From Hyphococcus sp. (GTDB lineage: Bacteria > Pseudomonadota > Alphaproteobacteria > Caulobacterales > Parvularculaceae), in the NCBI GenBank assembly GCA_028289605.1, contig JANQON010000001.1, forward strand, positions 124,001 to 188,000: a stretch of 64,000 nucleotides of DNA, given 5' to 3'. The notes beneath the pieces are model-generated. The model made no database searches, was not told where the DNA came from, and saw only the letters and a program-made list of their open reading frames with translations. Positions 1-64,000 of the stretch are shown piece by piece. Each line of letters starts with the position of its first letter. The stretch's first letter is position 1. The position numbers and the translations under genes were made by a program.

Positions 1-246
1 CAGCGTTTTACACGCCGCGTCGATATCGGCGATTTGAATATAGACCATGACGTACTGATGGGGGTCGTGGCCGAGCGCGGTCAGCGCGCCGTCGATGCCT
101 GTTCCGCCGCCTTGGCCGCCGCCGGTCCGGATATCCCCCGACAGTCCGTCGTCTTCGATTGTCCAGCCGAAACACGTTTCGTAAAACGAACTGGTCGTCG
201 GTCGATTCCTGCAACCAATTTCAAACCGAACCACGGGATCGCCCAT
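1..246 (-). CDS. VOC (glyoxalase/bleomycin-resistance) family protein, C-terminus outside window
   Basis: The reading frame is open from an ATG at 246 to the window edge, giving the first 82 residues. It begins MGDPVVRFEIGCRN, followed by SSFYETCFGWTIE, then a glycine-rich loop and a GIDGALTALG segment, and a second strand region YVMVYIQIADIDAACKTL. The F-E-I-G start, the SFY-x-x-x-FGW motif and the VADIDAA-like strand are typical of the beta-alpha-beta-beta-beta units of the vicinal oxygen chelate superfamily. Members include glyoxalases, dioxygenases and many uncharacterised binding proteins, so no substrate can be named. The distal half is missing. About 105 bases separate it from the upstream minus-strand regulator gene, so co-transcription is possible. 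Confidence 0.8.
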   Translation of the reverse strand, partial: MGDPVVRFEIGCRNRPTTSSFYETCFGWTIEDDGLSGDIRTGGGQGGGTGIDGALTALGHDPHQYVMVYIQIADIDAACKTL

Positions 247-350
247 CTTGATGCTCCTTCGCCTGTTTGGCTTCAAATTGAGGACCAAATCTCAGCGAAA
301 AACCATCATTCGAACGGGTGATTTCGTGGAAATAACCCATTTTTCGGCCT

Positions 351-761
351 TTATGGGACCAGCGAAAGCTCTCGGGCCTTTTTGACGGCCTCCCCTCGCC
401 GCGACGCATTGAGTTTCTCGTACAGCCGGGCCAGGTGCGTTTTCACGGTGTTTGGAGAGACCCCGAGCGCTCTCGCGATCTCCTTGTTGGAGAGGCCGTG
501 CGCGAGGAGCTCGAGGGTCTCATACTCCCGCGCCGAGATCCCAAGCGATTTCAGCGCGGCCTCGTTTTTCTCGAACGGTCCCGGCTCCCGGCGACGGGTC
601 AGCCGCCAGCCCGCCCAGACGCCCAGCGCGGTGAATGTCGCCGCAATCAGCAGGATGTAGATTTCACCGGCGAAAACCCGGGTCACGTATTTGTATTCCA
701 GCCACGCCAGGAGGATGGCGCCGATCCCGAGCGCCGCGGAATAGGCGACAATCGTTCGCAT
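351..761 (-). CDS. Membrane-anchored LuxR-type HTH regulator
   Basis: A 136-residue protein with two hydrophobic segments (about residues 4-20 and 33-52), a short Arg-rich linker, then a LuxR/NarL-type helix-turn-helix at about 75-136. The HTH shows the signature SAREYETLELLAHGLSNKEI followed by ALGVSPNTVKTHLARLYEKL. There is no receiver domain, so phosphorelay control is not expected. The layout suggests a DNA-binding domain tethered to the inner membrane. Its start overlaps the stop of the upstream glycerophosphodiesterase gene by one base (TGATG), implying translational coupling. The regulated genes are unknown. The family call is firm, and membrane tethering is inferred from the hydrophobic segments. 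Confidence 0.88.
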   Translation of the reverse strand: MRTIVAYSAALGIGAILLAWLEYKYVTRVFAGEIYILLIAATFTALGVWAGWRLTRRREPGPFEKNEAALKSLGISAREYETLELLAHGLSNKEIARALGVSPNTVKTHLARLYEKLNASRRGEAVKKARELSLVP

Positions 762-1723
762 CAGTTTTCCATCACGCCGCAGTCGCCGGCGGTCGGGGCG
801 CGGTTCGCGTCGACGAGCGCCGCATAGGCCGCGCGGGGCCGGTCGGTTGCAATGATATCGACGCCGAGGCCGGCGATCTCGGCATACCGTGACGCGTTTC
901 CGGTTCGCTCGATGTCGTTGTCGATTGAATCGCGACCGCCCAATGTTCCGAATATCGCTTCCACCTGGCGGTCGTCGAGAATATCGAGAAGCCGAGGCTT
1001 CGGCGCCTCAGTGCCGGTAAAGGCGAGAAGGCGGTCAGCGGGAATGCCCGCAGCGACCGCGCGGTTGAGGTCGGTCTGGCTGTCGACGGAGAGAGAGATC
1101 ATGATGTCCGGCGCGAGGCGGTGCAGTTTTCGGGCGGACGCCATTGAATAAGCGATCAGGATCACGCGGTCTTCAACGCCTTGGCGGTAGATCTCGTCGA
1201 TGACGTCTTCATAACGGGCGGAGCGCTTAAAATCGATCTGCACGATGGTGCGTGACTTCGCCCAGGCGAGGACGTCGCTCAATTTCGGCGGCGCAAAGTC
1301 TGTGACCTGGCCGGTCGCGTCTTCAAGACGCAGCGTTTTCACCGACGCCCATGCGGCGCTTTGCGCCGGACCGTTGCCCGTTGTCGTGCGGTCGAGGTCG
1401 ATGTCGTGCATCAGAAACAGAACGCCGTCCGAAGATGAGGCGACATCGATTTCCATGATCGCCGGGACCGCCGCCATGGTCGCCTGAAGCGTCTCCAGTC
1501 CGTTTTCCGGAAAGCCGGGCGCGGGCCCGCCCCGATGCGCCGAAATCAGCGCCAGGCCCGCAGCGTCGAGGCAGTTGAAAAACGCGTTGAGGTCGCCCTC
1601 CGGCGCAATACGCCACCGCTCGGTCGATGGCGCGGGCGCATTATGAGCGGTCTGCGCATCCGGCGCGCAGGCCGCCATCGTCAGCGCCGCCGGCGCCAGG
1701 GCCACGAGGAATCTCAGCTCCAT
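761..1723 (-). CDS. Glycerophosphodiester phosphodiesterase family lipoprotein
   Basis: A 320-residue GDPD-family protein, expected to hydrolyse glycerophosphodiesters to glycerol-3-phosphate and an alcohol with a divalent metal. The N-terminus is a lipoprotein signal with a lipobox-like TMAAC (Cys19), placing it in the envelope. The catalytic core is visible: HRG at 63-65, PENG at 72-75, EID at 91-93 and the HDxxLDRTT motif at 106-114. The domain fills the remainder to the C-terminus. It overlaps the downstream LuxR-type membrane regulator by one base, so the two are probably made from one transcript. The exact substrate is not readable from sequence. Confidence 0.88.
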   Translation of the reverse strand: MELRFLVALAPAALTMAACAPDAQTAHNAPAPSTERWRIAPEGDLNAFFNCLDAAGLALISAHRGGPAPGFPENGLETLQATMAAVPAIMEIDVASSSDGVLFLMHDIDLDRTTTGNGPAQSAAWASVKTLRLEDATGQVTDFAPPKLSDVLAWAKSRTIVQIDFKRSARYEDVIDEIYRQGVEDRVILIAYSMASARKLHRLAPDIMISLSVDSQTDLNRAVAAGIPADRLLAFTGTEAPKPRLLDILDDRQVEAIFGTLGGRDSIDNDIERTGNASRYAEIAGLGVDIIATDRPRAAYAALVDANRAPTAGDCGVMEN

Positions 1724-1761
1724 CCTACCTCCGAATTGCGAAAAAGGGTTGAATCTTCCGT

Positions 1762-2733
1762 CTACGGTTTAAGTATGATTGCGCCGGAACTCTCGCCGCT
1801 TTCCAGAAAGCGGTGCGCGTCCGCAATCTCATCAAGCCGGAACTCTCGCCCGACCCGAGGCCTGACGGCGCCTTGCTCGATAACGTCAAAAAGCGCACGG
1901 GCCATGCCGGGCAGGCGATCGGGCGTCGCGTAGTGATAGAGCGTCGGCCGCGTCAGGGTCAGGGACCCGAGACGCGACAGCTCGAGCGGCGCAATCGCAG
2001 GCGGCGGTCCCGACGCGTTGCCATAGGTGACGAGATGACCGCGGACCGCGAGTGCGTTCAGCGAGGCGTCAAATGTCGCAGCGCCGACGGAATCATAGAC
2101 AACGTCGACACCGCGACCGTCGGTGAGGTCTCTCACGTCGGCGGCGATTGATTCAGTCTTTGTGCGGATTATAGTATCGTGAGCGCCCGCCGATTTCGCC
2201 GCCTCAGCTTTTTCATGTGAGCCGACAACGGCGATCACCCGGGCGCCCAGATGGGCCGCCCACTGCGTAAGGACGGAACCGACGCCCCCGGCCGCAGCGG
2301 TGATCAGACAGCTTTGCTCCGCCTTTAGCGGAAACACCTGGCGCAGCAGCATTTCGGCGGTGAGGCCTTTCAGGAATACGCCTGCGGCAATGTCATCGGC
2401 AATGCCGTCAGGCGTTTTGGCGGCCATCCCGGCGGCGCAAATCGTCGACGTTGCGTAGGCGCCGGCGCCGGCCAGATAGGCCACGCGGTCGCCGACTTTC
2501 AGCGCGTCGACGTCCTCGCCGACGGCGTCGACGATGCCGGCCCCTTCCTGGCCCAGCACCGCGGGAAAGGACACGGGATAAAGGCCGCTGCGCTGGTAGA
2601 TGTCGATGAAGTTCAGGCCGACGGCGGCGTTGCGCACGCGGATATCGCCAGGGCCTGGCTGGCCCGGATCGCGGTCGACGACGGTGAAAACCTCCGGTCC
2701 GCCGGTTCGGTCAATGACGACAGCTTTATCCAT
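1762..2733 (-). CDS. Zinc-independent quinone oxidoreductase (MDR family)
   Basis: A 323-residue medium-chain dehydrogenase/reductase of the NADPH:quinone reductase type, which reduces quinones or activated double bonds in the cytoplasm. The GroES-like N-domain shows VGLNFIDIYQRSGLYP and PAVLGQEGAG. The nucleotide-binding site AAGGVGS lies at about 147-153, followed by a beta-strand and GSHEKAEAAKSAGA. Cysteine ligands for structural zinc are absent, as in QOR proteins. The ATG at 2733 is preferred because MDKAVVIDRTGGPEV is the usual family start; a frame extension to 2766 adds eleven unlikely residues. It is a stand-alone gene. Confidence 0.9.
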   Translation of the reverse strand: MDKAVVIDRTGGPEVFTVVDRDPGQPGPGDIRVRNAAVGLNFIDIYQRSGLYPVSFPAVLGQEGAGIVDAVGEDVDALKVGDRVAYLAGAGAYATSTICAAGMAAKTPDGIADDIAAGVFLKGLTAEMLLRQVFPLKAEQSCLITAAAGGVGSVLTQWAAHLGARVIAVVGSHEKAEAAKSAGAHDTIIRTKTESIAADVRDLTDGRGVDVVYDSVGAATFDASLNALAVRGHLVTYGNASGPPPAIAPLELSRLGSLTLTRPTLYHYATPDRLPGMARALFDVIEQGAVRPRVGREFRLDEIADAHRFLESGESSGAIILKP

Positions 2734-2870
2734 GACGTCGGTCTCGCGTTGGCCTTGTCCCGCCATAGCGCCGCCGGCGCTTGAAATCCACCGCCGGCGC
2801 TATCGGGTGCGATTGACGGGCCGGCGGGCGCGATGCAGGCTGACGGCGCTGTACTGTTGAAGGCGGGGCC

Positions 2871-3860
2871 ATGTTGCGGAGACTACTAAGCGTTGCAGCG
2901 CTGTTTGCGGGCGTTGGGTGCGCCAGCCCACTGATGACTGAAGAAGAGTGCCTTCGCGGCGACTGGCGCGCCGCCGGCTTTTCCGACGGGCGTCTGGGTC
3001 GGCTCGCCAATGCGCTGGATGAACGCACCGCCCTGTGCGAGCCCGTCGGCGTTGCGCCGGACGCGTCGGCGTATGCGGCGGGCCGCGGCGAGGGGCTCGC
3101 GGCTCTCTGCACCGCCAAGGCCGGTTATCCCTTTGGGCGGCGGGGAGAGGCGTATTTCGGCGTTTGCACGGCGGAGACGGACGCGGCGTTCCTGGCCGGT
3201 TTTTTGCCGGGCCGCCGGATCGGGGCCGCCGAACGGGCGTTTGAGGCGGCGCGCCGGGAGTACAACAACGCGGTCAGCGCCCTCGATTCCACCCGGGCCG
3301 AAATCCGTTCAGCGCGGCGGACGCTGAAGGATCCCGACGCCAAGGAAAAGGCGATCAAACGAGCGCGACGGGTATTGGACAATGCACCGCGCAATCGTCA
3401 GTATGCGGAGGAGAGGGTGGATCGCGCGATCTATGATCTCGGCCGCGCGGAGGCTTTTCTCGACGCCGCGCTGGATACAGACGCCGCATGGCGGGAAAGC
3501 CCGGAATTTTACGCGCTCTTCGATGCAAATCTGGAAGCGAATGCGCTCGCAAGGGCGGTCCCGGGAATCGAATACTGTTCTGATCAGGAGCGGGAGGGCG
3601 CGCCGACCTGTCTTGTCGAACAGGGGGCTATTATTTCCTCCACCAAGGGCGTGCTGTGCGCCGCCGGCCCGGGAGAGGCGCGTTTTGTGGCGCGCTCGGA
3701 GCGATTCGACGGCGAGACTTTTGTCGGCGCACGGCACGTTTACGATTACCATCCGCACAACGATCGAGGGCGCCCGACGCGGCGCCCGGCGGGCTTTTTT
3801 GAGGCGTTTTTTGATGACAGCGCCGGCGTCGACGCCATCAGATGCGAGGCGACGCCCTAG
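2871..3860 (+). CDS. DUF2799 domain lipoprotein
   Basis: A 329-residue lipoprotein: short hydrophobic signal with GVGC (Cys17). The next hundred residues match the DUF2799 pattern of spaced cysteines, tryptophan and glycines, for example C-x-x-G-D-W, the segments ending in DERTALCEPVG, YAAGRGEGLAALC and RRGEAYFGVC. Residues about 118-200 are charged and helical and probably form a coiled coil. The last 120 residues contain further cysteines and no recognised motif. Function is unknown for the family; the envelope location is inferred from the lipobox. It is preceded by a GGCGGGG sequence ahead of the ATG. Confidence 0.8.
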   Translation: MLRRLLSVAALFAGVGCASPLMTEEECLRGDWRAAGFSDGRLGRLANALDERTALCEPVGVAPDASAYAAGRGEGLAALCTAKAGYPFGRRGEAYFGVCTAETDAAFLAGFLPGRRIGAAERAFEAARREYNNAVSALDSTRAEIRSARRTLKDPDAKEKAIKRARRVLDNAPRNRQYAEERVDRAIYDLGRAEAFLDAALDTDAAWRESPEFYALFDANLEANALARAVPGIEYCSDQEREGAPTCLVEQGAIISSTKGVLCAAGPGEARFVARSERFDGETFVGARHVYDYHPHNDRGRPTRRPAGFFEAFFDDSAGVDAIRCEATP

Positions 3861-3928
3861 CCGCGCTTCAGCGCTGTCGCTTCCCTCGGGGATCGGGTAT
3901 TCTACTGAGAATTAACGGAGAAATCCTC

Positions 3929-4180
3929 ATGAAGCTCACCATCAATATCGACGTGACGCCCCAGGAGGCGCGCGCCTTTTTCGGCATGCCAGATGTCGAG
4001 CCCCTGAACAAAATGGTCGTCGATGAAATGACCCGCCGGGCGAAAGAAAACATGGATACGCTGGCTGACCCTGAACGGCTTGTCGCGGCATGGGTCAATA
4101 TGGGCGGTAAGGGCATCGAACAGTTTCAAAGTCTTGTCGGCGCGGCGATGTCCGGCGCCATGGGCAAGAAAAAGGAATAG
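3929..4180 (+). CDS. DUF6489 family small protein
   Basis: An 83-residue cytoplasmic protein starting MKLTINIDVTPQEARAFFGM and ending in a lysine-rich tail. A GGAG ribosome-binding site lies 8 bases before the ATG at 3929, which fixes the start and excludes a longer frame from 3842. The sequence resembles small alphaproteobacterial proteins placed in DUF6489. It has amphipathic helices (PLNKMVVDEMTRRAKENM) and a segment with MGGKGIEQFQSLVGAAM. No function is known. It lies 48 bases upstream of mnmE and may be co-transcribed with it. Confidence 0.75.
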   Translation: MKLTINIDVTPQEARAFFGMPDVEPLNKMVVDEMTRRAKENMDTLADPERLVAAWVNMGGKGIEQFQSLVGAAMSGAMGKKKE

Positions 4181-4228
4181 CGGCGCTTTCGGGCTGCGCC
4201 CGCGCCCGACGACCGCAGATGTGCGCCA

Positions 4229-5578
4229 ATGTCGGATTCTCCGCGTCATGGAGACACGATTTTCGCCCGGGCCAGCGGCGCCGGAAAGGCGGGCGTCGCC
4301 GTATTCCGGCTGTCGGGCCCCGATTCGCACAGCATCATCCGAGATTTAATTGGTAAACGGATTAAAGCAAGAGAAGCGGTTTTTGCTGCGGTTCGAGACC
4401 CTGCGACGGCGTCGCTGATCGATCGCGGCCTGGCCATACTTTTTGAAGGTCCCGCCAGCTTCACAGGCGAAGACGTCGCTGAGCTCCATCTCCATGGCAG
4501 CCGCGCCGTTGAGGCGTCCCTTTATGAGACGCTCGGCAGCCTCGGCGCCCGCCCCGCCGAGGCCGGAGAGTTCACCTTGCGGGCGTTGAAGAACGGCAAG
4601 CTGGATCTGGCCCAGGTCGAGGCGCTGGCCGATCTTATCGATGCCGAAACGAACCAGCAGAGAATGCAGGCTTTGGGTCAGCTCGACGGTCGGCTGTCGG
4701 CGGCGGCCGAAGGCTGGCGACATCAGCTCTTGGCGATCTTGGCGCCGCTGGAAGCCGATATCGACTTCCCCGATGAGGGCGGCGTGCCGGCCGCCGTCGC
4801 CGCCCGGGCGGGTCCGGAAATCGAAAAGCTTAAAGCGGCGTTAACTGCGTTTCTTCTCGATTCAGGACGTGCACGGAGGATCCGCGAGGGCGTTTCGATC
4901 GCCGTGGTAGGGCCACCCAACGCCGGGAAGTCATCTCTGGTCAACGCCCTCGCCGGCGCCGACGTCGCCATCGTCTCCGATCAGCCCGGAACGACGAGGG
5001 ACATCGTTGAGGTGCGCCTCGACCTTGGCGGGGTGGTCGCGACGGTGGCCGACACCGCTGGCCTGAGAGAGGCCGCCGGCGACGCGATTGAGGCGGAAGG
5101 TATGGCCAGGGCGCGCGCCAGGGCCGCGTCGGCGGATATTCGCATTCTGGTGCTTGATCCGTCTGCGGATGTTTCACGTGAAACACTGTCGGCCCTACGC
5201 AAAGGCGATTTCCTCATCTGGTCGAAGGCTGATCTCGGCGTGACCCCGCAGGATGTGCCAGTTCCGGACGGGGTGACCGGGATGGCTGTTTCATCCCGGC
5301 GCAAAGACGGGCTCAATGCGCTGATCGCCGGTCTTACCGCCGGCGTTTCACGTGAAACAGCCGCCGGGGAGCCCGCCCTCACCCGGGCGCGTCACGTGCG
5401 CGCCGTGGAGGACGCGCTCGCGGCTTTGGAGCGCGCAGAGGCGCATGTGGAGATCGCGCCCGAACTCGCCGCTGAAGACGTCCGCCTCGCGGCCAGAGCG
5501 CTCGGCGCCATCACCGGCGCTGTCGGGGTCGAAGATGTGCTTGGTGAGATCTTTTCCAGCTTTTGTATTGGCAAGTAG
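4229..5578 (+). CDS. mnmE: tRNA modification GTPase MnmE (TrmE)
   Basis: A 449-residue tRNA-modifying GTPase that works with MnmG to build the cmnm5 group on wobble uridine 34, using a methylene-tetrahydrofolate unit. The N-terminal folate-binding domain begins DTIFARASGAGKAGVAVFRL. The G domain shows the P-loop GPPNAGKSS at 228-236, G2 PGTTRD at 253-258 and G3 DTAG at 275-278. G4 reads SKAD rather than the usual NKxD. The C-terminus is the invariant CIGK with the catalytic cysteine. Two parS sites lie inside the gene and are read as VSRET. mnmG lies less than 1 kb downstream on the same strand. Confidence 0.97.
   Translation: MSDSPRHGDTIFARASGAGKAGVAVFRLSGPDSHSIIRDLIGKRIKAREAVFAAVRDPATASLIDRGLAILFEGPASFTGEDVAELHLHGSRAVEASLYETLGSLGARPAEAGEFTLRALKNGKLDLAQVEALADLIDAETNQQRMQALGQLDGRLSAAAEGWRHQLLAILAPLEADIDFPDEGGVPAAVAARAGPEIEKLKAALTAFLLDSGRARRIREGVSIAVVGPPNAGKSSLVNALAGADVAIVSDQPGTTRDIVEVRLDLGGVVATVADTAGLREAAGDAIEAEGMARARARAASADIRILVLDPSADVSRETLSALRKGDFLIWSKADLGVTPQDVPVPDGVTGMAVSSRRKDGLNALIAGLTAGVSRETAAGEPALTRARHVRAVEDALAALERAEAHVEIAPELAAEDVRLAARALGAITGAVGVEDVLGEIFSSFCIGK
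4830..4844. promoter_or_regulatory. Intragenic CtrA-like box (TTAA-N7-TTAA) in mnmE
   Basis: The sequence TTAAAGCGGCGTTAA matches TTAA-N7-TTAA exactly, followed by C as in TTAAC. It is inside the coding sequence and no start codon lies just downstream, so chance or codon use is a real possibility. It lies about 330 bases from the nearest parS site. Confidence 0.25.
5170..5185. other. parS centromere site 1
   Basis: TGTTTCACGTGAAACA, a perfect 16-base palindrome identical to the consensus bound by chromosomal ParB. It lies inside mnmE and is read there as D-V-S-R-E-T. parB is 4.5 kb downstream. Confidence 0.93.
5344..5359. other. parS centromere site 2
   Basis: CGTTTCACGTGAAACA, matching the parS consensus at 15 of 16 positions (first base C). 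It lies inside mnmE, 174 bases after site 1, and is read in the same frame as G-V-S-R-E-T. Confidence 0.9.
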
Positions 5579-5583
5579 GCCGC

Positions 5584-5835
5584 CTAGTCCTCGGCGGGCG
5601 GCGCATTCGCCATGATGCCGCGCAATTGCCTGGACGCTTTGACCAGCACTTTCGCCGCATCCATTTCGCCGCGGAGCTCGAGCCGGGCAGCGGCCCGATC
5701 ATAGTTGGCGGCCTTGTTCTGGAGCCGGTCCATCAGGGCGCGCCGCACCCTTAATTGCTCCAGCGACTCCGAAGCTGTGAAGTTACGTCCGAACGCCCTT
5801 GCCTGTGCTGCATTGGTTTTTATTGAAACAGCCAT
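5584..5835 (-). CDS. Hypothetical small helical protein
   Basis: An 83-residue protein, MAVSIKTNAAQARAFGRNFT onward, rich in Ala, Arg and Leu, with predicted long helices (LEQLRVRRALMDRLQNKAANYDRAAARLELRGEMDAAKVLVKAS in outline). It has no signal peptide or membrane segment. The start at 5835 is supported by GAAGGGG 6-7 bases upstream; an alternative ATG at 5865 lacks one. It is convergent with mnmE, with 5 bases between stops. I do not recognise the family. Confidence 0.6.
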   Translation of the reverse strand: MAVSIKTNAAQARAFGRNFTASESLEQLRVRRALMDRLQNKAANYDRAAARLELRGEMDAAKVLVKASRQLRGIMANAPPAED

Positions 5836-6039
5836 TGCTTGCCCCTTCTCAGAATGTTCCCCCATTCACGGAAGTTCCGGGTGAATTGCAGCCGCCATGC
5901 CGCTGGGACGAGCGCTTATGGTTTCTTTCCGAATTGTAAATTTCCGGGCGAGGCCATGGACCTGACGACGACGGCCTGTCGTCCGTTTCCGGGTTCCATA
6001 TGAAACGGTTTTGAAAGCCTGGCGTCTCATACTGCGGCG

Positions 6040-6270
6040 ATGTGTATTGGTCCCGACAGCGGCGTCCTCCTGCCGGCGATTGCGGTCGCAACGGCGCTGT
6101 TCCTGTCCGTCGCCTTTGCGGTTTGGCGATTTGTGGAGGGCGCCCGCGCCGCCAATGACGCAAACGCCTGGACGACGCTGATGCAGGAACAGGGGCCCGC
6201 CCTCTTCGTCAATGGGCTCTGGCTGTTCATCGGGTATCTGGCGGTCCGTTCTTGCGGGATTGTTCCCTAG
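6040..6270 (+). CDS. Possible small two-helix membrane protein
   Basis: A 76-residue frame with two hydrophobic segments, about residues 9-31 ([20 protein letters not shown]) and 53-72 ([16 protein letters not shown]), joined by a polar loop. It ends 36 bases before mnmG. The ribosome-binding site is weak and no family is recognised. The gap it fills, 5836-6305, is otherwise empty. The membrane-protein composition supports a real gene, but it is uncertain. Confidence 0.42.
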
Positions 6271-6305
6271 CCAGACGCCGCCGCGAAGCCTATATCCCGC
6301 GCGGC

Positions 6306-8201
6306 ATGAGCGCTCAAAACACATATGATGTGATTGTTATCGGCGGCGGGCACGCCGGCTGCGAAGCGGCGGCGGCGGCCGCACGGGCCGGCGCGCGCAC
6401 GGCGCTCGTCACGCATCGCGTCGATACGATTGGAGAGATGTCCTGCAATCCTGCGATCGGCGGTCTCGGCAAGGGCCATCTGGTCCGTGAGATCGACGCC
6501 CTGGACGGGCTGATGGGTCGGGTCATCGACCAGGCCGGCATTCAGTTCAGGATGCTGAACCGCTCCAAAGGCCCCGCCGTGCGGGGGCCGCGGGCCCAGG
6601 CGGACCGGGCGCTCTACCGCGAGGGCATGCAGCGATTGCTTCGCGCCTGTGACGGGTTGGAAATCCTGGAAGGCGGCGTGGAAGACGTCGTTGTTTCACG
6701 TGGAACAATCTCCGGCGTTTTGCTCGCCGACGGGTCGGAGATCTCTGCGGCGGCGGTGGTGCTGACCACGGGAACTTTCCTCAAGGGCATGATCCATATC
6801 GGCGACAAGCGCATCCCGGCAGGCCGCGCCAATTCAAGAGCCGCCGATAAGACCTGGGGCGGAATCGAAGCCCCGGCCCTCAATCTGTCAGATCGGCTGT
6901 ACGCCTTGGGGCTGAAAATGGGCCGCCTGAAAACCGGTACGCCGGCGCGGCTGGATGGACGGACGATCGCCTGGGATCGCCTGGAAATGCAGCCGGCGGA
7001 CGACAAGCCCGTCCCGTTTTCGTTCCTGACGGAGCGCATAGAGGTTCCCCAAGTCGCCTGCGGAATCACCCATACCAACGCAGCCACGCACCGGATCATT
7101 GAGGACAATATTGGCAAATCCGCCGTCTACGGTGGCGCCATCGCCGGCCGGGGCCCCAGATATTGTCCGTCCATCGAGGACAAGGTCGTCCGCTTCGCCG
7201 AGCGCGAGAACCATCAGATCTTTCTCGAACCTGAAGGCCTCGATGACCACACGGTGTATCCGAACGGGATTTCGACCTCTTTGCCGGAGGATGTGCAGGC
7301 GGCGTTCCTGAAAACCATTCCTGCTTTGGAGACCGCCAAGGTCGTCCGGTACGGCTATGCGATCGAATATGACTACGTCGATCCACGCGGATTGAGCCAC
7401 GGGCTGGAAACCACCGCCCTCCCCGGGCTTTTCCTCGCCGGTCAGATCAACGGCACCACCGGGTATGAGGAAGCGGCGGCGCAAGGGCTGATGGCAGGCG
7501 TGAACGCCGCGCGACGGGCGCTCGGCGGCGAGCCTTTTACCCTCGACCGCAGCGAGGCCTATATCGGCGTGCTCATCGACGATCTGGTGACTCACGGGGT
7601 CAGCGAACCCTATCGCATGTTCACCAGTCGGGCCGAATACCGGCTCACCCTGCGCGCCGACAATGCGGACCAACGCCTGACCCCGGTCGGATTGGCGGCT
7701 GGGATCGTCGGCCCCGAAAGAGCGGCTGCGTTCCACCGGAAACAATCGGCGCTGGAATCTGCGCGGGCCTGGGCGTCGGATACGTCGATCACGCCCAACG
7801 AAGCCGAAAAATTCGGCATTAGGGTTAACCGGGACGGTCGGCGCAGGTCGGTCGTTAACCTTCTTTCCCTGCCTGGCGTCGATCGAGCGGCGCTGTCGCG
7901 GATCTGGCCCGAGCTCGCCGAGATGGCGGACGCCGTCGCGGAGCAGATCGAATTTGATGCGCTATACGCCGGGTATCTTGATCGTCAGCAGGCGGACATT
8001 ATTGCATTCAAGAAGGATGAGTCGCTGCGCCTGCCGGGCGACATCGATTACGCGGCCATACCCGGCCTCTCCAACGAAGTGCGATCAAAGCTCATCGACG
8101 CGCGGCCGGCGACCCTGGGTCAGGCCGGCCGTATCGAGGGGGTGACGCCGGCCGCCTTGGCGTTGCTGCTGGCCTGGATCAAGAAACGCGCAGCCGGTTA
8201 G
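6306..8201 (+). CDS. mnmG: tRNA uridine-5-carboxymethylaminomethyl(34) synthase MnmG (GidA)
   Basis: A 631-residue FAD enzyme that partners MnmE in modifying wobble uridine 34. The dinucleotide-binding loop GGGHAG is at 13-18, followed by the GidA signatures [20 protein letters not shown] and [11 protein letters not shown], then [20 protein letters not shown] and [15 protein letters not shown]. The C-terminal helical domain that contacts MnmE is complete and length is typical. The ATG at 6306 is chosen because [18 protein letters not shown] is the normal start; an upstream frame to 6252 adds non-conserved residues. A parS site lies inside at 6692. rsmG follows directly. Confidence 0.97.
6692..6707. 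other. parS centromere site 3
   Basis: TGTTTCACGTGGAACA, matching the parS palindrome except for one G in the right arm, the variant also seen in other bacteria. It lies inside mnmG and is read V-S-R-G-T, in the same frame relation as the other sites. Confidence 0.9.
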
Positions 8202-8246
8202 CCTGACTTGTCCCAGCGCCCTCTTCAGCAAGCAACGAAGCAAGCC

Positions 8247-8867
8247 ATGACGCCTGACGAATTTGCGGAGCGCGCCAGTGTTTCACGTGAAACACTGGCG
8301 CGACTCCAGGAATTGGATCGTGTGCTGACGGATTGGGGACAGCGTCACAATCTGATCGCCAAATCGACATTCGATGAGCGATGGTCGCGGCACTTTCTCG
8401 ACTCGGCGCAGTTGCGCCGGCTTATGCCGGACAAAATCGCCCATTTGGCGGATCTTGGCTCCGGCGCCGGCTTTCCGGGACTCGTGCTCGCGGCGATGCT
8501 CGCTGAGGAAGGAGCCGAGGCGACCCTTGTTGAATCGACCGGCAAAAAAGCGGCCTTTCTGAACGCGGCGGTGAACGCGATGGGCCTTGGTAACGTTAAA
8601 GTCATACCGGCGCGCATCGAGACGGTAAAACTTTCCCCACCTCCGGACGTCGTCAGCGCACGAGCCCTCGCCCGGCTTGATAAGTTGCTTGGATACGCCC
8701 ATGGAATTGGAGCGAAAAACACGAAGTATTTCTTCCCAAAGGGACAAGATGTAGAGGTAGAACTCACCGAAGCCGCTATATCTTGGCAAATGACCGTGAA
8801 ACGGCATAAAAGCGTAACGAGCCCGGACGGGACCATTCTTGAGATCGGAAATCTCACGCGTGTCTGA
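8247..8867 (+). CDS. rsmG: 16S rRNA (guanine527-N7)-methyltransferase RsmG (GidB)
   Basis: A 206-residue SAM-dependent methyltransferase that modifies G527 of 16S rRNA. The N-terminal helical part contains QRHNLIAKSTFDERWSRHFLDS. The SAM site is LADLGSGAGFPGLVLA, followed by TLVESTGKKAAFL and VVSARALARLDKLL, all family hallmarks. The ATG at 8247 gives the usual length; a TTG at 8208, 7 bases after mnmG, is an alternative giving 219 residues. A parS site inside is read as SVSRET. The 3' end overlaps parA by 8 bases, so rsmG and parA are co-transcribed. Confidence 0.95.
   Translation: MTPDEFAERASVSRETLARLQELDRVLTDWGQRHNLIAKSTFDERWSRHFLDSAQLRRLMPDKIAHLADLGSGAGFPGLVLAAMLAEEGAEATLVESTGKKAAFLNAAVNAMGLGNVKVIPARIETVKLSPPPDVVSARALARLDKLLGYAHGIGAKNTKYFFPKGQDVEVELTEAAISWQMTVKRHKSVTSPDGTILEIGNLTRV
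8271..8302. repeat. 32-base perfect palindrome centred on parS site 4
   Basis: Each strand from 8271 to 8286 is exactly complementary to 8302 to 8287, with no spacer. The central 16 bases (8279-8294) are the perfect parS sequence; the symmetry runs another 8 bases on each side (CGCGCCAG and its complement). This lies in the first 60 bases of rsmG. The other three parS sites lack such flanking symmetry. Confidence 0.9.
8279..8294. other. parS centromere site 4
   Basis: TGTTTCACGTGAAACA, a perfect consensus site in the 5' part of rsmG, read in frame as V-S-R-E-T. It is the parS site closest to parA and parB (about 0.6 and 1.4 kb). Confidence 0.95.
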
Positions 8868-9687
8868 ACCGCAAACCCCCTCGCCTGCAGGACCGCCGCG
8901 CGTATTGGCGGTGGCCAATCAAAAGGGCGGGGTTGGGAAAACAACGACGGCCATCAATCTTGCGACGGCGCTCGCCGCTGTGGGCGAGACGGTGCTGCTG
9001 ATTGATCTCGACCCCCAGGGTAATGCGTCCACGGGTCTGGGGGTTTCGTCGGCTGACCGCACCGTCACCACCTATGACGTCCTGACCGATGAGTATCGCC
9101 TTGAGGCGGCGGTGACAGACACGGGCATACCCGGCTTGCTCCTGGCGCCGGCCGGGGTCGATCTCGCCGGTGCGGAAGTGGAGCTTATCGAAGCGGATCG
9201 GCGCCACTACCGCCTTGCCGATGCGATTGCGGCGTTCGAAAAGGCGGGCAAAACGCCAGTCACCTACATCTTGATCGATTGCCCGCCGTCGCTCAGCTTA
9301 CTGACGATAAACGCCCTCGCCGCCGCTGACGCCGTCATGATTCCCCTACAATGCGAGTTCTTTGCATTGGAGGGCCTTAGCCAGATTCTACGCACCATTG
9401 ATACGGTCCGTGAGCGGATCAATAGCCGATTGGAGCTGCAGGGCGTCGTTTTGACCATGCATGACCGGCGCAACAATCTGACTAACCATGTCGAGGCGGA
9501 CGTTCGAGAGCATTTGAAAGACAAGGTCTACCGGACCGTGATTCCGCGCAATGTGCGTATTTCCGAAGCGCCGAGCCACGGCAAGCCGGCGCTTCTCTAC
9601 GACCTCAAATGCCCCGGCAGTCAAGCCTATATCCAGCTTGCGTCCGAGGTCATCCAGCGTGAGCGAACCCGCTCGCGCGCCGCCTGA
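8860..9687 (+). CDS. parA: Chromosome partitioning ATPase ParA (Soj)
   Basis: A 275-residue Walker-type ATPase that binds nucleoid DNA in its ATP form and drives segregation of ParB-parS complexes. The deviant Walker A KGGVGKT is at 22-28, then LLIDLDPQGNASTGLG, YILIDCPPSLSLLTINALAAAD and IPLQCEFFALEGLSQ. The GTG at 8860 overlaps the rsmG stop by 8 bases; a TTG at 8839 is less likely. parB follows after 14 bases with a strong ribosome-binding site. The pair is of the chromosomal type, with parS sites just upstream. Confidence 0.96.
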   Translation: MSEPQTPSPAGPPRVLAVANQKGGVGKTTTAINLATALAAVGETVLLIDLDPQGNASTGLGVSSADRTVTTYDVLTDEYRLEAAVTDTGIPGLLLAPAGVDLAGAEVELIEADRRHYRLADAIAAFEKAGKTPVTYILIDCPPSLSLLTINALAAADAVMIPLQCEFFALEGLSQILRTIDTVRERINSRLELQGVVLTMHDRRNNLTNHVEADVREHLKDKVYRTVIPRNVRISEAPSHGKPALLYDLKCPGSQAYIQLASEVIQRERTRSRAA

Positions 9688-9701
9688 AAGGAGAGACGGC
9701 C

Positions 9702-10631
9702 ATGGCCGCCGCCGCGAAGAAAAAACAAAGCAAGGGTCTCGGCCGGGGTCTCGACGCGCTTTTGGGGGATGCGCGCCCCGCCGCCGTCGACGGCCGGGCT
9801 GAGGCGGGCGCCGGCCCTAAGCGCGAACTGCCCATTGCGTTCCTGAAACCCAACGCGGACCAACCGCGCCGGGTTTTTGACAAGGACGCCATCGACGAAC
9901 TCGCGCGCTCTATTTCGGCGCGGGGGCTGTTGCAGCCGATCCTGGTTCGGCCGGCGGGCAAAGACGAATATGAGATTGTCGCCGGCGAGCGCCGCTGGCG
10001 GGCGGCGCAGAAAGCAAAGCTGCACGATGTTCCCGTCATCATCCGTAAGCTGACGGATGAAGAGGCGGCGGAAATTGCGCTTATCGAGAATGTTCAGCGC
10101 GTCGACCTCAATCCGCTCGAGGAGGCCGCCGCCTATCACCGCCTCGCAGACCAGTACGGCCGTTCGCAAGACCAGATCGCCAAAGCGGTCGGCAAGTCGC
10201 GCAGCCATGTGGCCAATATCATGCGTCTTACAGGATTACCGCAGAACGCCATGGACGCCTTGTCTTCCGGCGCGATCAGCATGGGGCACGCGCGCGCGCT
10301 GCTGGGCGCCAAAGACCCCGAGGACGCCTGTCGAAAAGTGCTGTCGCGGCATCTTTCCGTGCGCGACACCGAGGCGCTCGCCCGCGGCGACGCGCCCGCC
10401 AAGCTCAACGGCGGGACCGTAGAGGCGACAAAAACAAAAACAAAATCAAAGGGTTCTGCGTCTTCTAAGGATGCCGACACGCGCGCTCTGGAGCGGGATC
10501 TGTCATCCATTCTCGGCCTGGATGTGGCGATCGCCCATTCCAAGAAGGGCTCCGGCTCCGTTACCGTTGAGTATCTCACCCTCGATCAGCTTGACGATAT
10601 CTGCCGTCGACTCATGGGGTCGAGCGCGTAA
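9702..10631 (+). CDS. parB: Chromosome partitioning protein ParB (Spo0J)
   Basis: A 309-residue parS-binding CTPase clamp. The N-terminal ParA-stimulating motif KGLGRGLDALL is at 11-21. The CTP-binding GERRWRAA is at 95-102, the ENVQR motif at 129-133, and the parS-recognising HTH at about 156-177 (QIAKAVGKSRSHVANIMRL). A variable linker rich in Lys, Thr and Ser at about 225-255 precedes the C-terminal dimerisation domain. AAGGAG lies just upstream of the ATG. Four parS sites within 5.4 kb upstream confirm the system. Confidence 0.97.
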   Translation: MAAAAKKKQSKGLGRGLDALLGDARPAAVDGRAEAGAGPKRELPIAFLKPNADQPRRVFDKDAIDELARSISARGLLQPILVRPAGKDEYEIVAGERRWRAAQKAKLHDVPVIIRKLTDEEAAEIALIENVQRVDLNPLEEAAAYHRLADQYGRSQDQIAKAVGKSRSHVANIMRLTGLPQNAMDALSSGAISMGHARALLGAKDPEDACRKVLSRHLSVRDTEALARGDAPAKLNGGTVEATKTKTKSKGSASSKDADTRALERDLSSILGLDVAIAHSKKGSGSVTVEYLTLDQLDDICRRLMGSSA

Positions 10632-10758
10632 TATGATCCTGCCGTTCGCGCCCTTCAACGCGGCGGGCGGCCCCGCGCGCTATGGGTAGTTGTTCGCATA
10701 CGGAATAATATTGCTCGGCCGCATTGACTGACATGCGCCGCGCCGAAAGGTCGACGCC

Positions 10759-12204
10759 ATGCCAGCAGTCATTCGCGAGCCTTGTCCGCAGAGCGTTATC
10801 GAGGCGCAGGCGTGTCCTGAAGAAGCCGGCCGGCTCGGCCCGGCGTCGCAAAGGCGCATGGTGCTTGCGGCGTGCATTCTGGCGTCATCCATGGCGTTCA
10901 TCGACGGGTCCGCGCTGACCGTGGCCCTGCCCGCCTTGCGCGACGACCTCGACGCCAGCCTGTCGACCGTTCAGTGGGTCATCAACGCCTATACGCTGTC
11001 CTTCGCAGCGTTTGTTCTGATCGGCGGCTCCATGGCGGACGTCTATGGCAAGGCGCGGGTGTTGATATTTGGCTGCGTCGCGTTTGGCCTGGCGTCGGCG
11101 TGGTGCGCGCTGGCCGGCTCGCCGGGGATGCTGATCGCCGCCCGGTTCGCCCAAGGTCTCGCGGCGGCGGTGGTCGCCCCGGCCAGCCTGGCCCTGATCG
11201 GCGCGACCTACTCGAAAAAGGACCGCAACAAAGCCATCGGGGTCTGGGCGTCGGCGTCGGCGCTGACCACCGCCGGCGGCCCGATTCTTGGCGGCTGGCT
11301 CACGGAATCGTTCGGCTGGCCCGCCATCTTCTGGCTTAATCCGCCGCTCGCGGCCGCCGCCATTGCGCTCCTTCTCGTCGCCAAGCCGGCGGACGAACGC
11401 CAGACGCGCGCCTTCGACCTTGTCGGCGCCGCATTGATGGCGGCGGCGCTCGGGCTCGCCGCATGGGGCCTCAGCGCCATCGGCCCGTCAGAGGCCGGCG
11501 GGGCGGAAAACGCCGGCGTCGCCGTCACCCCCGCCGCCCTGATGTCGCTTGCGGCGGGGGCCGCGCTGTTGGGCGGCTATGTCTTTTGGGAGTTGAAAAC
11601 CGATCACCCGATGACGCCGCCCCGGCTGTTTTCCAACAGGGTGTTCACCGATCTCAACCTGGCGACATTTTGCATATACGTTGCCTTGTCGGTGATCTTT
11701 TTCTTGATGCCATTCGAACTGATTGACCGCCGCGGCCTTTCCCCGACGGCCGCCGGCGCCGCGTTTTTGCCGTTCACACTTTGCGTCGGCTTTCTTGCAT
11801 CGCCAGTGGGCGCCCTCGCCGATCGCGTCGGCGCGAAGGCGATGTTGGTATTCGGATCGGCCGCTGCAGGCGCGGCCTATGCGCTCTTCGTTCTCCTGCG
11901 AGACGCAAGTTTTCTATTCGGTATTCTGGCGCCGATGGCGGTGCTTGGCGTCGCTTTTGCGGCCATGATTGGTCCGTTGACGGCGTCTGTCATGTCGAGC
12001 GTGGACGAGAAAGACGAGGGGCTCGCCTCCGGGGTTTCCAACGGCGCAAGTCGCATCGCCCAGCTTGTCGGCGTCGCCCTGGCGGCGGGGCTGGCTGGTT
12101 ATGCCGGCGGTTTTTCGCTGGCGCTCTGGACAGCGGCTCTGGTTTCTGTCGTCGGCGCAGTGATGTTATTGCGCGCCGCGCCGATGGCGGCGTCGCCGGC
12201 GTGA
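10759..12204 (+). CDS. MFS efflux transporter, DHA2 (14-helix, EmrB/QacA) family
   Basis: A 481-residue major facilitator. The N-terminus is a polar stretch of about 33 residues, followed by helices starting at MVLAACILASSMAFIDGSAL. Motif TVALPALRDDL and VQWVINAYTLSFAAFVLIGG are typical of DHA2 proteins, and motif A appears as GSMADVYGKARVL. About fourteen hydrophobic segments can be counted. It probably exports drugs or other hydrophobic compounds by proton antiport. It stands alone, with 127 bases upstream after parB and a convergent holA 8 bases after its stop. Substrate cannot be predicted. Confidence 0.9.
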   Translation: MPAVIREPCPQSVIEAQACPEEAGRLGPASQRRMVLAACILASSMAFIDGSALTVALPALRDDLDASLSTVQWVINAYTLSFAAFVLIGGSMADVYGKARVLIFGCVAFGLASAWCALAGSPGMLIAARFAQGLAAAVVAPASLALIGATYSKKDRNKAIGVWASASALTTAGGPILGGWLTESFGWPAIFWLNPPLAAAAIALLLVAKPADERQTRAFDLVGAALMAAALGLAAWGLSAIGPSEAGGAENAGVAVTPAALMSLAAGAALLGGYVFWELKTDHPMTPPRLFSNRVFTDLNLATFCIYVALSVIFFLMPFELIDRRGLSPTAAGAAFLPFTLCVGFLASPVGALADRVGAKAMLVFGSAAAGAAYALFVLLRDASFLFGILAPMAVLGVAFAAMIGPLTASVMSSVDEKDEGLASGVSNGASRIAQLVGVALAAGLAGYAGGFSLALWTAALVSVVGAVMLLRAAPMAASPA

Positions 12205-12211
12205 GCCGGCC

Positions 12212-13264
12212 TTAAGAGGCCATCATTGACAACCGCATGGCGGCGCGCTCGACGATCTCTCGTTGCGGCGCGCCGGTGGTTTTAGCCTGGAGTTCGGCTT
12301 CCACAAGCATGCGTTCCGCAGCTTCCAACTTTCTCATCGGCCATTTGTGCAATCGTCGTTCAAATGATCGCTGGGCTGCAAAGAATACCGGCGGACGCAG
12401 TTTTTTCATCGCCGCTGCGGCGGTGTCGCCGCCGTCCATATACGATTTGGCAGCCTTCAAGCGCGTGATGTGCCGCTGCAACGTGCGCAACAGGCTGATG
12501 GGACTGGCGCCGGCTGACTGCGCTCGATAGAGAGCCAGTGACAGCGTTTTCGCCGATCCGTCGGCGGCGGCTTCGGCGGCGTCATCCAGCGCCGCTCCCC
12601 GCCCGTCCACCAATGTGGCGTTGACGTCAGCGACGGATATCCTGTCTGAACCGGTGCGCGCCGACGCCAGCCCCTTATAGAGGATCAGTTTTTCAATCTC
12701 CGCCCGCGATAGCCCGTGGTCGTCGCCAAGCACCGACACGAGGAGATCCAGCGCATCCTCTTCAAACCGCAGATTTTCCGCATGCGCAGATTCCGTCGCC
12801 ATGCTGCGTATGTCCGCCGGCGCGTCCGCGTAGCAGGGCAAGGCCGCCGCCCGTTTTGCTTTTTCAAAGGCTTTGCGAACGCCGGAGCGCGGCGACAAGT
12901 CGCCGCCTTCGACGACAACAAGACCGTTCGCTTTCACATGACCGGCGTCCAGCCCATCGATCAGCGCCGCCACCGCCTTGGCGCCGGCTTCGCCAGCAGT
13001 CCGCACACGGACGACGCGTTCGCCGCCCGCGAAAGACAGAGCGGCGATCTCGTCGGCCAGCCGACCAGGCTCGTCTTTCAGGTCCGCGTCGGTGAGCTCG
13101 ATGGCGTTAAAGGGATCTTTCAAGTCCTCGACGACCCGCCGCGCCAACGTCTCGGCCCGCTCGCGAACGAGGCCCAGATCGGGCCCATAGACAAGAATCG
13201 CGGCGATCTGCGGATCCGGCGCCGCCAGAAAAGCCTTGATGGCGCGACCCTTAAGCGCGGTCAT
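12212..13264 (-). CDS. holA: DNA polymerase III delta subunit HolA
   Basis: A 350-residue subunit of the clamp loader, which opens the beta clamp. The N-terminal AAA-like part shows AAILVYGPDLGLVRERAETLA, then the DPFNAIELTDADL and ADEIAALSFAGGERVVRV segments usual for HolA. The C-terminal helical collar has ISLLRTLQRHITRLKAAKSYM and PPVFFAAQRSFERRLHKW. Length is normal. Its ATG overlaps the lptE stop by 4 bases (ATGA), and lptE follows leuS, the conserved leuS-lptE-holA order of proteobacteria. Confidence 0.93.
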   Translation of the reverse strand: MTALKGRAIKAFLAAPDPQIAAILVYGPDLGLVRERAETLARRVVEDLKDPFNAIELTDADLKDEPGRLADEIAALSFAGGERVVRVRTAGEAGAKAVAALIDGLDAGHVKANGLVVVEGGDLSPRSGVRKAFEKAKRAAALPCYADAPADIRSMATESAHAENLRFEEDALDLLVSVLGDDHGLSRAEIEKLILYKGLASARTGSDRISVADVNATLVDGRGAALDDAAEAAADGSAKTLSLALYRAQSAGASPISLLRTLQRHITRLKAAKSYMDGGDTAAAAMKKLRPPVFFAAQRSFERRLHKWPMRKLEAAERMLVEAELQAKTTGAPQREIVERAAMRLSMMAS

Positions 13265-13890
13265 TCTTCCGGATCGTCTCCCTGGATCACAAAGGGCTGG
13301 GACTCCCCGTCAAAGGGGTCGCGCGGATCGCCGACTTCTTGGATCACGGCGGGATCTTCCGGCGTTTCTTCGAGGTCCGAATCCGCCGCCGCCGTCGGGT
13401 CGTCAAGGCGCAACAAGATGTCCCGTTCGATATTTTCCGCCAGCAGCTTGGCGGCTTTTTCCCGCGCGTTGTTTTCCGCGTAAAGCGTAGAATATTGCGA
13501 ACTGACGATGTTGTAGGACGTCACCGCTCTCACGCTGCCGCTCAGTCTCTCGCCGTTTTCCAAATTCACTAGCTGGTATCGACCGTTAAGGCGGTAATTA
13601 TAACGCGTAACCGTCGCATCAATTTGCACCGCAAGACGCTGGGCGTCCTCGGTCGCCACGACGTGAAGATTGTATTTGGGCGCCTGGCCTTCTTTCAGCA
13701 CGATGCGATCATGCAATGCATCGACGACGAAGAGATGGACCTCTTCCGGAGCGGAAACGCGGGCTATCGCGATCTCGCGATTAACTGCTGCGTCCGCGCC
13801 GTCGGGCGTTGCGTAAATTGGTTTAAAACCGCACGACGATAATATCAGCATACAAATCAGCGTGACGGAAGCTCTCACCGGTATTCTCAT
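13261..13890 (-). CDS. lptE: LPS assembly lipoprotein LptE
   Basis: A 209-residue outer-membrane lipoprotein that plugs the LptD barrel in lipopolysaccharide export. The lipobox is LSSC with Cys20, followed by GFKPIY, the characteristic LptE start. The core has REIAIARV, LVNLENGERLSGSVRAVTSYN and AENNAREKAAKLLAENIERDILLRL. The last 40 residues are acidic and variable. Start choice: ATG at 13890 has AGGAG 10 bases upstream; ATG at 13899 is too close to it, and the frame further upstream is antisense-free shadow of leuS. It lies between leuS and holA. Confidence 0.9.
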   Translation of the reverse strand: MRIPVRASVTLICMLILSSCGFKPIYATPDGADAAVNREIAIARVSAPEEVHLFVVDALHDRIVLKEGQAPKYNLHVVATEDAQRLAVQIDATVTRYNYRLNGRYQLVNLENGERLSGSVRAVTSYNIVSSQYSTLYAENNAREKAAKLLAENIERDILLRLDDPTAAADSDLEETPEDPAVIQEVGDPRDPFDGESQPFVIQGDDPEE

Positions 13891-13933
13891 CGCTTGCATT
13901 CTCCTGCGCATGCCCTGGCGGCGAACAAACGCG

Positions 13934-16585
13934 TCAGTTCGCCACAATATTGACGATGCGGCCGGGCACGACGACGACTTTGCGCACGGTCTTGCCTTCA
14001 ATATGGCGCTGAACGGCGTCCAGGGACAAGGCCGCCTTTTCCACCGACGCGTTGTCGGCGTCGGCGGCCACTTCGACCTCATCGCGCCGTTTACCGTTGA
14101 CCTGGATCGGCAGCGTGATGGTGTCGCGTCGCAACAGCGCGGCGTCGGCTTCGGGCCATGGCGCATCGCAGACAAGCCCGTCGCCGCCCAGCGTTTCCCA
14201 GCATTCTTCGGCCAGATGCGGGACGAACGGAGCGGCCAGCCGCACCAGCGCCGAAAGCGCTTCAGCCTGCGCAAACGCTTCGGCCTTGACGCTGTTCGAC
14301 GGGGCGCCGTCCTCCTTTGTCATGGGCGGCGTCTTTTTAAGGGCGTTCAAGAATTCGTATATCCGCGCAATCGCCTTGTTGAAGCGAAAGTGCTCAATAT
14401 CGTCGGTCACGCCGGCGATCGCGGCGTGAGTCGCGCGCCGAAGCGCAACGCCGGCCTCGTCCATCGCCGCCGGCGGTTTTGAAAAATCGTGCGGCTTCAG
14501 CGCATCCGTCGCCGGCGCGACCGCATCCCAGATCCGGTTGACGAGTTTCCACGCCCCTTCAACGCCGGCGTCGGTCCATTCAACATCGCGTTCCGGCGGG
14601 GAGTCCGACAGCATGAACCAGCGCGCCGCGTCGGCGCCGTAGGTGTCGGCGATATCGTCCGGAGACACGACGTTCTTTTTTGACTTCGACATTTTCTCGA
14701 TCGGGCCGACAATGACGGGAGCGCCTGTCTTTTCCCAGATCGGCCGCCCGTTTTGCATTGAGATCTCCTCCGGGAAAATCCACCGCTCCTTTAAGGACTT
14801 GGTCTCATCCGGATCCAAATAGGTCTCATGAACGACCATCCCTTGCGTGAAGAGATTCTCAAACGGTTCCTCTACGGACAAATATCCGCATACCTTCATG
14901 GCGCGGGAAAACCAGCGGGCATATAAAAGGTGCAGGATCGCGTGTTCGATCCCGCCAATATACTGGTTAACCGGCAGCCACGCATCGGCGTCAGCCTTGT
15001 CCACGGGCTTGTCGTCCGGCTGAGAGGCGAAGCGGGCGAAATACCACGAAGAATCAACAAACGTATCCATGGTGTCGGTTTCACGTCGCGCCGGTCGCCC
15101 ACACTCAGGACACGGAACGTTTCGCCAATCATCGGCGCAAGACCGGTCGAGCGGGTTGCCGGGGTTTTTGAACTCGTCCGCCGCAATCTCAGGCAACAAG
15201 ACCGGCAGATCCTTTTCCGGTACGGGGACGACGCCGCAGGTTTCGCAATGAATTGCGGGGATCGGGCAGCCCCAGAACCGTTGGCGCGAAACGCCCCAAT
15301 CGCGCAGGCGATACTGGGTCTTGCCCTCGCCAAGGCCCATGTCCTCGATCTTAGCGATCGCCGCGGCGATCCCGTCTTCAATGGTCAGGCCGTCAAGAAA
15401 GTCAGAATTGTAAAGCGTGCCCGGCCCGACATAGGCCTCGTCGTCAAGCGCGAATGACTGCGGATCTTCGCCCGGCGGCAGAACGATCAGCGGGATCGGC
15501 AGGCCGTATTTCTTTGCAAATTCAAAGTCGCGCTGATCCCCCGCCGGACAGCCGAAGATTGCGCCGGTGCCGTACTGAATGAGCACGAAGTTCGCCACAT
15601 AAACCGGCAGCTTGCGGTCGTCGAACGGATGCCCGCACTCTATCGCGAGGCGGTAGCCCTTTTTCTCGGCCTTTTCGATCGCCTCTTCCGATGTCCCCGC
15701 TTTTTGGCACTCAGCGATAAAGTCCTTCAACGCCGGATCGTCATCCGCCATCGATTGCGCCAGCGGATGGTCCGGAGAAATCGCAATGAAGCTGGCGCCG
15801 TAGAGCGTGTCCGGCCGCGTCGTGAAAATCTCGATCCCGCCTTCAAAGCCGCGCGGCGCCGTTCCGCCGTCGGCGAAGGCGAATTTCATTTGCAGGCCCT
15901 TGGACTTGCCGATCCAGTTGCGCTGCATCAGCTTGACGTTTTCCGGCCAGCCGGAAAGGCGACCGTCGTCCAGGGCGGCCAACAGGTCGTCCGCCTTGTC
16001 GGTGATCCGGAAAAACCACTGCGACAGCGTGCGCCGCTCCACCACGGCGCCGGAACGCCAGCCCTTGCCGTCGATGACCTGCTCGTTGGCGAGCACCGTC
16101 TGGTCGACGGGATCCCAATTAACGAGGCTCTCCTTTCGATAGGCGAAATCTTTCTCCCAGAATTTCAGGAACATCGCCTGTTGCCATCGATAGTAATCAG
16201 GCTCGCAGGTGGCGAACTCCCGGCTCCAGTCGATGGAAAGCCCCATCCGCTTCAATTGGGCGCGCATGGCTTCAATGTTGGAAAAGGTCCATTCGCCCGG
16301 ATGCGCGCCGGTCTGCATCGCCGCATTTTCCGCCGGCATCCCGAAGGCGTCCCAGCCCATCGGGTGCAGGACATTGTATCCGCATGCTTTTTTGTATCGT
16401 GCGATGACGTCGCCCATAGCGTAGTTGCGCACATGCCCGATATGAATTTTCCCCGACGGATAGGGAAACATTTCGAGAACGTAATAACGCCGGTCGGTCT
16501 TCGCTTTTGACGCGGCGAAGGCGTCCGCCGCGGCCCAGCGCGCCTGCCATTTCGGTTCTGATTCTTTTGGATTGTAGCGGGACAT
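13934..16585 (-). CDS. leuS: Leucyl-tRNA synthetase
   Basis: An 883-residue class I aminoacyl-tRNA synthetase. The HIGH motif is at 48-51 within [14 protein letters not shown]. The long editing domain is present, and the KMSKS loop appears as KMSKSKKN near residue 630, followed by the anticodon-binding helical domain ([17 protein letters not shown]). The C-terminus ends with [25 protein letters not shown] at 16585 is the usual start, with GGAAAAAAGAG upstream. A strong hairpin with a T tract ends only about 20 bases before the start codon. Confidence 0.97.
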
Positions 16586-16604
16586 TGCTCTTTTTTCCGG
16601 CAAC

Positions 16605-16634
16605 AAAAAAACGGCGCTCTAAAGCGCCGTTTTT
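16605..16634 (-). terminator. Intrinsic terminator or attenuator just upstream of leuS
   Basis: A perfect 12-base stem (16607-16618 with 16623-16634) and a 4-base loop, followed on the minus strand by seven T. It follows the DUF3576 gene stop at 16656 and ends about 20 bases before the leuS ATG, leaving no room for a leuS promoter between hairpin and gene. Confidence 0.85.
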
Positions 16635-16655
16635 CCACCAATACGGCGCGATATT

Positions 16656-17123
16656 CTAGTTGTCGATGACGTTAAGTCGCAGCTGACGGGCGCGGGTGAG
16701 AATAGCGTTTTCAATCTCCCGCGAAGTCGCCGGATTCACGGAAGCGTCGACCCAGCCCCCTGCTTCATCCCGCTGCTGCTTGAACACGGAAACGCGCAGG
16801 GCGTCGGCGCGCAAGGCGTTGTCCAGAATGTAAACGGTGGTTTTGAAGCGTTCGCCCGGCGCTTCCGGATTAATATACCAATCCGAAATAATAAGCCCGG
16901 CGATGGGATCGGCTGAGTTAACGGGCAGAAAATCGAGGGTTTCCAGCGAGGCCGCCCATAAATATCTGTTAACCGTGGTCGCGGTCGCCCCGTCGCCGGT
17001 CACGTAGGACGGCAAGCCGGCGTTGCGCGCATTGGCGGCGTCGTTGCCGCCGCATGCGGCCAACGTTGCAGAAGCGACAAAGATAGCTAGAGCTTTGAAA
17101 AAGCTTGACTTTAGTAAACTCAT
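16656..17123 (-). CDS. DUF3576 family lipoprotein
   Basis: A 155-residue lipoprotein with lipobox LAAC (Cys24). The mature part contains VNRYLWAASLETLDFLP, DPIAGLIISDWYINPEAPGERFKT and REIENAILTRARQLRL, which match the DUF3576 family found upstream of leuS in many alphaproteobacteria. Function is unknown; the position before leuS and lptE and the lipobox suggest an envelope role, which is inference. ATG at 17123 is chosen because it opens the signal peptide; longer frames add a non-signal sequence. A terminator follows. Confidence 0.85.
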   Translation of the reverse strand: MSLLKSSFFKALAIFVASATLAACGGNDAANARNAGLPSYVTGDGATATTVNRYLWAASLETLDFLPVNSADPIAGLIISDWYINPEAPGERFKTTVYILDNALRADALRVSVFKQQRDEAGGWVDASVNPATSREIENAILTRARQLRLNVIDN

Positions 17124-17469
17124 GGGTGTGATGATCCAGTCTTGTCCAAGGGACGCGCGAGCCCCCCGACCCGTTTTCGTGGCATTCCTACCACATTTCC
17201 CCATTTAGACAACGCCGGGGCCGAGGTCCGGTTGAACGGACGCATTTGCGGCGCCATTATCTGCAATGGTCATAAAGCTGTTAACTTTGCGCCTTTAAAG
17301 GGGCCTCGGCATTCGCGCATCGTTCCGGCTTACGGCTGGGGGCGTTGCGTGGGGCCGACCGGGTGACCGGTTTTGTTGAGTAACGAAACAATCCAAACGC
17401 ATGGGGTGCGTTGGGGCGTTTCGACAACGTTAACCCATGCGGCGGGTGCGCCGCGAACGAGTTGTTCGT
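17124..17469. other. Intergenic region between divergent DUF3576 and porin genes
   Basis: About 345 bases with no convincing gene. It must hold the promoters of both flanking genes. It includes GTTAACTTTGCGCCTTTAA near 17280, which has two TTAA half-sites 10 bases apart and so misses the CtrA spacing, and another GTTAAC near 17429. No clear hairpin is seen. Confidence 0.6.
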
Positions 17470-18687
17470 ATGACCGGATTTCGGAACATAACGGCTGGCG
17501 TGAGCGCAGCGGCATTCGCCGTCAGCGCGGCGTTCGCCGCCGATCCGGTGGAAATCGAAATTGAGGGCGAGGCGACCCTCGCCGCCGGCGTTTCCGACGG
17601 CGATGCGATCGCCGACGGAAATGCCGAAGTGGACGTCAAAGGCTCGACGTTCCTGGACAGCGGTTTGGAAATCGGCGCGGTCATTTCCGCGCGCCTGGAC
17701 GCCGACCAGCCGGCGCAGGGCGTTGCGGGCGGGCGTTACTCCGGACTGCAAATCGGCGGACCGCGCGGCATCGCGCCCCTCGACAGCGACGCCTACCTGC
17801 AGAGCGCTTACGCGTATGCGCGCGGCGTTTTCGGTCAAGTTATCATTGGTCGCGACCACGGCATTGCGCGCACCCTTGCAGTGACGTCGCCGACGATTTT
17901 CCGCTCGGTCAATGTCAATGATTGGCAGACGGATCTTTCCGGTCTCAATGACGTTCACACCGTCAACGACTTCTCCGGCTATTCCAACAAGTTCACCTAC
18001 ATGCCGCCCGCCAATTTCCTTGGCGGCGCCTTCGGCGGTCTTCAACTTGGCGTTTCCTATTCGCCGACGCTGAGAAACTGCGGCGACCGTCTCTGCGCGC
18101 CGGAAGACGGACTGATCCTGGCGCCTAACGGCGAGCTGTTGACGGAAGCGTCGACATGGGAAGACGCCATCGAAGCGGCTCTTTACTATCAAAAACCAAT
18201 TAGCATCGGCGGCGACCGGCTGTTGCTCGGCGTTGGCGCGAGCTATGTCACGGCCGACGAAGCCGCGCGCATCGCATTGCCGATCTACGAAGACTATGAA
18301 TCCTATTCGGTCGGGCTCAATCTCGCCTATCGCGGCGTCACCATCGGCGGCTCGCTGAAGACGTCGAACGCCGGGCTGAATATTGCAGACGAAGACGGCT
18401 ATCTCGCCTTCGACGCAGGCATTACTTTCAAGACGGGCGATGAGTCCGGCGACTGGGGCTTCATGCTCGGCTACGGCCAGTCTGAGGCGAACGCCTACGG
18501 CCCCAATCCACTCGACCCGACTTTGTTCAGAGACACTCAGACAGCCCAGGCCGGCGTGACCTATGTCATCGGTCGGGGCATCACCATCGGGGCGGCGGCG
18601 CAATATGTTGAGTCCGCCAAACCGTTAGCCGCCGGCGGACAGGAAGAAGCCGCCACGGTTGTGATCGAAAGCTCGATCAAATTCTAA
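17470..18687 (+). CDS. Outer-membrane porin (general diffusion type)
   Basis: A 405-residue protein with a signal peptide cleaved near Ala23 (SAAFA-ADP). The mature chain alternates hydrophobic and polar residues as in a 16-strand barrel, with many short aromatic girdle strands such as YSGLQIGG, FGQVIIGRDHG, LGVSYSPTL and WGFMLGYGQ. It ends in SSIKF with a C-terminal phenylalanine, the BAM recognition signal. Two cysteines in an NCGDRLCAPEDG loop could form a disulfide. ATG at 17470 begins the signal peptide. A GAAA-loop terminator follows. Confidence 0.9.
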   Translation: MTGFRNITAGVSAAAFAVSAAFAADPVEIEIEGEATLAAGVSDGDAIADGNAEVDVKGSTFLDSGLEIGAVISARLDADQPAQGVAGGRYSGLQIGGPRGIAPLDSDAYLQSAYAYARGVFGQVIIGRDHGIARTLAVTSPTIFRSVNVNDWQTDLSGLNDVHTVNDFSGYSNKFTYMPPANFLGGAFGGLQLGVSYSPTLRNCGDRLCAPEDGLILAPNGELLTEASTWEDAIEAALYYQKPISIGGDRLLLGVGASYVTADEAARIALPIYEDYESYSVGLNLAYRGVTIGGSLKTSNAGLNIADEDGYLAFDAGITFKTGDESGDWGFMLGYGQSEANAYGPNPLDPTLFRDTQTAQAGVTYVIGRGITIGAAAQYVESAKPLAAGGQEEAATVVIESSIKF

Positions 18688-18724
18688 TTCTAAGCGCCTA
18701 AGCTTAGAGGGGATCCATGACGAG

Positions 18725-18757
18725 AAAGCGGCGCTGGAAACAGCGCCGCTTTTCTTT
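18725..18757 (+). terminator. Intrinsic terminator after porin gene
   Basis: A 12-base perfect stem (18725-18736 with 18741-18752) closed by a GAAA tetraloop and followed by TCTTT. It ends the porin transcript and lies 22 bases before the stop of the convergent ThiE-like gene. Confidence 0.85.
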
Positions 18758-18778
18758 AGTCAACGCCGACGCTCGGTT

Positions 18779-19396
18779 TCATATGGATCGGGGTGAAAAT
18801 GCGCTGACGGCGGCAAGCCCCGCGACGCCTCGCCCCGCCAGGCGCATTGCGTTTGTTTCGTCGACCCCGCCAAGCGCGATAACGGGCAGCCGAGCCGCCG
18901 CAGCGAGCCTCTTGAAGCGATCCGGGCCAAGCGTCGGCGCACCAGGATGGCTTCGGGTCGGAAAGACCGGCGACAACAGCGCCGCATCCGCGCCCGCGCT
19001 GCCCGCCCGCGTCAATTCGGCCGCGTCGTGACACGCAGCTGAGATGATCATGCCGGGATCCGGCCTTGCGCGAGACCACGACGGATAATGAACCCCATGG
19101 GCGCCGATGCGCACCGCAAGATCAGCGTCGGCGCCGATGATCAGCAAAACGCCACGGCGGCGGCAGATCGATAAAAGCCGGCGCGCCGCCGTCTCCCGGC
19201 CGGGCGCGCCATAGTCCCTGAATATTATGGCTGACCCGCGCGGCAGCGCCCGGGCGACAAGTTCCGGGTTTGCGCTTCGATCGGCATCGGTCAAAAATGC
19301 CAGCGAAAACGGCGCCGGCCGCCCCGATTGCCGTTTGAGCGCGGCGGCGGCGCTTGCTAGTTTCGCCGCTCTCGTCAGATAGCTTTCAACGCGCAT
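18779..19396 (-). CDS. Thiamine phosphate synthase (ThiE/TenI) family protein
   Basis: A 205-residue TIM-barrel protein. Family marks are FLTDADR at 34-40, HGVHYPSW at 100-107, and the phosphate-binding ADAALLSPVFPTRSHPGAPT segment (SPVFPT at 142-147), then PVIALGGV at 171-178. ThiE condenses hydroxymethylpyrimidine pyrophosphate with thiazole phosphate, and TenI-like relatives do other thiamine chemistry. No other thiamine genes are near, so a divergent or TenI-like role is possible. Its start lies only 2 bases from the start of the divergent YggS gene. Confidence 0.85.
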   Translation of the reverse strand: MRVESYLTRAAKLASAAAALKRQSGRPAPFSLAFLTDADRSANPELVARALPRGSAIIFRDYGAPGRETAARRLLSICRRRGVLLIIGADADLAVRIGAHGVHYPSWSRARPDPGMIISAACHDAAELTRAGSAGADAALLSPVFPTRSHPGAPTLGPDRFKRLAAAARLPVIALGGVDETNAMRLAGRGVAGLAAVSAFSPRSI

Positions 19397-19398
19397 TC

Positions 19399-20088
19399 AT
19401 GACCCCGTCTCAGATCTCGAACGACCCAGCCGCCAATCTCGACGCGCTGCGGACCGAACTCAAGGCCGCCGTGAAAGAGGCCGGCAGACCGTCTGAGCGG
19501 GTCGAAATCATCGCTGTTTCCAAGACCTTCCCCGCAGAACACATCACAACATTGCTCGACGCCGGACATCGGATATTCGGTGAAAACCGCGTCCAGGAAG
19601 CGACGGCCAAGTGGCCCGCGCTGAAAGCGCAGTATTCCGAAGTGGAGCTGCACCTCATCGGCCCGCTTCAATCTAACAAGGCGAAAGAAGCCGTGTCGCT
19701 ATTTGACGTCATTGAAACAGTCGACCGGCCCAAGATCGCCAAAGCGATCGCCTCGGAAATCCAAAAACAGGGTCGGCGTCCCGGTCTTCTCGTGCAGGTC
19801 AACACCGGCGAGGAGGCGCAAAAAGCCGGCGTTTCGCCGGATGAGGCCGACGCCTTTGTACGCCAGTGCCGGGAAGAGTTCGGGCTCGACGTGACCGGAC
19901 TTATGTGTATTCCGCCGGCCGGCGAGGATCCGGCGCCCCATTTCGCCCTTCTGGCGAAGATTGCGGCCAGGAACGGCCTGAAGACGTTGTCCATGGGGAT
20001 GAGCGGCGACTACGTCGTCGCCGCGCAGCTGGGGGCGACCCATGTTCGGGTCGGATCGGCCATTTTCGGCGCCCGCTCATCCGGATAG
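19399..20088 (+). CDS. YggS family pyridoxal phosphate homeostasis protein
   Basis: A 229-residue PLP-binding protein that buffers cellular pyridoxal phosphate. The PLP lysine is K42 within IIAVSKTFP. Other marks are IFGENRVQEA, HLIGPLQSNK, VQVNTGEE, LMCIPP and GMSGDYVVAAQLGATHVRVGSAIFG, which spans the phosphate site. Length and fold match YggS/PROSC. ATG at 19399 is chosen over the earlier frame start at 19354, since the latter runs through the opposite gene's 5' end. Confidence 0.95.
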   Translation: MTPSQISNDPAANLDALRTELKAAVKEAGRPSERVEIIAVSKTFPAEHITTLLDAGHRIFGENRVQEATAKWPALKAQYSEVELHLIGPLQSNKAKEAVSLFDVIETVDRPKIAKAIASEIQKQGRRPGLLVQVNTGEEAQKAGVSPDEADAFVRQCREEFGLDVTGLMCIPPAGEDPAPHFALLAKIAARNGLKTLSMGMSGDYVVAAQLGATHVRVGSAIFGARSSG

Positions 20089-20238
20089 GTCGCTGCGCGC
20101 GTATCTGACAATAAGCAGGCCCGGAATGGCTTGCCTACAGGGCTCACGAGCGCCTATCGATCTTGTGATTCCGCCTTTACCGCGGTTAGCGCTAATGGAG
20201 CGCCAAGGATAAGAGAGAGAAAAAAGGACACCAAAACG

Positions 20239-20928
20239 ATGACGCGGGCGAAGCGGATACTTTTGGTCGACGACGATGAGTTGCTGCGCGACACGTTGAT
20301 CGATCAGTTTAATCTCCATGACGAATTCAGCCTCGAACCGGCTGCGACGGCCAATGACGCCATCGAGAGGGTCAAGGAAGAGGCGCATATTGATCTGATG
20401 CTCCTGGATGTCGGGCTTCCCGACATGGACGGGCGCGAAGCCTGCCGGGTCATGCGCAAAAACGGTTTCAAGTCCCCGATTATCATGCTCACGGGCGCGG
20501 ACTCCGACGCCGACACCATTCTCGGCCTTGAGGCCGGCGCCAATGACTACGTGGTCAAGCCTTTTAAATTTGGGGTCCTGATGGCGCGGGTGCGGGCGCA
20601 TCTGCGCAGTCACGAACAAAGTGAAGACGCGGTTTTCAAACTCGGTTTTTATGAATTCCGACCTGCGGTGAAAATGCTGGTGACGGAAGAAGACAAGAAA
20701 ATCCGCCTGACCGAGAAAGAAACATCGATTCTGAAGTTTCTCTATCGCGCCGGCGGCAAGCCGGTCACGCGGGACGTCTTGTTGGACGAGGTCTGGGGAT
20801 ACAATTCCGGCGTCACTACCCACACGCTGGAAACGCATGTTTACCGGCTGCGCCAGAAGATTGAACCGGATCCTTCCAACGCTTCCCTTTTGCTGACGGA
20901 GGGCGGCGGCTATCGTCTGGCGCTTTAG
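20239..20928 (+). CDS. OmpR-family response regulator
   Basis: A 229-residue two-domain response regulator. The receiver has the acidic pocket DDD at 11-13, the phospho-acceptor D57 in LMLLDVGLPDMDG, T85 and K107. The C-terminal winged helix shows RLTEKETSILKFLYRAGGKPVTRDVLLDEVWGY in outline, then THTLETHVYRLRQKI and the wing GGGYRLAL. No partner kinase gene is adjacent, so it is an orphan here. Its targets are unknown. The ATG at 20239 follows a purine-rich leader. It ends 16 bases before the arsC-like gene. Confidence 0.93.
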   Translation: MTRAKRILLVDDDELLRDTLIDQFNLHDEFSLEPAATANDAIERVKEEAHIDLMLLDVGLPDMDGREACRVMRKNGFKSPIIMLTGADSDADTILGLEAGANDYVVKPFKFGVLMARVRAHLRSHEQSEDAVFKLGFYEFRPAVKMLVTEEDKKIRLTEKETSILKFLYRAGGKPVTRDVLLDEVWGYNSGVTTHTLETHVYRLRQKIEPDPSNASLLLTEGGGYRLAL

Positions 20929-20944
20929 AGACGCCGGAGCCAGT

Positions 20945-21289
20945 ATGACCGTCACCATCTATCACAATCCGCGCTGTTCAAAGTCACGCCGGACCCTGGC
21001 GCTGCTTGAAGAGCGCGGGATCGCGCCGACCGTTATCCGCTATCTTGACAACCCGCCGTCGCAAGCGGCGCTCGCCAGGCTTGTGAAACAGCTGGGATTG
21101 TCTTCGGCGCGTGAGATGATGCGCACGAAAGAAACACCGTACAAAGAACTTTTACTCAAAGACGCGTCAGAGGCGGCGTTGATCGAGGCCATGGTCGCGC
21201 ACCCGGTTCTGATAGAGCGCCCGATCGTTGTGAACGGCGACAAGGCGGCGATTGGCAGGCCGCCGAAGAATGTCTTGTCTGTACTGTGA
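20945..21289 (+). CDS. arsC: ArsC-family arsenate reductase (glutaredoxin-linked)
   Basis: A 114-residue thioredoxin-fold protein with the catalytic Cys11 in YHNPRCSKSRRTL, followed by LGLSSAREMMRTKE, AMVAHPVLIERPIVV and a GRPPKNVL end. The spacing and HPVLIERP arginine match the ArsC/YfgD group, which reduces arsenate with glutathione and glutaredoxin. No ars regulator or pump is nearby, so a YfgD-like stress role is equally possible. It is 16 bases after the response regulator gene and probably shares its transcript. Confidence 0.88.
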   Translation: MTVTIYHNPRCSKSRRTLALLEERGIAPTVIRYLDNPPSQAALARLVKQLGLSSAREMMRTKETPYKELLLKDASEAALIEAMVAHPVLIERPIVVNGDKAAIGRPPKNVLSVL

Positions 21290-21320
21290 GGTTGGCGACG
21301 ATTGGCCTGACGGCGGCGCG

Positions 21321-22016
21321 TCACCATGATATTTCTTTTCCCGCATAGTCGAAAAAACCGCCCGTATCAGCGGGCGTTCGGCTGGCGCAGACCGACAAGA
21401 GGTTCTTCGCCGCGTCCTGCGGCGACGCCGTGTAGCGGCCTTTGGCGTATTTCCGGGTCAGGCGCGTTTCGATCGTGCCCGGATGCAGGGCGATCACGAC
21501 GCTCTGTTTGTTGGCCCGGCCCGCTTCGATAGAGGCGCAGCGGACGATTTGATTGAGCGCGGCTTTTGACGCGCGGTAGCTCATCCAGCCGCCAAGGGCG
21601 TTGTCCCCGATCGATCCGACACGGGCGGACAGGGTCGCAAAGACGGCGCGGCGATCGCGGGCGAGCAGCGGGAGAAAATGCTTCAGGAAGACGGCGCCCC
21701 CAACCGCATTTGTCGCAAATGCGCGGGCCATGACGTCCGGATCGATTTCACGCATCGCCTTTTCGGGGCCCACGCCGTCGATTTCGAGCGCGCCCGCCGC
21801 ATTGAAGATAAGGTCAAAAGAGGCGCCTTTCTCCGTCGTCCGCTGCGCCGCTGCGGCCACTGAGTCCTCTCGGGTGAGGTCGATCCCGTCTTCGCTGCGG
21901 CTGAGCGCGATGAGCGTGCGGCAGCGATCGTCCTGACGCAGACGATCAGCGATTGCCGCACCGATCCCGCCGGACGCGCCGAAGACAATGGCGTTATAGG
22001 GTTGGTCTGAAATCAA
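21321..22016 (-). CDS. Short-chain dehydrogenase/reductase
   Basis: A 231-residue classical SDR of the CsgA/C-factor-like group. The cofactor loop GASGGIG is at 13-19, NAAG at 72-75, catalytic S130, and YRASK with Y147 and K151. The HPGTIETRLTRKY segment follows. LSRSEDGIDLT indicates NADP preference by its arginine. Substrate is unknown. It is followed on the same strand by no close partner; the patatin gene upstream starts 985 bases away and ends 52 bases before this start. Confidence 0.9.
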   Translation of the reverse strand: MISDQPYNAIVFGASGGIGAAIADRLRQDDRCRTLIALSRSEDGIDLTREDSVAAAAQRTTEKGASFDLIFNAAGALEIDGVGPEKAMREIDPDVMARAFATNAVGGAVFLKHFLPLLARDRRAVFATLSARVGSIGDNALGGWMSYRASKAALNQIVRCASIEAGRANKQSVVIALHPGTIETRLTRKYAKGRYTASPQDAAKNLLSVCASRTPADTGGFFDYAGKEISW

Positions 22017-22068
22017 TTCTGCGCCGCCGGTTGCTTGCCTTTGATTACGGACGGGTCGCGCATGCGGA

Positions 22069-23001
22069 TTACGCGCCGTCGTCAGATATCAGCGCTTCGA
22101 TCTGGGGCGCCGCGCCCAGGATCGTGCGACGGCCCTCTTCCACGAACTCGTCAGCGCGATCAAAAGCGTTGGGCAGTGCATCGCGCATGTTCGGCCGCAG
22201 GATGATATCGGGTCCGTCTAGCTCTGTGCGCGCCCGCGCCAACTGCATCTGAAAAATATCAGCAGCGGCGAACGCCGTCTCAAAAAGGTGCGGACTGGCG
22301 CTGGCGCGCGCTTTGGCGAGATCGAACTGGCGTTTGATTGCATTCTGCGTGTCGTCGATAAGCTTGGCGACGGCGCCGGTCACGCCTGGCTGCGCCGGCG
22401 GCGACGGCTCGATGACAGCGGGCAGCCCTGTTTTTTCGCTGAACCGGTCGAGGGTGCGCGGCACGGCGTTGACGTCGACGCTGATGACGATGTCCGCGCC
22501 GAGGCCTCGGGCGAGCGTAACAGGCGTCGGATTGCACAGCGCGCCGTCGACCAGCCAGCGGTGATTGCGGCGCACGGCGTGAAAGACGACCGGGATCGCG
22601 CTCGACGCGCGCGCCGCCTCAACCACCGATCCGGACGTCATCGTCACCTCTTCGCCGGTGGCGAGGTCCGTCGCCACCGCCCCGTATTTGACGGTCAGGT
22701 CTTCAATATCGCGGTCATATTTGGAGAACGCGTCAAAGGCGGGCGCAACGTCGATAAAGCCGCCGCGGTGAATTTTCAGGGAAAACTGCTCCAGCGCGGA
22801 CAAGGGGGTCAACGACCGCGCCCAGCTCTCCAGATCGTCGAGGGCGCCGATCAGATGCGCGCCGCCGACAAGAGCGCCGACTGAGCAACCGGCAATGACG
22901 TCCGCCTCCACGCCGATTTCTTTCAAGCCGCGCAGAACGCCCACATGGGCCCATCCTCTTGCGGCGCCGGAACTCAACGCCAAGCCAAGCTTTCTCGCCA
23001 A
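22069..23001 (-). CDS. Patatin-like phospholipase, RssA family
   Basis: A 310-residue patatin-domain protein. The oxyanion hole SGAARG is at 11-16, the nucleophile elbow GCSVG at 38-42 (Ser40) and the catalytic aspartate in WLVDGALCNPTP. These give a Ser-Asp lipid acyl hydrolase. RssA relatives are cytoplasmic or membrane associated and of unknown physiological role. About the last 80 residues are outside the patatin core and helical. It is divergent from the flagellar gene flgB, 97 bases away. Confidence 0.9.
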   Translation of the reverse strand: MARKLGLALSSGAARGWAHVGVLRGLKEIGVEADVIAGCSVGALVGGAHLIGALDDLESWARSLTPLSALEQFSLKIHRGGFIDVAPAFDAFSKYDRDIEDLTVKYGAVATDLATGEEVTMTSGSVVEAARASSAIPVVFHAVRRNHRWLVDGALCNPTPVTLARGLGADIVISVDVNAVPRTLDRFSEKTGLPAVIEPSPPAQPGVTGAVAKLIDDTQNAIKRQFDLAKARASASPHLFETAFAAADIFQMQLARARTELDGPDIILRPNMRDALPNAFDRADEFVEEGRRTILGAAPQIEALISDDGA

Positions 23002-23098
23002 GATCCTGCTCCGTGTAAGGATTTGTTAACCCGCATTCGGGGTCGTCAACGACCGCTTAACCATAAGCGGCGATGGTTGGCGTTGAAAGGGTCATGAC

Positions 23099-23494
23099 AT
23101 GGATTTAACGGGCATCCCCCTGTTGTCTGGTTTGGCGAAGCGGCTCGATTTTCTTGCCGCCCGAACCGGCGTGATCGCGGAAAACATCGCCAACGCCGAC
23201 ACGCCGGACTACGCCGCCCGAGATATCGAAAAGCCCCATTTCGGCGCCATGACGGAGCGCGCGGCGTTGCGGGTTTCCGACCCAAAACACATCGCGGCGC
23301 CGGCGGGCTCGGCCGATGCCGGCGGCTATCGCGCCGTTGCAGCGCCGGATGGCGAAGCGTCGCTGACGGGAAACCAGGTGTCTCTCGAGACCCAGGCGAT
23401 GAAGCTGTCGGAAACGCGCCAGGACTATGCGCTCGCCGCCACGCTTTACCGCAAGGGGCTCTCCATGCTGCGTCTTGCCGCTAGAGGGCAATAG
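23099..23494 (+). CDS. flgB: Flagellar basal-body rod protein FlgB
   Basis: A 131-residue proximal rod subunit, located in the periplasm and secreted through the flagellar export gate. The N-terminal motif ENIANADTPDYAARDI and the C-terminal heptad region SLETQAMKLSETRQDYALAATLYRKGLSML are typical of rod proteins. It starts the flgB-flgC-fliE unit. The upstream 97 bases hold GTTAACC and CTTAACC half-sites about 30 bases apart, not the paired CtrA spacing. Confidence 0.94.
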   Translation: MDLTGIPLLSGLAKRLDFLAARTGVIAENIANADTPDYAARDIEKPHFGAMTERAALRVSDPKHIAAPAGSADAGGYRAVAAPDGEASLTGNQVSLETQAMKLSETRQDYALAATLYRKGLSMLRLAARGQ

Positions 23495-23504
23495 GAGCTG
23501 AGCC

Positions 23505-23915
23505 GTGAGCGATATCAACACCGCCATGGAAATCGCCGCCGCGGGATTGCGGGCGCAGTCGGCGCGCATTCGCGTAACAGCTGAAAACATTGCCAACGCC
23601 AACTCGACCGCCGACGCGCCGGGGCTCGATCCCTATCGCCGTCAGGTCCCTGTCTTTTCAAGCTATCTTGATCAGGACAGCGGCGCCAACCTGGTGCGGC
23701 TGTCTCGCGTCACTCTTGACCCTTCGGCGTTTACGCTCCGGTTTGATCCAAGCCATCCGTCTGCAGATGAAAGCGGGTACATTACGCTGCCAAATGTCAA
23801 TCCGCTGGTTGAGATGATGGACTTGCGCGAAGCGCAGCGCAGCTACGAGGCCAATCTCGGCGCCATGGATACGATGCGTTCCATGGCGGCGTCGACGCTG
23901 AGAATTCTGGAGTAG
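23505..23915 (+). CDS. flgC: Flagellar basal-body rod protein FlgC
   Basis: A 136-residue rod subunit. N-terminal part has MEIAAAGLRAQSARIRVTAENIANANST, and the C-terminal helix VNPLVEMMDLREAQRSYEANLGAMDTMRSMAASTLRIL in outline. The start is GTG at 23505, with TAGGAG 7-9 bases upstream. It lies 10 bases after flgB and 4 bases before fliE, so the three genes form one operon. It builds the rod between the MS ring and the hook. Confidence 0.95.
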   Translation: MSDINTAMEIAAAGLRAQSARIRVTAENIANANSTADAPGLDPYRRQVPVFSSYLDQDSGANLVRLSRVTLDPSAFTLRFDPSHPSADESGYITLPNVNPLVEMMDLREAQRSYEANLGAMDTMRSMAASTLRILE

Positions 23916-23919
23916 CGTT

Positions 23920-24234
23920 ATGAGCGTTGATTCCGTTCGCGCCGCTGAAATCTACGCCCAGATCGCCAAAGCCGCCGCAGAGGCGCCGCGGGCGGAAAAC
24001 GCAAGCGCCGCGCAGCCGCCGAACTTCGCTGAGATGGTGCAGACGGCGGTTGAGACAACGACCCAGAGCCTTCAGGCGGGCGAGGCCGCGGCGACCGACG
24101 TCGCCACGGGCGAGGCCAGCCTCGTTGACGTCGTCACCGCGGTGAGCGCGGCGGAGGTCACGCTTGAGACTGCGATCGCAGTGCGCAACCGGGTTATCGA
24201 AGCCTATCAGGAAATCCTGAGGATGCCGATCTAG
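23920..24234 (+). CDS. fliE: Flagellar hook-basal body complex protein FliE
   Basis: A 104-residue protein that links the MS ring to the rod. The C-terminal half has the family pattern PNFAEMVQTAVETTTQSLQ, VDVVTAVSAAEVTLETAIAVRNRVIEAYQEILRMPI in outline. The N-terminal part is Ala-rich and variable. It is the last gene of the flgB-flgC-fliE unit, followed by a hairpin terminator at 24273. Confidence 0.93.
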   Translation: MSVDSVRAAEIYAQIAKAAAEAPRAENASAAQPPNFAEMVQTAVETTTQSLQAGEAAATDVATGEASLVDVVTAVSAAEVTLETAIAVRNRVIEAYQEILRMPI

Positions 24235-24272
24235 AGGCCCCTGACGGGCTTTCTGCGAAGTGCTAGTGTTCG

Positions 24273-24298
24273 AAACGGCGCACGGATCGCGCCGTTTT
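24273..24298 (+). terminator. Intrinsic terminator after fliE
   Basis: A 9-base stem (24273-24281 with 24289-24297) and a 7-base loop, with four T at the end of the right arm. It separates flgB-flgC-fliE from the lipoprotein and fliQ. The T tract is short, so it may be partial. Confidence 0.65.
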
Positions 24299-24315
24299 GC
24301 CTCGGGAGGCCCGTC

Positions 24316-24747
24316 ATGAGACTTTTGCTCGCCGCCGCCGCTTCCATCGGACTTTCTGCTTGCGCCGGAGACAACGCCGTCGCGGAACAAGATCAAGCGG
24401 CCGGAGGCGCTTCGCCCTGCCCTGTCATCTCCAGCAGCGACTGGCGCGCCTGGATTGACGCCGAACCCGGCGGGGACGGTCCCAAACTCTACATCACCGG
24501 CGCTGCCGAAATGCCGACGCCCGGATACGCATACAGCTGGCGCGTCGGCGCCGCCGACCGGATGAACCCGCCGGGCCAGCACATGCATCTCGATTTCACC
24601 GCCCCCGATGGCATGGTGGCGCAAGTGATCACGCCCATGAGCGTTCGGTACGAGGGCGACGCCGCCTATCCGGAATATCGCAAGATTGTCGTTCACTGCG
24701 GCGATGACACGCTCGCTGAAATCGACGACGTTCCGGTCGCCCAGTAA
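24316..24747 (+). CDS. Hypothetical lipoprotein between flagellar gene units
   Basis: A 143-residue lipoprotein with lipobox LSAC (Cys16) after a short Leu/Ala-rich signal. The mature part contains SSSDWRAWIDAEPGGDGPKL, YSWRVGAADRMNPPGQHMHL and two more cysteines (CPVISSS and HCGDD) that could pair. I do not recognise the family. AGGAGG-like GGGAGGCCC lies upstream. It sits after a terminator and before the fliQ CtrA box, so it is probably transcribed on its own. A flagellar role is suggested only by position. Confidence 0.72.
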   Translation: MRLLLAAAASIGLSACAGDNAVAEQDQAAGGASPCPVISSSDWRAWIDAEPGGDGPKLYITGAAEMPTPGYAYSWRVGAADRMNPPGQHMHLDFTAPDGMVAQVITPMSVRYEGDAAYPEYRKIVVHCGDDTLAEIDDVPVAQ

Positions 24748-24764
24748 TCGGGTTACGTGACCGA

Positions 24765-24779
24765 TTAACGCGCTGTTAA
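24765..24779 (+). promoter_or_regulatory. CtrA box upstream of fliQ
   Basis: TTAACGCGCTGTTAA matches TTAA-N7-TTAA exactly, 67 bases before the fliQ ATG, with a further TTAAC half-site at about 24798. The fliQ promoter is a classical CtrA target in Caulobacter, so this is a strong candidate. Confirmation needs binding data. Confidence 0.75.
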
Positions 24780-24846
24780 TTCAATCGACACCGCGTTTTA
24801 ACTATGGGCCCGGCAATATCTGCCCAGTTTTCTGGAGCGATACGCC

Positions 24847-25122
24847 ATGGGCGCAGAGATTCTCGAAATCGCGCGCGACGCTTTTTGGGTGACGATGGTC
24901 GTCGCCGGCCCGGCCATGCTGGCGGGGCTCGTGGTCGGTCTTGCAATTGCGTTGCTGCAAGCGCTGACGCAGGTGCAGGAACTCACCCTTGTGTTCGTGC
25001 CGCGCATCATCGTGATGTTTATCGTTATCGCGATTTGTCTGCCGTTCATGGGCGGCGCGCTCGGACGGTTTGCGATTGAGCTTTACGGGCGCATTGCGGC
25101 CGGCGGCCTTGGCGCGGGATAG
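24847..25122 (+). CDS. fliQ: Flagellar export gate protein FliQ
   Basis: A 91-residue inner-membrane protein with two transmembrane helices (about 15-40 and 52-75). The sequence MVVAGPAMLAGLVVGLAIALLQALTQVQELTLVFVPRI in outline is characteristic of FliQ. It forms the export gate with FliP, FliR and FlhB; fliP is not in this window. It starts the fliQ-fliR-flhB unit under the CtrA-like box. Confidence 0.95.
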   Translation: MGAEILEIARDAFWVTMVVAGPAMLAGLVVGLAIALLQALTQVQELTLVFVPRIIVMFIVIAICLPFMGGALGRFAIELYGRIAAGGLGAG

Positions 25123-25184
25123 ACGCGGATGCGCGCGCGCGAACAGTTTGCATGCGTCGGTGAAAACCGGGGGCCGAGATTGTG

Positions 25185-25955
25185 ATGACGTTCAGTCTGA
25201 GCGCCCTGCCGGTAGACGCATTTTTGCTGATAGCCGTGTTTGCCCGTGTCGGCGCGCTGTTCATGACGGCGCCGGCGCTGGGCGATTTCACCTTGTCGCC
25301 GCGGGTTCGGCTCGCTGCGGCGCTGGCGGTGACCGCCGCGCTCGCTCCCGTGGCGGCGCCGATGTTTCCCGACTGGACGCGCAACGCGACGCTCGGCGTC
25401 ATGACGGCGGTATTGCTCGGCGAAGTTCTGGTAGGCGTCTTTTTGGGCCTCGCAGCGAGGGTTGTGATGGCTGCGCTGAACGTCGCCGGTCAGATCATTG
25501 CGTTTCAGATGGGCCTCTCGCTAGCCCAGATATTTGATCCGACCCAAGAACTTCAAGGCGCAATCATTGGCGGATTTCTGGCGGTGCTGGCGACAACCAT
25601 GATCTTCGCCACGGACCTGCACCACATGATGTTGGCGGCCCTCGCGGATTCATATGTGCTCATGTCGCCCGGCGCCTTGCCGCGGTTCGGCGACATGTCC
25701 GCTCTCATGATTGACGCCCTGTCGAACTCGTTCTCTTTGGGCCTTCGTCTGGCGGCGCCGTTCGTGCTCTTCGGCCTCGTCTTTTATGTGGGCGCCGGCG
25801 TGCTTAATCGCCTGATGCCGCAGGCGCAGGTGTTTTTCATGCTGATGCCCGCGAATATTCTGCTGGGCGTGTTACTCCTGATGCTGACGACAGGCCTTAT
25901 GATGACGCTTTTCCTTGAGCGCTTCGAAGCGTTTCTGGCGCAATTTCTGAGCTAG
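25185..25955 (+). CDS. fliR: Flagellar export gate protein FliR
   Basis: A 256-residue inner-membrane protein with about six hydrophobic helices. Markers include FARVGALFMTAPALGDFTLSPRVRLAAALAVTAAL in outline, ILLGEVLVGVFLGLAARVV-like sequence, IAFQMGLSLAQIFDP, and LFGLVFYVGAGVLNRLMPQAQVFFMLMPANILLG. The ATG at 25185 is preferred; the GTG immediately before it (25182) would add one residue. flhB begins 6 bases after its stop. Confidence 0.94.
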   Translation: MTFSLSALPVDAFLLIAVFARVGALFMTAPALGDFTLSPRVRLAAALAVTAALAPVAAPMFPDWTRNATLGVMTAVLLGEVLVGVFLGLAARVVMAALNVAGQIIAFQMGLSLAQIFDPTQELQGAIIGGFLAVLATTMIFATDLHHMMLAALADSYVLMSPGALPRFGDMSALMIDALSNSFSLGLRLAAPFVLFGLVFYVGAGVLNRLMPQAQVFFMLMPANILLGVLLLMLTTGLMMTLFLERFEAFLAQFLS

Positions 25956-25961
25956 AGGGCG

Positions 25962-27050
25962 ATGGCTGACCAACCGGACAAGTCCCAGCGCACCGAAGAG
26001 CCGACGCCGAAGCGCCTCGCCGACGCCCGCAAGAAAGGCGATGCGCCCAAGAGCCAGGAGGCGATCGCCGCGGTGATGCTCGCCGCCGGGGCGCTGGCGC
26101 TGTGGATGCTGGCGGGCGCGGCCGCCGCCGCCGTGACGGAGTTGGGCGCCGTTTTTATCGACCGTCCGCACCAGATCGCCGTCGACGGGCCGGCGCTGCA
26201 ACGCTTGTGGATGAGCGTTTCGGTGAAGCTGGCTGCTGCGCTGGGGTTGATCGGGGTTGTCATGGTGGCCGCAGCGGTGCTCGCCAACGCCGGTCAGGCG
26301 CGCCCTGTGTTCACCACCGAGCGGATGAAACCGCAGTTGTCCAAAATCTCGCCGATCGCCGGTTTCCAGCGCGTATTCGGTCCCTCGGGTCTTTTCAATT
26401 TCGCCAAGGGCGTCGGCAAGATCGTTATTGTCAGCGCGCTTTTGTTTTTTGCGTTGTGGCCAGACCGGGCGCTGCTGGCGACATCTTTGACGGCGGACCC
26501 CGGCGCGCTTCTCGATATGATCAAGACACTGACATTGAAGCTTGTCGGACTGACGGTTGTCGCCATGATCGTCATCGCCGGTCTCGACTACGCGTTCCAG
26601 CGATACTCCTGGAAAAAGCGGCTACGGATGACCAAAGACGAAATCCGTCGTGAGCTGAAGGAAACTGAAGGCGACCCGCAGATCAAGGCGCGCCTGCGGC
26701 AGCTCCGCGAAAGCCGCATGCGCAAGCGAATGGTCGCCGCTGTAAAAGACGCAACCGTGCTGATCATGAACCCGACTCACTATGCGGTGGCGCTTGACTA
26801 TGAAATGGGCGACGAAGCCGCGCCAACATGTCTCGCCAAAGGCGTTGACGACTTAGCGCTGCGCATGCGCGACGCGGCTCAAGAGCATGGCGTGCCGGTC
26901 GTCGAGAACCCGCCCCTCGCTCGCGCGCTCTATGCTTCAGTGGACATTGACGAAGAAATCCCGCTCGAACACTATGAAGCCGTCGCGCAAGTCATTGGGT
27001 TTATTCTGAAAAAGGCGAATGACGCCGGGCGCCGCGACGGTCGCCGCTAA
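25962..27050 (+). CDS. flhB: Flagellar export switch protein FlhB
   Basis: A 362-residue protein with four membrane helices and a cytoplasmic tail. The N-terminus reads KSQRTEEPTPKRLADARKKGD, a hallmark. The self-cleavage site NPTH is at 270-273 in IMNPTHYAVAL, which controls the switch from rod/hook to filament export. The tail has PVVENPPLARALYASVDIDEEIPLEHYEAVAQVIGFIL in outline. Its stop overlaps the stop of the convergent PaaX-like gene by 4 bases. Confidence 0.96.
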   Translation: MADQPDKSQRTEEPTPKRLADARKKGDAPKSQEAIAAVMLAAGALALWMLAGAAAAAVTELGAVFIDRPHQIAVDGPALQRLWMSVSVKLAAALGLIGVVMVAAAVLANAGQARPVFTTERMKPQLSKISPIAGFQRVFGPSGLFNFAKGVGKIVIVSALLFFALWPDRALLATSLTADPGALLDMIKTLTLKLVGLTVVAMIVIAGLDYAFQRYSWKKRLRMTKDEIRRELKETEGDPQIKARLRQLRESRMRKRMVAAVKDATVLIMNPTHYAVALDYEMGDEAAPTCLAKGVDDLALRMRDAAQEHGVPVVENPPLARALYASVDIDEEIPLEHYEAVAQVIGFILKKANDAGRRDGRR

Positions 27051-27850
27051 GGCGTTTCCAGGTAGTTCATCGTGATTTCCGCGCCCAGCTTGTTATAGGC
27101 AATCATGGCGTCGATCATCGATTTGCGGCGCGCCGCGTCGATCATTCCTTCCGGCAGCAACGGATCTGCAATGATCTGTCGAATGACATGCTCGCCGATG
27201 AGAAACGCCTCGCGCGTCGCGGCTGGCGGCTCCATTTTGCTTAGGCGATCGTCGCTTTCCTCCATCAGCGCAATACATTCACTGTACTGAGTTTCGAGAC
27301 GGCGTGGCCGCCATAGCGCTTCAAGTCGGATCTGGTTCGGGATCACCATCCGATGCGCCGCGATGAGTATCGCGGTGTCCTCCAAGCCGAGTTGAACAAG
27401 CTGGCGCTTTGTTTCGCAGGCCGTTTCGGCGAAGTTGTCTGGTCGAATCCACAAACCGGATGACAGTTCTTTGAAGCCGTTGAGACGGAACGCTCGTTCC
27501 CGCGTACGAAGCGCCGTCTTGTCGGCGCGGCTGAGATGGCTCACATGCGCCGCGAGCCAGCCGCCTGTCCACGCGCCGAGACGGTCTTCCACGCCGGTCC
27601 AGGCGCGCGCCGTTTCGCTCAGCGCCCGCCCCCTTGGTCCGATGGCGTAAACGCCCCGCGACCTGATTTCCAGGAAGCCTTGTTTGACGAGCCTTGCGGC
27701 GGCGACGCGGACCGCGCCGTCGCCAATGCCGAACAAGGCGCCCACCTTGATCAGTTGGGAGATCGTCAGAATGTCCACCGCCCGGGCGCTGCCAAGCGAG
27801 AGAAACAGCCGTTTGGCGGTGGGCTGCTGGGAGAGAATCGTTTGTAACAT
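27047..27850 (-). CDS. PaaX-like transcriptional repressor
   Basis: A 267-residue regulator. The N-terminal winged helix shows SQLIKVGALFGIGDGAVRVAAARLVKQGFLEIRSRGVYAIG in outline, the PaaX HTH layout. The middle and C-terminal segments (AWTGVEDRLGAWTGGW, RAFRLNGFKELSSGLWIRPDNF) also match PaaX. Classical PaaX senses phenylacetyl-CoA, but no paa genes are near. It is divergent from a fatty acid desaturase gene, which suggests an acyl-CoA or lipid signal. ATG at 27850 is chosen over a TTG three bases earlier. Confidence 0.85.
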   Translation of the reverse strand: MLQTILSQQPTAKRLFLSLGSARAVDILTISQLIKVGALFGIGDGAVRVAAARLVKQGFLEIRSRGVYAIGPRGRALSETARAWTGVEDRLGAWTGGWLAAHVSHLSRADKTALRTRERAFRLNGFKELSSGLWIRPDNFAETACETKRQLVQLGLEDTAILIAAHRMVIPNQIRLEALWRPRRLETQYSECIALMEESDDRLSKMEPPAATREAFLIGEHVIRQIIADPLLPEGMIDAARRKSMIDAMIAYNKLGAEITMNYLETP

Positions 27851-27873
27851 CAATTGACCAAATGCGGCAAAGA

Positions 27874-27889
27874 GTGTAACATACTACAC
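27874..27889. promoter_or_regulatory. Candidate operator between PaaX-like and desaturase genes
   Basis: GTGTA-N6-TACAC, an inverted repeat with 5-base arms, located 24 bases before the regulator start and 28 bases before the desaturase start. Its position between divergent genes suits a shared operator. The short arms mean chance is possible. Confidence 0.45.
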
Positions 27890-27916
27890 ATCGCCAGCGC
27901 CTGAAAAGGATCCATC

Positions 27917-28840
27917 ATGTCGGCAGCGATGAAATTATCCGATGCGATCAGCAAAGATGAGCTGCGCGCGTTGAGCCAGGCGTCCGACGGTCGAGCCGCC
28001 GTTGAGCTGTCGGCGCATTTTCTCATTCTCGCCGGGGCGTTTGCGCTGGCGATCCTGTGGCCTAATCCGGTGACCATCGTGCTCAGCATCCTCTTGCTCG
28101 CCGGGCGCCAGCAGGCGTCGGGCGTCATCATGCATGACTGCGCCCATGGAGCTTTCTTTAAGACGAAGTCCTTGAACGAATTCGCCGGCCACTGGCTCGC
28201 CGGGGCGGCGATCAACGCGCCGCTGGCCCTCTATCGTGAGTATCATCTTCGCCATCATCGCGACGCAGGCACGGAAAACGATCCGGACCTGTGGATGGTG
28301 CGAAACTACCCCGTTGCGCGCGATTCATTGCGCCGCAAGATGATTCGCGACGTCACAGGCCAAACGGGCGTTCGCGACTTGATGCGGGAATTTAAGACAT
28401 TCAAGCTGTTCCAGAACCTGCCATGGATTGTGTTTAACGCCGCGCTTTTCACGGCCTTAACGATCGCAGGCGCGCCATGGGCGTATCTACTGTGGTGGGC
28501 GGCGAAACTGTTCGTATACCCGCTCATTTTCAGACTACGCCAGATTTCCGAGCACGGCGTCGCTATTGACCGGGCAAGCCTTGATCCTCGCGACAACACC
28601 TCGACGACCTTGGTGTCATGGTGGGAGCGTCTCTTCATCGCGCCGGCGAATGTGAACTACCATTTAGAGCATCATATGTTCGCCGCTGTCCCGCCCTATC
28701 GGCTCGCCCGGCTGCATCGGGTGCTGAAGGCGCGGGGGTTTTACGACGGCCGCGCCTGTATCGCGCACGGCTATCGCGACGTGTTGCGCCGAGCGGTGAA
28801 GGCGCCGGCGACGCCTCGCGCATCAGGAATTCCAGCCTAA
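27917..28840 (+). CDS. Membrane fatty acid desaturase family protein
   Basis: A 307-residue di-iron membrane enzyme. The three histidine clusters are HDCAH at 73-77, HLRHH at 110-114 and HLEHH at 249-253. Hydrophobic helices lie at about 33-62, 90-105 and 150-185. It likely introduces a double bond into fatty acyl lipids or hydroxylates a related substrate; the exact position is not readable. Divergent neighbour is a PaaX-like repressor with a possible shared operator. cckA begins 117 bases downstream. Confidence 0.9.
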   Translation: MSAAMKLSDAISKDELRALSQASDGRAAVELSAHFLILAGAFALAILWPNPVTIVLSILLLAGRQQASGVIMHDCAHGAFFKTKSLNEFAGHWLAGAAINAPLALYREYHLRHHRDAGTENDPDLWMVRNYPVARDSLRRKMIRDVTGQTGVRDLMREFKTFKLFQNLPWIVFNAALFTALTIAGAPWAYLLWWAAKLFVYPLIFRLRQISEHGVAIDRASLDPRDNTSTTLVSWWERLFIAPANVNYHLEHHMFAAVPPYRLARLHRVLKARGFYDGRACIAHGYRDVLRRAVKAPATPRASGIPA

Positions 28841-28957
28841 CGGCGCCTTGCGGAAAACTAACCGCCCGACGCGCTTTTCCACAGTGGTTTCGGGCGGCGA
28901 GTCGCTGCATATTTTGCGATTCGAATCACCGGCTCCAATAGGAAAGCGTCCTGCGCT

Positions 28958-31672
28958 GTGAGTGCACCCCATAACGACCGACACGCGGAAAAGGCCGCCG
29001 AAGAAATCGCCAGTGCGGCCATGCAGGCCTCAGACTCCGCCGGGCAGGAAGCCCCGCGCCCCCCCACGCCCGATGAAATCGTGCGCATGATGGACGAAGA
29101 AGCGGCCAAGCGCGGTCGGAAAACCGAAGACACCACGGTTCGACGCGATTCTCCGTCGTCAAACGTGGCTTCTTTCTGGCTTCTGTGGGGGTTCATTTTC
29201 GCCGGCCTCGGCGCTGTCGGGTATGTCATTCTGGCGGCGCGCGAAACCGGCGGGCCCGGCCTTTTGATCGCCGGCGGCGTCGCCCTGTTGGTGGCGCTCT
29301 TTGTCGCCGCCGCCGCGGCGCGAATGTTTTCGCCGGTTTTGCTCGCCGGAGCGATGCTGCAAAGGGCGAGCGGCAAGGGCGCGTCAGAGGCCGCGGAGCT
29401 CGCCGGCGCGGAAATTCTCGGCGCGCTGGGCCTGGCGGATCGGGTGCTGGATGCTGACCCCGACGCGCGCCTTGTGACCCGGCGAGACGGGGTCGTCACA
29501 TACGCCAATCGCGCCTACTTCACGCTTGCAAAAGAGGCCGGCGTCATGGGGCCTGCAGGTTTGCCGCCGCGCATCGACCGATTGTTCGCTCAGCAAGGCG
29601 CGGAAGCGACCAAAGTGTTTCGGCTTTGCCGCGCCGCCAAAAGCGGCGAAGAGGCGGAAGAAACAATTTATCAGGTCATGGGTCTCGCCGGCGGCGGCAA
29701 GCGCCGCCGTTTCGCCGTCACGGTTTCGCCGATCCGCGGTTCCGATGAGCATGTCGCCTGGCGCCTCGCGGAACAGCCGGTCGAAGAAGACAAACACGAT
29801 GCGCTGGCGTCGGCGTATGCGGACTTTCCCTCGCCGGTGCTCGCGGTTGAAAAATCGGGACAGATCGCCTGGGCGAACGCCGCCGCGCGCGAAATGCTGG
29901 GCGCGGATCGCGGCGCCTTGCGGCACGTAGACGATGTCGTGTTGGGCGAAACCGGCGATCTTGTGCGCGCGCTGTGGTCGGTCGATCGCGCTGAAAACCC
30001 GGTAACGGTCCGCCGTCGCGGCGCAGACCCCGTAGAGGCCTCTTTGATCGCATTCCGGCGCGGCGGCGTAGGAGAAGGGTTTGTCTGCGTTGAACTGCGC
30101 ATGGAAAAAGAAGTGGAAGGCGAAGAAGTTTCGCTCTCCGGCGATATTTCGGAGTCGCCGTTCGGGATCGCGATCATAGACGGCGACATCAATCGCGACG
30201 GACGCGTCGTGGAAGCCAACAAAGCGTTCACCGACGTATTCGACGCCAAGAAAAAGAACGCGCCGCTGGCGAAGGTGTTCGCCGCTTCGACGCTGGAAGA
30301 ACTCGCGGCGGAAGCCCGGAAGAAGCCGCGCAGCGGCGCGGCGCCCATCGGCGTCGAAGCGCGCGTGGGAGACGGGGCTGAGGCGCGCACCTTCGCCCTT
30401 TTCCCGCGTCCGGTTAAGCGGCGACGCGGGTCCTACGGGCAGCGCAAGACATTGCTGTACTCGGTCGACATTTCGGACCGCAAGCGCATGGAAGAAGATT
30501 ATGCGCAGGACCAGAAACTGCGCGGGATCGGCGAGTTGGCTTCGAAAGTCGCCCATGACTTTAACAACTATCTGCAAGTCGTGCTCGGTCATTGCGAGCG
30601 CTTGATGCTAAAGCATCCCGCCGGCGATCCGGCGTATCAGGAGCTTGTCCAGATTCGCGAAAACGCCCAGCGCGCGGCGAATACGACAAAACAGTTGCTG
30701 GCTTTTTCGCGCAAACAGACATTGAAACGCGAAGTTTTGTCGATCACGGAAGTGTTGCGGGACTTTTCGCGTTTCCTGACCCGCGCCATCGGTGAGAAAG
30801 TGCGACTCGACCTTGTTAACGGGCGCGCGCTCCCGCCGATCAAGGTCGACAAATACCAACTCGAAACGGCGATCATGAACCTTGCCGTCAATGCGCGGGA
30901 CGCAATGGCGCCCGCGGGCGGCAAGCTAACAATCCGTACACAACGGATTCCGGCCGAAGAGATCCCCGACCTTAAACTGGCTGCGCTCGACGATGTTGAT
31001 CATGTCCTGATCGAGGTCGCCGACACGGGTCCAGGCGTACCGGAAGATATCGCAGCGAAAATTTTTGATCCCTTTTTCACGACTAAGGATTCCGGCAAAG
31101 GAACCGGGCTCGGGCTTTCGACCGTTTACGGGGTCATCCGACAGATGGGCGGCGCCATCGTCCTGCATAGCGAGCCCGGCCAAGGGGCGGCGTTCCGAAT
31201 CTATTTGCCGGCTCATGACGAGGCGCTTGAGCCGGAAGACGACGCTGTATCGGCCCGGCCGACCGAACGCGAGCCTGCGGATCTGACCGGCGCGGGGCGC
31301 ATCCTTGTCGTTGAAGATGAGGATTCGGTCCGGACGTTCGTTATCGCGACGCTTCAGGATTGCGGTTACGAAATCACCGCCGCCGAAGACGGAGAAGACG
31401 CGCTTGAGATCATGGAAGACGACGGCCCGGACTTCGATCTGGTGATCTCCGACGTGATGATGAATGTGCTCGACGGACCGACCTTTATCGCCAAGGCCCG
31501 CGATCAGTTCGCGCTAAAGTCGAAAGTGATTTTCATGTCTGCTTACGCCGAAGCAGCGGTGCGCGACCAGCTCGACTCAATAGAAGGCGCAGGGTATATC
31601 CAGAAACCCTTCACGGTTAAGGGGTTAGCCGGGCTTGTGAAACAGACGCTTTATCCTGATACTGACGACTAG
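28958..31672 (+). CDS. cckA: Hybrid sensor histidine kinase CckA
   Basis: A 904-residue inner-membrane hybrid kinase. An unusually long polar N-terminus (about 65 residues) precedes two membrane helices (about 68-115). PAS-like segments follow near 170-250, 280-370 and 385-510. HisKA has H533 in [15 protein letters not shown], and the ATPase has [23 protein letters not shown] and [13 protein letters not shown]. The receiver begins near 780, with D832 in [12 protein letters not shown]. In this class CckA passes phosphate via ChpT to CtrA and CpdR. Start is GTG at 28958 after AGGAAAG. No clpP partner is adjacent. Confidence 0.93.
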
Positions 31673-31690
31673 CCAAAGATCTGAACGGCG

Positions 31691-32395
31691 ATGCGCCAAA
31701 TAGTATTCGACCTTGAAACGACCGGGTTCAAATTCGCCCAGGGTCACCGGATTGTCGAGATCGGCGCCATTGAGCTGGTGAACGGCGCAATCACCGGTCG
31801 AAACTACCACGCATACGTCAATCCCGAACGTGACATGCCGGAAGATGCGTTTCGCGTGCACGGGCTTTCGGGCGCTTTTTTGAGCGATAAGCCGGTCTTT
31901 GCGTCCGATGACGTCGCCCCGCGCTTTCTCAAATTTGTCGCCGATGCGGAGTTGATTGCCCACAACGGGGTCGGCTTTGATTTGCCGTTTTTACAGGCGG
32001 AACTGGAAGCGGCGGGGCTGCCGCGGCTGCAGAACGCTCTGACGGACACATTGTTGATGGCGCGCCGCAAATTCCCCGGCGCGCCGGCCAGCCTTGATGC
32101 GCTCTGCTCGCGCTTCGGCATCGACACGAAGGAACGCGAGCGAGACGGGCACGGCGCCCTGCTCGACTCGCGACTTCTCGCTGAAGTCTACATTGAGCTG
32201 ACCGGCGGGGCGCAGGCCGGGCTGGATTTTGCGCGCGATGAAGCTGGCGGCGACAGCGCCGGGAGAGCCGAGACAAGACGCAAGGCCCAATCGGTGCGGC
32301 CCAACCCCTTGCCGCCGCGGATCACCGAAGAAGAGCGCGCCGCCCATGAAGCGTTTCTGGATGAGCTGGGTGAAGCGTGCTTGTGGCGCGCGTAA
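31691..32395 (+). CDS. dnaQ: DNA polymerase III epsilon subunit DnaQ
   Basis: A 234-residue DEDDh 3'-5' exonuclease providing proofreading. Exo I is FDLETTGF (D7, E9), Exo II is AHNGVGFDLPFL, and Exo III contains HGALLDSRLLAEVY. The C-terminal tail ends near RITEEERAAHEAFLDELGEACLW, a common extension that contacts the polymerase core. It lies 19 bases after cckA and is convergent with secB, 28 bases away. Confidence 0.95.
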   Translation: MRQIVFDLETTGFKFAQGHRIVEIGAIELVNGAITGRNYHAYVNPERDMPEDAFRVHGLSGAFLSDKPVFASDDVAPRFLKFVADAELIAHNGVGFDLPFLQAELEAAGLPRLQNALTDTLLMARRKFPGAPASLDALCSRFGIDTKERERDGHGALLDSRLLAEVYIELTGGAQAGLDFARDEAGGDSAGRAETRRKAQSVRPNPLPPRITEEERAAHEAFLDELGEACLWRA

Positions 32396-32422
32396 GGCGC
32401 GGCGGCAATCCCCGCAATAACC

Positions 32423-32953
32423 TCAGGCGTTTTCGCTTGCCGTCGCCGGTTGCGCCTGTTGGCCCTGTTGTGCGGCCTGCTGCTGGCGGTTGGCCAGGAA
32501 AATGCTCATAAAGTCGATGGGTTCAAGCATGAGCGGCGGGAAGTTGCCGTTGCGCGTCGCATCGGAGATGACCTGGCGCATGAAGGGAAAGAGCAGGCGC
32601 GGACACTCCACCAACATGACCGCTTCCAACTGTTCGCGGGGCAAATTCTTGATTTCGAATGCGCCGGCGTAGGTCGCCTCAACGATAAACACCGAATCCC
32701 CGTTGTGCATGGCCTTGGCCGTGACGGACAGCTCGACCTCATACTGGTCCGGGCCGAACGCTCGGCCGTTCACATCGACATTGACTTCCATTTGCGGGGT
32801 TTTGAGCTGCTGGAAGATTTCCGGCGCGCGCGGGCTTTCGAACGAAAGGTCCTTCAAATACTGGGCGAGCACCGTGAACGAGGCCGCATTGGCCGTAGAC
32901 GGATTTACGGTCTCAGGACCGCCGGTATTCGGCGTGCTGGGCGTATCGGACAT
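32423..32953 (-). CDS. secB: Protein-export chaperone SecB
   Basis: A 176-residue tetrameric cytosolic chaperone that holds preproteins unfolded for SecA. Family marks are VLAQYLKDLSFESPRAPEIF, VDVNGRAFGPDQYEVELSVTA, EATYAGAFEIKNLP and LLFPFMRQVISDATRNGNFPPLMLEPIDF in outline. The tail is Gln/Ala-rich (QQQAAQQGQQAQPA), slightly longer than usual. It sits next to fxsA, as in many alphaproteobacteria. Confidence 0.95.
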   Translation of the reverse strand: MSDTPSTPNTGGPETVNPSTANAASFTVLAQYLKDLSFESPRAPEIFQQLKTPQMEVNVDVNGRAFGPDQYEVELSVTAKAMHNGDSVFIVEATYAGAFEIKNLPREQLEAVMLVECPRLLFPFMRQVISDATRNGNFPPLMLEPIDFMSIFLANRQQQAAQQGQQAQPATASENA

Positions 32954-33057
32954 GGGCAGACTTCCATTTGGTCTCAGTGGCGACCGCGCTTAGGGCGAGA
33001 TCGGAACGCGGCTCCTTACACGCGGGGCTGGTTCCCTGCAACCCGCGCGAGGGATTC

Positions 33058-33456
33058 TCAGCCCTTGATAATCGTCACGGTGGCGTCGCCGCGTTCGATG
33101 CGTTTCTTGATTTCCGCGAGCGCCAATCGCCCCAGCCACAGGCGCACGGGCGGGATCAACAGTGAAAAGCCGACGGCATCGGTGATGAAGCCAGGCGTCA
33201 TCAGAAACGGCGCTGCAACAACGAGAAGCGCCCCGTTGACAGCGGAGGCCACAGGGGGTTTGCCCTCGTTCATATCCCGGCGAGCGGCGTTGATTGCAGC
33301 AACGCCCTGAAGGCGAATAATCCAGCCGCCCAACAGCGCCGTAATCAGGCATGCAGCGACAACAGGCAGCACGCCAAAGAGGCTGCCGGCTGTCAAAAGC
33401 ACGTAAATTTCAGCAATTGGGCCGATCACAAACAGGATGACGAGAAGGAAAAGCAT
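33058..33456 (-). CDS. fxsA: FxsA family membrane protein
   Basis: A 132-residue inner-membrane protein. Hydrophobic helices lie at about 3-22, 26-48 and 72-95 with the family pattern IGPIAEIYVLLTAGSLFG and AALLGGWIIRLQGVAAI. Escherichia coli FxsA prevents exclusion of phage T7 by an F plasmid; the normal role is unknown. It is adjacent to secB (104 bases upstream of secB start) and divergent from the Tim44-like gene. Confidence 0.9.
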   Translation of the reverse strand: MLFLLVILFVIGPIAEIYVLLTAGSLFGVLPVVAACLITALLGGWIIRLQGVAAINAARRDMNEGKPPVASAVNGALLVVAAPFLMTPGFITDAVGFSLLIPPVRLWLGRLALAEIKKRIERGDATVTIIKG

Positions 33457-33540
33457 GAGTGTCTGGTGTTTTCCGCGGTTTCGACCCTATATAATGCCCG
33501 AGAGCGCAAAATTAAGGTTTTCGTGGCCTCATAACTGACT

Positions 33541-34182
33541 ATGGATCCAGTACTTCTGTTTTTTATCGGTGTCGCCGGTTTCGTGCTGTTTCGCCTGTTT
33601 TCCGTGCTCGGCACGCGGACAGGCCATGAAGCGCGCCCGGATTTTGATCCGGCCCCGTCCTCTCATGCGGACCGATCCTCCAACCACGATCGGCCTGAAG
33701 ATGCGGAGGACGAGCCGGCGGCCGCCGTTCGGCCGGTCTCCACCAACGCCCGCGTCTTGCGCGAAGCGGATCCGGAATTTGATGAAAGCGGCTATCTCAG
33801 CGGCGCCCGCGGCGCGTACGAAATGATTGTTGAAGCGTTCGCGTCCGGCGATTTGCGCTCCATTCGGCCCTTTCTCGGCGACAGCGTTTATGACGCCTTC
33901 AAGCAGGCGGTGGTGGCGCGGGACAACGCAGGTCACGCCGCCGACGTCAAGTTCGTCGGCATTGAGCATGCCGCTGTGGTGGACGCCAATGTGGATGAGG
34001 ACTGGATGACGGCGGTGACGGAATTCACCTCCAACCAGGTGCGGGTCACGCGCGACAGCGACGGCAATGTCGTCGACGGCGATCCGAATCGGATTGACCT
34101 CGTCAAGGATCGTTGGACTTTCGCGCGCAAGCGCGATAGCCGGGATCCGAATTGGATGCTTGTCGCCACCGGCGCCGCGTAG
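33541..34182 (+). CDS. Tim44-like (TimA) putative adaptor protein
   Basis: A 213-residue protein with an N-terminal membrane anchor at about 3-19 (VLLFFIGVAGFVLFRLF), an acidic and Ser-rich linker to about residue 75, then a Tim44-like domain containing DESGYLSGARGAYEMIVEAFASGD, FLGDSVYDAFKQAV and the C-terminal RWTFARKRDSRDPNWMLVATG. Alphaproteobacterial TimA resembles the mitochondrial import motor adaptor; its bacterial role is unsettled. It is followed by mltA and an Smr gene in the usual order. Confidence 0.92.
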   Translation: MDPVLLFFIGVAGFVLFRLFSVLGTRTGHEARPDFDPAPSSHADRSSNHDRPEDAEDEPAAAVRPVSTNARVLREADPEFDESGYLSGARGAYEMIVEAFASGDLRSIRPFLGDSVYDAFKQAVVARDNAGHAADVKFVGIEHAAVVDANVDEDWMTAVTEFTSNQVRVTRDSDGNVVDGDPNRIDLVKDRWTFARKRDSRDPNWMLVATGAA

Positions 34183-34229
34183 TATTTGCCCGCCTGTCGG
34201 GGAGTATTTTCTAGGGAACCTGAAGGCTG

Positions 34230-35609
34230 GTGAGAACGCTGACACAGCGCCAGAGCCTGATTGTATTCGCACTTGGCCTCGCCGCCGCTGTTGCGGCGGC
34301 GGTCATAGTGTTTGGCGGCGGCCTTACGCCGGCGTTTAAACGGACCTTCGATCTCGACGCTTACGCTCAGCCAACCCCGGTATTCCGGGTCACTGACTTC
34401 TCCGCCCTTCCCGATTGGCGCCTCGACAGCGTCGACGCCGCGTTCCCCGCCTTTTTGTTGTCCTGCGAAAAGCTGATTGCGAAGCCGGATGACGCGCCTG
34501 CAAGCACCCAGGAAAATTTGGGCGCTGACTATGGGAGCTTCTCAATCGCAGGGCCCGCGGCCGACTGGAAGCCGGCGTGTCGCGCGGGGCAAGAGCTTGA
34601 CCGCTCCAATTACAGCGATGGGGACGCTTGGCGCGGTGTTGTCCGGTTGTTTTTTGAAACGCACTTTCGCCCCGTAGAGGTCGCCGGCAAGTATGTTCCT
34701 CGTGACGACGGGCCCGCTCGCGGCCGGGCGCCGATGACAGAGAACCTGGGCGTGTTCACCGGTTATTTTGAGCCGGTTTACGAAGCGCGCCGCGCGCCCA
34801 TCGGCCGCTTTACAGCGCCGCTTTATTCGCGGCCAGATGACTTGGTTGACGTCAACCTGGGGTCCTTCAGACAGGACCTGGCCGGCGCGCGCGTCGCCGG
34901 GCGGCTGGAGGGCTCGCGTCTCGTTCCGTATGCGGATAGGAAAGAGATCAACGGCGGGGCGCTTCAGGGCGACGCCGATGTCCTGGCGTATCTGGATCCC
35001 AATGACCTCTTTTTTCTGCAAATCCAGGGTTCCGGGCGTCTCGTTTTCAGCAATGGCGAGGTAGAACGGGTCGGATATCACGGCGCCAACGGCCGTCCGT
35101 ATACGGCGATCGGAAAAGTGCTTGTTGACCGCGGGGCCATGAGCCTTGCTGAAGCATCCATGCAGTCAATTCGCGCTTGGTTGGACAACGCGTCGCCGGA
35201 AGAGGCGCAGGCCCTGCGAGAAGCCAACCCGTCCTATGTCTTTTTCAGGCGACTGGACGGGCCGGGTGACGCAGAGGGGTTGTCCGATGACGAAGGGCCG
35301 TTGGGCGCCCAAGGCGTCGCCTTGACGTCAGAGCGCAGTCTCGCGGTGGATCTTCGTTATCACCCCCTTGGCGCGCCGGTCTATGTCGATATTGAACCGG
35401 TTGAGGCCGTTGGCCCGCGGCCGATCAGAATGTTGATGGTCGCGCAGGACACGGGAGGCGCCATACGCGGGCCGGTGCGGGGCGATGTTTACTGGGGCTC
35501 AGGCCCCGACGCCGGCGACAGGGCCGGCGCTATGAACGCCAAGGGGCGCCTCTATCTGCTGCTGCCAAGAGCGCGGGCTGATGCGCTCGCCGCGCGGCAG
35601 GCGCCGTGA
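34230..35609 (+). CDS. mltA: Membrane-bound lytic murein transglycosylase A
   Basis: A 459-residue periplasmic transglycosylase cleaving peptidoglycan with formation of anhydro-muramic ends. The N-terminus is a hydrophobic anchor or signal at about 9-29, without a lipobox. MltA markers are GVFTGYFEPVYEARR, DVLAYLDPNDLFFLQIQGSGRL and the 3D-domain AQDTGGAIRGPVRGDVYWGSG with the catalytic aspartates. Start is GTG at 34230. The stop overlaps the start of the Smr gene by 4 bases. Confidence 0.93.
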   Translation: MRTLTQRQSLIVFALGLAAAVAAAVIVFGGGLTPAFKRTFDLDAYAQPTPVFRVTDFSALPDWRLDSVDAAFPAFLLSCEKLIAKPDDAPASTQENLGADYGSFSIAGPAADWKPACRAGQELDRSNYSDGDAWRGVVRLFFETHFRPVEVAGKYVPRDDGPARGRAPMTENLGVFTGYFEPVYEARRAPIGRFTAPLYSRPDDLVDVNLGSFRQDLAGARVAGRLEGSRLVPYADRKEINGGALQGDADVLAYLDPNDLFFLQIQGSGRLVFSNGEVERVGYHGANGRPYTAIGKVLVDRGAMSLAEASMQSIRAWLDNASPEEAQALREANPSYVFFRRLDGPGDAEGLSDDEGPLGAQGVALTSERSLAVDLRYHPLGAPVYVDIEPVEAVGPRPIRMLMVAQDTGGAIRGPVRGDVYWGSGPDAGDRAGAMNAKGRLYLLLPRARADALAARQAP

Positions 35610-36151
35610 CCCGCGGCCGCGATCTGACACGGCGCGAACTGGGTCTTTGGCGACGCGTCACCAAGGACGTTTCTCCGATGCGTCCGCACGCTGTTTCGGC
35701 GCCGAAAAGCGAGTCGCCGACCGGCGTGGCGCAGCGCGCCGGGTCTCGACATGGGGATGCGGCGATGCCGCGGGCGGGACGCCGCCCCGCCCCGAGGCCC
35801 GCCCATGAAAACGTCTTTTCCTCGGGCGATCCAAAAGCTGACAAAAAAGTCGCCCGCGGGCGCATGACAATTGATGCGACGCTTGATCTTCACGGTCATA
35901 CCCAGGCGAGCGCGCATGTCGCGCTGCGCCGGTTTATTATCGCCGCCCATGGGCGCGGCGACCGTTGCGTCCTCGTCATCACCGGGAAAGGAAATCCGGC
36001 CGCGCCTGATCGCGGCGTGCTGCGCGCCCGGTTCCGCGACTGGATTGAAGAAGAAGACCTACGGGCGCGGATCGCCCGCGCCGCTGCCGCGCACCAACGC
36101 CACGGCGGAGACGGCGCATACTACGTATTCTTGAAACGCGGCGCGCATTAG
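35606..36151 (+). CDS. Smr/MutS2 C-terminal domain protein
   Basis: A 181-residue protein with a C-terminal Smr domain: LDLHGHTQASA at 93-103 and VLVITGKGN at 122-130. The N-terminal 80 residues are basic and low in conservation. Smr domains are often nucleases acting on DNA junctions or RNA, but the precise substrate of this stand-alone form is unknown. GTG start at 35606 overlaps mltA. Its stop overlaps the stop of the convergent 631-residue gene by 4 bases. Confidence 0.9.
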   Translation: MTRGRDLTRRELGLWRRVTKDVSPMRPHAVSAPKSESPTGVAQRAGSRHGDAAMPRAGRRPAPRPAHENVFSSGDPKADKKVARGRMTIDATLDLHGHTQASAHVALRRFIIAAHGRGDRCVLVITGKGNPAAPDRGVLRARFRDWIEEEDLRARIARAAAAHQRHGGDGAYYVFLKRGAH

Positions 36152-38043
36152 CCGCCGAGTACGGTTTTCCAGAGTATGAACGCTACGGCGAAAGCCGGCG
36201 CCAGATAAAAGAAAACCAGGCGCGAGATGCGGATAAACATGGTTTCGGTGAAATCCGAGGCCCATGCGCCCACCGCTTCGCTCCACCACCGGCGCGGCTT
36301 GTGCTTCGGCAACTGCGCCGACGGCATGCGCGCGTCCGAAGCGCGCTTGGCGCTCATGTCGTACGGCATCGCCGCGAGCACCCGCACGCCGCGGTTCTTC
36401 CAGCGCTGGAATGCTTTTTTCATCGCGCCGTTGACGACCGATCCGCGCAGTCGGCGCGTCAGCATCGCGAACGGACCGTAGCTGAAGTCAGCAGGATCGA
36501 ATTCGATATCGAGGGCGATGTCCGCCGGCGCGCCGGTATTGGAATCCTCGTCCATGCGCACCACGGCGTGACGCACGCCGTAATTACGCAGGAAGTTTTC
36601 AACATCGCCGATGGCGGCCGCCGATGAATCGCGCCGGAAAGCCATTATCACGCGCACGCCGCGCCGCCCTTCGCTGCGCACTGACAGCAGCACCCACGCG
36701 GCCAGGGCCGCCGCGCCGCCGAGCGCCATGGCGCCCGCCGCCGTCAGGGACGACATCCACGTCAACGAGGCCGGCAGTTCAACAACAGACGTTGACGTTC
36801 CGCTGATCCCGTAGACGCCGAAAATGATCAACAAGGCCGCCAGCGCGCCTGAGGCGTATCCCATCATCTGCATGAACCCGGCGCCGATGGAGCCGCCCGG
36901 CGCCGCAACCGCATGAAGGCGTTTCGCCCAGTAGTTCGTGCGCGCGTCAGTGGTGCGGTACTTGTCTTCGAATAAAGAGTGGTCGGGATTGTTCTCGACG
37001 ACCATGAAGCGCGTCTTTGCGGGCGGCGTATCATCGAAATTGTGCTCGATGATAACGTAGTCGGAAGACCGCATCGCGACCTCGTAAGGCAGCACCATCG
37101 CGAACAGCTTGGATTGCTGCGCTTCTGAGCCGATGCTGGAGAAAAAGCGGGTCTCTCCGCTGATCGGGTCATAGGTCGTATTCGTTGTCCGATTTGAGTT
37201 TGTGGCGGAGCGGGCAAGCCGCGCAAGTTCGCGATGGGGCTCGACCATCTGTGCGATTTCCTGCACTTCGACGCCAATTGCGCGCAGTCCGTCCAGTTTC
37301 GATTTCGACCGTCGCGCCGCTTCCGGTCCTGCGAAAACCATATCGATCCGGTCACGGATTAACTTCTGGTCCGCCATGTCGATCGGCAGGCCGGCGCGCG
37401 GCATTTCTGCGTCGGCGCCGGCATGCGGTTCGTTGCCGCTGCTGGTGGAGTCCACCGCGCCCCAGGACTTGCGCAAACGCCTTTGAAGCGCCGAAAAACC
37501 GGTTCCCGGATGCGAAGACTGGATGATGTCGTAAAGCTGCGATTCATGCACCGCCAGACACAGATCGTCGGTCGCCTCAACCTGTTCAACGGCGCGCACG
37601 GTCACGAGGCTGGCGACGGCCCGCAACGCCTCAAAGTCGTACCCGGAATAGGGATTATAAAACGGCACAACCGCGAAATCGGCGGTCTGCTGTTTGACCG
37701 CCATGAGCGATTGTTCTTTAGTCCGGAGGGGCTGCGTTATCGCGTTGCCGTAATCGAACTTGTTGTTCTTGCTGGCTTCGTCGAATTCCCGTTCGAGCCG
37801 GGCGAACATGGCGGCGTAGCCGGCGTCCGGAACCGTTCCCGTTTTTCTTGCCCGCTGCAGGAATTTGCCGGTCGCCTGGTACCCGAAGCCCCACTCCTCC
37901 CCGGTGAAGGCGATGCGCGGACTCGGCTTTCCGCTGCGGTCGGCCCGCTCTTCCGCCGGCGCATCCGCAAAGCGCGGATCTGCGTCATCGGCGTATGCCA
38001 TCATGGATCGACGTTTGAAAAATCGCGGCGCGCCGTCAGCCAT
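36148..38043 (-). CDS. Membrane protein with prephenate-dehydratase-like N-terminal domain
   Basis: A 631-residue protein. Residues 43-57 (RIAFTGEEWGFGYQA) resemble the prephenate dehydratase substrate-binding opening; 122-135 (DFAVVPFYNPYSGYD) resembles its AVVPIENSxxG element; 163-181 has a SHP-containing helix; and 344-350 (TRFMVVE) resembles its C-terminal TRF strand. The parts are separated by unusual insertions. Two membrane helices follow at about 390-412 and 427-455, then a basic globular region with the motif RDSSAAAIGDVENFLRNYGV, and a last helix at about 605-627. No ACT-type tail is evident. A CtrA box is 39 bases upstream. Catalytic activity cannot be assumed. Confidence 0.6.
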   Translation of the reverse strand: MADGAPRFFKRRSMMAYADDADPRFADAPAEERADRSGKPSPRIAFTGEEWGFGYQATGKFLQRARKTGTVPDAGYAAMFARLEREFDEASKNNKFDYGNAITQPLRTKEQSLMAVKQQTADFAVVPFYNPYSGYDFEALRAVASLVTVRAVEQVEATDDLCLAVHESQLYDIIQSSHPGTGFSALQRRLRKSWGAVDSTSSGNEPHAGADAEMPRAGLPIDMADQKLIRDRIDMVFAGPEAARRSKSKLDGLRAIGVEVQEIAQMVEPHRELARLARSATNSNRTTNTTYDPISGETRFFSSIGSEAQQSKLFAMVLPYEVAMRSSDYVIIEHNFDDTPPAKTRFMVVENNPDHSLFEDKYRTTDARTNYWAKRLHAVAAPGGSIGAGFMQMMGYASGALAALLIIFGVYGISGTSTSVVELPASLTWMSSLTAAGAMALGGAAALAAWVLLSVRSEGRRGVRVIMAFRRDSSAAAIGDVENFLRNYGVRHAVVRMDEDSNTGAPADIALDIEFDPADFSYGPFAMLTRRLRGSVVNGAMKKAFQRWKNRGVRVLAAMPYDMSAKRASDARMPSAQLPKHKPRRWWSEAVGAWASDFTETMFIRISRLVFFYLAPAFAVAFILWKTVLGG

Positions 38044-38081
38044 TGCAAAGGCCCCACTGAAACTCCCTCAAGGGCTTAAGA

Positions 38082-38096
38082 TTAACCTGCTATTAA
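38082..38096 (-). promoter_or_regulatory. CtrA box upstream of 631-residue membrane protein gene
   Basis: TTAACCTGCTATTAA matches TTAA-N7-TTAA exactly, followed by C. A third TTAA lies at 38076. It is 39-53 bases upstream of the start at 38043, a normal promoter position on the minus strand. Confidence 0.72.
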
Positions 38097-38231
38097 CCCT
38101 AGCGGAAGCCCACTCTTGGCGCGGCGGGGTCGTTCTCCGCCGGGTGCGCGCTCCATGCCACAGCGCCGGACATCCTGCGTAAAGCCCTGAAATTGCGTCG
38201 TTTTTCAGCACCGGAAGGCGCGAAGCCGGGG

Positions 38232-39539
38232 TCAGAGAATGTATTTGGACAGATCCGCGTTCCGGCTGATCGCGCCGAGGCGCTCTTCCACATAGGCGGC
38301 GTCGATGGAAATGGTCTCGCCGGCGCGGTCCGCCGCGGTGAAGGAAATGTCGTCGAGGACGGTTTCCATAGTGGTCGCCAAACGCCGGGCCCCGATGTTT
38401 TCAACACCCGCATTGACGGCGGCGGCGGCGTCGGCGAGCGCGTCCGCGGCGTCGTCGGTGAATGAGATCGTCACGCCTTCGGTTTCGAGCAGCGCGCAAT
38501 ATTGCTTGATCAGGCTCGCCTCCGGCTCAACCAAAATTCGGCGCAAGTCGTCCCGGGACAAGGCGTCAAGCTCAACCCGGATCGGCAGTCGCCCCTGCAG
38601 TTCCGGCAGCAGGTCAGAGGGCTTGGACAAATGAAACGCCCCGGACGCGATAAAGAGAATGTGGTCGGTTTTCACCGCGCCGTATTTCGTCGCGACAGTC
38701 GCGCCTTCGATCAACGGCAACAGATCGCGCTGCACGCCTTCCCGGGAAACATCGGCGGAGCCGCGTTCTGCGTTGCGCGCGATTTTGTCGATTTCGTCGA
38801 GGAATACGATGCCGTCATTTTGCGCCAGATCGACGGCGTCGCGCGCCAGCGCGTCGTCATCAACAAGATTGTCGGACTCTTCAGCCAGTAATGGTTCGTA
38901 TGCGTCTTTTACCTTCAGGCGCTTTGTCGATCTTGGCCCCTGAAAAGCCTTGCCGAGCATATCTGACAGATTGATCATGCTCATCTGTGAGCCGGGAAGC
39001 CCCGGGATCTCAAAATTGGCGCCGCCGCCCGGCGTGTCGCGGAGTTCGAGCTCGACTTCACGGTCGTCGAGGTCGCCGTCCCGGAGCATTTTTCTGAAAC
39101 GTTCGCGGGTCGCCTCACTCCCCTCCCCGCCGATCACTGCTTCAAGCACGCGCTCTTCGGCGGCGGCCTGGGCTGAGACTTTCACTTCTTCGCGTTTCTT
39201 GTCGCGCACCAGGGAAACGGCGATCTCGACCAGATCGCGAACGATCGATTCAACGTCCCTGCCAACATAACCGACTTCGGTAAATTTCGTCGCCTCCACT
39301 TTGAGAAACGGCGCGCCGGCGAGACGCGCAAGGCGCCGTGAGATTTCCGTTTTGCCGACCCCGGTCGGCCCGATCATCAGAATGTTCTTGGGCGTAATTT
39401 CGTCCTGAAGAGCGCCCTCCACGCGGCGCCGACGCCACCGGTTGCGCAGCGCGATGGCGACGGCGCGTTTGGCGGCGTTCTGGCCGACAATAAAACGATC
39501 GAGTTCGGAAACGATTTCTCGCGGAGAAAATTCTGTCAT
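38232..39539 (-). CDS. hslU: HslUV protease ATPase subunit HslU
   Basis: A 435-residue AAA+ unfoldase. The Walker A GPTGVGKT is at 58-65, Walker B is [11 protein letters not shown], and the I domain lies between. The C-terminus ends in ADLSKYIL, the segment that docks into HslV. Sequence [18 protein letters not shown] and [21 protein letters not shown] are typical. hslV is 34 bases upstream on the same strand, so hslV-hslU is an operon. Confidence 0.97.
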
Positions 39540-39573
39540 AATCAGTAATCGGATTAAAAGCGCTTATCAGCCG

Positions 39574-40122
39574 TTAGGCGGCGCCGATGGTTTCAACGGT
39601 TAGCGCGTCATTTGTATAGACGCAGATCGATGCGGCGATCGCCATCGCCTTGCGGACGATGGTTTCCGCGTCGAATTCAGTCTCTTCACAAAGCGCCCTC
39701 GCCGCGGCGCGCGCGAAGTCGCCGCCCGACCCTATGGCGGCCACGCCGTGTTCAGGCTCGATCACGTCGCCGACGCCGGAAAGGGTCAGCGTGACATCCT
39801 TGTCGGCGACGATCATCATGGCTTCAAGACGGCGCAGATACCGGTCTGTGCGCCACTCCTTGGCGAGCTCCACGCAGGCGCGGGTGAGCTGGGCCGGGTA
39901 TTGCTCCAGTTTGCCTTCCAGACGCTCAAGCAGCGTGAAGGCGTCAGCTGTGGCCCCGGCGAAACCGCAGATCACGCGGTCGCCCGCCAGGCGGCGCACC
40001 TTGCGCGCGTCGCCCTTGACCACCGTCTGGCCCAGGCTCACCTGCCCGTCGCCGCCGATGGAAACCGTGTTTCCTCGGCGCACCGTCAAAATCGTGGTTC
40101 CGTGCATGGCTGCCGGGTCCAT
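39574..40122 (-). CDS. hslV: HslUV peptidase subunit HslV
   Basis: A 182-residue Ntn-hydrolase. The catalytic threonine follows a short propeptide in [16 protein letters not shown], which is exposed after processing. Other marks are [26 protein letters not shown] in outline, [17 protein letters not shown] and [19 protein letters not shown] at 40122 (GGAAAGGG upstream) is preferred, giving an alphaproteobacterial-length propeptide; ATG at 40107 is possible. It is divergent from hisB. Confidence 0.94.
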
Positions 40123-40217
40123 GGCCGCCCTTTCCCGCCTATTGCCGCCCAAGGCCTTGCGATGGACTGGGGCGTCATTTTTCAATAAGTGTCAACGAAT
40201 TCCGGCGTTTCATATTG

Positions 40218-40231
40218 CAACGTCGACGTTG
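40218..40231. repeat. 14-base palindrome between hslV and hisB
   Basis: CAACGTCGACGTTG is a perfect palindrome located 19 bases before the hisB start and 96 bases from the hslV start. It could be an operator for one of the divergent promoters; such short palindromes also arise by chance. Confidence 0.4.
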
Positions 40232-40249
40232 TTTACAAGGAGCGGCCCC

Positions 40250-40843
40250 ATGCGTGCGGCCACCATCGAGCGGAAAACCCGCGAAACGGACATATTCGTC
40301 GCCCTCGAGCTTGACGGCGCCGGGGATTATGACATCGACACCGGTATCGGCTTTTTCGACCATATGCTCGAAGCGTTCGCCCGCCACGCCATGATCGACC
40401 TCAAAGTCCGGGCTGAAGGCGACCTCCATATCGACATGCATCACACCGTTGAGGATGTGGGCATTGTCATGGGCCAGGCGGTCGCCAAGGCGCTGGGCGA
40501 CTGCGCCGGCATTCGTCGTTTCGCCCATGCTTATATCGCCATGGACGAGACGCTGTCGCGGGCCGTGATCGACGTTTCCAAGCGACCCTACCTGATCTGG
40601 AAGGTCGCTTTCGCGCGCCACAAGATCGGCGATATGGATACCGAGCTGTTCAAAGAGTGGTTCCACGCCTTTGCGACCAACGCCGGCGTCTGCCTTCATG
40701 TCGAGAACCTTTACGGCGACAACAGCCACCACATCATCGAGAGCTGTTTCAAAGCGCTCGCCCGGTCTTTTCGCACCGCTTGTGAGATTGACCCGCGGGC
40801 GGGCGGCGAAGCGCCGTCGACAAAAGGCGTGCTCGGCGGTTAA
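40250..40843 (+). CDS. hisB: Imidazoleglycerol-phosphate dehydratase HisB
   Basis: A 197-residue manganese enzyme, step 6 of histidine synthesis. Signatures [31 protein letters not shown] and [18 protein letters not shown] carry the metal-binding histidines. It is monofunctional, without the HisB phosphatase domain. AAGGAG is 8 bases before ATG 40250. hisH follows 43 bases later, starting the hisB-hisH-hisA gene row. Confidence 0.96.
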
Positions 40844-40886
40844 TTCGCTTCTATTCGCCTGCGCGGCCGGCTAAGACGCCCCTCTC

Positions 40887-41528
40887 ATGACGGAAACAGT
40901 CGTTATTATCGATTACGGATCGGGCAATCTCCGGTCGGTGGAAAAGGCGTTTGAGCGCGCCTCCCGCGAAAGCGGTCTTTCGCGCGCGGTCAGCGTTTCC
41001 GATGATCCTGAGCGCATCGCCGCCGCCGATCGCATTGTCCTGCCCGGGGTCGGCGCTTTCGGCGCCTGTATGGACGGACTTTCGGCCCGTTCCGGCGTGA
41101 TGGAGGCCTTAGAACATGCGGTTCTGGTCAACACCCGTCCGTTTCTGGGAATCTGCGTCGGCATGCAGCTGCTCGCCGAGTATGGCCGGGAGTTTGGAAC
41201 CCGGCAGGGGCTCGGCTGGATACCCGGCGAGGTTCGCGCCATCGAGGTGTCCGGCGATCTGACCACCCCCCATATGGGCTGGAACACGGTGGCTGCGCGC
41301 ATTGATGTCGGGCCCCTCGCAGCGACTGACGGCGGCGCCTTCTACTTCGCTCATTCGTTTCATTTCGCCCCCGAAAATGATGCGCATCTTATTGGCGTTA
41401 CCCATCACGGAGGCGCCATGGCGGCGGCGGTCGGCAGGGACAATATTCTGGGTGTTCAATTCCATCCGGAGAAAAGCCAGTCGGCCGGCCTGCAGCTGAT
41501 CGGCGACTTTCTGAGGTGGGGGCCGTGA
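40887..41528 (+). CDS. hisH: Imidazole glycerol phosphate synthase glutaminase subunit HisH
   Basis: A 213-residue class I glutamine amidotransferase that supplies ammonia to HisF. The nucleophile is C90 in [11 protein letters not shown], and the His-Glu pair is in [10 protein letters not shown] near the C-terminus. The oxyanion segment [12 protein letters not shown] is at 54-65. The TGA overlaps the hisA GTG by 4 bases. HisF, its partner, is encoded 2.4 kb downstream beyond a CYTH-CHAD gene. Confidence 0.95.
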
Positions 41529-42262
41529 GTTCGCCCGACCTGACCATTTATCCGGCGATTGACCTCAAGGACGGTCAGTGCGTGCGGCTTTTGCATGGGC
41601 GCATGGATCAGGCGACCGTCTACAATGACGATCCCGCAGCCCAGGCGGCGGCGTTTGCGGCCTCCGGGTATGACTGGATCCACATCGTCGATTTGGACGG
41701 GGCGTTCGCCGGCGAGTCCAAAAACGAAACGGCGGTCGAGGCCATCCTCAAGGCGACCGGGGCGAAGGCGCAGATCGGGGGCGGCGTTCGCGACATGAAC
41801 ACTGTTGAGCGGTGGCTGAATCTTGGCGCCGCACGGGTCATACTCGGCACCGCCGCGGTGCGGGATCCGGATTTTGTACGCAGCGCGGCGACACGGTTTC
41901 CAAACCGGATTGTTGTCGGCATCGACGTCCGGGACGGCCTGGTCAAGACAGACGGTTGGGACGGGGACAGCGGCCATACCGCCTTGGAAATCGCGAAACG
42001 GTATGAAGATCAAGGTGTTGCAGGTATCGTTTATACCGACATCAGTCGCGACGGCGCGCTCGGCGGCGTCAACGCGGAGGCCACAGCCGCGCTATCGGAG
42101 GCGGTCGCCATACCCGTGATTGGGTCAGGCGGCGTCGCCTCAATAGACGATATCCGATTGCTCGCGCGCGCTGGCGGGCGGATCGAGGGCGTCATCATTG
42201 GACGCGCCTTGTATGACGGACGCATCGACTCAGAAGCCGCGCTGCGCGCAGCGCGGCGGTAG
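41525..42262 (+). CDS. hisA: ProFAR isomerase HisA
   Basis: A 245-residue TIM barrel catalysing the Amadori rearrangement of ProFAR. Marks are [17 protein letters not shown] with catalytic D13, [34 protein letters not shown] and [12 protein letters not shown]. The GTG at 41525 overlaps the hisH stop in the form GTGA; a GTG at 41516 is a less likely start. Co-translation with hisH is expected. Confidence 0.95.
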
Positions 42263-42360
42263 GGCCGGTTCGCAGCCTCTCTCTGCAACGTGCCGTTGTG
42301 GGAAAGAATAGTGCGGTCCGATAAGGTCAGGATCTGGTATGGCGGAGTAACATCGCGGCG

Positions 42361-43914
42361 ATGGCGCGGGACGGTTTTGAACTTGAACTGAAGTTTACCG
42401 GCGCGCCCGCGGATGTGGCGGCGCTGCCGCAATCGCGTCTCTTGCGCGCGCTCGCCGACGGCCCGGGCGCCTGGGCGCGGCTCAAATCGGTCTATTTCGA
42501 CACGCCCACAGGTCTCCTCGGCGATAACGGGATTTCTCTGAGGCTGCGGCAAGAGGGGCTCCGCCGCGTCCAGACGGTCAAGCAGACCACCGCCGCCGGC
42601 GCCGTCGTCCGCGAGGAGTTTGAAGCCGATATTGCCGGCGCGGGCTTTCCAGCGCCCACAGGCGACCCCTTTATCGACGACCTGCTGCGCCGGGCGCAGG
42701 GCGAGCTGGTCCAGGTCGCCCAGATATCAGTGGACCGATGGACCCAGCGGGCCCGGCACGGGGGCTCCGGTTTCACGCTGGCCGTCGATCTCGGCAGCGC
42801 CCGGGCCGGCGAAGGGGGGCCGCCGACGCCGATCGCCCAGCTCGAAATCGAGTTCCAGAACGGCGAAATGGCGCATCTTTTTGATTTCGCCCGACTGGTC
42901 GCCGACAATGCCGCATTGCGATTGACCGCGAAGTCGAAAGTTGAAATCGCCCAAAGTCTGTCCCGCGACGGGATCTACGCGCTGCAGAAAATGAGAAAGC
43001 CGTCCGTCGACCCCGAAGCGCCGGCGGCGGACGCGTTACAGGCGATGCTGGCTGCTGTTGCCATTCGCGTAATTGACGTCCAGGCGCCCCTTATCGACCT
43101 GCGCGCCGTTGAGGGCGTGCATCAAATGCGGGTCGCCCTGCGCCGTTTCCGCGCCGTAGAGCGCACTTTTCGCAAAGCGCTGGATACCGACGCTCTCTAT
43201 TTGCTAACCCGCCGTGCGCGGTCGATCGCTCATGCTCTCGGGCCGGCGCGCGACCTGGACGTTTTTCTTGAGGAAACGGCCCCCGCCGTGTTTGCGCGCG
43301 AAAACGCGCCGGAGGGCGCTGTCGCCCTGCGTGCAAAGGGAGAAGAGATGCGGGCCGAGGCGTGGGCGGAGGCCCATCGCGTGGTCGCCGACAAATCGTT
43401 TACCCATTTCGCCATCGACCTCTTAGAGGCGGGCGTGGTTGCGCCGTGGCGGGCGGGTCTGAACGATCTCGGTCGAGCCCCGCTTAGGGCCTTTGCGCCA
43501 AAAGCGCTTGACCGGGCTTTGCGCCGCGCGCGCCGCGCCGAGGCGGCGATGGACAGAACAGTGCTCGCCGCCCGACATCCGTTGCGGATTGCGTTGAAAA
43601 AGCAGCGCTATGCGGCGCAGATGCTGGGCCCAATTTACGACAAAGAGCGCCGGCGCTCCTATATGGCGGCGCTGTCGCGGCTTCAGGAAGCGCTGGGCGT
43701 TGTCAACGACGCCGTCGTTGCGCAGGCCCTCGCGGACACGATCAGCGCCGGCGGCGGCGACGCCGCCATGCGCGCTGCCGGGTTTCTCTCCGGCTATAAG
43801 GCGGCGGAGGCGAAAGCGGCGGCCGCCGAGATTGACGACGCGTGGGATGCGTTTATGGAAACCCATCCCTTCTGGCGCGATCCGCCGCCCGATGCCGCCG
43901 ACGTAACTTATTAA
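42361..43914 (+). CDS. CYTH and CHAD domain protein (putative inorganic triphosphatase)
   Basis: A 517-residue two-domain protein. The CYTH part carries the ExExK motif at 7-11 (FELELKF) and ordered basic strands such as GISLRLRQEGLRRVQTVKQ. The CHAD domain from about 225 is helical with conserved histidines and basic residues in VHQMRVALRRFRAVERTF, ARDLDVFLEE and LRIALKKQRYAAQML. CYTH enzymes hydrolyse triphosphate; CHAD binds polyphosphate. It separates hisA and hisF in the same direction, with 98 bases before and 12 bases after. Confidence 0.93.
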   Translation: MARDGFELELKFTGAPADVAALPQSRLLRALADGPGAWARLKSVYFDTPTGLLGDNGISLRLRQEGLRRVQTVKQTTAAGAVVREEFEADIAGAGFPAPTGDPFIDDLLRRAQGELVQVAQISVDRWTQRARHGGSGFTLAVDLGSARAGEGGPPTPIAQLEIEFQNGEMAHLFDFARLVADNAALRLTAKSKVEIAQSLSRDGIYALQKMRKPSVDPEAPAADALQAMLAAVAIRVIDVQAPLIDLRAVEGVHQMRVALRRFRAVERTFRKALDTDALYLLTRRARSIAHALGPARDLDVFLEETAPAVFARENAPEGAVALRAKGEEMRAEAWAEAHRVVADKSFTHFAIDLLEAGVVAPWRAGLNDLGRAPLRAFAPKALDRALRRARRAEAAMDRTVLAARHPLRIALKKQRYAAQMLGPIYDKERRRSYMAALSRLQEALGVVNDAVVAQALADTISAGGGDAAMRAAGFLSGYKAAEAKAAAAEIDDAWDAFMETHPFWRDPPPDAADVTY

Positions 43915-43926
43915 GCACCGACAACA

Positions 43927-44694
43927 ATGCTCAGTACCCGTATTATTCCCTGCCTGGACGTCAAAGACGGCCGCGTCGTCAAGGGCGTTAATTTCGTCAA
44001 TCTGCGCGACGCCGGCGATCCGGTAGCGGCGGCGCAGGCCTATGATCGCGCCCACGCTGATGAGCTGTGTTTTCTCGACATTTCGGCCAGCCATGAGGGC
44101 AGGGGCGTTTTGCTCGACGCCGTCAGCGCGGTGGCCGAGCGGTGTTTCATGCCGCTGACGGTGGGCGGCGGCGTGAGATCGATCGACGACATTCGCCGTC
44201 TTTTGCTGGCTGGCGCCGACAAGGCGGCGGTCAACACCGCGGCTGTGAACACGCCGGACCTTATCGGCGAAGCGGCTGCGCGTTTCGGCGCCCAGTGCGT
44301 CGTCGTCGCCATTGACGCGAAATCGGTTGGCGACGGTCGCTGGGAGATTTTCACCCATGGCGGACGCACCCCGACCGGCATTGACGCCGTCGCCTTCGCC
44401 AAAGACATGGCGGATCGCGGGGCCGGTGAGATTTTACTGACGTCCATGGACCGCGACGGCACCAAGTCGGGTTTCGACATCGCCCTGACGCGGGCGGTCG
44501 CGAACGCTGTGCGGGTGCCCGTCATCGCTTCCGGGGGCGCGGGCAACGCTAAGCATATGGCGGCCGCAGTGACAGACGGCGGCGCCAGCGCCGTTCTCGC
44601 CGCCTCGATATTCCATTTTGGCGAGGTTTCGATTGATGCGGTGCGCGACGCGCTGGCCGCCGCAGGGGCGCCGGCCCGGCCCTTGCCGAACTGA
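43927..44694 (+). CDS. hisF: Imidazole glycerol phosphate synthase cyclase subunit HisF
   Basis: A 255-residue TIM barrel that joins ammonia to PRFAR to make IGP and AICAR. Catalytic aspartates are D11 in [18 protein letters not shown] and D130 in [19 protein letters not shown] and [10 protein letters not shown] bind phosphate. It is 12 bases after the CYTH-CHAD gene and 23 bases before hisE. Confidence 0.97.
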
Positions 44695-44717
44695 ATTCCT
44701 TTCCGTAAGCCATCCAG

Positions 44718-45053
44718 ATGACCGAAGACTCCCTCGGAACAGTGCTCGACCGGCTGGCCGAAACGATCGCGTCCCGAAAAGACGCCGACGCCGTCAGTTC
44801 GTACACAGCTCGGCTTGTCGCCGGCGGAACGCCCCTATGCGCGCGCAAATTCGGCGAAGAGTCGGTGGAAGCGATCATTGCGGCAATGGACGGCGACAAG
44901 GCGTCGATCACCGCGGAAGCGGCTGACGTCCTGTATCACTTGTTAACCATGCTTGCGGCCGCGGGTGTTCCGACCCGCGATGTGGCGGCGGCTCTTTTCG
45001 CTCGCGAAGGGACTTCAGGGCTGGAGGAAAAGGCCTCGCGCCGTTCTTCGTAG
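44718..45053 (+). CDS. hisE: Phosphoribosyl-ATP pyrophosphatase HisE
   Basis: A 111-residue enzyme, step 2 of histidine synthesis. Family features are the SYTARLVAGGTPLCARKFGEESVEAIIAAM helix pair and the AADVLYHLLTMLAAAGVP helix, which bind magnesium via acidic residues. It is the last gene of the his row in the window; hisG, hisI, hisD and hisC are not here. Confidence 0.95.
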   Translation: MTEDSLGTVLDRLAETIASRKDADAVSSYTARLVAGGTPLCARKFGEESVEAIIAAMDGDKASITAEAADVLYHLLTMLAAAGVPTRDVAAALFAREGTSGLEEKASRRSS

Positions 45054-45177
45054 CGATCACGCTCAATTTTGCGGTAGGTTATCTAAGTTTTTCGTGCTTC
45101 GCCTTGACTCCCTACGTCAAAAGCGTTCGGATTCAACGCTACGGACACCATCAGTTGGCGCGACCCGCGAGTACGGT

Positions 45178-46830
45178 ATGATTAAGCGTTTTTCGGGCGC
45201 CAAGGCGCTCCTACCCCTCGTTTTATTGAGCTTGCTCTTTCCTGTAGGCTGCAGCGACAGCGGCGGCGCCCCGGCGCCGCAGGGGTCGTCTCCGCCGCCT
45301 CCGCCGCCTCCTCCTCCGCCGCCGCCTTCCGGCCCGTCCTTCAGTCCCGGGGTGTTCGAACCGGCAAGCAACTTCAAAGATCGCTGCCAAGTCGTCCGCA
45401 CAGGCGTCGACATCGAAGGCAATACGTTTCCCGACATCGCCGGATCGACGCTCGAGGAGAAGTTTTGGCTCCGGTCTTGGACTAATGAGACCTATTTGTG
45501 GAACGACGAAGTCACGGATAGAGATCCTGCAAGTGTTGCGGGACGACTTGAGTATTTCGACCTGCTGAAAACGGACGAGATTACACCGTCCGGCAAGCCG
45601 AAAGACGACTTCCATTTCAGTCAGCCGACAGATGAATTTCTGGAACAGCGCAATTCAGCGCCGACGGCGACCTACGGCGTCAACTTTGCTGCTTTCTCGA
45701 CGACCCCGCCGCGAGATTTTCGGGTTCGATACACCGAGCCGGGCTCTCCTGCCGCGGACGTCGTCATGGGATTGCCGAATTTTGTCAGGGGATCGCGGAT
45801 TTTGGAAATCGACGGCGTCGACTTTATCAACGCGAATTCCGCCGCCGAAGTCGACATCCTCAATAACGGCCTCTTTCCCGCCGTCGCCGGGGAAACCCAT
45901 ACATTCGTGATGCAGGACCCGGGCGCGGCGCCGCGGACGGTCACTGTAACGTCGGTCGATCTCGCCCGGAGCCCCGTGAACCGAACCGCCGTCATCGACA
46001 CGCCGACGGGCAAAGTCGGTTATATTCTGTTGACGACATTCAGCCCGTTTTCGACGGAGCAGCAGCTCGCCAACGCGATCACGTCGCTTCAGGGGCAGGG
46101 CGTCTCCGACTTGGTGCTCGATCTTCGCTACAACGGCGGCGGGCTTTTGGCGGTGGCGGCGCAGCTCGGCTACATGATCGCGGGCGATGCGCGCACCAGC
46201 GGCAGAGTTTTTGAGGACTTGCGGTTCAATGCCGACGCCGGCGGCCGCAATCCCGTCACTGGGGCCACCGACAATGCGATCCCGTTTTATAATACCGGTC
46301 TTGGGTTTACGCTGCCGAACGGCTCGCCCCTGGACACATTGAATCTGCCGCGCGTCTTCGTTCTTTCAACAGCGTCAACCTGCAGCGCGAGCGAGTCGGT
46401 CATCAACGCGATGCGCGGCATTGACGTAGAGGTGATCCTGATCGGCGACACGACCTGCGGTAAGCCTTTCGGGTTTTATCCGCAGGACAATTGCGGCGAG
46501 ACCTATTTCACGATCCAGTTCCAGGGGATCAACGACAAGGGTTTCGGCGATTACGCCGACGGCTTCGTGCCCGATAACGCCAGCGCTGCATTCGGCGTCA
46601 GAAATCCCGGATGCCGCGTCAATGATGATCTCGACAACGCCCTTGGCGACACATCGGAAGCGCTTTTGGCCGCCGCGCTTCAGTTCAGAGAAACGGGAAC
46701 ATGTCCGACGCCGCCGGTATCACCGAAAGTGAGCGCCGCGCCCAGTGCGAAAGCGAGTCAAACCGCGGCCGCGCCGGCAGTCCGGGGCGATGTCTTCGAG
46801 ACGAACCGGGATATGACGCTTCCGGATTAA
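45178..46830 (+). CDS. S41-family peptidase lipoprotein
   Basis: A 550-residue lipoprotein with lipobox PVGC (Cys25), then twelve consecutive prolines at 39-50 that act as a stiff spacer from the membrane. A PDZ-like region lies near 190-290 (RVRYTEPGSPAADVV, SRILEIDGVDF). The C-terminal-processing-peptidase domain has VSDLVLDLRYNGGG, the nucleophile S403 in STCSASESVINAMRG, and the catalytic lysine in GDTTCGKPFGF. It probably cleaves envelope proteins. ATG 45178 opens the signal; the frame upstream is noise. Confidence 0.88.
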   Translation: MIKRFSGAKALLPLVLLSLLFPVGCSDSGGAPAPQGSSPPPPPPPPPPPPSGPSFSPGVFEPASNFKDRCQVVRTGVDIEGNTFPDIAGSTLEEKFWLRSWTNETYLWNDEVTDRDPASVAGRLEYFDLLKTDEITPSGKPKDDFHFSQPTDEFLEQRNSAPTATYGVNFAAFSTTPPRDFRVRYTEPGSPAADVVMGLPNFVRGSRILEIDGVDFINANSAAEVDILNNGLFPAVAGETHTFVMQDPGAAPRTVTVTSVDLARSPVNRTAVIDTPTGKVGYILLTTFSPFSTEQQLANAITSLQGQGVSDLVLDLRYNGGGLLAVAAQLGYMIAGDARTSGRVFEDLRFNADAGGRNPVTGATDNAIPFYNTGLGFTLPNGSPLDTLNLPRVFVLSTASTCSASESVINAMRGIDVEVILIGDTTCGKPFGFYPQDNCGETYFTIQFQGINDKGFGDYADGFVPDNASAAFGVRNPGCRVNDDLDNALGDTSEALLAAALQFRETGTCPTPPVSPKVSAAPSAKASQTAAAPAVRGDVFETNRDMTLPD

Positions 46831-46861
46831 ATCGCGGGCTATCCGCATCAATTTGCAACGG

Positions 46862-48178
46862 CTAACGCGCTGCGCGGCGGCGGCGTCCTTTCGTTCCATT
46901 GAGCGCGGCGCGCAATGCGGCCGGCGATGGCGCATTTGTCGGCGCCGGCGTCTGTTGCGGGGCCGCCGGCGTCTTTGCTGCCTTCTTCTTACGGACCGCG
47001 CCAAGCGTGCGCGCGACACGGTCGCCTGACTTCGCCGCAACCGCATTCTTCGCGCCGTCAATGTTGGACCGGGCGAAGTTCACGAATGACGTGTAGTGCA
47101 CGCGGTTTGAAAAACTGCGCCGAGGCAGCGGGAACACGACGCGAGGGCTCAAGACCAGATAGGCGCCGAGCGGACGTTCGACGAGGCTGGAAACGAGCGG
47201 CCAAGCATAGATTTCATCGCCGCCCGCCCTGTGAATGAATACGCCGGCGTCGGCGAGCGTAACCGTGATGATTTCCGATTGCGCGAACGGCCACTCCTTA
47301 TCCCGCTTCAACGGATGGGCCGGCCCGCGAAAGTAGTCCGCATCCAGAAAGAATATTGAGATGGCGAGCGCCGCCGCCCCAAATGCAATCGCCATGGCGG
47401 CAACTGACGCGGACAATACGCCAATGACGCCGGCGCCGATGCTGAGCTGGATGGCGAGCGCAAACAGAATGGGCCGCCAAGGCCGCCACTCGCCAATAGC
47501 CCGCAGGAAAGAGAGGCGTCCGTCGAACCGGGCCTCATAAATGGCGCTGTATTCCTGAAGATCGTTTTTGCGCCATTCAAAGGTGACGGCGTGCGGATTG
47601 GCTTCCTGATCCTTATCGAAGGACAGCTTGTTTTCGATCGCCGGTCCGTGGACGCGCTGCAATCGTTCGTAGAAACCCTTGTCCTTCAGCGAATTCGTCG
47701 GAATAAAGGCGTACGGGCGTCCTCGCCGCCAAAAAACGATGTTGTTCTTCGTTTCTTCTATGCGATTAAGCGTTCCCCAGCGCACTTTGCGCGTGGCGAG
47801 CGGCCCCTTCACAATGAGAAACGCGTCCGTGAAATGAAACTCGAACCGCCCCGTGGTCAGCCCGTGCTTTACCCTGTCTTTTGCTTCGCCCTCGCGCAAG
47901 CGCTTTCGTTCTTGGATGACGGCGACAAAGCCGCCGGCGCCGGTGAGGGCGAGGAGGGTGAGTGTAGCGGGAGTCAACAGTCCTCGCGGCGTAAAGGCGG
48001 CGCCCGACTCGATGAAGCCGCCGACGCCGACAAAGGCCGCATAGCCGGCGCCCAGACATGTAAAGCACAGAAACGTCAGTACCGCGAAAAAGCTGACCGT
48101 TGCGGCGCTGAGACGCGGCTGCGTCTCACGCGTTACGGACTTGAGGTCGCTTTCATCAATATCGACGCGGAGGGGCAT
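46862..48178 (-). CDS. YcxB-like domain membrane protein
   Basis: A 438-residue protein with two similar halves, each containing two hydrophobic helices (about 30-50 and 63-83; then about 235-255 and 262-282) followed by a beta-rich domain. The first domain shows GRFEFHFTDAFLIVKGPLATRKVRWGTLNRIEET in outline; the second IITVTLADAGVFIHRAGGDEIYAWPLVSSLVE. These resemble YcxB-like domains of unknown function. The tail is Lys/Ala/Pro-rich. The ATG at 48178 follows an upstream frame to 48220 that is less likely. Confidence 0.7.
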   Translation of the reverse strand: MPLRVDIDESDLKSVTRETQPRLSAATVSFFAVLTFLCFTCLGAGYAAFVGVGGFIESGAAFTPRGLLTPATLTLLALTGAGGFVAVIQERKRLREGEAKDRVKHGLTTGRFEFHFTDAFLIVKGPLATRKVRWGTLNRIEETKNNIVFWRRGRPYAFIPTNSLKDKGFYERLQRVHGPAIENKLSFDKDQEANPHAVTFEWRKNDLQEYSAIYEARFDGRLSFLRAIGEWRPWRPILFALAIQLSIGAGVIGVLSASVAAMAIAFGAAALAISIFFLDADYFRGPAHPLKRDKEWPFAQSEIITVTLADAGVFIHRAGGDEIYAWPLVSSLVERPLGAYLVLSPRVVFPLPRRSFSNRVHYTSFVNFARSNIDGAKNAVAAKSGDRVARTLGAVRKKKAAKTPAAPQQTPAPTNAPSPAALRAALNGTKGRRRRAAR

Positions 48179-48288
48179 AGGGTCCTCAAGAGGCCCTCTC
48201 CGGCTAACGCGTCCGCGCAAACCTTCCGTGAAGGACTATCGGCGTATTTTACGAAAATCGTAGGCGGCTCAGCCGGAGAAAAGGCGGG

Positions 48289-48846
48289 TTAGACTTTCTC
48301 CGCAACCTTAATCGCCGCACGGCAACCGGCGCGGATAAGGGCGGACATGAGCTGATACCCCGGCGCTTCCTGGGCGCCGGACGCCTCGGCTTCATGCTTG
48401 TGCTCAAGCTCGTCCTCGCGAAACTTTGCAACGGTTTCGGCAAGCGCCGGTTCGTCCGCCGCCAGTTCTTCGGCCTGTTCCGCATAGTGTTTTTCAATGA
48501 CGTCTTCGACGGCGGCGGTGCACGCCATCGCTGCTTTTTCGCCCATCAGCGCCGTGGCGGCGCCAAGGCCGAATCCAGCGGCGTTCCAAAACGGCGCCAG
48601 CAGCGTCGGTCGAACCTTTCGTTCCGCAAGCAGCTTGTCGAACGTCCGCAGATGTTCGTCTTCGCCCGCCGCCATCTCGGCGATCTTGTCCGCGGTTTCC
48701 GCCTTGTGGGCGAGGCCGCTGAAAACCGCCTGCTGACCCCGATAAATGGCAACGGCGCCGTATTCGCCCGCGTGATCAACGCGCAGCATCTCCGCGATTC
48801 TGTTGCCGCGAGGACCGGGTTTCGGCGGGCGGGCGTCGCCGGTCAT
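48289..48846 (-). CDS. coq7: Demethoxyubiquinone hydroxylase COQ7
   Basis: A 185-residue di-iron monooxygenase that hydroxylates demethoxyubiquinol in ubiquinone synthesis. The metal ligands are visible as E28 in VDHAGEYGAV, E62 and H65 in GEDEHL, then VEKH-type and EDELEHKH motifs in the second half. Its ATG overlaps the dsbB stop by 4 bases, so the two genes are coupled. Confidence 0.94.
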   Translation of the reverse strand: MTGDARPPKPGPRGNRIAEMLRVDHAGEYGAVAIYRGQQAVFSGLAHKAETADKIAEMAAGEDEHLRTFDKLLAERKVRPTLLAPFWNAAGFGLGAATALMGEKAAMACTAAVEDVIEKHYAEQAEELAADEPALAETVAKFREDELEHKHEAEASGAQEAPGYQLMSALIRAGCRAAIKVAEKV

Positions 48847-49394
48847 GAAGCGCCTCCAAATCGAACGCGGCGCACGCGCTGCGTTTCGGCGAACGCGGCG
48901 GCAAGCGTAAAGGCGAAGAGTCCCGCAGACGCCAACAAATTGTAACCGGCCATCGAAACGCCGAGAAACGCCCATTGAACGTCGTCGCATGAGGGCGCGT
49001 CAACGGGCCCGTCAAGGGCGGCCCCGATGGCGTTCAGATCGATCGGTCCCGTCGGTCCGCCAGCGGCGCACAACGCCGGGCCCGGCCAAAACTTGTACTC
49101 CACGCCGGTGTGATAGAAGGCAAGGCCGGCGCTGACGGCGTATACAAGCGCAGCGGCCCCGACCGCTGCTGCGGCTCCGAGCTTCGATTTAAAAGCCCGC
49201 GCGGCGATGAGGCCGGCGGCGGCGACGCCCAGCGCCGCCCAGTGCGCCTCGCGCTGGTCGAGGCAGAGAATGCAAGGGACCAGCCCGCCGACCCGTTCAA
49301 ACAGGTGCGCCCCGGCCAGCAGCGCGGCCGAAGCGACAAACGACACCGCTAGGACGCGCTCTGAAAACGAGAAACCGGCCAAGTCAATCTTCAT
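48843..49394 (-). CDS. dsbB: Disulfide bond formation protein DsbB
   Basis: A 183-residue inner-membrane protein that reoxidises DsbA and passes electrons to quinone. The first cysteine pair is C41-x-x-C44 in VPCILCLDQREA and the second pair is C109 and C136 in the second periplasmic loop. Four membrane helices are seen (about 15-33, 50-66, 72-92 and 145-165). No dsbA is near. Coupling with coq7, a quinone gene, is a sensible pairing. Confidence 0.92.
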   Translation of the reverse strand: MKIDLAGFSFSERVLAVSFVASAALLAGAHLFERVGGLVPCILCLDQREAHWAALGVAAAGLIAARAFKSKLGAAAAVGAAALVYAVSAGLAFYHTGVEYKFWPGPALCAAGGPTGPIDLNAIGAALDGPVDAPSCDDVQWAFLGVSMAGYNLLASAGLFAFTLAAAFAETQRVRRVRFGGAS

Positions 49395-49467
49395 ATCTGC
49401 AACATAATGGATATATCGGAGCCGCGCCCGACGCGTTTCGTCACATGCGGCGAATTGGTGGTGTTCG

Positions 49468-50181
49468 CTACACCAAACCCGTCAGCCAAGCCTTTATGAG
49501 ACTGGCCGCTTCCAGGCCGAGAAAACCGAGCAGGGCGACCCAGGCGAAACCGATCAACAGGCCCAGGATTACCAAAACGCCGTCCCGTTCAATCAGCCCC
49601 AGCGCGGCGACCGCGACCCCGATTCCCGGAATGGTGTTTGTGGAAGGCAACGGCAGGAGGATCGACGCCGTCGGCACAAGCAAAAGCGCGCCGACAATGC
49701 GTGCGCCGGCGTGGCCGGTCACCGGTTTCAGGCGCGGCGTTGCGAACCGTTCGATGAACCCCACATATTTGGATGCGCGGCCAAGCACCTTTTCAAAAGC
49801 GGGAATGGAAAACCGCCTGTCATGCAGCGCCTTGGGCAGCCAGGGATGCGGACGTCCCGCCGCCATCTGGCCCGCGAGCGCAAGCATCGGCAGCGCTACG
49901 ATCTGCGGCAAGAGATAAACGAAAGGCAGGCAGCAGGGCAGGGCCAGCAGGAGAATGAGAAATCCGTAAGCGCGCTCATCGAGCCGGTCGATGATGTCGC
50001 CCAGGCGTCCTTTCGGCCCGTCCTGGTCCTTTTCGCTCTGCGCCAGTTCCGGATTAACGTCATAGTTGGTGCGCAGATCCGCCAGCACGCCGGCGAGAAC
50101 TTGCGTTGCGCCCCGCATGGCCGGCTCGTGGTCGGCGGAGCCACGTTGAGAATATGCGTCTTCCGACATGGGAGCAGTCAT
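49468..50181 (-). CDS. ExoD-like exopolysaccharide synthesis protein
   Basis: A 237-residue membrane protein of the ExoD family: RLGDIIDRLDERAYGFLILLLALPCCLPF in outline, PQIVALPMLALAGQMA, RPHPWLPKALHDRRF and a C-terminal run of helices with LLLVPTASILLPLPSTNTIPG. In Rhizobium ExoD affects exopolysaccharide production and symbiosis; its mechanism is unknown. Start is uncertain: ATG at 50181, 50169 or 50247; none has a clear ribosome-binding site. It is followed by dsbB 73 bases away in the same direction. Confidence 0.85.
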   Translation of the reverse strand: MTAPMSEDAYSQRGSADHEPAMRGATQVLAGVLADLRTNYDVNPELAQSEKDQDGPKGRLGDIIDRLDERAYGFLILLLALPCCLPFVYLLPQIVALPMLALAGQMAAGRPHPWLPKALHDRRFSIPAFEKVLGRASKYVGFIERFATPRLKPVTGHAGARIVGALLLVPTASILLPLPSTNTIPGIGVAVAALGLIERDGVLVILGLLIGFAWVALLGFLGLEAASLIKAWLTGLV

Positions 50182-50381
50182 GGCGCGCGGCCCGGTGGCT
50201 TCAGATAGACTGGTCTTAGCCCGCCTTTCGACAGCGATCCAAGACATTATCGCAAAGACTATCGCGCCGAAGGATTGAAGAAAGATTTCCGCGCCCGAGG
50301 GCGGCGTATCAAGCCGGATCTGCGAAAAGCTTGCTTGACGTAAAAGCGTTCGCGCCTATCATGCCGCGCTCTTCCTGGCGG

Positions 50382-50467
50382 GCCCCTCTGGCGGAACTGG
50401 TAGACGCGCTGGATTCAAAATCCAGTTTCCTTTGGAAGTGCCGGTTCGATTCCGGCGGGGGGCACCA
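50382..50467 (+). tRNA. tRNA-Leu (anticodon CAA)
   Basis: A complete 86-base class II tRNA with an encoded 3' CCA. The acceptor pairs GCCCCTC with GGGGGGC, one G-T pair included. The anticodon stem CTGGA/TCCAG encloses TTCAAAA, giving anticodon CAA at 50416-50418, which reads UUG. A variable arm and the T arm GGTTCGATTCC are present. It is isolated, with no other tRNA nearby. Confidence 0.96.
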
Positions 50468-50774
50468 CGAACCCGTGGTTTTTCGAAGCGACCGACGTCG
50501 GCCGAGCGCGCGACTATTAGGCAAGAGCGGTTCGCTATGCAGCGCTCAGTTACGCCGGCGTGCTATACGGCTGGCGCTGGGGTCTGGCTGACAAGCCGTC
50601 TGGTTCTGCAGGAGCCATCCCTCTTCACACGGATCTTTGCCGCCAACCTTTCCAAACTATGACGATCTCGCGGCGCCGCAGCGCCATTCTCGCCGCAATT
50701 CGCCGCCAAGCTCCATTAACCATCGATGCGGCTGGGCGGGCGCGCGAAATGGCCGGGGGGCCACGGAGAAATCG
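50468..50774. other. Intergenic region after tRNA-Leu
   Basis: About 307 bases without a convincing gene. A longer frame through it has no signal or homology. I see no direct repeat of the tRNA 3' end and no integrase, so no integration site is indicated. The end of the region carries GGAGAAATCG, the ribosome-binding site of the next gene. Confidence 0.55.
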
Positions 50775-51218
50775 ATGAAAGCCGTCATCAAAATATGCGC
50801 CGGCGCGATCGCCGCGGCCGCCGTTCTCGCCGTATCGCAACATGCGGCGGCGTCCGACCAGAGCCGTCATGACCACAGCAGTTACGACGCCAGCCACGAC
50901 GATTACTACGAACGAGACCGGCATTACCGACGAGGGGACTATCGGCGCGATCGTTATCGGGACCGACACCGCAGCCGCTACGGTCGCGGTTATTATCGCC
51001 CGCGAAGCGAGGTCGTATTTCGACGTCACATCAATACCCGTCGCTACGACGCCTATATCACGATCGTTGAGGAGAACTATTGGACGCGGTCCGGTCGCGT
51101 GCAGCGCGTGTGTTCTGTCCTCGTGCGCGGCCCAGAGGCCTATTACGTGCCGCATCGACGGCTTGAGCGGGCGGCCAACCGCAACTGTTCGCGCCGGGCG
51201 CGAATTCAATTCTTGTAA
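50775..51218 (+). CDS. Secreted His/Arg/Tyr-rich hypothetical protein
   Basis: A 147-residue protein with a signal peptide cleaved near AAA-SDQ (about residue 26). The mature N-half is dominated by Asp, His, Tyr and Arg (DQSRHDHSSYDASHDDYYER, then repeated RDRY and RHRS-like units). The C-half is more ordered: YDAYITIVEENYWTRSGRVQ and two cysteines (RVCSVL and NRNCSR) that may pair. Histidine and acidic content could bind metal, but this is conjecture. ATG 50775 has GGAG 6 bases upstream. No family is recognised. Confidence 0.7.
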   Translation: MKAVIKICAGAIAAAAVLAVSQHAAASDQSRHDHSSYDASHDDYYERDRHYRRGDYRRDRYRDRHRSRYGRGYYRPRSEVVFRRHINTRRYDAYITIVEENYWTRSGRVQRVCSVLVRGPEAYYVPHRRLERAANRNCSRRARIQFL

Positions 51219-51255
51219 GGAGCCGACAGTCCGCCTGCGGGCGCTGATGGTTGAA

Positions 51256-51277
51256 GGCCTCAAGACGTCTTGAGGCC
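51256..51277. repeat. 22-base palindrome between convergent genes
   Basis: Bases 51256-51266 are the exact complement of 51277-51267, with no spacer (ends GGCCTC and GAGGCC). It sits between the stops of two convergent genes and may act as a bidirectional transcription stop, though no T tract follows. Confidence 0.6.
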
Positions 51278-51278
51278 C

Positions 51279-51755
51279 TCAGTCTTTCGCGTGGAGGACG
51301 TCTGTCGTCATGAATGCAGTTTGCGCCGCTGACAACCGAGCGGCGAAGCGCTCGACATACGCAACGACGTCCGAAAGGGCCACGCCTTGCAAATAGAGAA
51401 AGATCGCGGCGCCGGCGGCGAGCAGTCCGAGTAATCGCGCCGTGCATTTTCCGGCGGCGAGAAACAAAAACGCCGCGCCGGCGACCTGTAACGGTCCGGC
51501 CAACGCGCCGGACAACAGCGACTGCGCAACGCCGTCGATCGTTGTGAGGTTGATCCGCGACGCATCATCGATTTGCGCCGCGCTTGTTGCGGCTGTCAGC
51601 GAATCCGCGCCGGCGAACACCAAAAGCGCCGAGCCGGCGCCATGCGTAAATTTTCGCACCGTTCGGAGCATGCGAGGCCATGGCGTTTCAACCAGGCGCG
51701 AGGAATGAATGGCGGCGTAGTAGGGAACCGGTCGGAGGGTGGGCACGCGTGACAT
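51279..51755 (-). CDS. Hypothetical membrane protein
   Basis: A 158-residue protein with an amphipathic N-terminal part (MSRVPTLRPVPYYAAIHSSR) and hydrophobic helices at about 45-62, 88-103 and 107-125 (including VAGAAFLFLAAGKCTARLLGLLAAGAAIFLYLQG in outline). No family is recognised. ATG 51755 has AAAGG upstream; the frame continues to 51842 without a likely start. It is convergent with the secreted His/Arg/Tyr-rich gene, separated by a palindrome. Confidence 0.6.
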   Translation of the reverse strand: MSRVPTLRPVPYYAAIHSSRLVETPWPRMLRTVRKFTHGAGSALLVFAGADSLTAATSAAQIDDASRINLTTIDGVAQSLLSGALAGPLQVAGAAFLFLAAGKCTARLLGLLAAGAAIFLYLQGVALSDVVAYVERFAARLSAAQTAFMTTDVLHAKD

Positions 51756-51913
51756 GACAACTCTTACCTTTCTGTAGAGCCGTCGCCGTTCTGCTGCTCC
51801 CCTCCCGATTGTTTTGTTCGGCGAGGCTGATGTTTGAGACATCGACCCGGAATGTGTTCAAGCCATGGCGCAACGCATTACATCGCCGCCACCTAACGAC
51901 GGCGCCGCTGATC

Positions 51914-51943
51914 AAAAAACCCCGCCGCAGCGGGGTTTTTTTT
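51914..51943 (-). terminator. Bidirectional intrinsic terminator
   Basis: A 12-base perfect stem (51914-51925 with 51930-51941), 4-base CGCA loop, and T tracts on both strands (eight T on plus, six on minus). It lies just downstream of the beta-helix gene stop (51966) on the minus strand. Confidence 0.9.
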
Positions 51944-51965
51944 AATTTGATTGAGGCATCGCCGG

Positions 51966-53045
51966 CTAGCAGCGGCCTTTCCGCCGATCACGCCTGGAGC
52001 AGTTGTCGCCGGCGTTGTTCTTGACCGTGTTGTTGGTGATCTTCGGCTCCAGTCCGTCGCGCACGAAGATAGACAGCCCGTCATTGCCGACAATGTCATT
52101 GTCTTCGATGACGCCGTTGACGCCGAACGGAATGGCGACGCCGTCGCCGGAATTTTGCACGATTTCGTTGTACCGCACGAGCGAGAGCTTGGCGTATTTG
52201 TCGAGAATGACGCCTGAGCCCTTGTTGTTGCGGATCTTGTTGCCGATAAGCTTAGCGGATCCAAAGCCCGACGATTTTACGCCGCTGTCGAGATTGTCAA
52301 AAATCTCATTGCCCGCGACGACCACATCAGCGCGGCTGCCGTTTGCGATATCGACGCCGACTTTGTTCTGCAGAATCTTGTTGTCGATGATAAAGCTCTG
52401 CGACAGGGAGTGCGCCTGTTCGACAAAGACGCCTTCAGAGCCGGCGGAGATCCGGTTCTTCTCAAGCATGACGGTGCCGCCGGAAATTTTCACCGCCGGT
52501 CTGACGCCGGAGCCTAAGACATCGCTCTCCTTCAGCGTGAACACGCCCTGATGGACATCAACGCAGGCGTCCGCGCCGGAATTGATTTTCGACGCAAACT
52601 GAACATTGGCGACGACCGCGTGGGCGGTCGCATGCTTCGGCTTGAAGGTGAGGCAGGGTTCATTCATCGGCGCTGAGATCTCAACGCCGGAGCCGGGGCC
52701 GCGGTCTCCCTGAATGAAGACCGATTTCGTAAGATCCAGCGACTCCGAATAGGTGCCGTGCATCACGTAGACAACGCCGCCTTCGCCGACGTCTTTGATG
52801 GCCTTGGAAATGGTCTTGTATGGGCCCGGGCCGTTGGCGTCGACGATGATCTGCATCGGGCCGTTTTTGCTTGTCTTGGCGCCGCCGCTGGAACCCGAGG
52901 ACGAACTGGCCCCCGGCTCGCGAATGGGGAACCCGCCCAACGATTGAGCGTTTGCGGCGTCAGCCGCGATCAGCGCGCCCGCAGCGAGCGCAGCAGCAGC
53001 CTTTGCTCGGCCGGAGACGAATTTTCCTGATACAAACTGTTTCAT
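51966..53045 (-). CDS. Secreted right-handed beta-helix repeat protein
   Basis: A 359-residue exported protein. The signal peptide is cleaved near ANA-QS (about residue 33), and a Ser/Gly-rich linker follows to about 60. From there the chain is repeats of about 22 residues such as NKILQNKVGVDIANGSRADVV, NEIFDNLDSGVKSS, NKIRNNKGSGVILD and NEIVQNSGDGVAIP, the pattern of pectate-lyase-like parallel beta-helices. No catalytic residues for polysaccharide cleavage are identifiable. Start: ATG 53045 has AGAGGGG at good spacing; ATG 53051 sits too close. It follows the Sel1 gene by 15 bases. Confidence 0.85.
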   Translation of the reverse strand: MKQFVSGKFVSGRAKAAAALAAGALIAADAANAQSLGGFPIREPGASSSSGSSGGAKTSKNGPMQIIVDANGPGPYKTISKAIKDVGEGGVVYVMHGTYSESLDLTKSVFIQGDRGPGSGVEISAPMNEPCLTFKPKHATAHAVVANVQFASKINSGADACVDVHQGVFTLKESDVLGSGVRPAVKISGGTVMLEKNRISAGSEGVFVEQAHSLSQSFIIDNKILQNKVGVDIANGSRADVVVAGNEIFDNLDSGVKSSGFGSAKLIGNKIRNNKGSGVILDKYAKLSLVRYNEIVQNSGDGVAIPFGVNGVIEDNDIVGNDGLSIFVRDGLEPKITNNTVKNNAGDNCSRRDRRKGRC

Positions 53046-53060
53046 CTTCATCCCCTCTGA

Positions 53061-54368
53061 CTAGTCAATGTCGCGCGTATATTCGAAGCTCAGACGACGC
53101 AGCGCATCATTCGCCGGCTTGTAGCCGAGCGCCGCCGCCTGCGCGAAGTGATAGGCGGACTTGCGTTCGTCCGGCGACACTTCGTTGAGGCCGGTGGTGC
53201 CGTCGCGGAAAACAACGCCCAGTGCGTAGTGGGCAATGGCGAGGTTGTGGTCAGCGGCTTTTTCCAGCCAATCCACGGCCGCTTTGCCGTCCTGCGCCAC
53301 GCCGATGCCGCGCACATGCATGATGCCGTAAACGTATTCCGACATCGGGTGTTCGACTTCGGCCGCGTCTTTAAACAACGTTACCGTTTGCTTCGGCGTG
53401 AGGACGCCGGTCACCACGGATTGCTTTTCCGGTTCGCTGAGGGTCAGGTCCCTGGCCACGGTCGAATACTGAAAGCGACGGATCGCTTCGCGCGTCGACG
53501 GTCCAAGCTTGTTGTCGATGCTGCCGGGACGGAAGCCCAACGCCGCCAATGAGCGCTGGATCAACTCCACGTCGATATCGGAAACCGCCTTGCGCGCTTC
53601 CGCCATCCGGATTTCTTCAAGCTCGCGGCGCAGGCGTTCCATTTCTTCCTGCTGCGGCGTCTTGCCGGTGTATTCCGGCGGCAATGGCGGTTGCCATCCT
53701 TCGACGGTGTTGAGCGCGAGTTCGATTTCTTTTTTGTTCATGAGCGGCTCGAGAAATTCGTAAGCCGCCGACGCTTCTCCGACGCCGCGCGCCTTCGCCA
53801 GCGCAAACATCTGAAGCGCCCTGGAGTTGTCTTTGTCGAGCCCTGCGCCTTTCTGGTACATGTCGCCAAGCCGATAGAGATCATACGCGCTGCCTGACTC
53901 AAATGTTTGAGCGACAAACTTTTCGGCTTTCGTGACATCCGCTGTCGACATGCGCGCGCGAATCTCCGGCAACCGGCGCTCGGCGAGGATCCGGGCGTTT
54001 ACTTCGTGTGCAGAAGGTGTCTGATAGGCCGTAAAGTCATGATAGGCGGCAAGCGTATACCAGACCAGCGCCTGCACGTTGTCGATCGGGATTTCCTCCA
54101 ATGGGGAGGCGGCCGATTTCGCGCCTTCAATGGCTTTGCCCGAATAAACATCGCCGAGAATTTTCTTTGAGCGCACGTCCCCGGCCACCGCGAAGCGTTG
54201 CCAGATATCCAGCGCCTGAGCGTACTGGCCGTTCATATAGGCCTGGACGCCGGCCTCGTAAGTCGCGTGCGCCGGCCCGGCAACGCCAAACGCCAGAACC
54301 GATGCAGCGGCGATGCCGCCAAGCGCCTTTCGGGCTTTTCGTGCAAACGTCATTGGATTTCTCGTCAT
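53061..54368 (-). CDS. Sel1-repeat and peptidoglycan-binding domain protein
   Basis: A 435-residue exported protein: signal peptide to about residue 36 (PAHA-TYE), Sel1-like helical repeats in the first 200 residues (YLWYTL-type and DLYRLGDMYQKGAGLDKDNSRALQMF), an acidic coiled-coil EEMERLRRELEEIRMAEAR, a peptidoglycan-binding fold DIDVELIQRSLAALGFRPGSIDNKLGPSTREAIRRFQ in outline, and further Sel1 repeats (YVYGIMHVRGIGVAQDGKAAVDWL). The mix suggests a periplasmic wall-linked scaffold. ATG 54368 has GAGGGG upstream. It precedes the beta-helix gene in one operon. Confidence 0.85.
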   Translation of the reverse strand: MTRNPMTFARKARKALGGIAAASVLAFGVAGPAHATYEAGVQAYMNGQYAQALDIWQRFAVAGDVRSKKILGDVYSGKAIEGAKSAASPLEEIPIDNVQALVWYTLAAYHDFTAYQTPSAHEVNARILAERRLPEIRARMSTADVTKAEKFVAQTFESGSAYDLYRLGDMYQKGAGLDKDNSRALQMFALAKARGVGEASAAYEFLEPLMNKKEIELALNTVEGWQPPLPPEYTGKTPQQEEMERLRRELEEIRMAEARKAVSDIDVELIQRSLAALGFRPGSIDNKLGPSTREAIRRFQYSTVARDLTLSEPEKQSVVTGVLTPKQTVTLFKDAAEVEHPMSEYVYGIMHVRGIGVAQDGKAAVDWLEKAADHNLAIAHYALGVVFRDGTTGLNEVSPDERKSAYHFAQAAALGYKPANDALRRLSFEYTRDID

Positions 54369-54508
54369 TCCCAACACCCCTCAAGCAGTCGCCCCCAACC
54401 CACTGCAGCCAGCATCTCAGGCCCGCCGCATGGCAGCTTCCATAACACGACCCTATATTAACCATGCCGCTGCGGGAAGGCAAAAGGCTGACCCGCGAAA
54501 ACGCCGAT

Positions 54509-54760
54509 CTAGGGGGCATTTGCCCCGCGCGTGACCTGAAAGACGCAAACGCCCGCGCCGTGATCGTGCGCCGGGGCTGGTCGACAGGCGTGGCCGCCCT
54601 CCCGGCAGGCGTGCGGAATATCCACAGCCGCAACCGGATCGTCCGCAAAAACAGTAAGTTGTGCGCCTTCGGGCAGGCGTCGCAGCGCCGCCTCAAGGCG
54701 GATTACCGGCATCGGACAGCGGTAACCGGTCAGGTCCAATACGTTTTCGGGCGCACTCAT
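54509..54760 (-). CDS. tusA: Sulfurtransferase TusA family protein
   Basis: An 83-residue protein with the CPxP motif in TGYRCPMPVIRLEAAL (Cys15), LRRLPEGAQLTVFADDPVAAVDIPHAC and a His-rich GHDHGAG-like end. TusA carries persulfide sulfur for tRNA thiolation or other sulfur transfer. No tus partners are near. The terminator of the TonB receptor lies just upstream (54802). Confidence 0.88.
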   Translation of the reverse strand: MSAPENVLDLTGYRCPMPVIRLEAALRRLPEGAQLTVFADDPVAAVDIPHACREGGHACRPAPAHDHGAGVCVFQVTRGANAP

Positions 54761-54801
54761 AGCGGGTTTTCTACGCGCGGCGGGCGGCCGGTAAAGGCGA
54801 C

Positions 54802-54836
54802 AAAAAATCCCGCCCGTCGCGACGGACGGGCGGGAT
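54802..54836 (-). terminator. Intrinsic terminator of TonB receptor gene
   Basis: A perfect 12-base stem (54807-54818 with 54825-54836) with a 6-base loop, followed on the minus strand by six T. It is 36 bases after the receptor stop. Confidence 0.92.
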
Positions 54837-54871
54837 CAGATTCGCCTAAGGCGTAATTTGTGCGCCTAGGA

Positions 54872-57610
54872 TCAGAATTCGACGTCAAGGCCGAAATAGA
54901 GGAGCGCGCCGCGCGGGTCGTGCACCTTGGAGTCGAAGCCGCCATTGGTGAACACCTGCGGCGGTTCCTCGCCGGTGATGTTGCGGCCGCCGATCGTGAT
55001 CTGGGCGAGCTTGTCGCGGTCCAGATATTCGTGGATCGCCAGCGCGTATTGGAGGTCGATCCGGGTGTCGGAATCGATCACAATGCCGCCGTTCTGGTCG
55101 TCCGTATAGCTATCGATATGCCGGACAAAGGCGTTGAAGGAATGGGCGCCTTTGGTCCACTGCAACCCTGCGTTAAGGCGGAGTTGCGGCGCTGAAGTCG
55201 CAAAGTTTTCAAAGTTGCGATTGCCTTCGCCGTCCACCGCGCCGGCCTGCGGGTCGATGACGTCATAGTTGAGCAAATAGGTGCCCGTGACGCTTGGCGT
55301 CAGCGTGCCCGTATCGCCCATATCGATGTCCCAGCGGGCGGAGAAGTCGAGGCCGGCAGTTTCAACCGAAGACGCGTTTGCGAAATCATTGTTGATCTGC
55401 AGAACCGTGCCCGCCGGCGAGCGGACGACGGCGGCGATGGCGTCAGGATCGCCGGCGTTCGCCGCATTCAAGATTGCCTGCGGGTTGGTGGCGATGATCA
55501 CATTCGAAAAGTCGAAGTTGAAGTAATCGACATCGAACTGCAATCCGTCCAGCGGCTCCCAGCTTGCGCCGACGTTAAAGGCTTCTGACTCTTCCGGCAG
55601 GATCGGCCGCGCCGAACCTGCGGGCGCAAGGGTTCGCACGGCCACGAACGCGGTCGCGCCGTTGTCGGAGACCTGCTCCAGTGTGGTCGCCTCGCCGAAC
55701 TGCTGGAATACGGAAGGCGCGCGGAACGACGTGGAGAACGATCCGCGCAAAGAGAATGAGTCATTGGGTCGGATGAGGACCGCGATTTTCGGGTCGGTGG
55801 TCGAGCCGCCCTCGTCGTCGCCGTAACGCTCGTGACGCACGGCGGCCTGGAGGTCAATCCATTCCGTCACCGGAATGGAAAGCTCGCCGAAGAACCCGAA
55901 GACGTCTTGCGATCCGTCAAACGGCCGGCCGCCCACAAGGAAGGCGAACGCGTCGTTGGCGGAGAGTTCGTCAACCGTTTGCGAGAGGTCGTTATCCCGG
56001 TACTGACCGCCCACGGCCACTGACAGCGGCCCCGCCGGCAACTGGAACAGCTCCTGCGAGACATATCCCTCAACAACCGTCAGGTCAGAGTTATAGGTCC
56101 GAACCTGGGTGCCGATGATGTAGTCGAGCAACGCCGGATCGTTCGGTGCAACATTGAATGACGTTGAGAACGGATTGAAAAACGTGCCGACCGCGGGGAC
56201 TGAAATGCCTCCAGTCGTGAGGTCCGGATTGGCCGACGTACAATCGGTGCCGCCGGTCAGGCCGGGAACCGCGGGAAGCGAATTGAAGCCGGTCAGTCCG
56301 CACTGAAAACGGTCCGTCACGGTGTCTTCCGTCGCCACGACAAATTCGTTGTCGCCCTTTGTGAAGGAAATCTCCCACGATCCGGTGCCGATGTCTCCGC
56401 CCAGCGACGTTGAAACGCGCCAGGTTTCGGTGGTCACCATATTCGGCGACACCGTGCCGCCGTTGCCGCTCGCCCGGCCGAAGAACACCAGAGTCGTATC
56501 GCCGAAAATATTGAATGGGTTCGCCGCGGGTCCGAACGCAGAACTTGGGATGACAGAGCTTCCCAGCTGCAGGAACGGGAAGGTCGGCGAATTGCCGCGC
56601 ACCGCTTCATTGTCCGCGTAGCTGAATTCCGCATTCCAGTAGATGGAATCGCTGAGTTCGATTTCACCGCGGGCCATGCCGACAAACCGGCTTTCCTCAG
56701 GCACGAGGTTGAAGAAGTCGCCGAAGTCGAAGCCGCAGAAGCCGACGCCGAGCGGCACCAAAGCCGCGGTCGCTGCGCTGGCGGGTGATGGGAATCCGCC
56801 CGCCGCGGCGCAGCCCGGATCGATCAGCGGCGTGCCGGCCGGAAGACCCGGCGCGGGAACGTTATCCGCGGTGGTGAAGAATGCGCCGGGATTGCCGAGG
56901 ACCGACGTGTCGTCCTGCGGACGCGACAGGCGGCGCTCGGCCGTCGTCAGCGCGGTGCGCTCCGTGTAGCTCGCGGCGATCATGACTGAGGCGCTGCCGA
57001 AGTCCTTGCCGGCCAGACCCTGTGCGACAAACTCGTTATAGTCGCCCTGGCTCTGATGGGAGGTGTAATTGCCGGACAGGAGAAGACCGTCGTAGTTTTC
57101 GCGGGTGATGAAGTTGACCACGCCGGCGACGGCGTCGGAGCCGTACAGCGCCGAGGCCCCGTCCTTGAGGATCTCAACCCGGTCAATCGCGATCATCGGC
57201 ACCAGCGAGGACGTGTCGACGAAGTTGATGCCGTCGTTGTTCGGCGAGCCTGACAGCACCTGACGCTTGCCGTTGAGCAGGACGAGGGTCGAACCGACCC
57301 CGAGGCCGCGCAGGTTGATGTTCGAGGTGCCGGTCGTGGCGTTCTGCGTAAACGCGTCCGGGTTGTTTTCCGCGCCGGTGTTGATGGTGAGCGTCTGCGT
57401 GATGTCGGCGATGTTGACCGCGCCGATATCGCCGATGTCCTCAGAGCCGACCGTCTGAAGCGGCGAGGGCAGATCCGCCTGGTTCTGTTTCTTGATGAAT
57501 GAGCCGGTGACGACGATGACGTCGTCTCCTTGCGCAACAGCGGCTGTTGGAACGGAAACGGCGCACGCGAGCGCAGCGACAGAGGCCCCAAGGGCCAATC
57601 CTTTACGCAT
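54872..57610 (-). CDS. TonB-dependent outer-membrane receptor
   Basis: A 912-residue receptor. Signal peptide ends near AVAQGDD; the TonB box is likely DDVIVVTGS near 29-37. The plug shows NINLRGLGVGSTLVLLNGKRQ and VEILKDGASALYGSDAVAGVVNFITR. The barrel follows, ending in YFGLDVEF with the terminal aromatic residue. Sequences such as QTLTINTGAENNPDAFTQN resemble receptors for complex ligands rather than siderophores, but ligand is unknown. ATG at 57610 begins the signal; upstream frame to 57664 adds 18 residues. A CtrA-like box and an inverted repeat lie upstream. Confidence 0.92.
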   Translation of the reverse strand: MRKGLALGASVAALACAVSVPTAAVAQGDDVIVVTGSFIKKQNQADLPSPLQTVGSEDIGDIGAVNIADITQTLTINTGAENNPDAFTQNATTGTSNINLRGLGVGSTLVLLNGKRQVLSGSPNNDGINFVDTSSLVPMIAIDRVEILKDGASALYGSDAVAGVVNFITRENYDGLLLSGNYTSHQSQGDYNEFVAQGLAGKDFGSASVMIAASYTERTALTTAERRLSRPQDDTSVLGNPGAFFTTADNVPAPGLPAGTPLIDPGCAAAGGFPSPASAATAALVPLGVGFCGFDFGDFFNLVPEESRFVGMARGEIELSDSIYWNAEFSYADNEAVRGNSPTFPFLQLGSSVIPSSAFGPAANPFNIFGDTTLVFFGRASGNGGTVSPNMVTTETWRVSTSLGGDIGTGSWEISFTKGDNEFVVATEDTVTDRFQCGLTGFNSLPAVPGLTGGTDCTSANPDLTTGGISVPAVGTFFNPFSTSFNVAPNDPALLDYIIGTQVRTYNSDLTVVEGYVSQELFQLPAGPLSVAVGGQYRDNDLSQTVDELSANDAFAFLVGGRPFDGSQDVFGFFGELSIPVTEWIDLQAAVRHERYGDDEGGSTTDPKIAVLIRPNDSFSLRGSFSTSFRAPSVFQQFGEATTLEQVSDNGATAFVAVRTLAPAGSARPILPEESEAFNVGASWEPLDGLQFDVDYFNFDFSNVIIATNPQAILNAANAGDPDAIAAVVRSPAGTVLQINNDFANASSVETAGLDFSARWDIDMGDTGTLTPSVTGTYLLNYDVIDPQAGAVDGEGNRNFENFATSAPQLRLNAGLQWTKGAHSFNAFVRHIDSYTDDQNGGIVIDSDTRIDLQYALAIHEYLDRDKLAQITIGGRNITGEEPPQVFTNGGFDSKVHDPRGALLYFGLDVEF

Positions 57611-57764
57611 AAAACCTCCCTGATGCGCCCGCGAATTCGAGAGCCGGCGCTTGATTATCTGCATTTTGCACTAAGGAGTGTGCCTGAAATTCGCGCTGGC
57701 TCCAATGCTTGTTCGCGACTACAGCACGACGGCGTTCGTCTAATCGCAGTGTTTGCGCGATGCT

Positions 57765-57797
57765 GTTGCACAAACTCAACAAAGAGCGTTGTGCAAC
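57765..57797. promoter_or_regulatory. Inverted repeat upstream of TonB receptor gene
   Basis: GTTGCACAA, 15 bases, TTGTGCAAC: perfect 9-base arms, 155-187 bases upstream of the receptor start on the minus strand. The wide spacing suits a dimeric regulator or a looped hairpin. It might alternatively be part of a slipin transcript end. Confidence 0.4.
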
Positions 57798-57807
57798 GCA
57801 AAAAGCG

Positions 57808-57822
57808 TTAACGGCGCGTTAA
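57808..57822 (-). promoter_or_regulatory. CtrA box upstream of TonB receptor gene
   Basis: TTAACGGCGCGTTAA matches TTAA-N7-TTAA exactly, within two overlapping CGTTAACG palindromes (57806-57813 and 57817-57824). It is about 198 bases upstream of the receptor start and 23 bases after the slipin stop. The distance weakens it as a promoter element for the receptor. Confidence 0.5.
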
Positions 57823-57844
57823 CGACAAAGCCCAAGCGTCAAGA

Positions 57845-58603
57845 TTAGCTGATGTCGCCGCGAACAGCCTTTGCGATTTGCTGCAGCGAGAACGGGAAGA
57901 CGATGGTGTTGCTTCGGTCGCCCGCGATTTCCTGCAGCGAGTTCAGGTAGCGCAGCTCCATAGAGCCCGGAGACGTCGCGAGGATTTCCGCCGCTTCCGA
58001 CAATTTCGCGGCCGCCTGCTGTTCGCCTTCGGCCAGAATGACTTTCGCGCGCCGTTCGCGTTCGGCTTCCGCCTGTTTCGCGATCGCGCGGATCATGGAC
58101 GGATCGACGTCGACATGTTTGATCTCAACGTTGGACACCTTGATGCCCCACGCCTCGGTCTGGTGATCCAGGATTTCCTGGATGTCTTTATTGAGCTTGT
58201 CGCGTTCCTGCAGCATTTCGTCGAGATCGTGCTTGCCGAGCACGGAGCGCAAGGTCGTCTGTGCGAGCTGGCTGGTCGCCGCCATATAGTTCTCGACCTG
58301 GACGACGGCGCGCACGGCGTCGACGACGCGGTAGTAGATCACCGCGTTCACTTTCACCGAAACGTTGTCCTGGGAAATAACGTCCTGGGTCGGAACATCG
58401 TGGACCAGCGTGCGCATGTCCACTTTGCGCATCTGCTGGACCAGCGGAATGAGGATCACGAGCCCCGGGCCGGCCGCTTTTTTGCCAACCCGGCCAAGGG
58501 TGAAGATAACCCCGCGCTCGTACTCGCGCAGGATTTTGATGATGTTCACCACAAGGGCGAGCAACGCCACGATGAATGGAATGTAAAATCCGATGCCGCC
58601 CAT
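57845..58603 (-). CDS. Slipin (SPFH/prohibitin-like) family protein
   Basis: A 252-residue membrane-associated SPFH protein. N-terminal membrane helix at about 5-25, then the SPFH domain IIKILREYERGVIFTLGRV, GPGLVILIPLVQQMRKVDMRT, TQDVISQDNVSVKVNAVIYYRV in outline, and the coiled helix EAERERRAKVILAEGEQQAAAKL. Slipins partner with NfeD membrane proteases; two NfeD genes lie directly upstream. The group probably controls membrane protein or lipid-domain organisation. Confidence 0.93.
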   Translation of the reverse strand: MGGIGFYIPFIVALLALVVNIIKILREYERGVIFTLGRVGKKAAGPGLVILIPLVQQMRKVDMRTLVHDVPTQDVISQDNVSVKVNAVIYYRVVDAVRAVVQVENYMAATSQLAQTTLRSVLGKHDLDEMLQERDKLNKDIQEILDHQTEAWGIKVSNVEIKHVDVDPSMIRAIAKQAEAERERRAKVILAEGEQQAAAKLSEAAEILATSPGSMELRYLNSLQEIAGDRSNTIVFPFSLQQIAKAVRGDIS

Positions 58604-58646
58604 GCTTAGCTCCTGTAAAATCGCGCTGAGCGCTTTCGCTGCGCGC

Positions 58647-58961
58647 TCAATTCCGTTTCTTTCTGACTTTTAGCTGCAGTCCTGCAACTTCCGAAATGCT
58701 GACGTCGTCGCCGGGCGCAAGATTATCGGCGGACGTCGCCCGCCACAATTCGCCGCCGGCGCTGACCAGGCCTTCGCCATTGCTCCATTCGACGACTTCA
58801 GCGCGGTTCACATGCATGGCTTCGCCGACCCGAAACGGCGTCTTCCAGCGCATGAACAAGAGGCCGTAGAGTTTCGCCGCCGCGACGAGGGCGAAGCCGG
58901 CAAGTACAGCCGCAACGCCCCACCCCACCGGGCTGGAAAGGAAACCTGCATCGCTCTCCAT
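58647..58961 (-). CDS. Short NfeD-like membrane protein
   Basis: A 104-residue protein: one hydrophobic helix (about 12-35), then an OB-fold-type C-terminal domain, with VGEAMHVNRAEVVEWSNGEGLVSAGGELWRATSADNLAPGDDVSISEVAGLQLKV in outline. This resembles the soluble NfeD domain but lacks the protease part. It lies between the long NfeD protease gene and the slipin gene, so it is likely a membrane partner in the same unit. Confidence 0.85.
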   Translation of the reverse strand: MESDAGFLSSPVGWGVAAVLAGFALVAAAKLYGLLFMRWKTPFRVGEAMHVNRAEVVEWSNGEGLVSAGGELWRATSADNLAPGDDVSISEVAGLQLKVRKKRN

Positions 58962-58967
58962 ATCCCT

Positions 58968-60533
58968 TTAGGCCTCTCTGGTCTTCAGCGCGCCAAGGAG
59001 GCTTCCAGCCTTGGCCTGTTTGACCACGAGAACAAGACCGTCGACTTCGACGACGCGCACCTTGTCGCCGGGCGACAGCGGCTTGTCGGCGCGCGCCCGC
59101 CAGCGCTCGCCCTCGACGATGACCCAGCCTTCGTCGCCGTTCCATTCGTCCACGACGCCTTCGCGCCGCCTGATGGCTTCTGCGCCAATCATGGGGCCGT
59201 GGCTGCGCGAACCAATGACCGCAAACAGGATGAGCGCGAGGAACCCGCCGGCGACGGCCAGGATGGCGGCGATCAGGCTCGGCGAGACGCGATAGCCTTC
59301 GGGAAAGACGATGAAGAGGCCGAATCCGAAGGTAATGATGCCGGCGAGCCCGACGAGTCCGAGAGTCGGTGAGAACGCTTCCAGCAGAATGAAAACGGCG
59401 CCGGCAATCATCAGGGCGACGCCGAGCCAGTTAAACGGCAAAACCTGGAACGCGTAAAAGCCGAGGAGAAGGCACAAAATCCCGACGGCGCCGGGGAAAA
59501 TCGATCCCGGATTCCACATTTCAATGATGATGCCGGTGGTGGCGAGCGACATCAGGATGACGGCCACATTCGGATTGGCGATAAAGCTCAAGATCTGTTC
59601 GATGAAGGTCGGATCCACGCGTTCGAGCCGGAGATTCTCCGTAGAGATCGTTTTTTCGCCGGACGCCACCGTGACGACAGTTCCATCGATCTGGCTGAGG
59701 AGATCATCGATATCATCCGCCACCAGGTCGATCACGCCGAGTTCAAGCGCCTCGTTCGCAGTGACGGAGGCTGCATCGCGCACGGCTTTCTCGGCCCAGT
59801 CGGCGTTGCGGCCTCGTTCTTCTGCAAGCGCGCGAATGTAAGCGACAGAGTCATTGATCGTCTTTGCGCGCATCGCGTCGCCAGACGAGAGCGGATCGTC
59901 TTGCGTGGCGGGCTGTGCGTCGTCAGCTGTTTCCGAAGCGTCGGCGTCCGTGATATCGCCCGTGTCGTCCGCTGAGGCCGGCGCATCCTCCTGCGGGGCG
60001 TCCGCAACAGGCTCGCTGTCGTCATTGGCGGCGTCTTCGGAGCCCGCTTCGTCTTCCGTCGCATCCTCGCCAAGCGGATTGTCTTCAAACGGATTGTCAT
60101 CCGACGGGCTTCCGCCGACTTCCACCGGCGTCGCCGCACCCGTATTTGTCGCCGGCGCCATGGCGGAAACATGGGCGGCGTACATGATGTAAAGTCCGGC
60201 CGAAGCAGATCGGGCGCCCTGCGGGGAAACATAGGTGACGACCGGCGTGTCCGACGCCAGGATCGCTTTGATGATCGTCTTCATGGAGTCGACCAGCCCG
60301 CCGGGCGTATCGATTTCGATGATGACGAGATCCTTGCCGGCGTCCGACGCGGCGCCGATTTCCCGATCGAGATAATCCGCCACCGGCGGCGACACTGCGC
60401 CGTCAATAGTGAGAATCACGCCTTGGCCCGACCCGGGGGCGGCGTCTTCCTGCGCCGTCGCGGAGTATCCGAACAGAACGGCGCCGATCATGAGTGCGGC
60501 GGCCCAAAAGCCTATGCGTCCATAATTCCTCAT
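58968..60533 (-). CDS. NfeD-family membrane serine protease
   Basis: A 521-residue protein. After a signal or anchor (about 10-28), a ClpP-like domain includes VIIEIDTPGGLVDSM, the nucleophile S111 in ARSASAGLYIMYAA and a likely catalytic K224 in MRAKTINDS. Between them lies a 76-residue acidic insertion (about 141-216), dominated by Asp, Glu, Ala and Ser, not usual in the family. Then come about five membrane helices and a C-terminal NfeD OB-fold. Start is ATG 60533, with AGGAGGGG upstream. The trio NfeD-protease, short NfeD and slipin is one operon. Confidence 0.92.
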   Translation of the reverse strand: MRNYGRIGFWAAALMIGAVLFGYSATAQEDAAPGSGQGVILTIDGAVSPPVADYLDREIGAASDAGKDLVIIEIDTPGGLVDSMKTIIKAILASDTPVVTYVSPQGARSASAGLYIMYAAHVSAMAPATNTGAATPVEVGGSPSDDNPFEDNPLGEDATEDEAGSEDAANDDSEPVADAPQEDAPASADDTGDITDADASETADDAQPATQDDPLSSGDAMRAKTINDSVAYIRALAEERGRNADWAEKAVRDAASVTANEALELGVIDLVADDIDDLLSQIDGTVVTVASGEKTISTENLRLERVDPTFIEQILSFIANPNVAVILMSLATTGIIIEMWNPGSIFPGAVGILCLLLGFYAFQVLPFNWLGVALMIAGAVFILLEAFSPTLGLVGLAGIITFGFGLFIVFPEGYRVSPSLIAAILAVAGGFLALILFAVIGSRSHGPMIGAEAIRRREGVVDEWNGDEGWVIVEGERWRARADKPLSPGDKVRVVEVDGLVLVVKQAKAGSLLGALKTREA

Positions 60534-60645
60534 CAACGCCCCTCCTTCGTTGAGCCCTTAAAATAGGGGCGCGTCGGCGCAAATCAATCAGTTTGCTGTG
60601 ACAAAGCCTGCGGCGGGCTTGATATCGACCGCAATGAGGGTCGCC

Positions 60646-61896
60646 CTAATAGGCGGCGATTTCAACCGGGTACCCATTGTCGCGGAGGGACTGGATGATC
60701 CGGTCAAGGTGGTCCTGACCCTGGGTGTCCAGGGTGACGTCCATGCATGTCATCTTGGCGGGCAGGTCGGAGTAGGTGCGGTGGTGTCCGACATCGATAA
60801 CGTTGCCGTCGTTTTCCGCGATGATGCTTGAGACCCGAACCAGCTGGCCCGGCTTGTCGAGCAGCTGGATGCGCAGCCGCGCCAGGCGGCCCGCGCGGGC
60901 GAGATCGCGCATGAGGATCATGGACAGCAGTCGCGCGTCGATATTGCCGCCGCACAGAACGAGTCCGACCGTCTTGCCGGCGAACCGCTCGGGGTCGGCG
61001 AGAATCGCGGCGAGACCGGCCGCGCCGGCGCCCTCCACCAAGAGCTTTTGTTCGTTCATGAGAAGGCTTAGCGCCTTTTCCAGAATCCGCTCATTGACGA
61101 GGACGATATCGTCAACATGGGTGCGGACGATTTCCCGCGTAAGCGCTCCGGCTTCCTTGACCGCAATCCCTTCGGCGAGCGTGCTGCCGCCGATGTCGCG
61201 GCCGCCGCCGTCGAGCGCGTTCGCCATAGAGGGGAAGAGCTCTGTCTGTACACCGATGATTGACGTCGCCGGCGCCGCATCCTTCACCGCAAGCGCGACG
61301 CCTGAGATCAGCCCGCCGCCGCCGATGGGAATGAGCATAGCATCAAATCCGCCGCCGTCGGCCGCCTCTTTGTCTTCCAGCATTTCAAGGGCGACGGCCC
61401 CTTGTCCGGCGATGACCGCCGCGTCGTCAAAGGGGTGGACGAAAACAAGGCCGCGCTGATCGCGCAATGCGCGAGCGTGTGCGCTCGCTTCGTCAAAATC
61501 TTCTCCGGCGAGAATGACTTCGGCGCCGAGCTCGCGCGTCTGGCGGACTTTGACGTCCGGCGTCGTCGTCGGCATCACGATCACCGCGGCGATGCCGAGC
61601 GCGCGGGCGTTGTAGGCGACCCCTTGCGCGTGATTGCCGGCGGAGGCGGCGATGACGCCGCGGCGTTTTTCGTCGGCGCTTAGCAGCATCAGTTTGTTGA
61701 GGGCGCCGCGCTCTTTGAACGCGCCCGTATATTGCAGGTTTTCAAGCTTCAGCCAGATCTGCGCGCCGGTGATCGCCGACAGTTTTTCCGCCCGCACGAG
61801 CGGCGTGCGCACGACGCGGCCGGCGAGGCGCGCGGCGGCGTCAGCGACGTCTTGCGCCGTCGGCGGGGCGTCGGCAGTGATGGCGTCGGCCTTCAT
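60646..61896 (-). CDS. ilvA: Threonine dehydratase (catabolic-length, ACT domain)
   Basis: A 416-residue PLP enzyme converting threonine to 2-oxobutanoate and ammonia. The PLP lysine is K61 in LENLQYTGAFKERGALNKL. Also seen are the ASAGNHAQGVAYNARALGI loop, PIGGGGLISGVALAVKD with the PLP phosphate site, and GLVLCGGNIDARLLSMI. An ACT-like regulatory domain occupies about 330-416 (RIQLLDKPGQLVRVSSIIAENDGNVIDV). It is shorter than two-ACT IlvA. It is divergent from selO. Confidence 0.93.
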   Translation of the reverse strand: MKADAITADAPPTAQDVADAAARLAGRVVRTPLVRAEKLSAITGAQIWLKLENLQYTGAFKERGALNKLMLLSADEKRRGVIAASAGNHAQGVAYNARALGIAAVIVMPTTTPDVKVRQTRELGAEVILAGEDFDEASAHARALRDQRGLVFVHPFDDAAVIAGQGAVALEMLEDKEAADGGGFDAMLIPIGGGGLISGVALAVKDAAPATSIIGVQTELFPSMANALDGGGRDIGGSTLAEGIAVKEAGALTREIVRTHVDDIVLVNERILEKALSLLMNEQKLLVEGAGAAGLAAILADPERFAGKTVGLVLCGGNIDARLLSMILMRDLARAGRLARLRIQLLDKPGQLVRVSSIIAENDGNVIDVGHHRTYSDLPAKMTCMDVTLDTQGQDHLDRIIQSLRDNGYPVEIAAY

Positions 61897-61981
61897 AACA
61901 GGCTACCAATCGTTTTCGCGCGGCCTTCGCGCTTGCAGCAAGCGCCGCTTTTGGCGCCATTTCGTAAAAAGGTCCACAAAA

Positions 61982-63475
61982 ATGGCCGAAAATTATCGCC
62001 CCAGTCCGGTTTTTGACCGACTGGGCTCAGGCGCAGATGAGCAACAGCCGGGCGCGCCGTTCTTTGACGAGGTTGAGGCGGCGGCCTTTCCAGATCACGT
62101 CCTGCGCTATCGCAATCAGCGATGGGCGGAAGATGTGGGTCTCGGCGATTTGTCGGACGCGCAGTGGATCGACCATTTCGGCCGTTTTGAGCCCTTGCCG
62201 GAAAACCTGCCCCGCGCCTTGGCGATCCGCTATCACGGGCACCAGTTTCGTTCCTACAATCCGGAAATCGGCGACGGACGCGGATTTTTGTTCGCCCAAC
62301 TGTGCGACGGCCAGGACCGGTTGCTGGACCTCGGAACGAAAGGGTCGGGACAGACGCCGTATTCGCGCTTTGGCGACGGACGGCTGACGCTAAAAGGCGG
62401 CGTTCGCGAAGTGCTGGCCACCGAAATGCTCGAGGCGCTTGGCGTTTATACGTCCAAGAGCTTCAGCCTGATCGAGACAGGGGAGGCGTTGGAGCGCAAT
62501 GATGAGCCGTCGCCAACGCGGTCATCCGTACTCGTTCGATTGTCCCATTCGCATGTTCGGTTCGGTGTCTTTCAGCGTCTCGCATTTGAGAAAAACGATC
62601 AGGCTATCGGCGATCTTGTCGACTATTGCATCCGCCATTTCTATCCCTCGCTTGAGGCGGCGGAAGGGGAAACGCGCATCGTTGAATTTTTCGGGGCGGT
62701 TGCGAAAAGAACGGCGAAACTTGTCGCGGACTGGATGGCCGCCGGATTCGTTCACGGTGTTCTGAATACTGACAATATGAATGTCACGGGTGAGAGTTTC
62801 GACTATGGGCCGTGGCGTTTCGCTCCAGTCGCCGACCCGAATTTTACGGCCGCTTATTTCGACCAGACCGGTCTTTACGCATTTGGACGGCAGGCGGAGG
62901 CGGGGGCCTGGAACCTCGCCCAGTTTGGCGGCGCGCTGTCGCGCATCGCCGACGCTGACGCCCTCAGCGAAGCGTTGCGCGGGTTCGGAGACGATTACGA
63001 AGCCGCGATGGCGGACGCCTATTTTCGCCGGCTTGGCCTCGCCCGCGGCGGCGATGACGACTATGCGACCGTGACGGAGTTTCTTCGGTGGATGACGGCG
63101 TCCGGCGCGCCTTATGAACAGGTTTTCTTTGACTGGTTCTGCGGCGAGCCGTCCCAGGCGCGGGCGGAGACGAGTTCGGCGAAATCGTTTTATCTGACGG
63201 ATGATTTTGCGCCCGTGCGCGAACGGCTATTGGCCCACGCTCCGGAAAAGCCTGAGCGCCTTGAACACGACTATTTCCGCCGATCCGCGCCTCAGACCAT
63301 GCTCATTGAAGACGTCGAAGCGATCTGGTCAGGCGTCGCAGAGCGCGACGACTGGTCCGCCTTTGCGACGAAAATCGACAAAGTTGCTGAAATGAGAGGC
63401 GCTTACGGATTCAACGCATCGCTTTACGATCGTGCGGCGGCGCCTACTTCGTCCGCGGCGAGCGAGAGCGCCTGA
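61982..63475 (+). CDS. selO: Protein adenylyltransferase SelO (YdiU)
   Basis: A 497-residue pseudokinase-fold enzyme that transfers AMP from ATP to protein Ser, Thr or Tyr. Marks include YHGHQFRSYNPEIGDGRGFLFAQL, DLGTKGSGQTPYSRFGDGRLTLKGGVRE in outline, SMxRV-type and HGVLNTDNMNVTGESFDYGPWRF. Those hold the ATP and metal residues. C-terminal helical part is complete. No selenocysteine codon is used in this bacterial form. ATG 61982 follows the start of the opposite ilvA gene by 85 bases. Confidence 0.95.
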   Translation: MAENYRPSPVFDRLGSGADEQQPGAPFFDEVEAAAFPDHVLRYRNQRWAEDVGLGDLSDAQWIDHFGRFEPLPENLPRALAIRYHGHQFRSYNPEIGDGRGFLFAQLCDGQDRLLDLGTKGSGQTPYSRFGDGRLTLKGGVREVLATEMLEALGVYTSKSFSLIETGEALERNDEPSPTRSSVLVRLSHSHVRFGVFQRLAFEKNDQAIGDLVDYCIRHFYPSLEAAEGETRIVEFFGAVAKRTAKLVADWMAAGFVHGVLNTDNMNVTGESFDYGPWRFAPVADPNFTAAYFDQTGLYAFGRQAEAGAWNLAQFGGALSRIADADALSEALRGFGDDYEAAMADAYFRRLGLARGGDDDYATVTEFLRWMTASGAPYEQVFFDWFCGEPSQARAETSSAKSFYLTDDFAPVRERLLAHAPEKPERLEHDYFRRSAPQTMLIEDVEAIWSGVAERDDWSAFATKIDKVAEMRGAYGFNASLYDRAAAPTSSAASESA

Positions 63476-63584
63476 CGCCGCGCGCGATCAAGCACGATGC
63501 GGCCAGAAGAAGATTGGCGGTCATGAATCCGAAGATCACATATTCCACCAATCCAGCGGACTGAATAAACTCGTGATACGTCAT
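63444..63584 (-). CDS. Small single-helix membrane protein
   Basis: A 46-residue protein, MTYHEFIQSAGLVEYVIFGF then MTANLLLAASCLIARGVRRS and a basic tail. One hydrophobic helix spans about 12-34, with a positive C-terminus implying an N-out or N-in topology with an inside tail. GGAG lies 9 bases before ATG 63584. Its 3' end overlaps the selO 3' end by 32 bases on the opposite strand. Family unrecognised; small membrane proteins are easily missed. The gene-like start supports it. Confidence 0.6.
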   Translation of the reverse strand: MTYHEFIQSAGLVEYVIFGFMTANLLLAASCLIARGVRRSRSPRTK

Positions 63585-63867
63585 CGGGAACGCCTCCGCG
63601 ACAGCCCTCGACACCTCATCCCGAGCAAATTTTCCGCCATAAGGCTTAAAAATGCCTCAAGCGCCGATGCGCGCCCGTTAAGGCCAAAAACGAGACAAAA
63701 TGCCCGCACCCCTTGCGCTCCGGGTCCCTAAGGACTGGTTTTTCCACGGCGAATGGGCGGCTCCAGCGGAATATCCGCTTGTTCCCAATTGGGCGGTTTG
63801 CGGCTAACATCGTTAATCGTCCTTCCCGGTTTGGGGGGATTTTGGTCGGGGAAGTCGTGAGGGGTCG
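63585..63867. other. Intergenic region before the right-edge gene
   Basis: About 283 bases with no convincing gene and no strong hairpin. It must hold promoters for the small membrane protein (minus) and the next gene (plus). TTAA half-sites occur near 63647, 63680 and 63813, but none has the 7-base CtrA spacing. Confidence 0.5.
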
Positions 63868-64000
63868 ATGACATCCGAAGTCGTGTTGATGAACCGCCAG
63901 GCGGTGGCGATGGCAGCGGACAGCGCCGTCACCATTTCCGGCGACCGCTATCTCAAAACCTATCAATCTGTGGACAAACTGTTCCCGCTGGTCGACGGCC
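63868..64000 (+). CDS. N-terminus of a proteasome-like (Ntn-hydrolase) protein, partial
   Basis: The first 44 residues are visible: MTSEVVLMNRQAVAMAADSA, then VTISGDRYLKTYQSVDKLF. The pattern of a beta-strand followed by an AADSAVT segment, a short loop and a KLF strand is like the first two strands of the proteasome/HslV beta fold, and similar uncharacterised proteins share this N-terminus. The rest is outside the window. GAGGGG is 4-9 bases upstream. Function cannot be stated. Confidence 0.55.
   Translation, partial: MTSEVVLMNRQAVAMAADSAVTISGDRYLKTYQSVDKLFPLVDG

Follow-up and report, generated by a model that had tools for sequence, protein, structure and literature searches.

Prephenate dehydratase (PDT) and ACT domains are textbook ligand-binding modules of amino-acid synthesis. 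The TRF triad is described, in the accessible part of PMC10845154, as important for substrate binding and catalysis in PDT. A PDT relative with another activity is GqqA of Komagataeibacter (PDB 7am0), a protein of 281 aa for which the excerpts of PMC8192741 report acyl-homoserine-lactone acylase activity, complementation of an E. coli pheA mutant, a dimer across which the ACT domains of two monomers pair, and the cleft residues S17 and T174, with docking placing S17 at the ligand. For promoters under the cell-cycle regulator CtrA, the excerpted text of PMC7200025 gives TTAA-N7-TTAAC as the ChIP-seq consensus in Hyphomonas. As far as titles, the starts of abstracts and the matches listed go, open-licence PMC papers hold no description of a membrane-anchored PDT or of the Parvularculaceae gene considered here.

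This gene encodes 631 residues and lies in a 64-kb stretch of DNA, the whole of which is referred to below as the window. Our proposal, which we regard as an even call, is that its product is a pseudo-PheA tethered to the membrane, which serves a regulatory role by binding a metabolite or partner, and that its dose is tied to the cell cycle by CtrA. The gene itself is real and under purifying selection, with dN/dS values over its whole length of 0.103, 0.090 and 0.132 against three close orthologues, and the conservation of its sequence, genomic place and promoter shows that it is no chance open reading frame. Mean pairwise identity across 23 sequences is 0.754 in the PDT part and 0.755 in the ACT-like part, falling to 0.600 in the C-terminal tail, 0.536 at the N-terminus and 0.471 in the membrane hairpin. 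The parts of the gene and its immediate neighbours are listed in Table 1.

Table 1. Parts of the 631-aa gene, its promoter box and its flanking genes, with positions in the window and the basis of each assignment.
Feature	Position	Strand	Basis
Whole gene, 631 aa, degenerate PheA-like membrane protein	36148..38043	-	ORF with ATG start, Pfam, orthologues
PDT-like domain, about residues 41-360, with insertions	36964..37923	-	Pfam, profile-profile, fold match
TRF triad, residues 344-346, kept	37006..37014	-	Alignment with members and PheA
Membrane hairpin, about residues 385-458 (helices 390-408 and 435-453)	36670..36891	-	Hydropathy, model
ACT-like domain, about residues 460-562, beta-alpha-beta-beta-alpha-beta	36358..36666	-	Models, full-length fold alignments
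C-terminal membrane helix, residues 606-624	36172..36228	-	Hydropathy
CtrA-type box TTAATAGCAGGTTAA	38082..38096	-	Exact motif, kept in orthologues
hslU (label from translation), conserved upstream neighbour	38232..39539	-	
Smr-domain gene (label from translation), conserved convergent neighbour	35606..36151	+	

The N-terminal region of the protein is homologous to prephenate dehydratase. PF00800 (PDT) matches residues 100-172, scoring 26.3 bits (Pfam cut-off 25.2, E 7.3e-06), a profile-profile comparison matches PheA across residues 43-359 (E 1.2e-10), and the NCBIfam PheA equivalog stays far under its cut-off (21.7 bits vs 219). An earlier sequence-only reading of this DNA had suggested a PDT-like fold from three partial motifs, to be checked by structure prediction of residues 40-360; all three are present in the translation (GEEWGFGYQA at residues 48-57, AVVPFYNPYSG at 124-134 and TRFMVVE at 344-350), and structure prediction does give the prephenate dehydratase fold, PDT chains leading both the Foldseek and the VIA rows. 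PheA structures align with the predicted model along about residues 42-561, at large rmsds and with modest confidence in the full-length model (pLDDT 60.2, pTM 0.40).

While the predicted fold is that of PDT, the active site has been largely replaced. Columns were compared between 23 members of the family and 19 PheA sequences, paired through the profile-profile alignment and numbered on a PheA fragment (L057); in the PheA set 18-19 of the 19 sequences are identical at each column, bar one that holds S in 12 and T in 7. Outside TRF, nine of the twelve compared positions are changed in the 631-aa gene, namely Ser12 to Gly54, Glu51 to Tyr129, Ser53 to Pro131, Arg57 to Tyr135, Ser100 to Ala238, His101 to Gly239, Gln107 to Arg245, Arg109 to Lys247 and Asn167 to Ala342 (PheA residue first). 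The remaining three, Gly48, Asn130 and Gly134, are kept, though Asn130, which belongs to the ENS motif, is not constant across the 23 members (N 8, S 5, D 5, A 3, H 1, Q 1). The TRF triad is retained as T344 R345 F346 and recurs among the 23 members (20 with T, 15 with R, 22 with F), so that residual catalysis is possible. With most of the conserved active-site positions replaced, we do not class the protein as a prephenate dehydratase, and, judged from these alignments, it is probably one no longer; the doubt about enzymatic activity voiced in the sequence-only reading is thereby strengthened.

The replaced cleft nevertheless appears to be under selection. The motif blocks, which were picked by hand after the alignment had been viewed, show stronger conservation than the remainder of the PDT domain, random placements scoring as high in 128 of 5000 cases for the close set and in 11 of 5000 for the diverse set. 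The cleft thus looks rewritten yet selected, as would be expected for a new ligand or partner.

The C-terminal basic domain is of a different standing. Its topology and position fit the ACT domain of PheA, both in the models and in the full-length fold alignments. Sequence comparison with the PheA ACT domain gives no match (E 0.12 over 10 columns, and 0.071 to 0.31 for subsets), and the domain folded alone finds no Foldseek match at E<=0.001, its best Z of 7.1 being a middling one to assorted ferredoxin-like and PII-like proteins. Most likely this domain is the counterpart of the ACT domain in PheA, an assignment based only on position and topology and good as far as predicted models allow. 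Earlier it had been called an unrecognised basic domain, a description that this assignment amends.

Hydropathy recovers the two central membrane helices and the terminal one that had been proposed. The C-terminal helix is found by hydropathy in 20 of the 23 diverse members (absent in L042, L044 and L045), and both hairpin helices in eight, with a single one in L043; the C-terminal anchor is probably the older of the two and the hairpin the later addition. No signal peptide is visible by eye in the protein, and, with two helices between the domains, both soluble domains would be placed in the cytoplasm. The architecture had also been described as unfamiliar. Given the ACT-like place and topology, the layout is most likely that of PheA, PDT then ACT, turned into a membrane protein with an interdomain hairpin and a membrane helix at the C-terminus, rather than a PDT domain joined to something new.

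Among the genomes of the order and class that were scanned, the gene was found in one bacterial family. A scan of genome contigs gave 23 loci, on contigs titled Marinicaulis, Parvularcula, Parvularculaceae or Alphaproteobacteria, with best-segment identities of 62-82%, and an orthologue is present in Marinicaulis flavus SY-3-19 (L021). A profile built from 23 diverse members (alignment A2), chosen out of 55 extracted proteins, matches 44 of the 249 genomes of the order, all of them in the family of the source genome, where 44 of 50 genomes have a member; none of the 199 genomes of other families in the order matches. Judging from the names of its relatives, we take this family to be Parvularculaceae. 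The six genomes of the family without a match have completeness values of 76% (G161), 78% (G573), 89% (G578), 94% (G564), 99% (G124) and 100% (G114). G564 lacks a full match to hslU and may therefore be missing this region; in G114 and G124 hslU was found, with no member in the 18 kb around it. Across 337 genomes of the class, five match the profile, the source genome strongly and four others weakly. These four weak matches, short stretches in open frames of 279-327 aa, were considered as homologues and rejected, as they read as ordinary PheA. Duplicate rows were dropped (L003 and L004, the same gene as L002; L056, the same as L041; and loci repeated across the two genome sets), as was L055, which had no tblastn match at 1e-3.

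A shorter paralogue of 414 aa is encoded in the same genome beside a MazG gene (L002:745-1986; on contig C7 near 7012-8223). It has one C-terminal membrane helix, has CRRFLL where TRF would stand, and shows no CtrA box within the upstream stretch examined. No other full second copy was seen among the order-wide matches listed.

The genomic place of the gene is conserved. In loci that reach far enough its neighbours are hslU on one side and the Smr-domain gene on the other, then mltA, and the order hslU-gene-smr also holds, as far as hslU and smr, in nine divergent members (L041-L045, L047-L049 and L053). Longer stretches of three members from genus g2 show the same his-hsl neighbourhood with the gene not directly beside hslU. 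It lies 1.5 kb beyond hslU in L126 and 3.4 kb beyond it in L127, while in L125 some 1.5 kb separate it from matches of hisA type; none of these three stretches yielded smr. In one genome from another family of the order (L140:4118-5955) the hslU and smr matches lie 8 bases apart with no gene between them, likely an empty site, and in the L139 and L141 stretches, also from other families, smr was not found. Because hslU and smr abut in L140, the gene is probably a lineage-specific addition between them, the outgroup basis being that one genome.

Upstream of the gene stands the exact CtrA box that had been placed 39-53 bases before its start; TTAATAGCAGGTTAA spans -53 to -39 from the ATG, and its conservation, one of the points on which the sequence-only reading was to be checked, is evident in that the exact TTAA-N7-TTAA is kept in 25 of 28 close promoters. 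The exceptions are L035 with one mismatch, L019 with two, and L024, whose start region is masked with N and which is still counted as a miss. Within the last 90 bases of 43 distinct promoters, 27 carry an exact box, seven one mismatch and nine two or more, as compared with an exact box in 20 of 56,000 mononucleotide shuffles, and because the promoters share ancestry the counts overstate what such conservation proves. The half-site columns are identical in 26-27 of 27 sequences, spacer columns 4, 5 and 6 in 24, 18 and 19, and columns 7-10 in 24-27. The window holds four exact boxes vs 0.05 expected from shuffles, and genome-wide there is no enrichment (35 sites vs 37 for a reversed control), so the presence of a box means little by itself and it is conservation in orthologues that carries weight. 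A CtrA gene is encoded in the genome (424.2 bits to NF045991, RespRegCtrARhodob, cut-off 350).

A second conserved element, CGGGCTTTC, lies at -16 to -8 from the start of the box in close orthologues, identical in 24 to 27 of 27 at all columns bar one, which stands at 22. It may be an arm of the hslU terminator, a -35 element, or both. The box could accordingly be read as no CtrA site at all, with its right half serving as a sigma-70-type -10 element (TTAATCT) and CGGGCTTTC as terminator arm or -35, and we consider this unlikely. Such a reading would account for L042 and L044, which have TTAATCT without the left half, for a conservation of CGGGCTTTC nearly equal to that of the box, and for a genome-wide frequency no higher than that of the reversed control. 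It fits less well with both TTAA halves being held at an exact 7-base spacing in the close promoters while part of the spacer varies, or with the different spacers carried by the divergent exact boxes L041 and L043; moreover, the consensus equals the Hyphomonas one bar its last base (PMC7200025, in the part accessible), and CtrA itself is present.

The other three exact boxes in the window occupy varied settings. One (24765-24779) has on one side a divergent gene that no Pfam family matches, whose start (24696) is about 70 bases off, and on the other export genes of the FliR and FlhB families (25182-27050), about 400 bases away; in Caulobacter, CtrA classically targets flagellar genes. Another (57808-57822) is found between a band-7 (SPFH) gene and a same-strand TonB-receptor gene, upstream of the latter, and the last (4830-4844) falls inside an mnmE-like gene. 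The same window as the CtrA-type promoter also encodes a histidine kinase of 904 aa that carries PAS and receiver domains (28958-31672), which looks like CckA, a label of our own.

With most of the active site replaced and a likely CtrA control site upstream, the protein probably senses or regulates rather than makes phenylalanine. Under the regulatory role proposed above, an old duplicate of prephenate dehydratase would have retained its PDT cleft and, most likely, its ACT module while losing catalysis. It would have become tethered to the inner membrane by its C-terminal helix and, in this lineage, by the hairpin between the domains. A small metabolite, perhaps aromatic or amino-acid-like, would bind in the re-specified cleft, the bound state would be relayed by way of the ACT-like domain to a protein located at the membrane, and the amount of the receptor would probably be tied to the cell cycle by CtrA. 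The sensor function, aromatic ligand and cell-cycle control suggested in the sequence-only reading are plausible as hypotheses. The more specific claim, that a PheA-derived membrane receptor links aromatic amino-acid status to the CtrA programme across the whole family, we hold to be doubtful.

A different role would be that of a regulatory subunit for the cell's own PheA, whose ACT domain would pair with the ACT-like domain, bringing phenylalanine synthesis to the membrane or tuning its feedback inhibition. The two proteins do coexist, the genome encoding, besides this gene, a single, intact PheA over the family cut-off (C16:191867), about 30 kb away; conservation of the ACT-like domain is on a par with that of the PDT domain, and ACT domains are seen to pair in the GqqA dimer (PMC8192741, excerpts). 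That domain, however, has no detectable sequence similarity to the ACT domain of PheA, and PheA manages without such a partner elsewhere, the PDT family being found in 14 of 14 control genomes and the pseudo-PheA in one family, which makes the subunit role quite improbable. Improbable as well is a retained enzymatic function, with the protein acting at the membrane as a lyase or hydrolase on an altered substrate, much as GqqA is a PDT relative with acylase activity. The kept TRF triad, the stronger constraint on the motif blocks and the example GqqA offers of a PDT fold able to gain a new activity (PMC8192741, excerpts) are set against the loss of most polar cleft residues, an ENS Asn that varies between members, and a GqqA Ser17 whose counterpart, by motif reading rather than residue-level alignment, is probably Gly54, which fills the Ser column of PheA here while Thr344 is kept.

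Should the regulatory reading prove true, the pseudo-PheA would show clearly how an enzyme, here in a family-specific membrane form, can be taken over as a receptor or scaffold, and it could be one way in which the cell cycle of Alphaproteobacteria is informed of nutrient status. Set beside PheA of the PDT+ACT type (PDB 3mwb, 2qmw, 2qmx, 6vh5), the protein shares what is probably the same domain order, the predicted fold and the TRF triad; it differs in its membrane hairpin between the domains, its C-terminal membrane helix, the insertions in its PDT part, the changes at nine of the twelve positions outside TRF, and a C-terminal domain not recognisable as ACT by sequence. GqqA, in contrast, is the shorter protein at 281 aa, and no membrane helices are reported for it in the accessible part of PMC8192741. 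Like the promoters bound by CtrA in the Hyphomonas ChIP-seq, that of the 631-aa gene carries TTAA-N7-TTAA upstream of the start codon, here conserved in orthologues, and unlike them it has T rather than the consensus C after the second TTAA.
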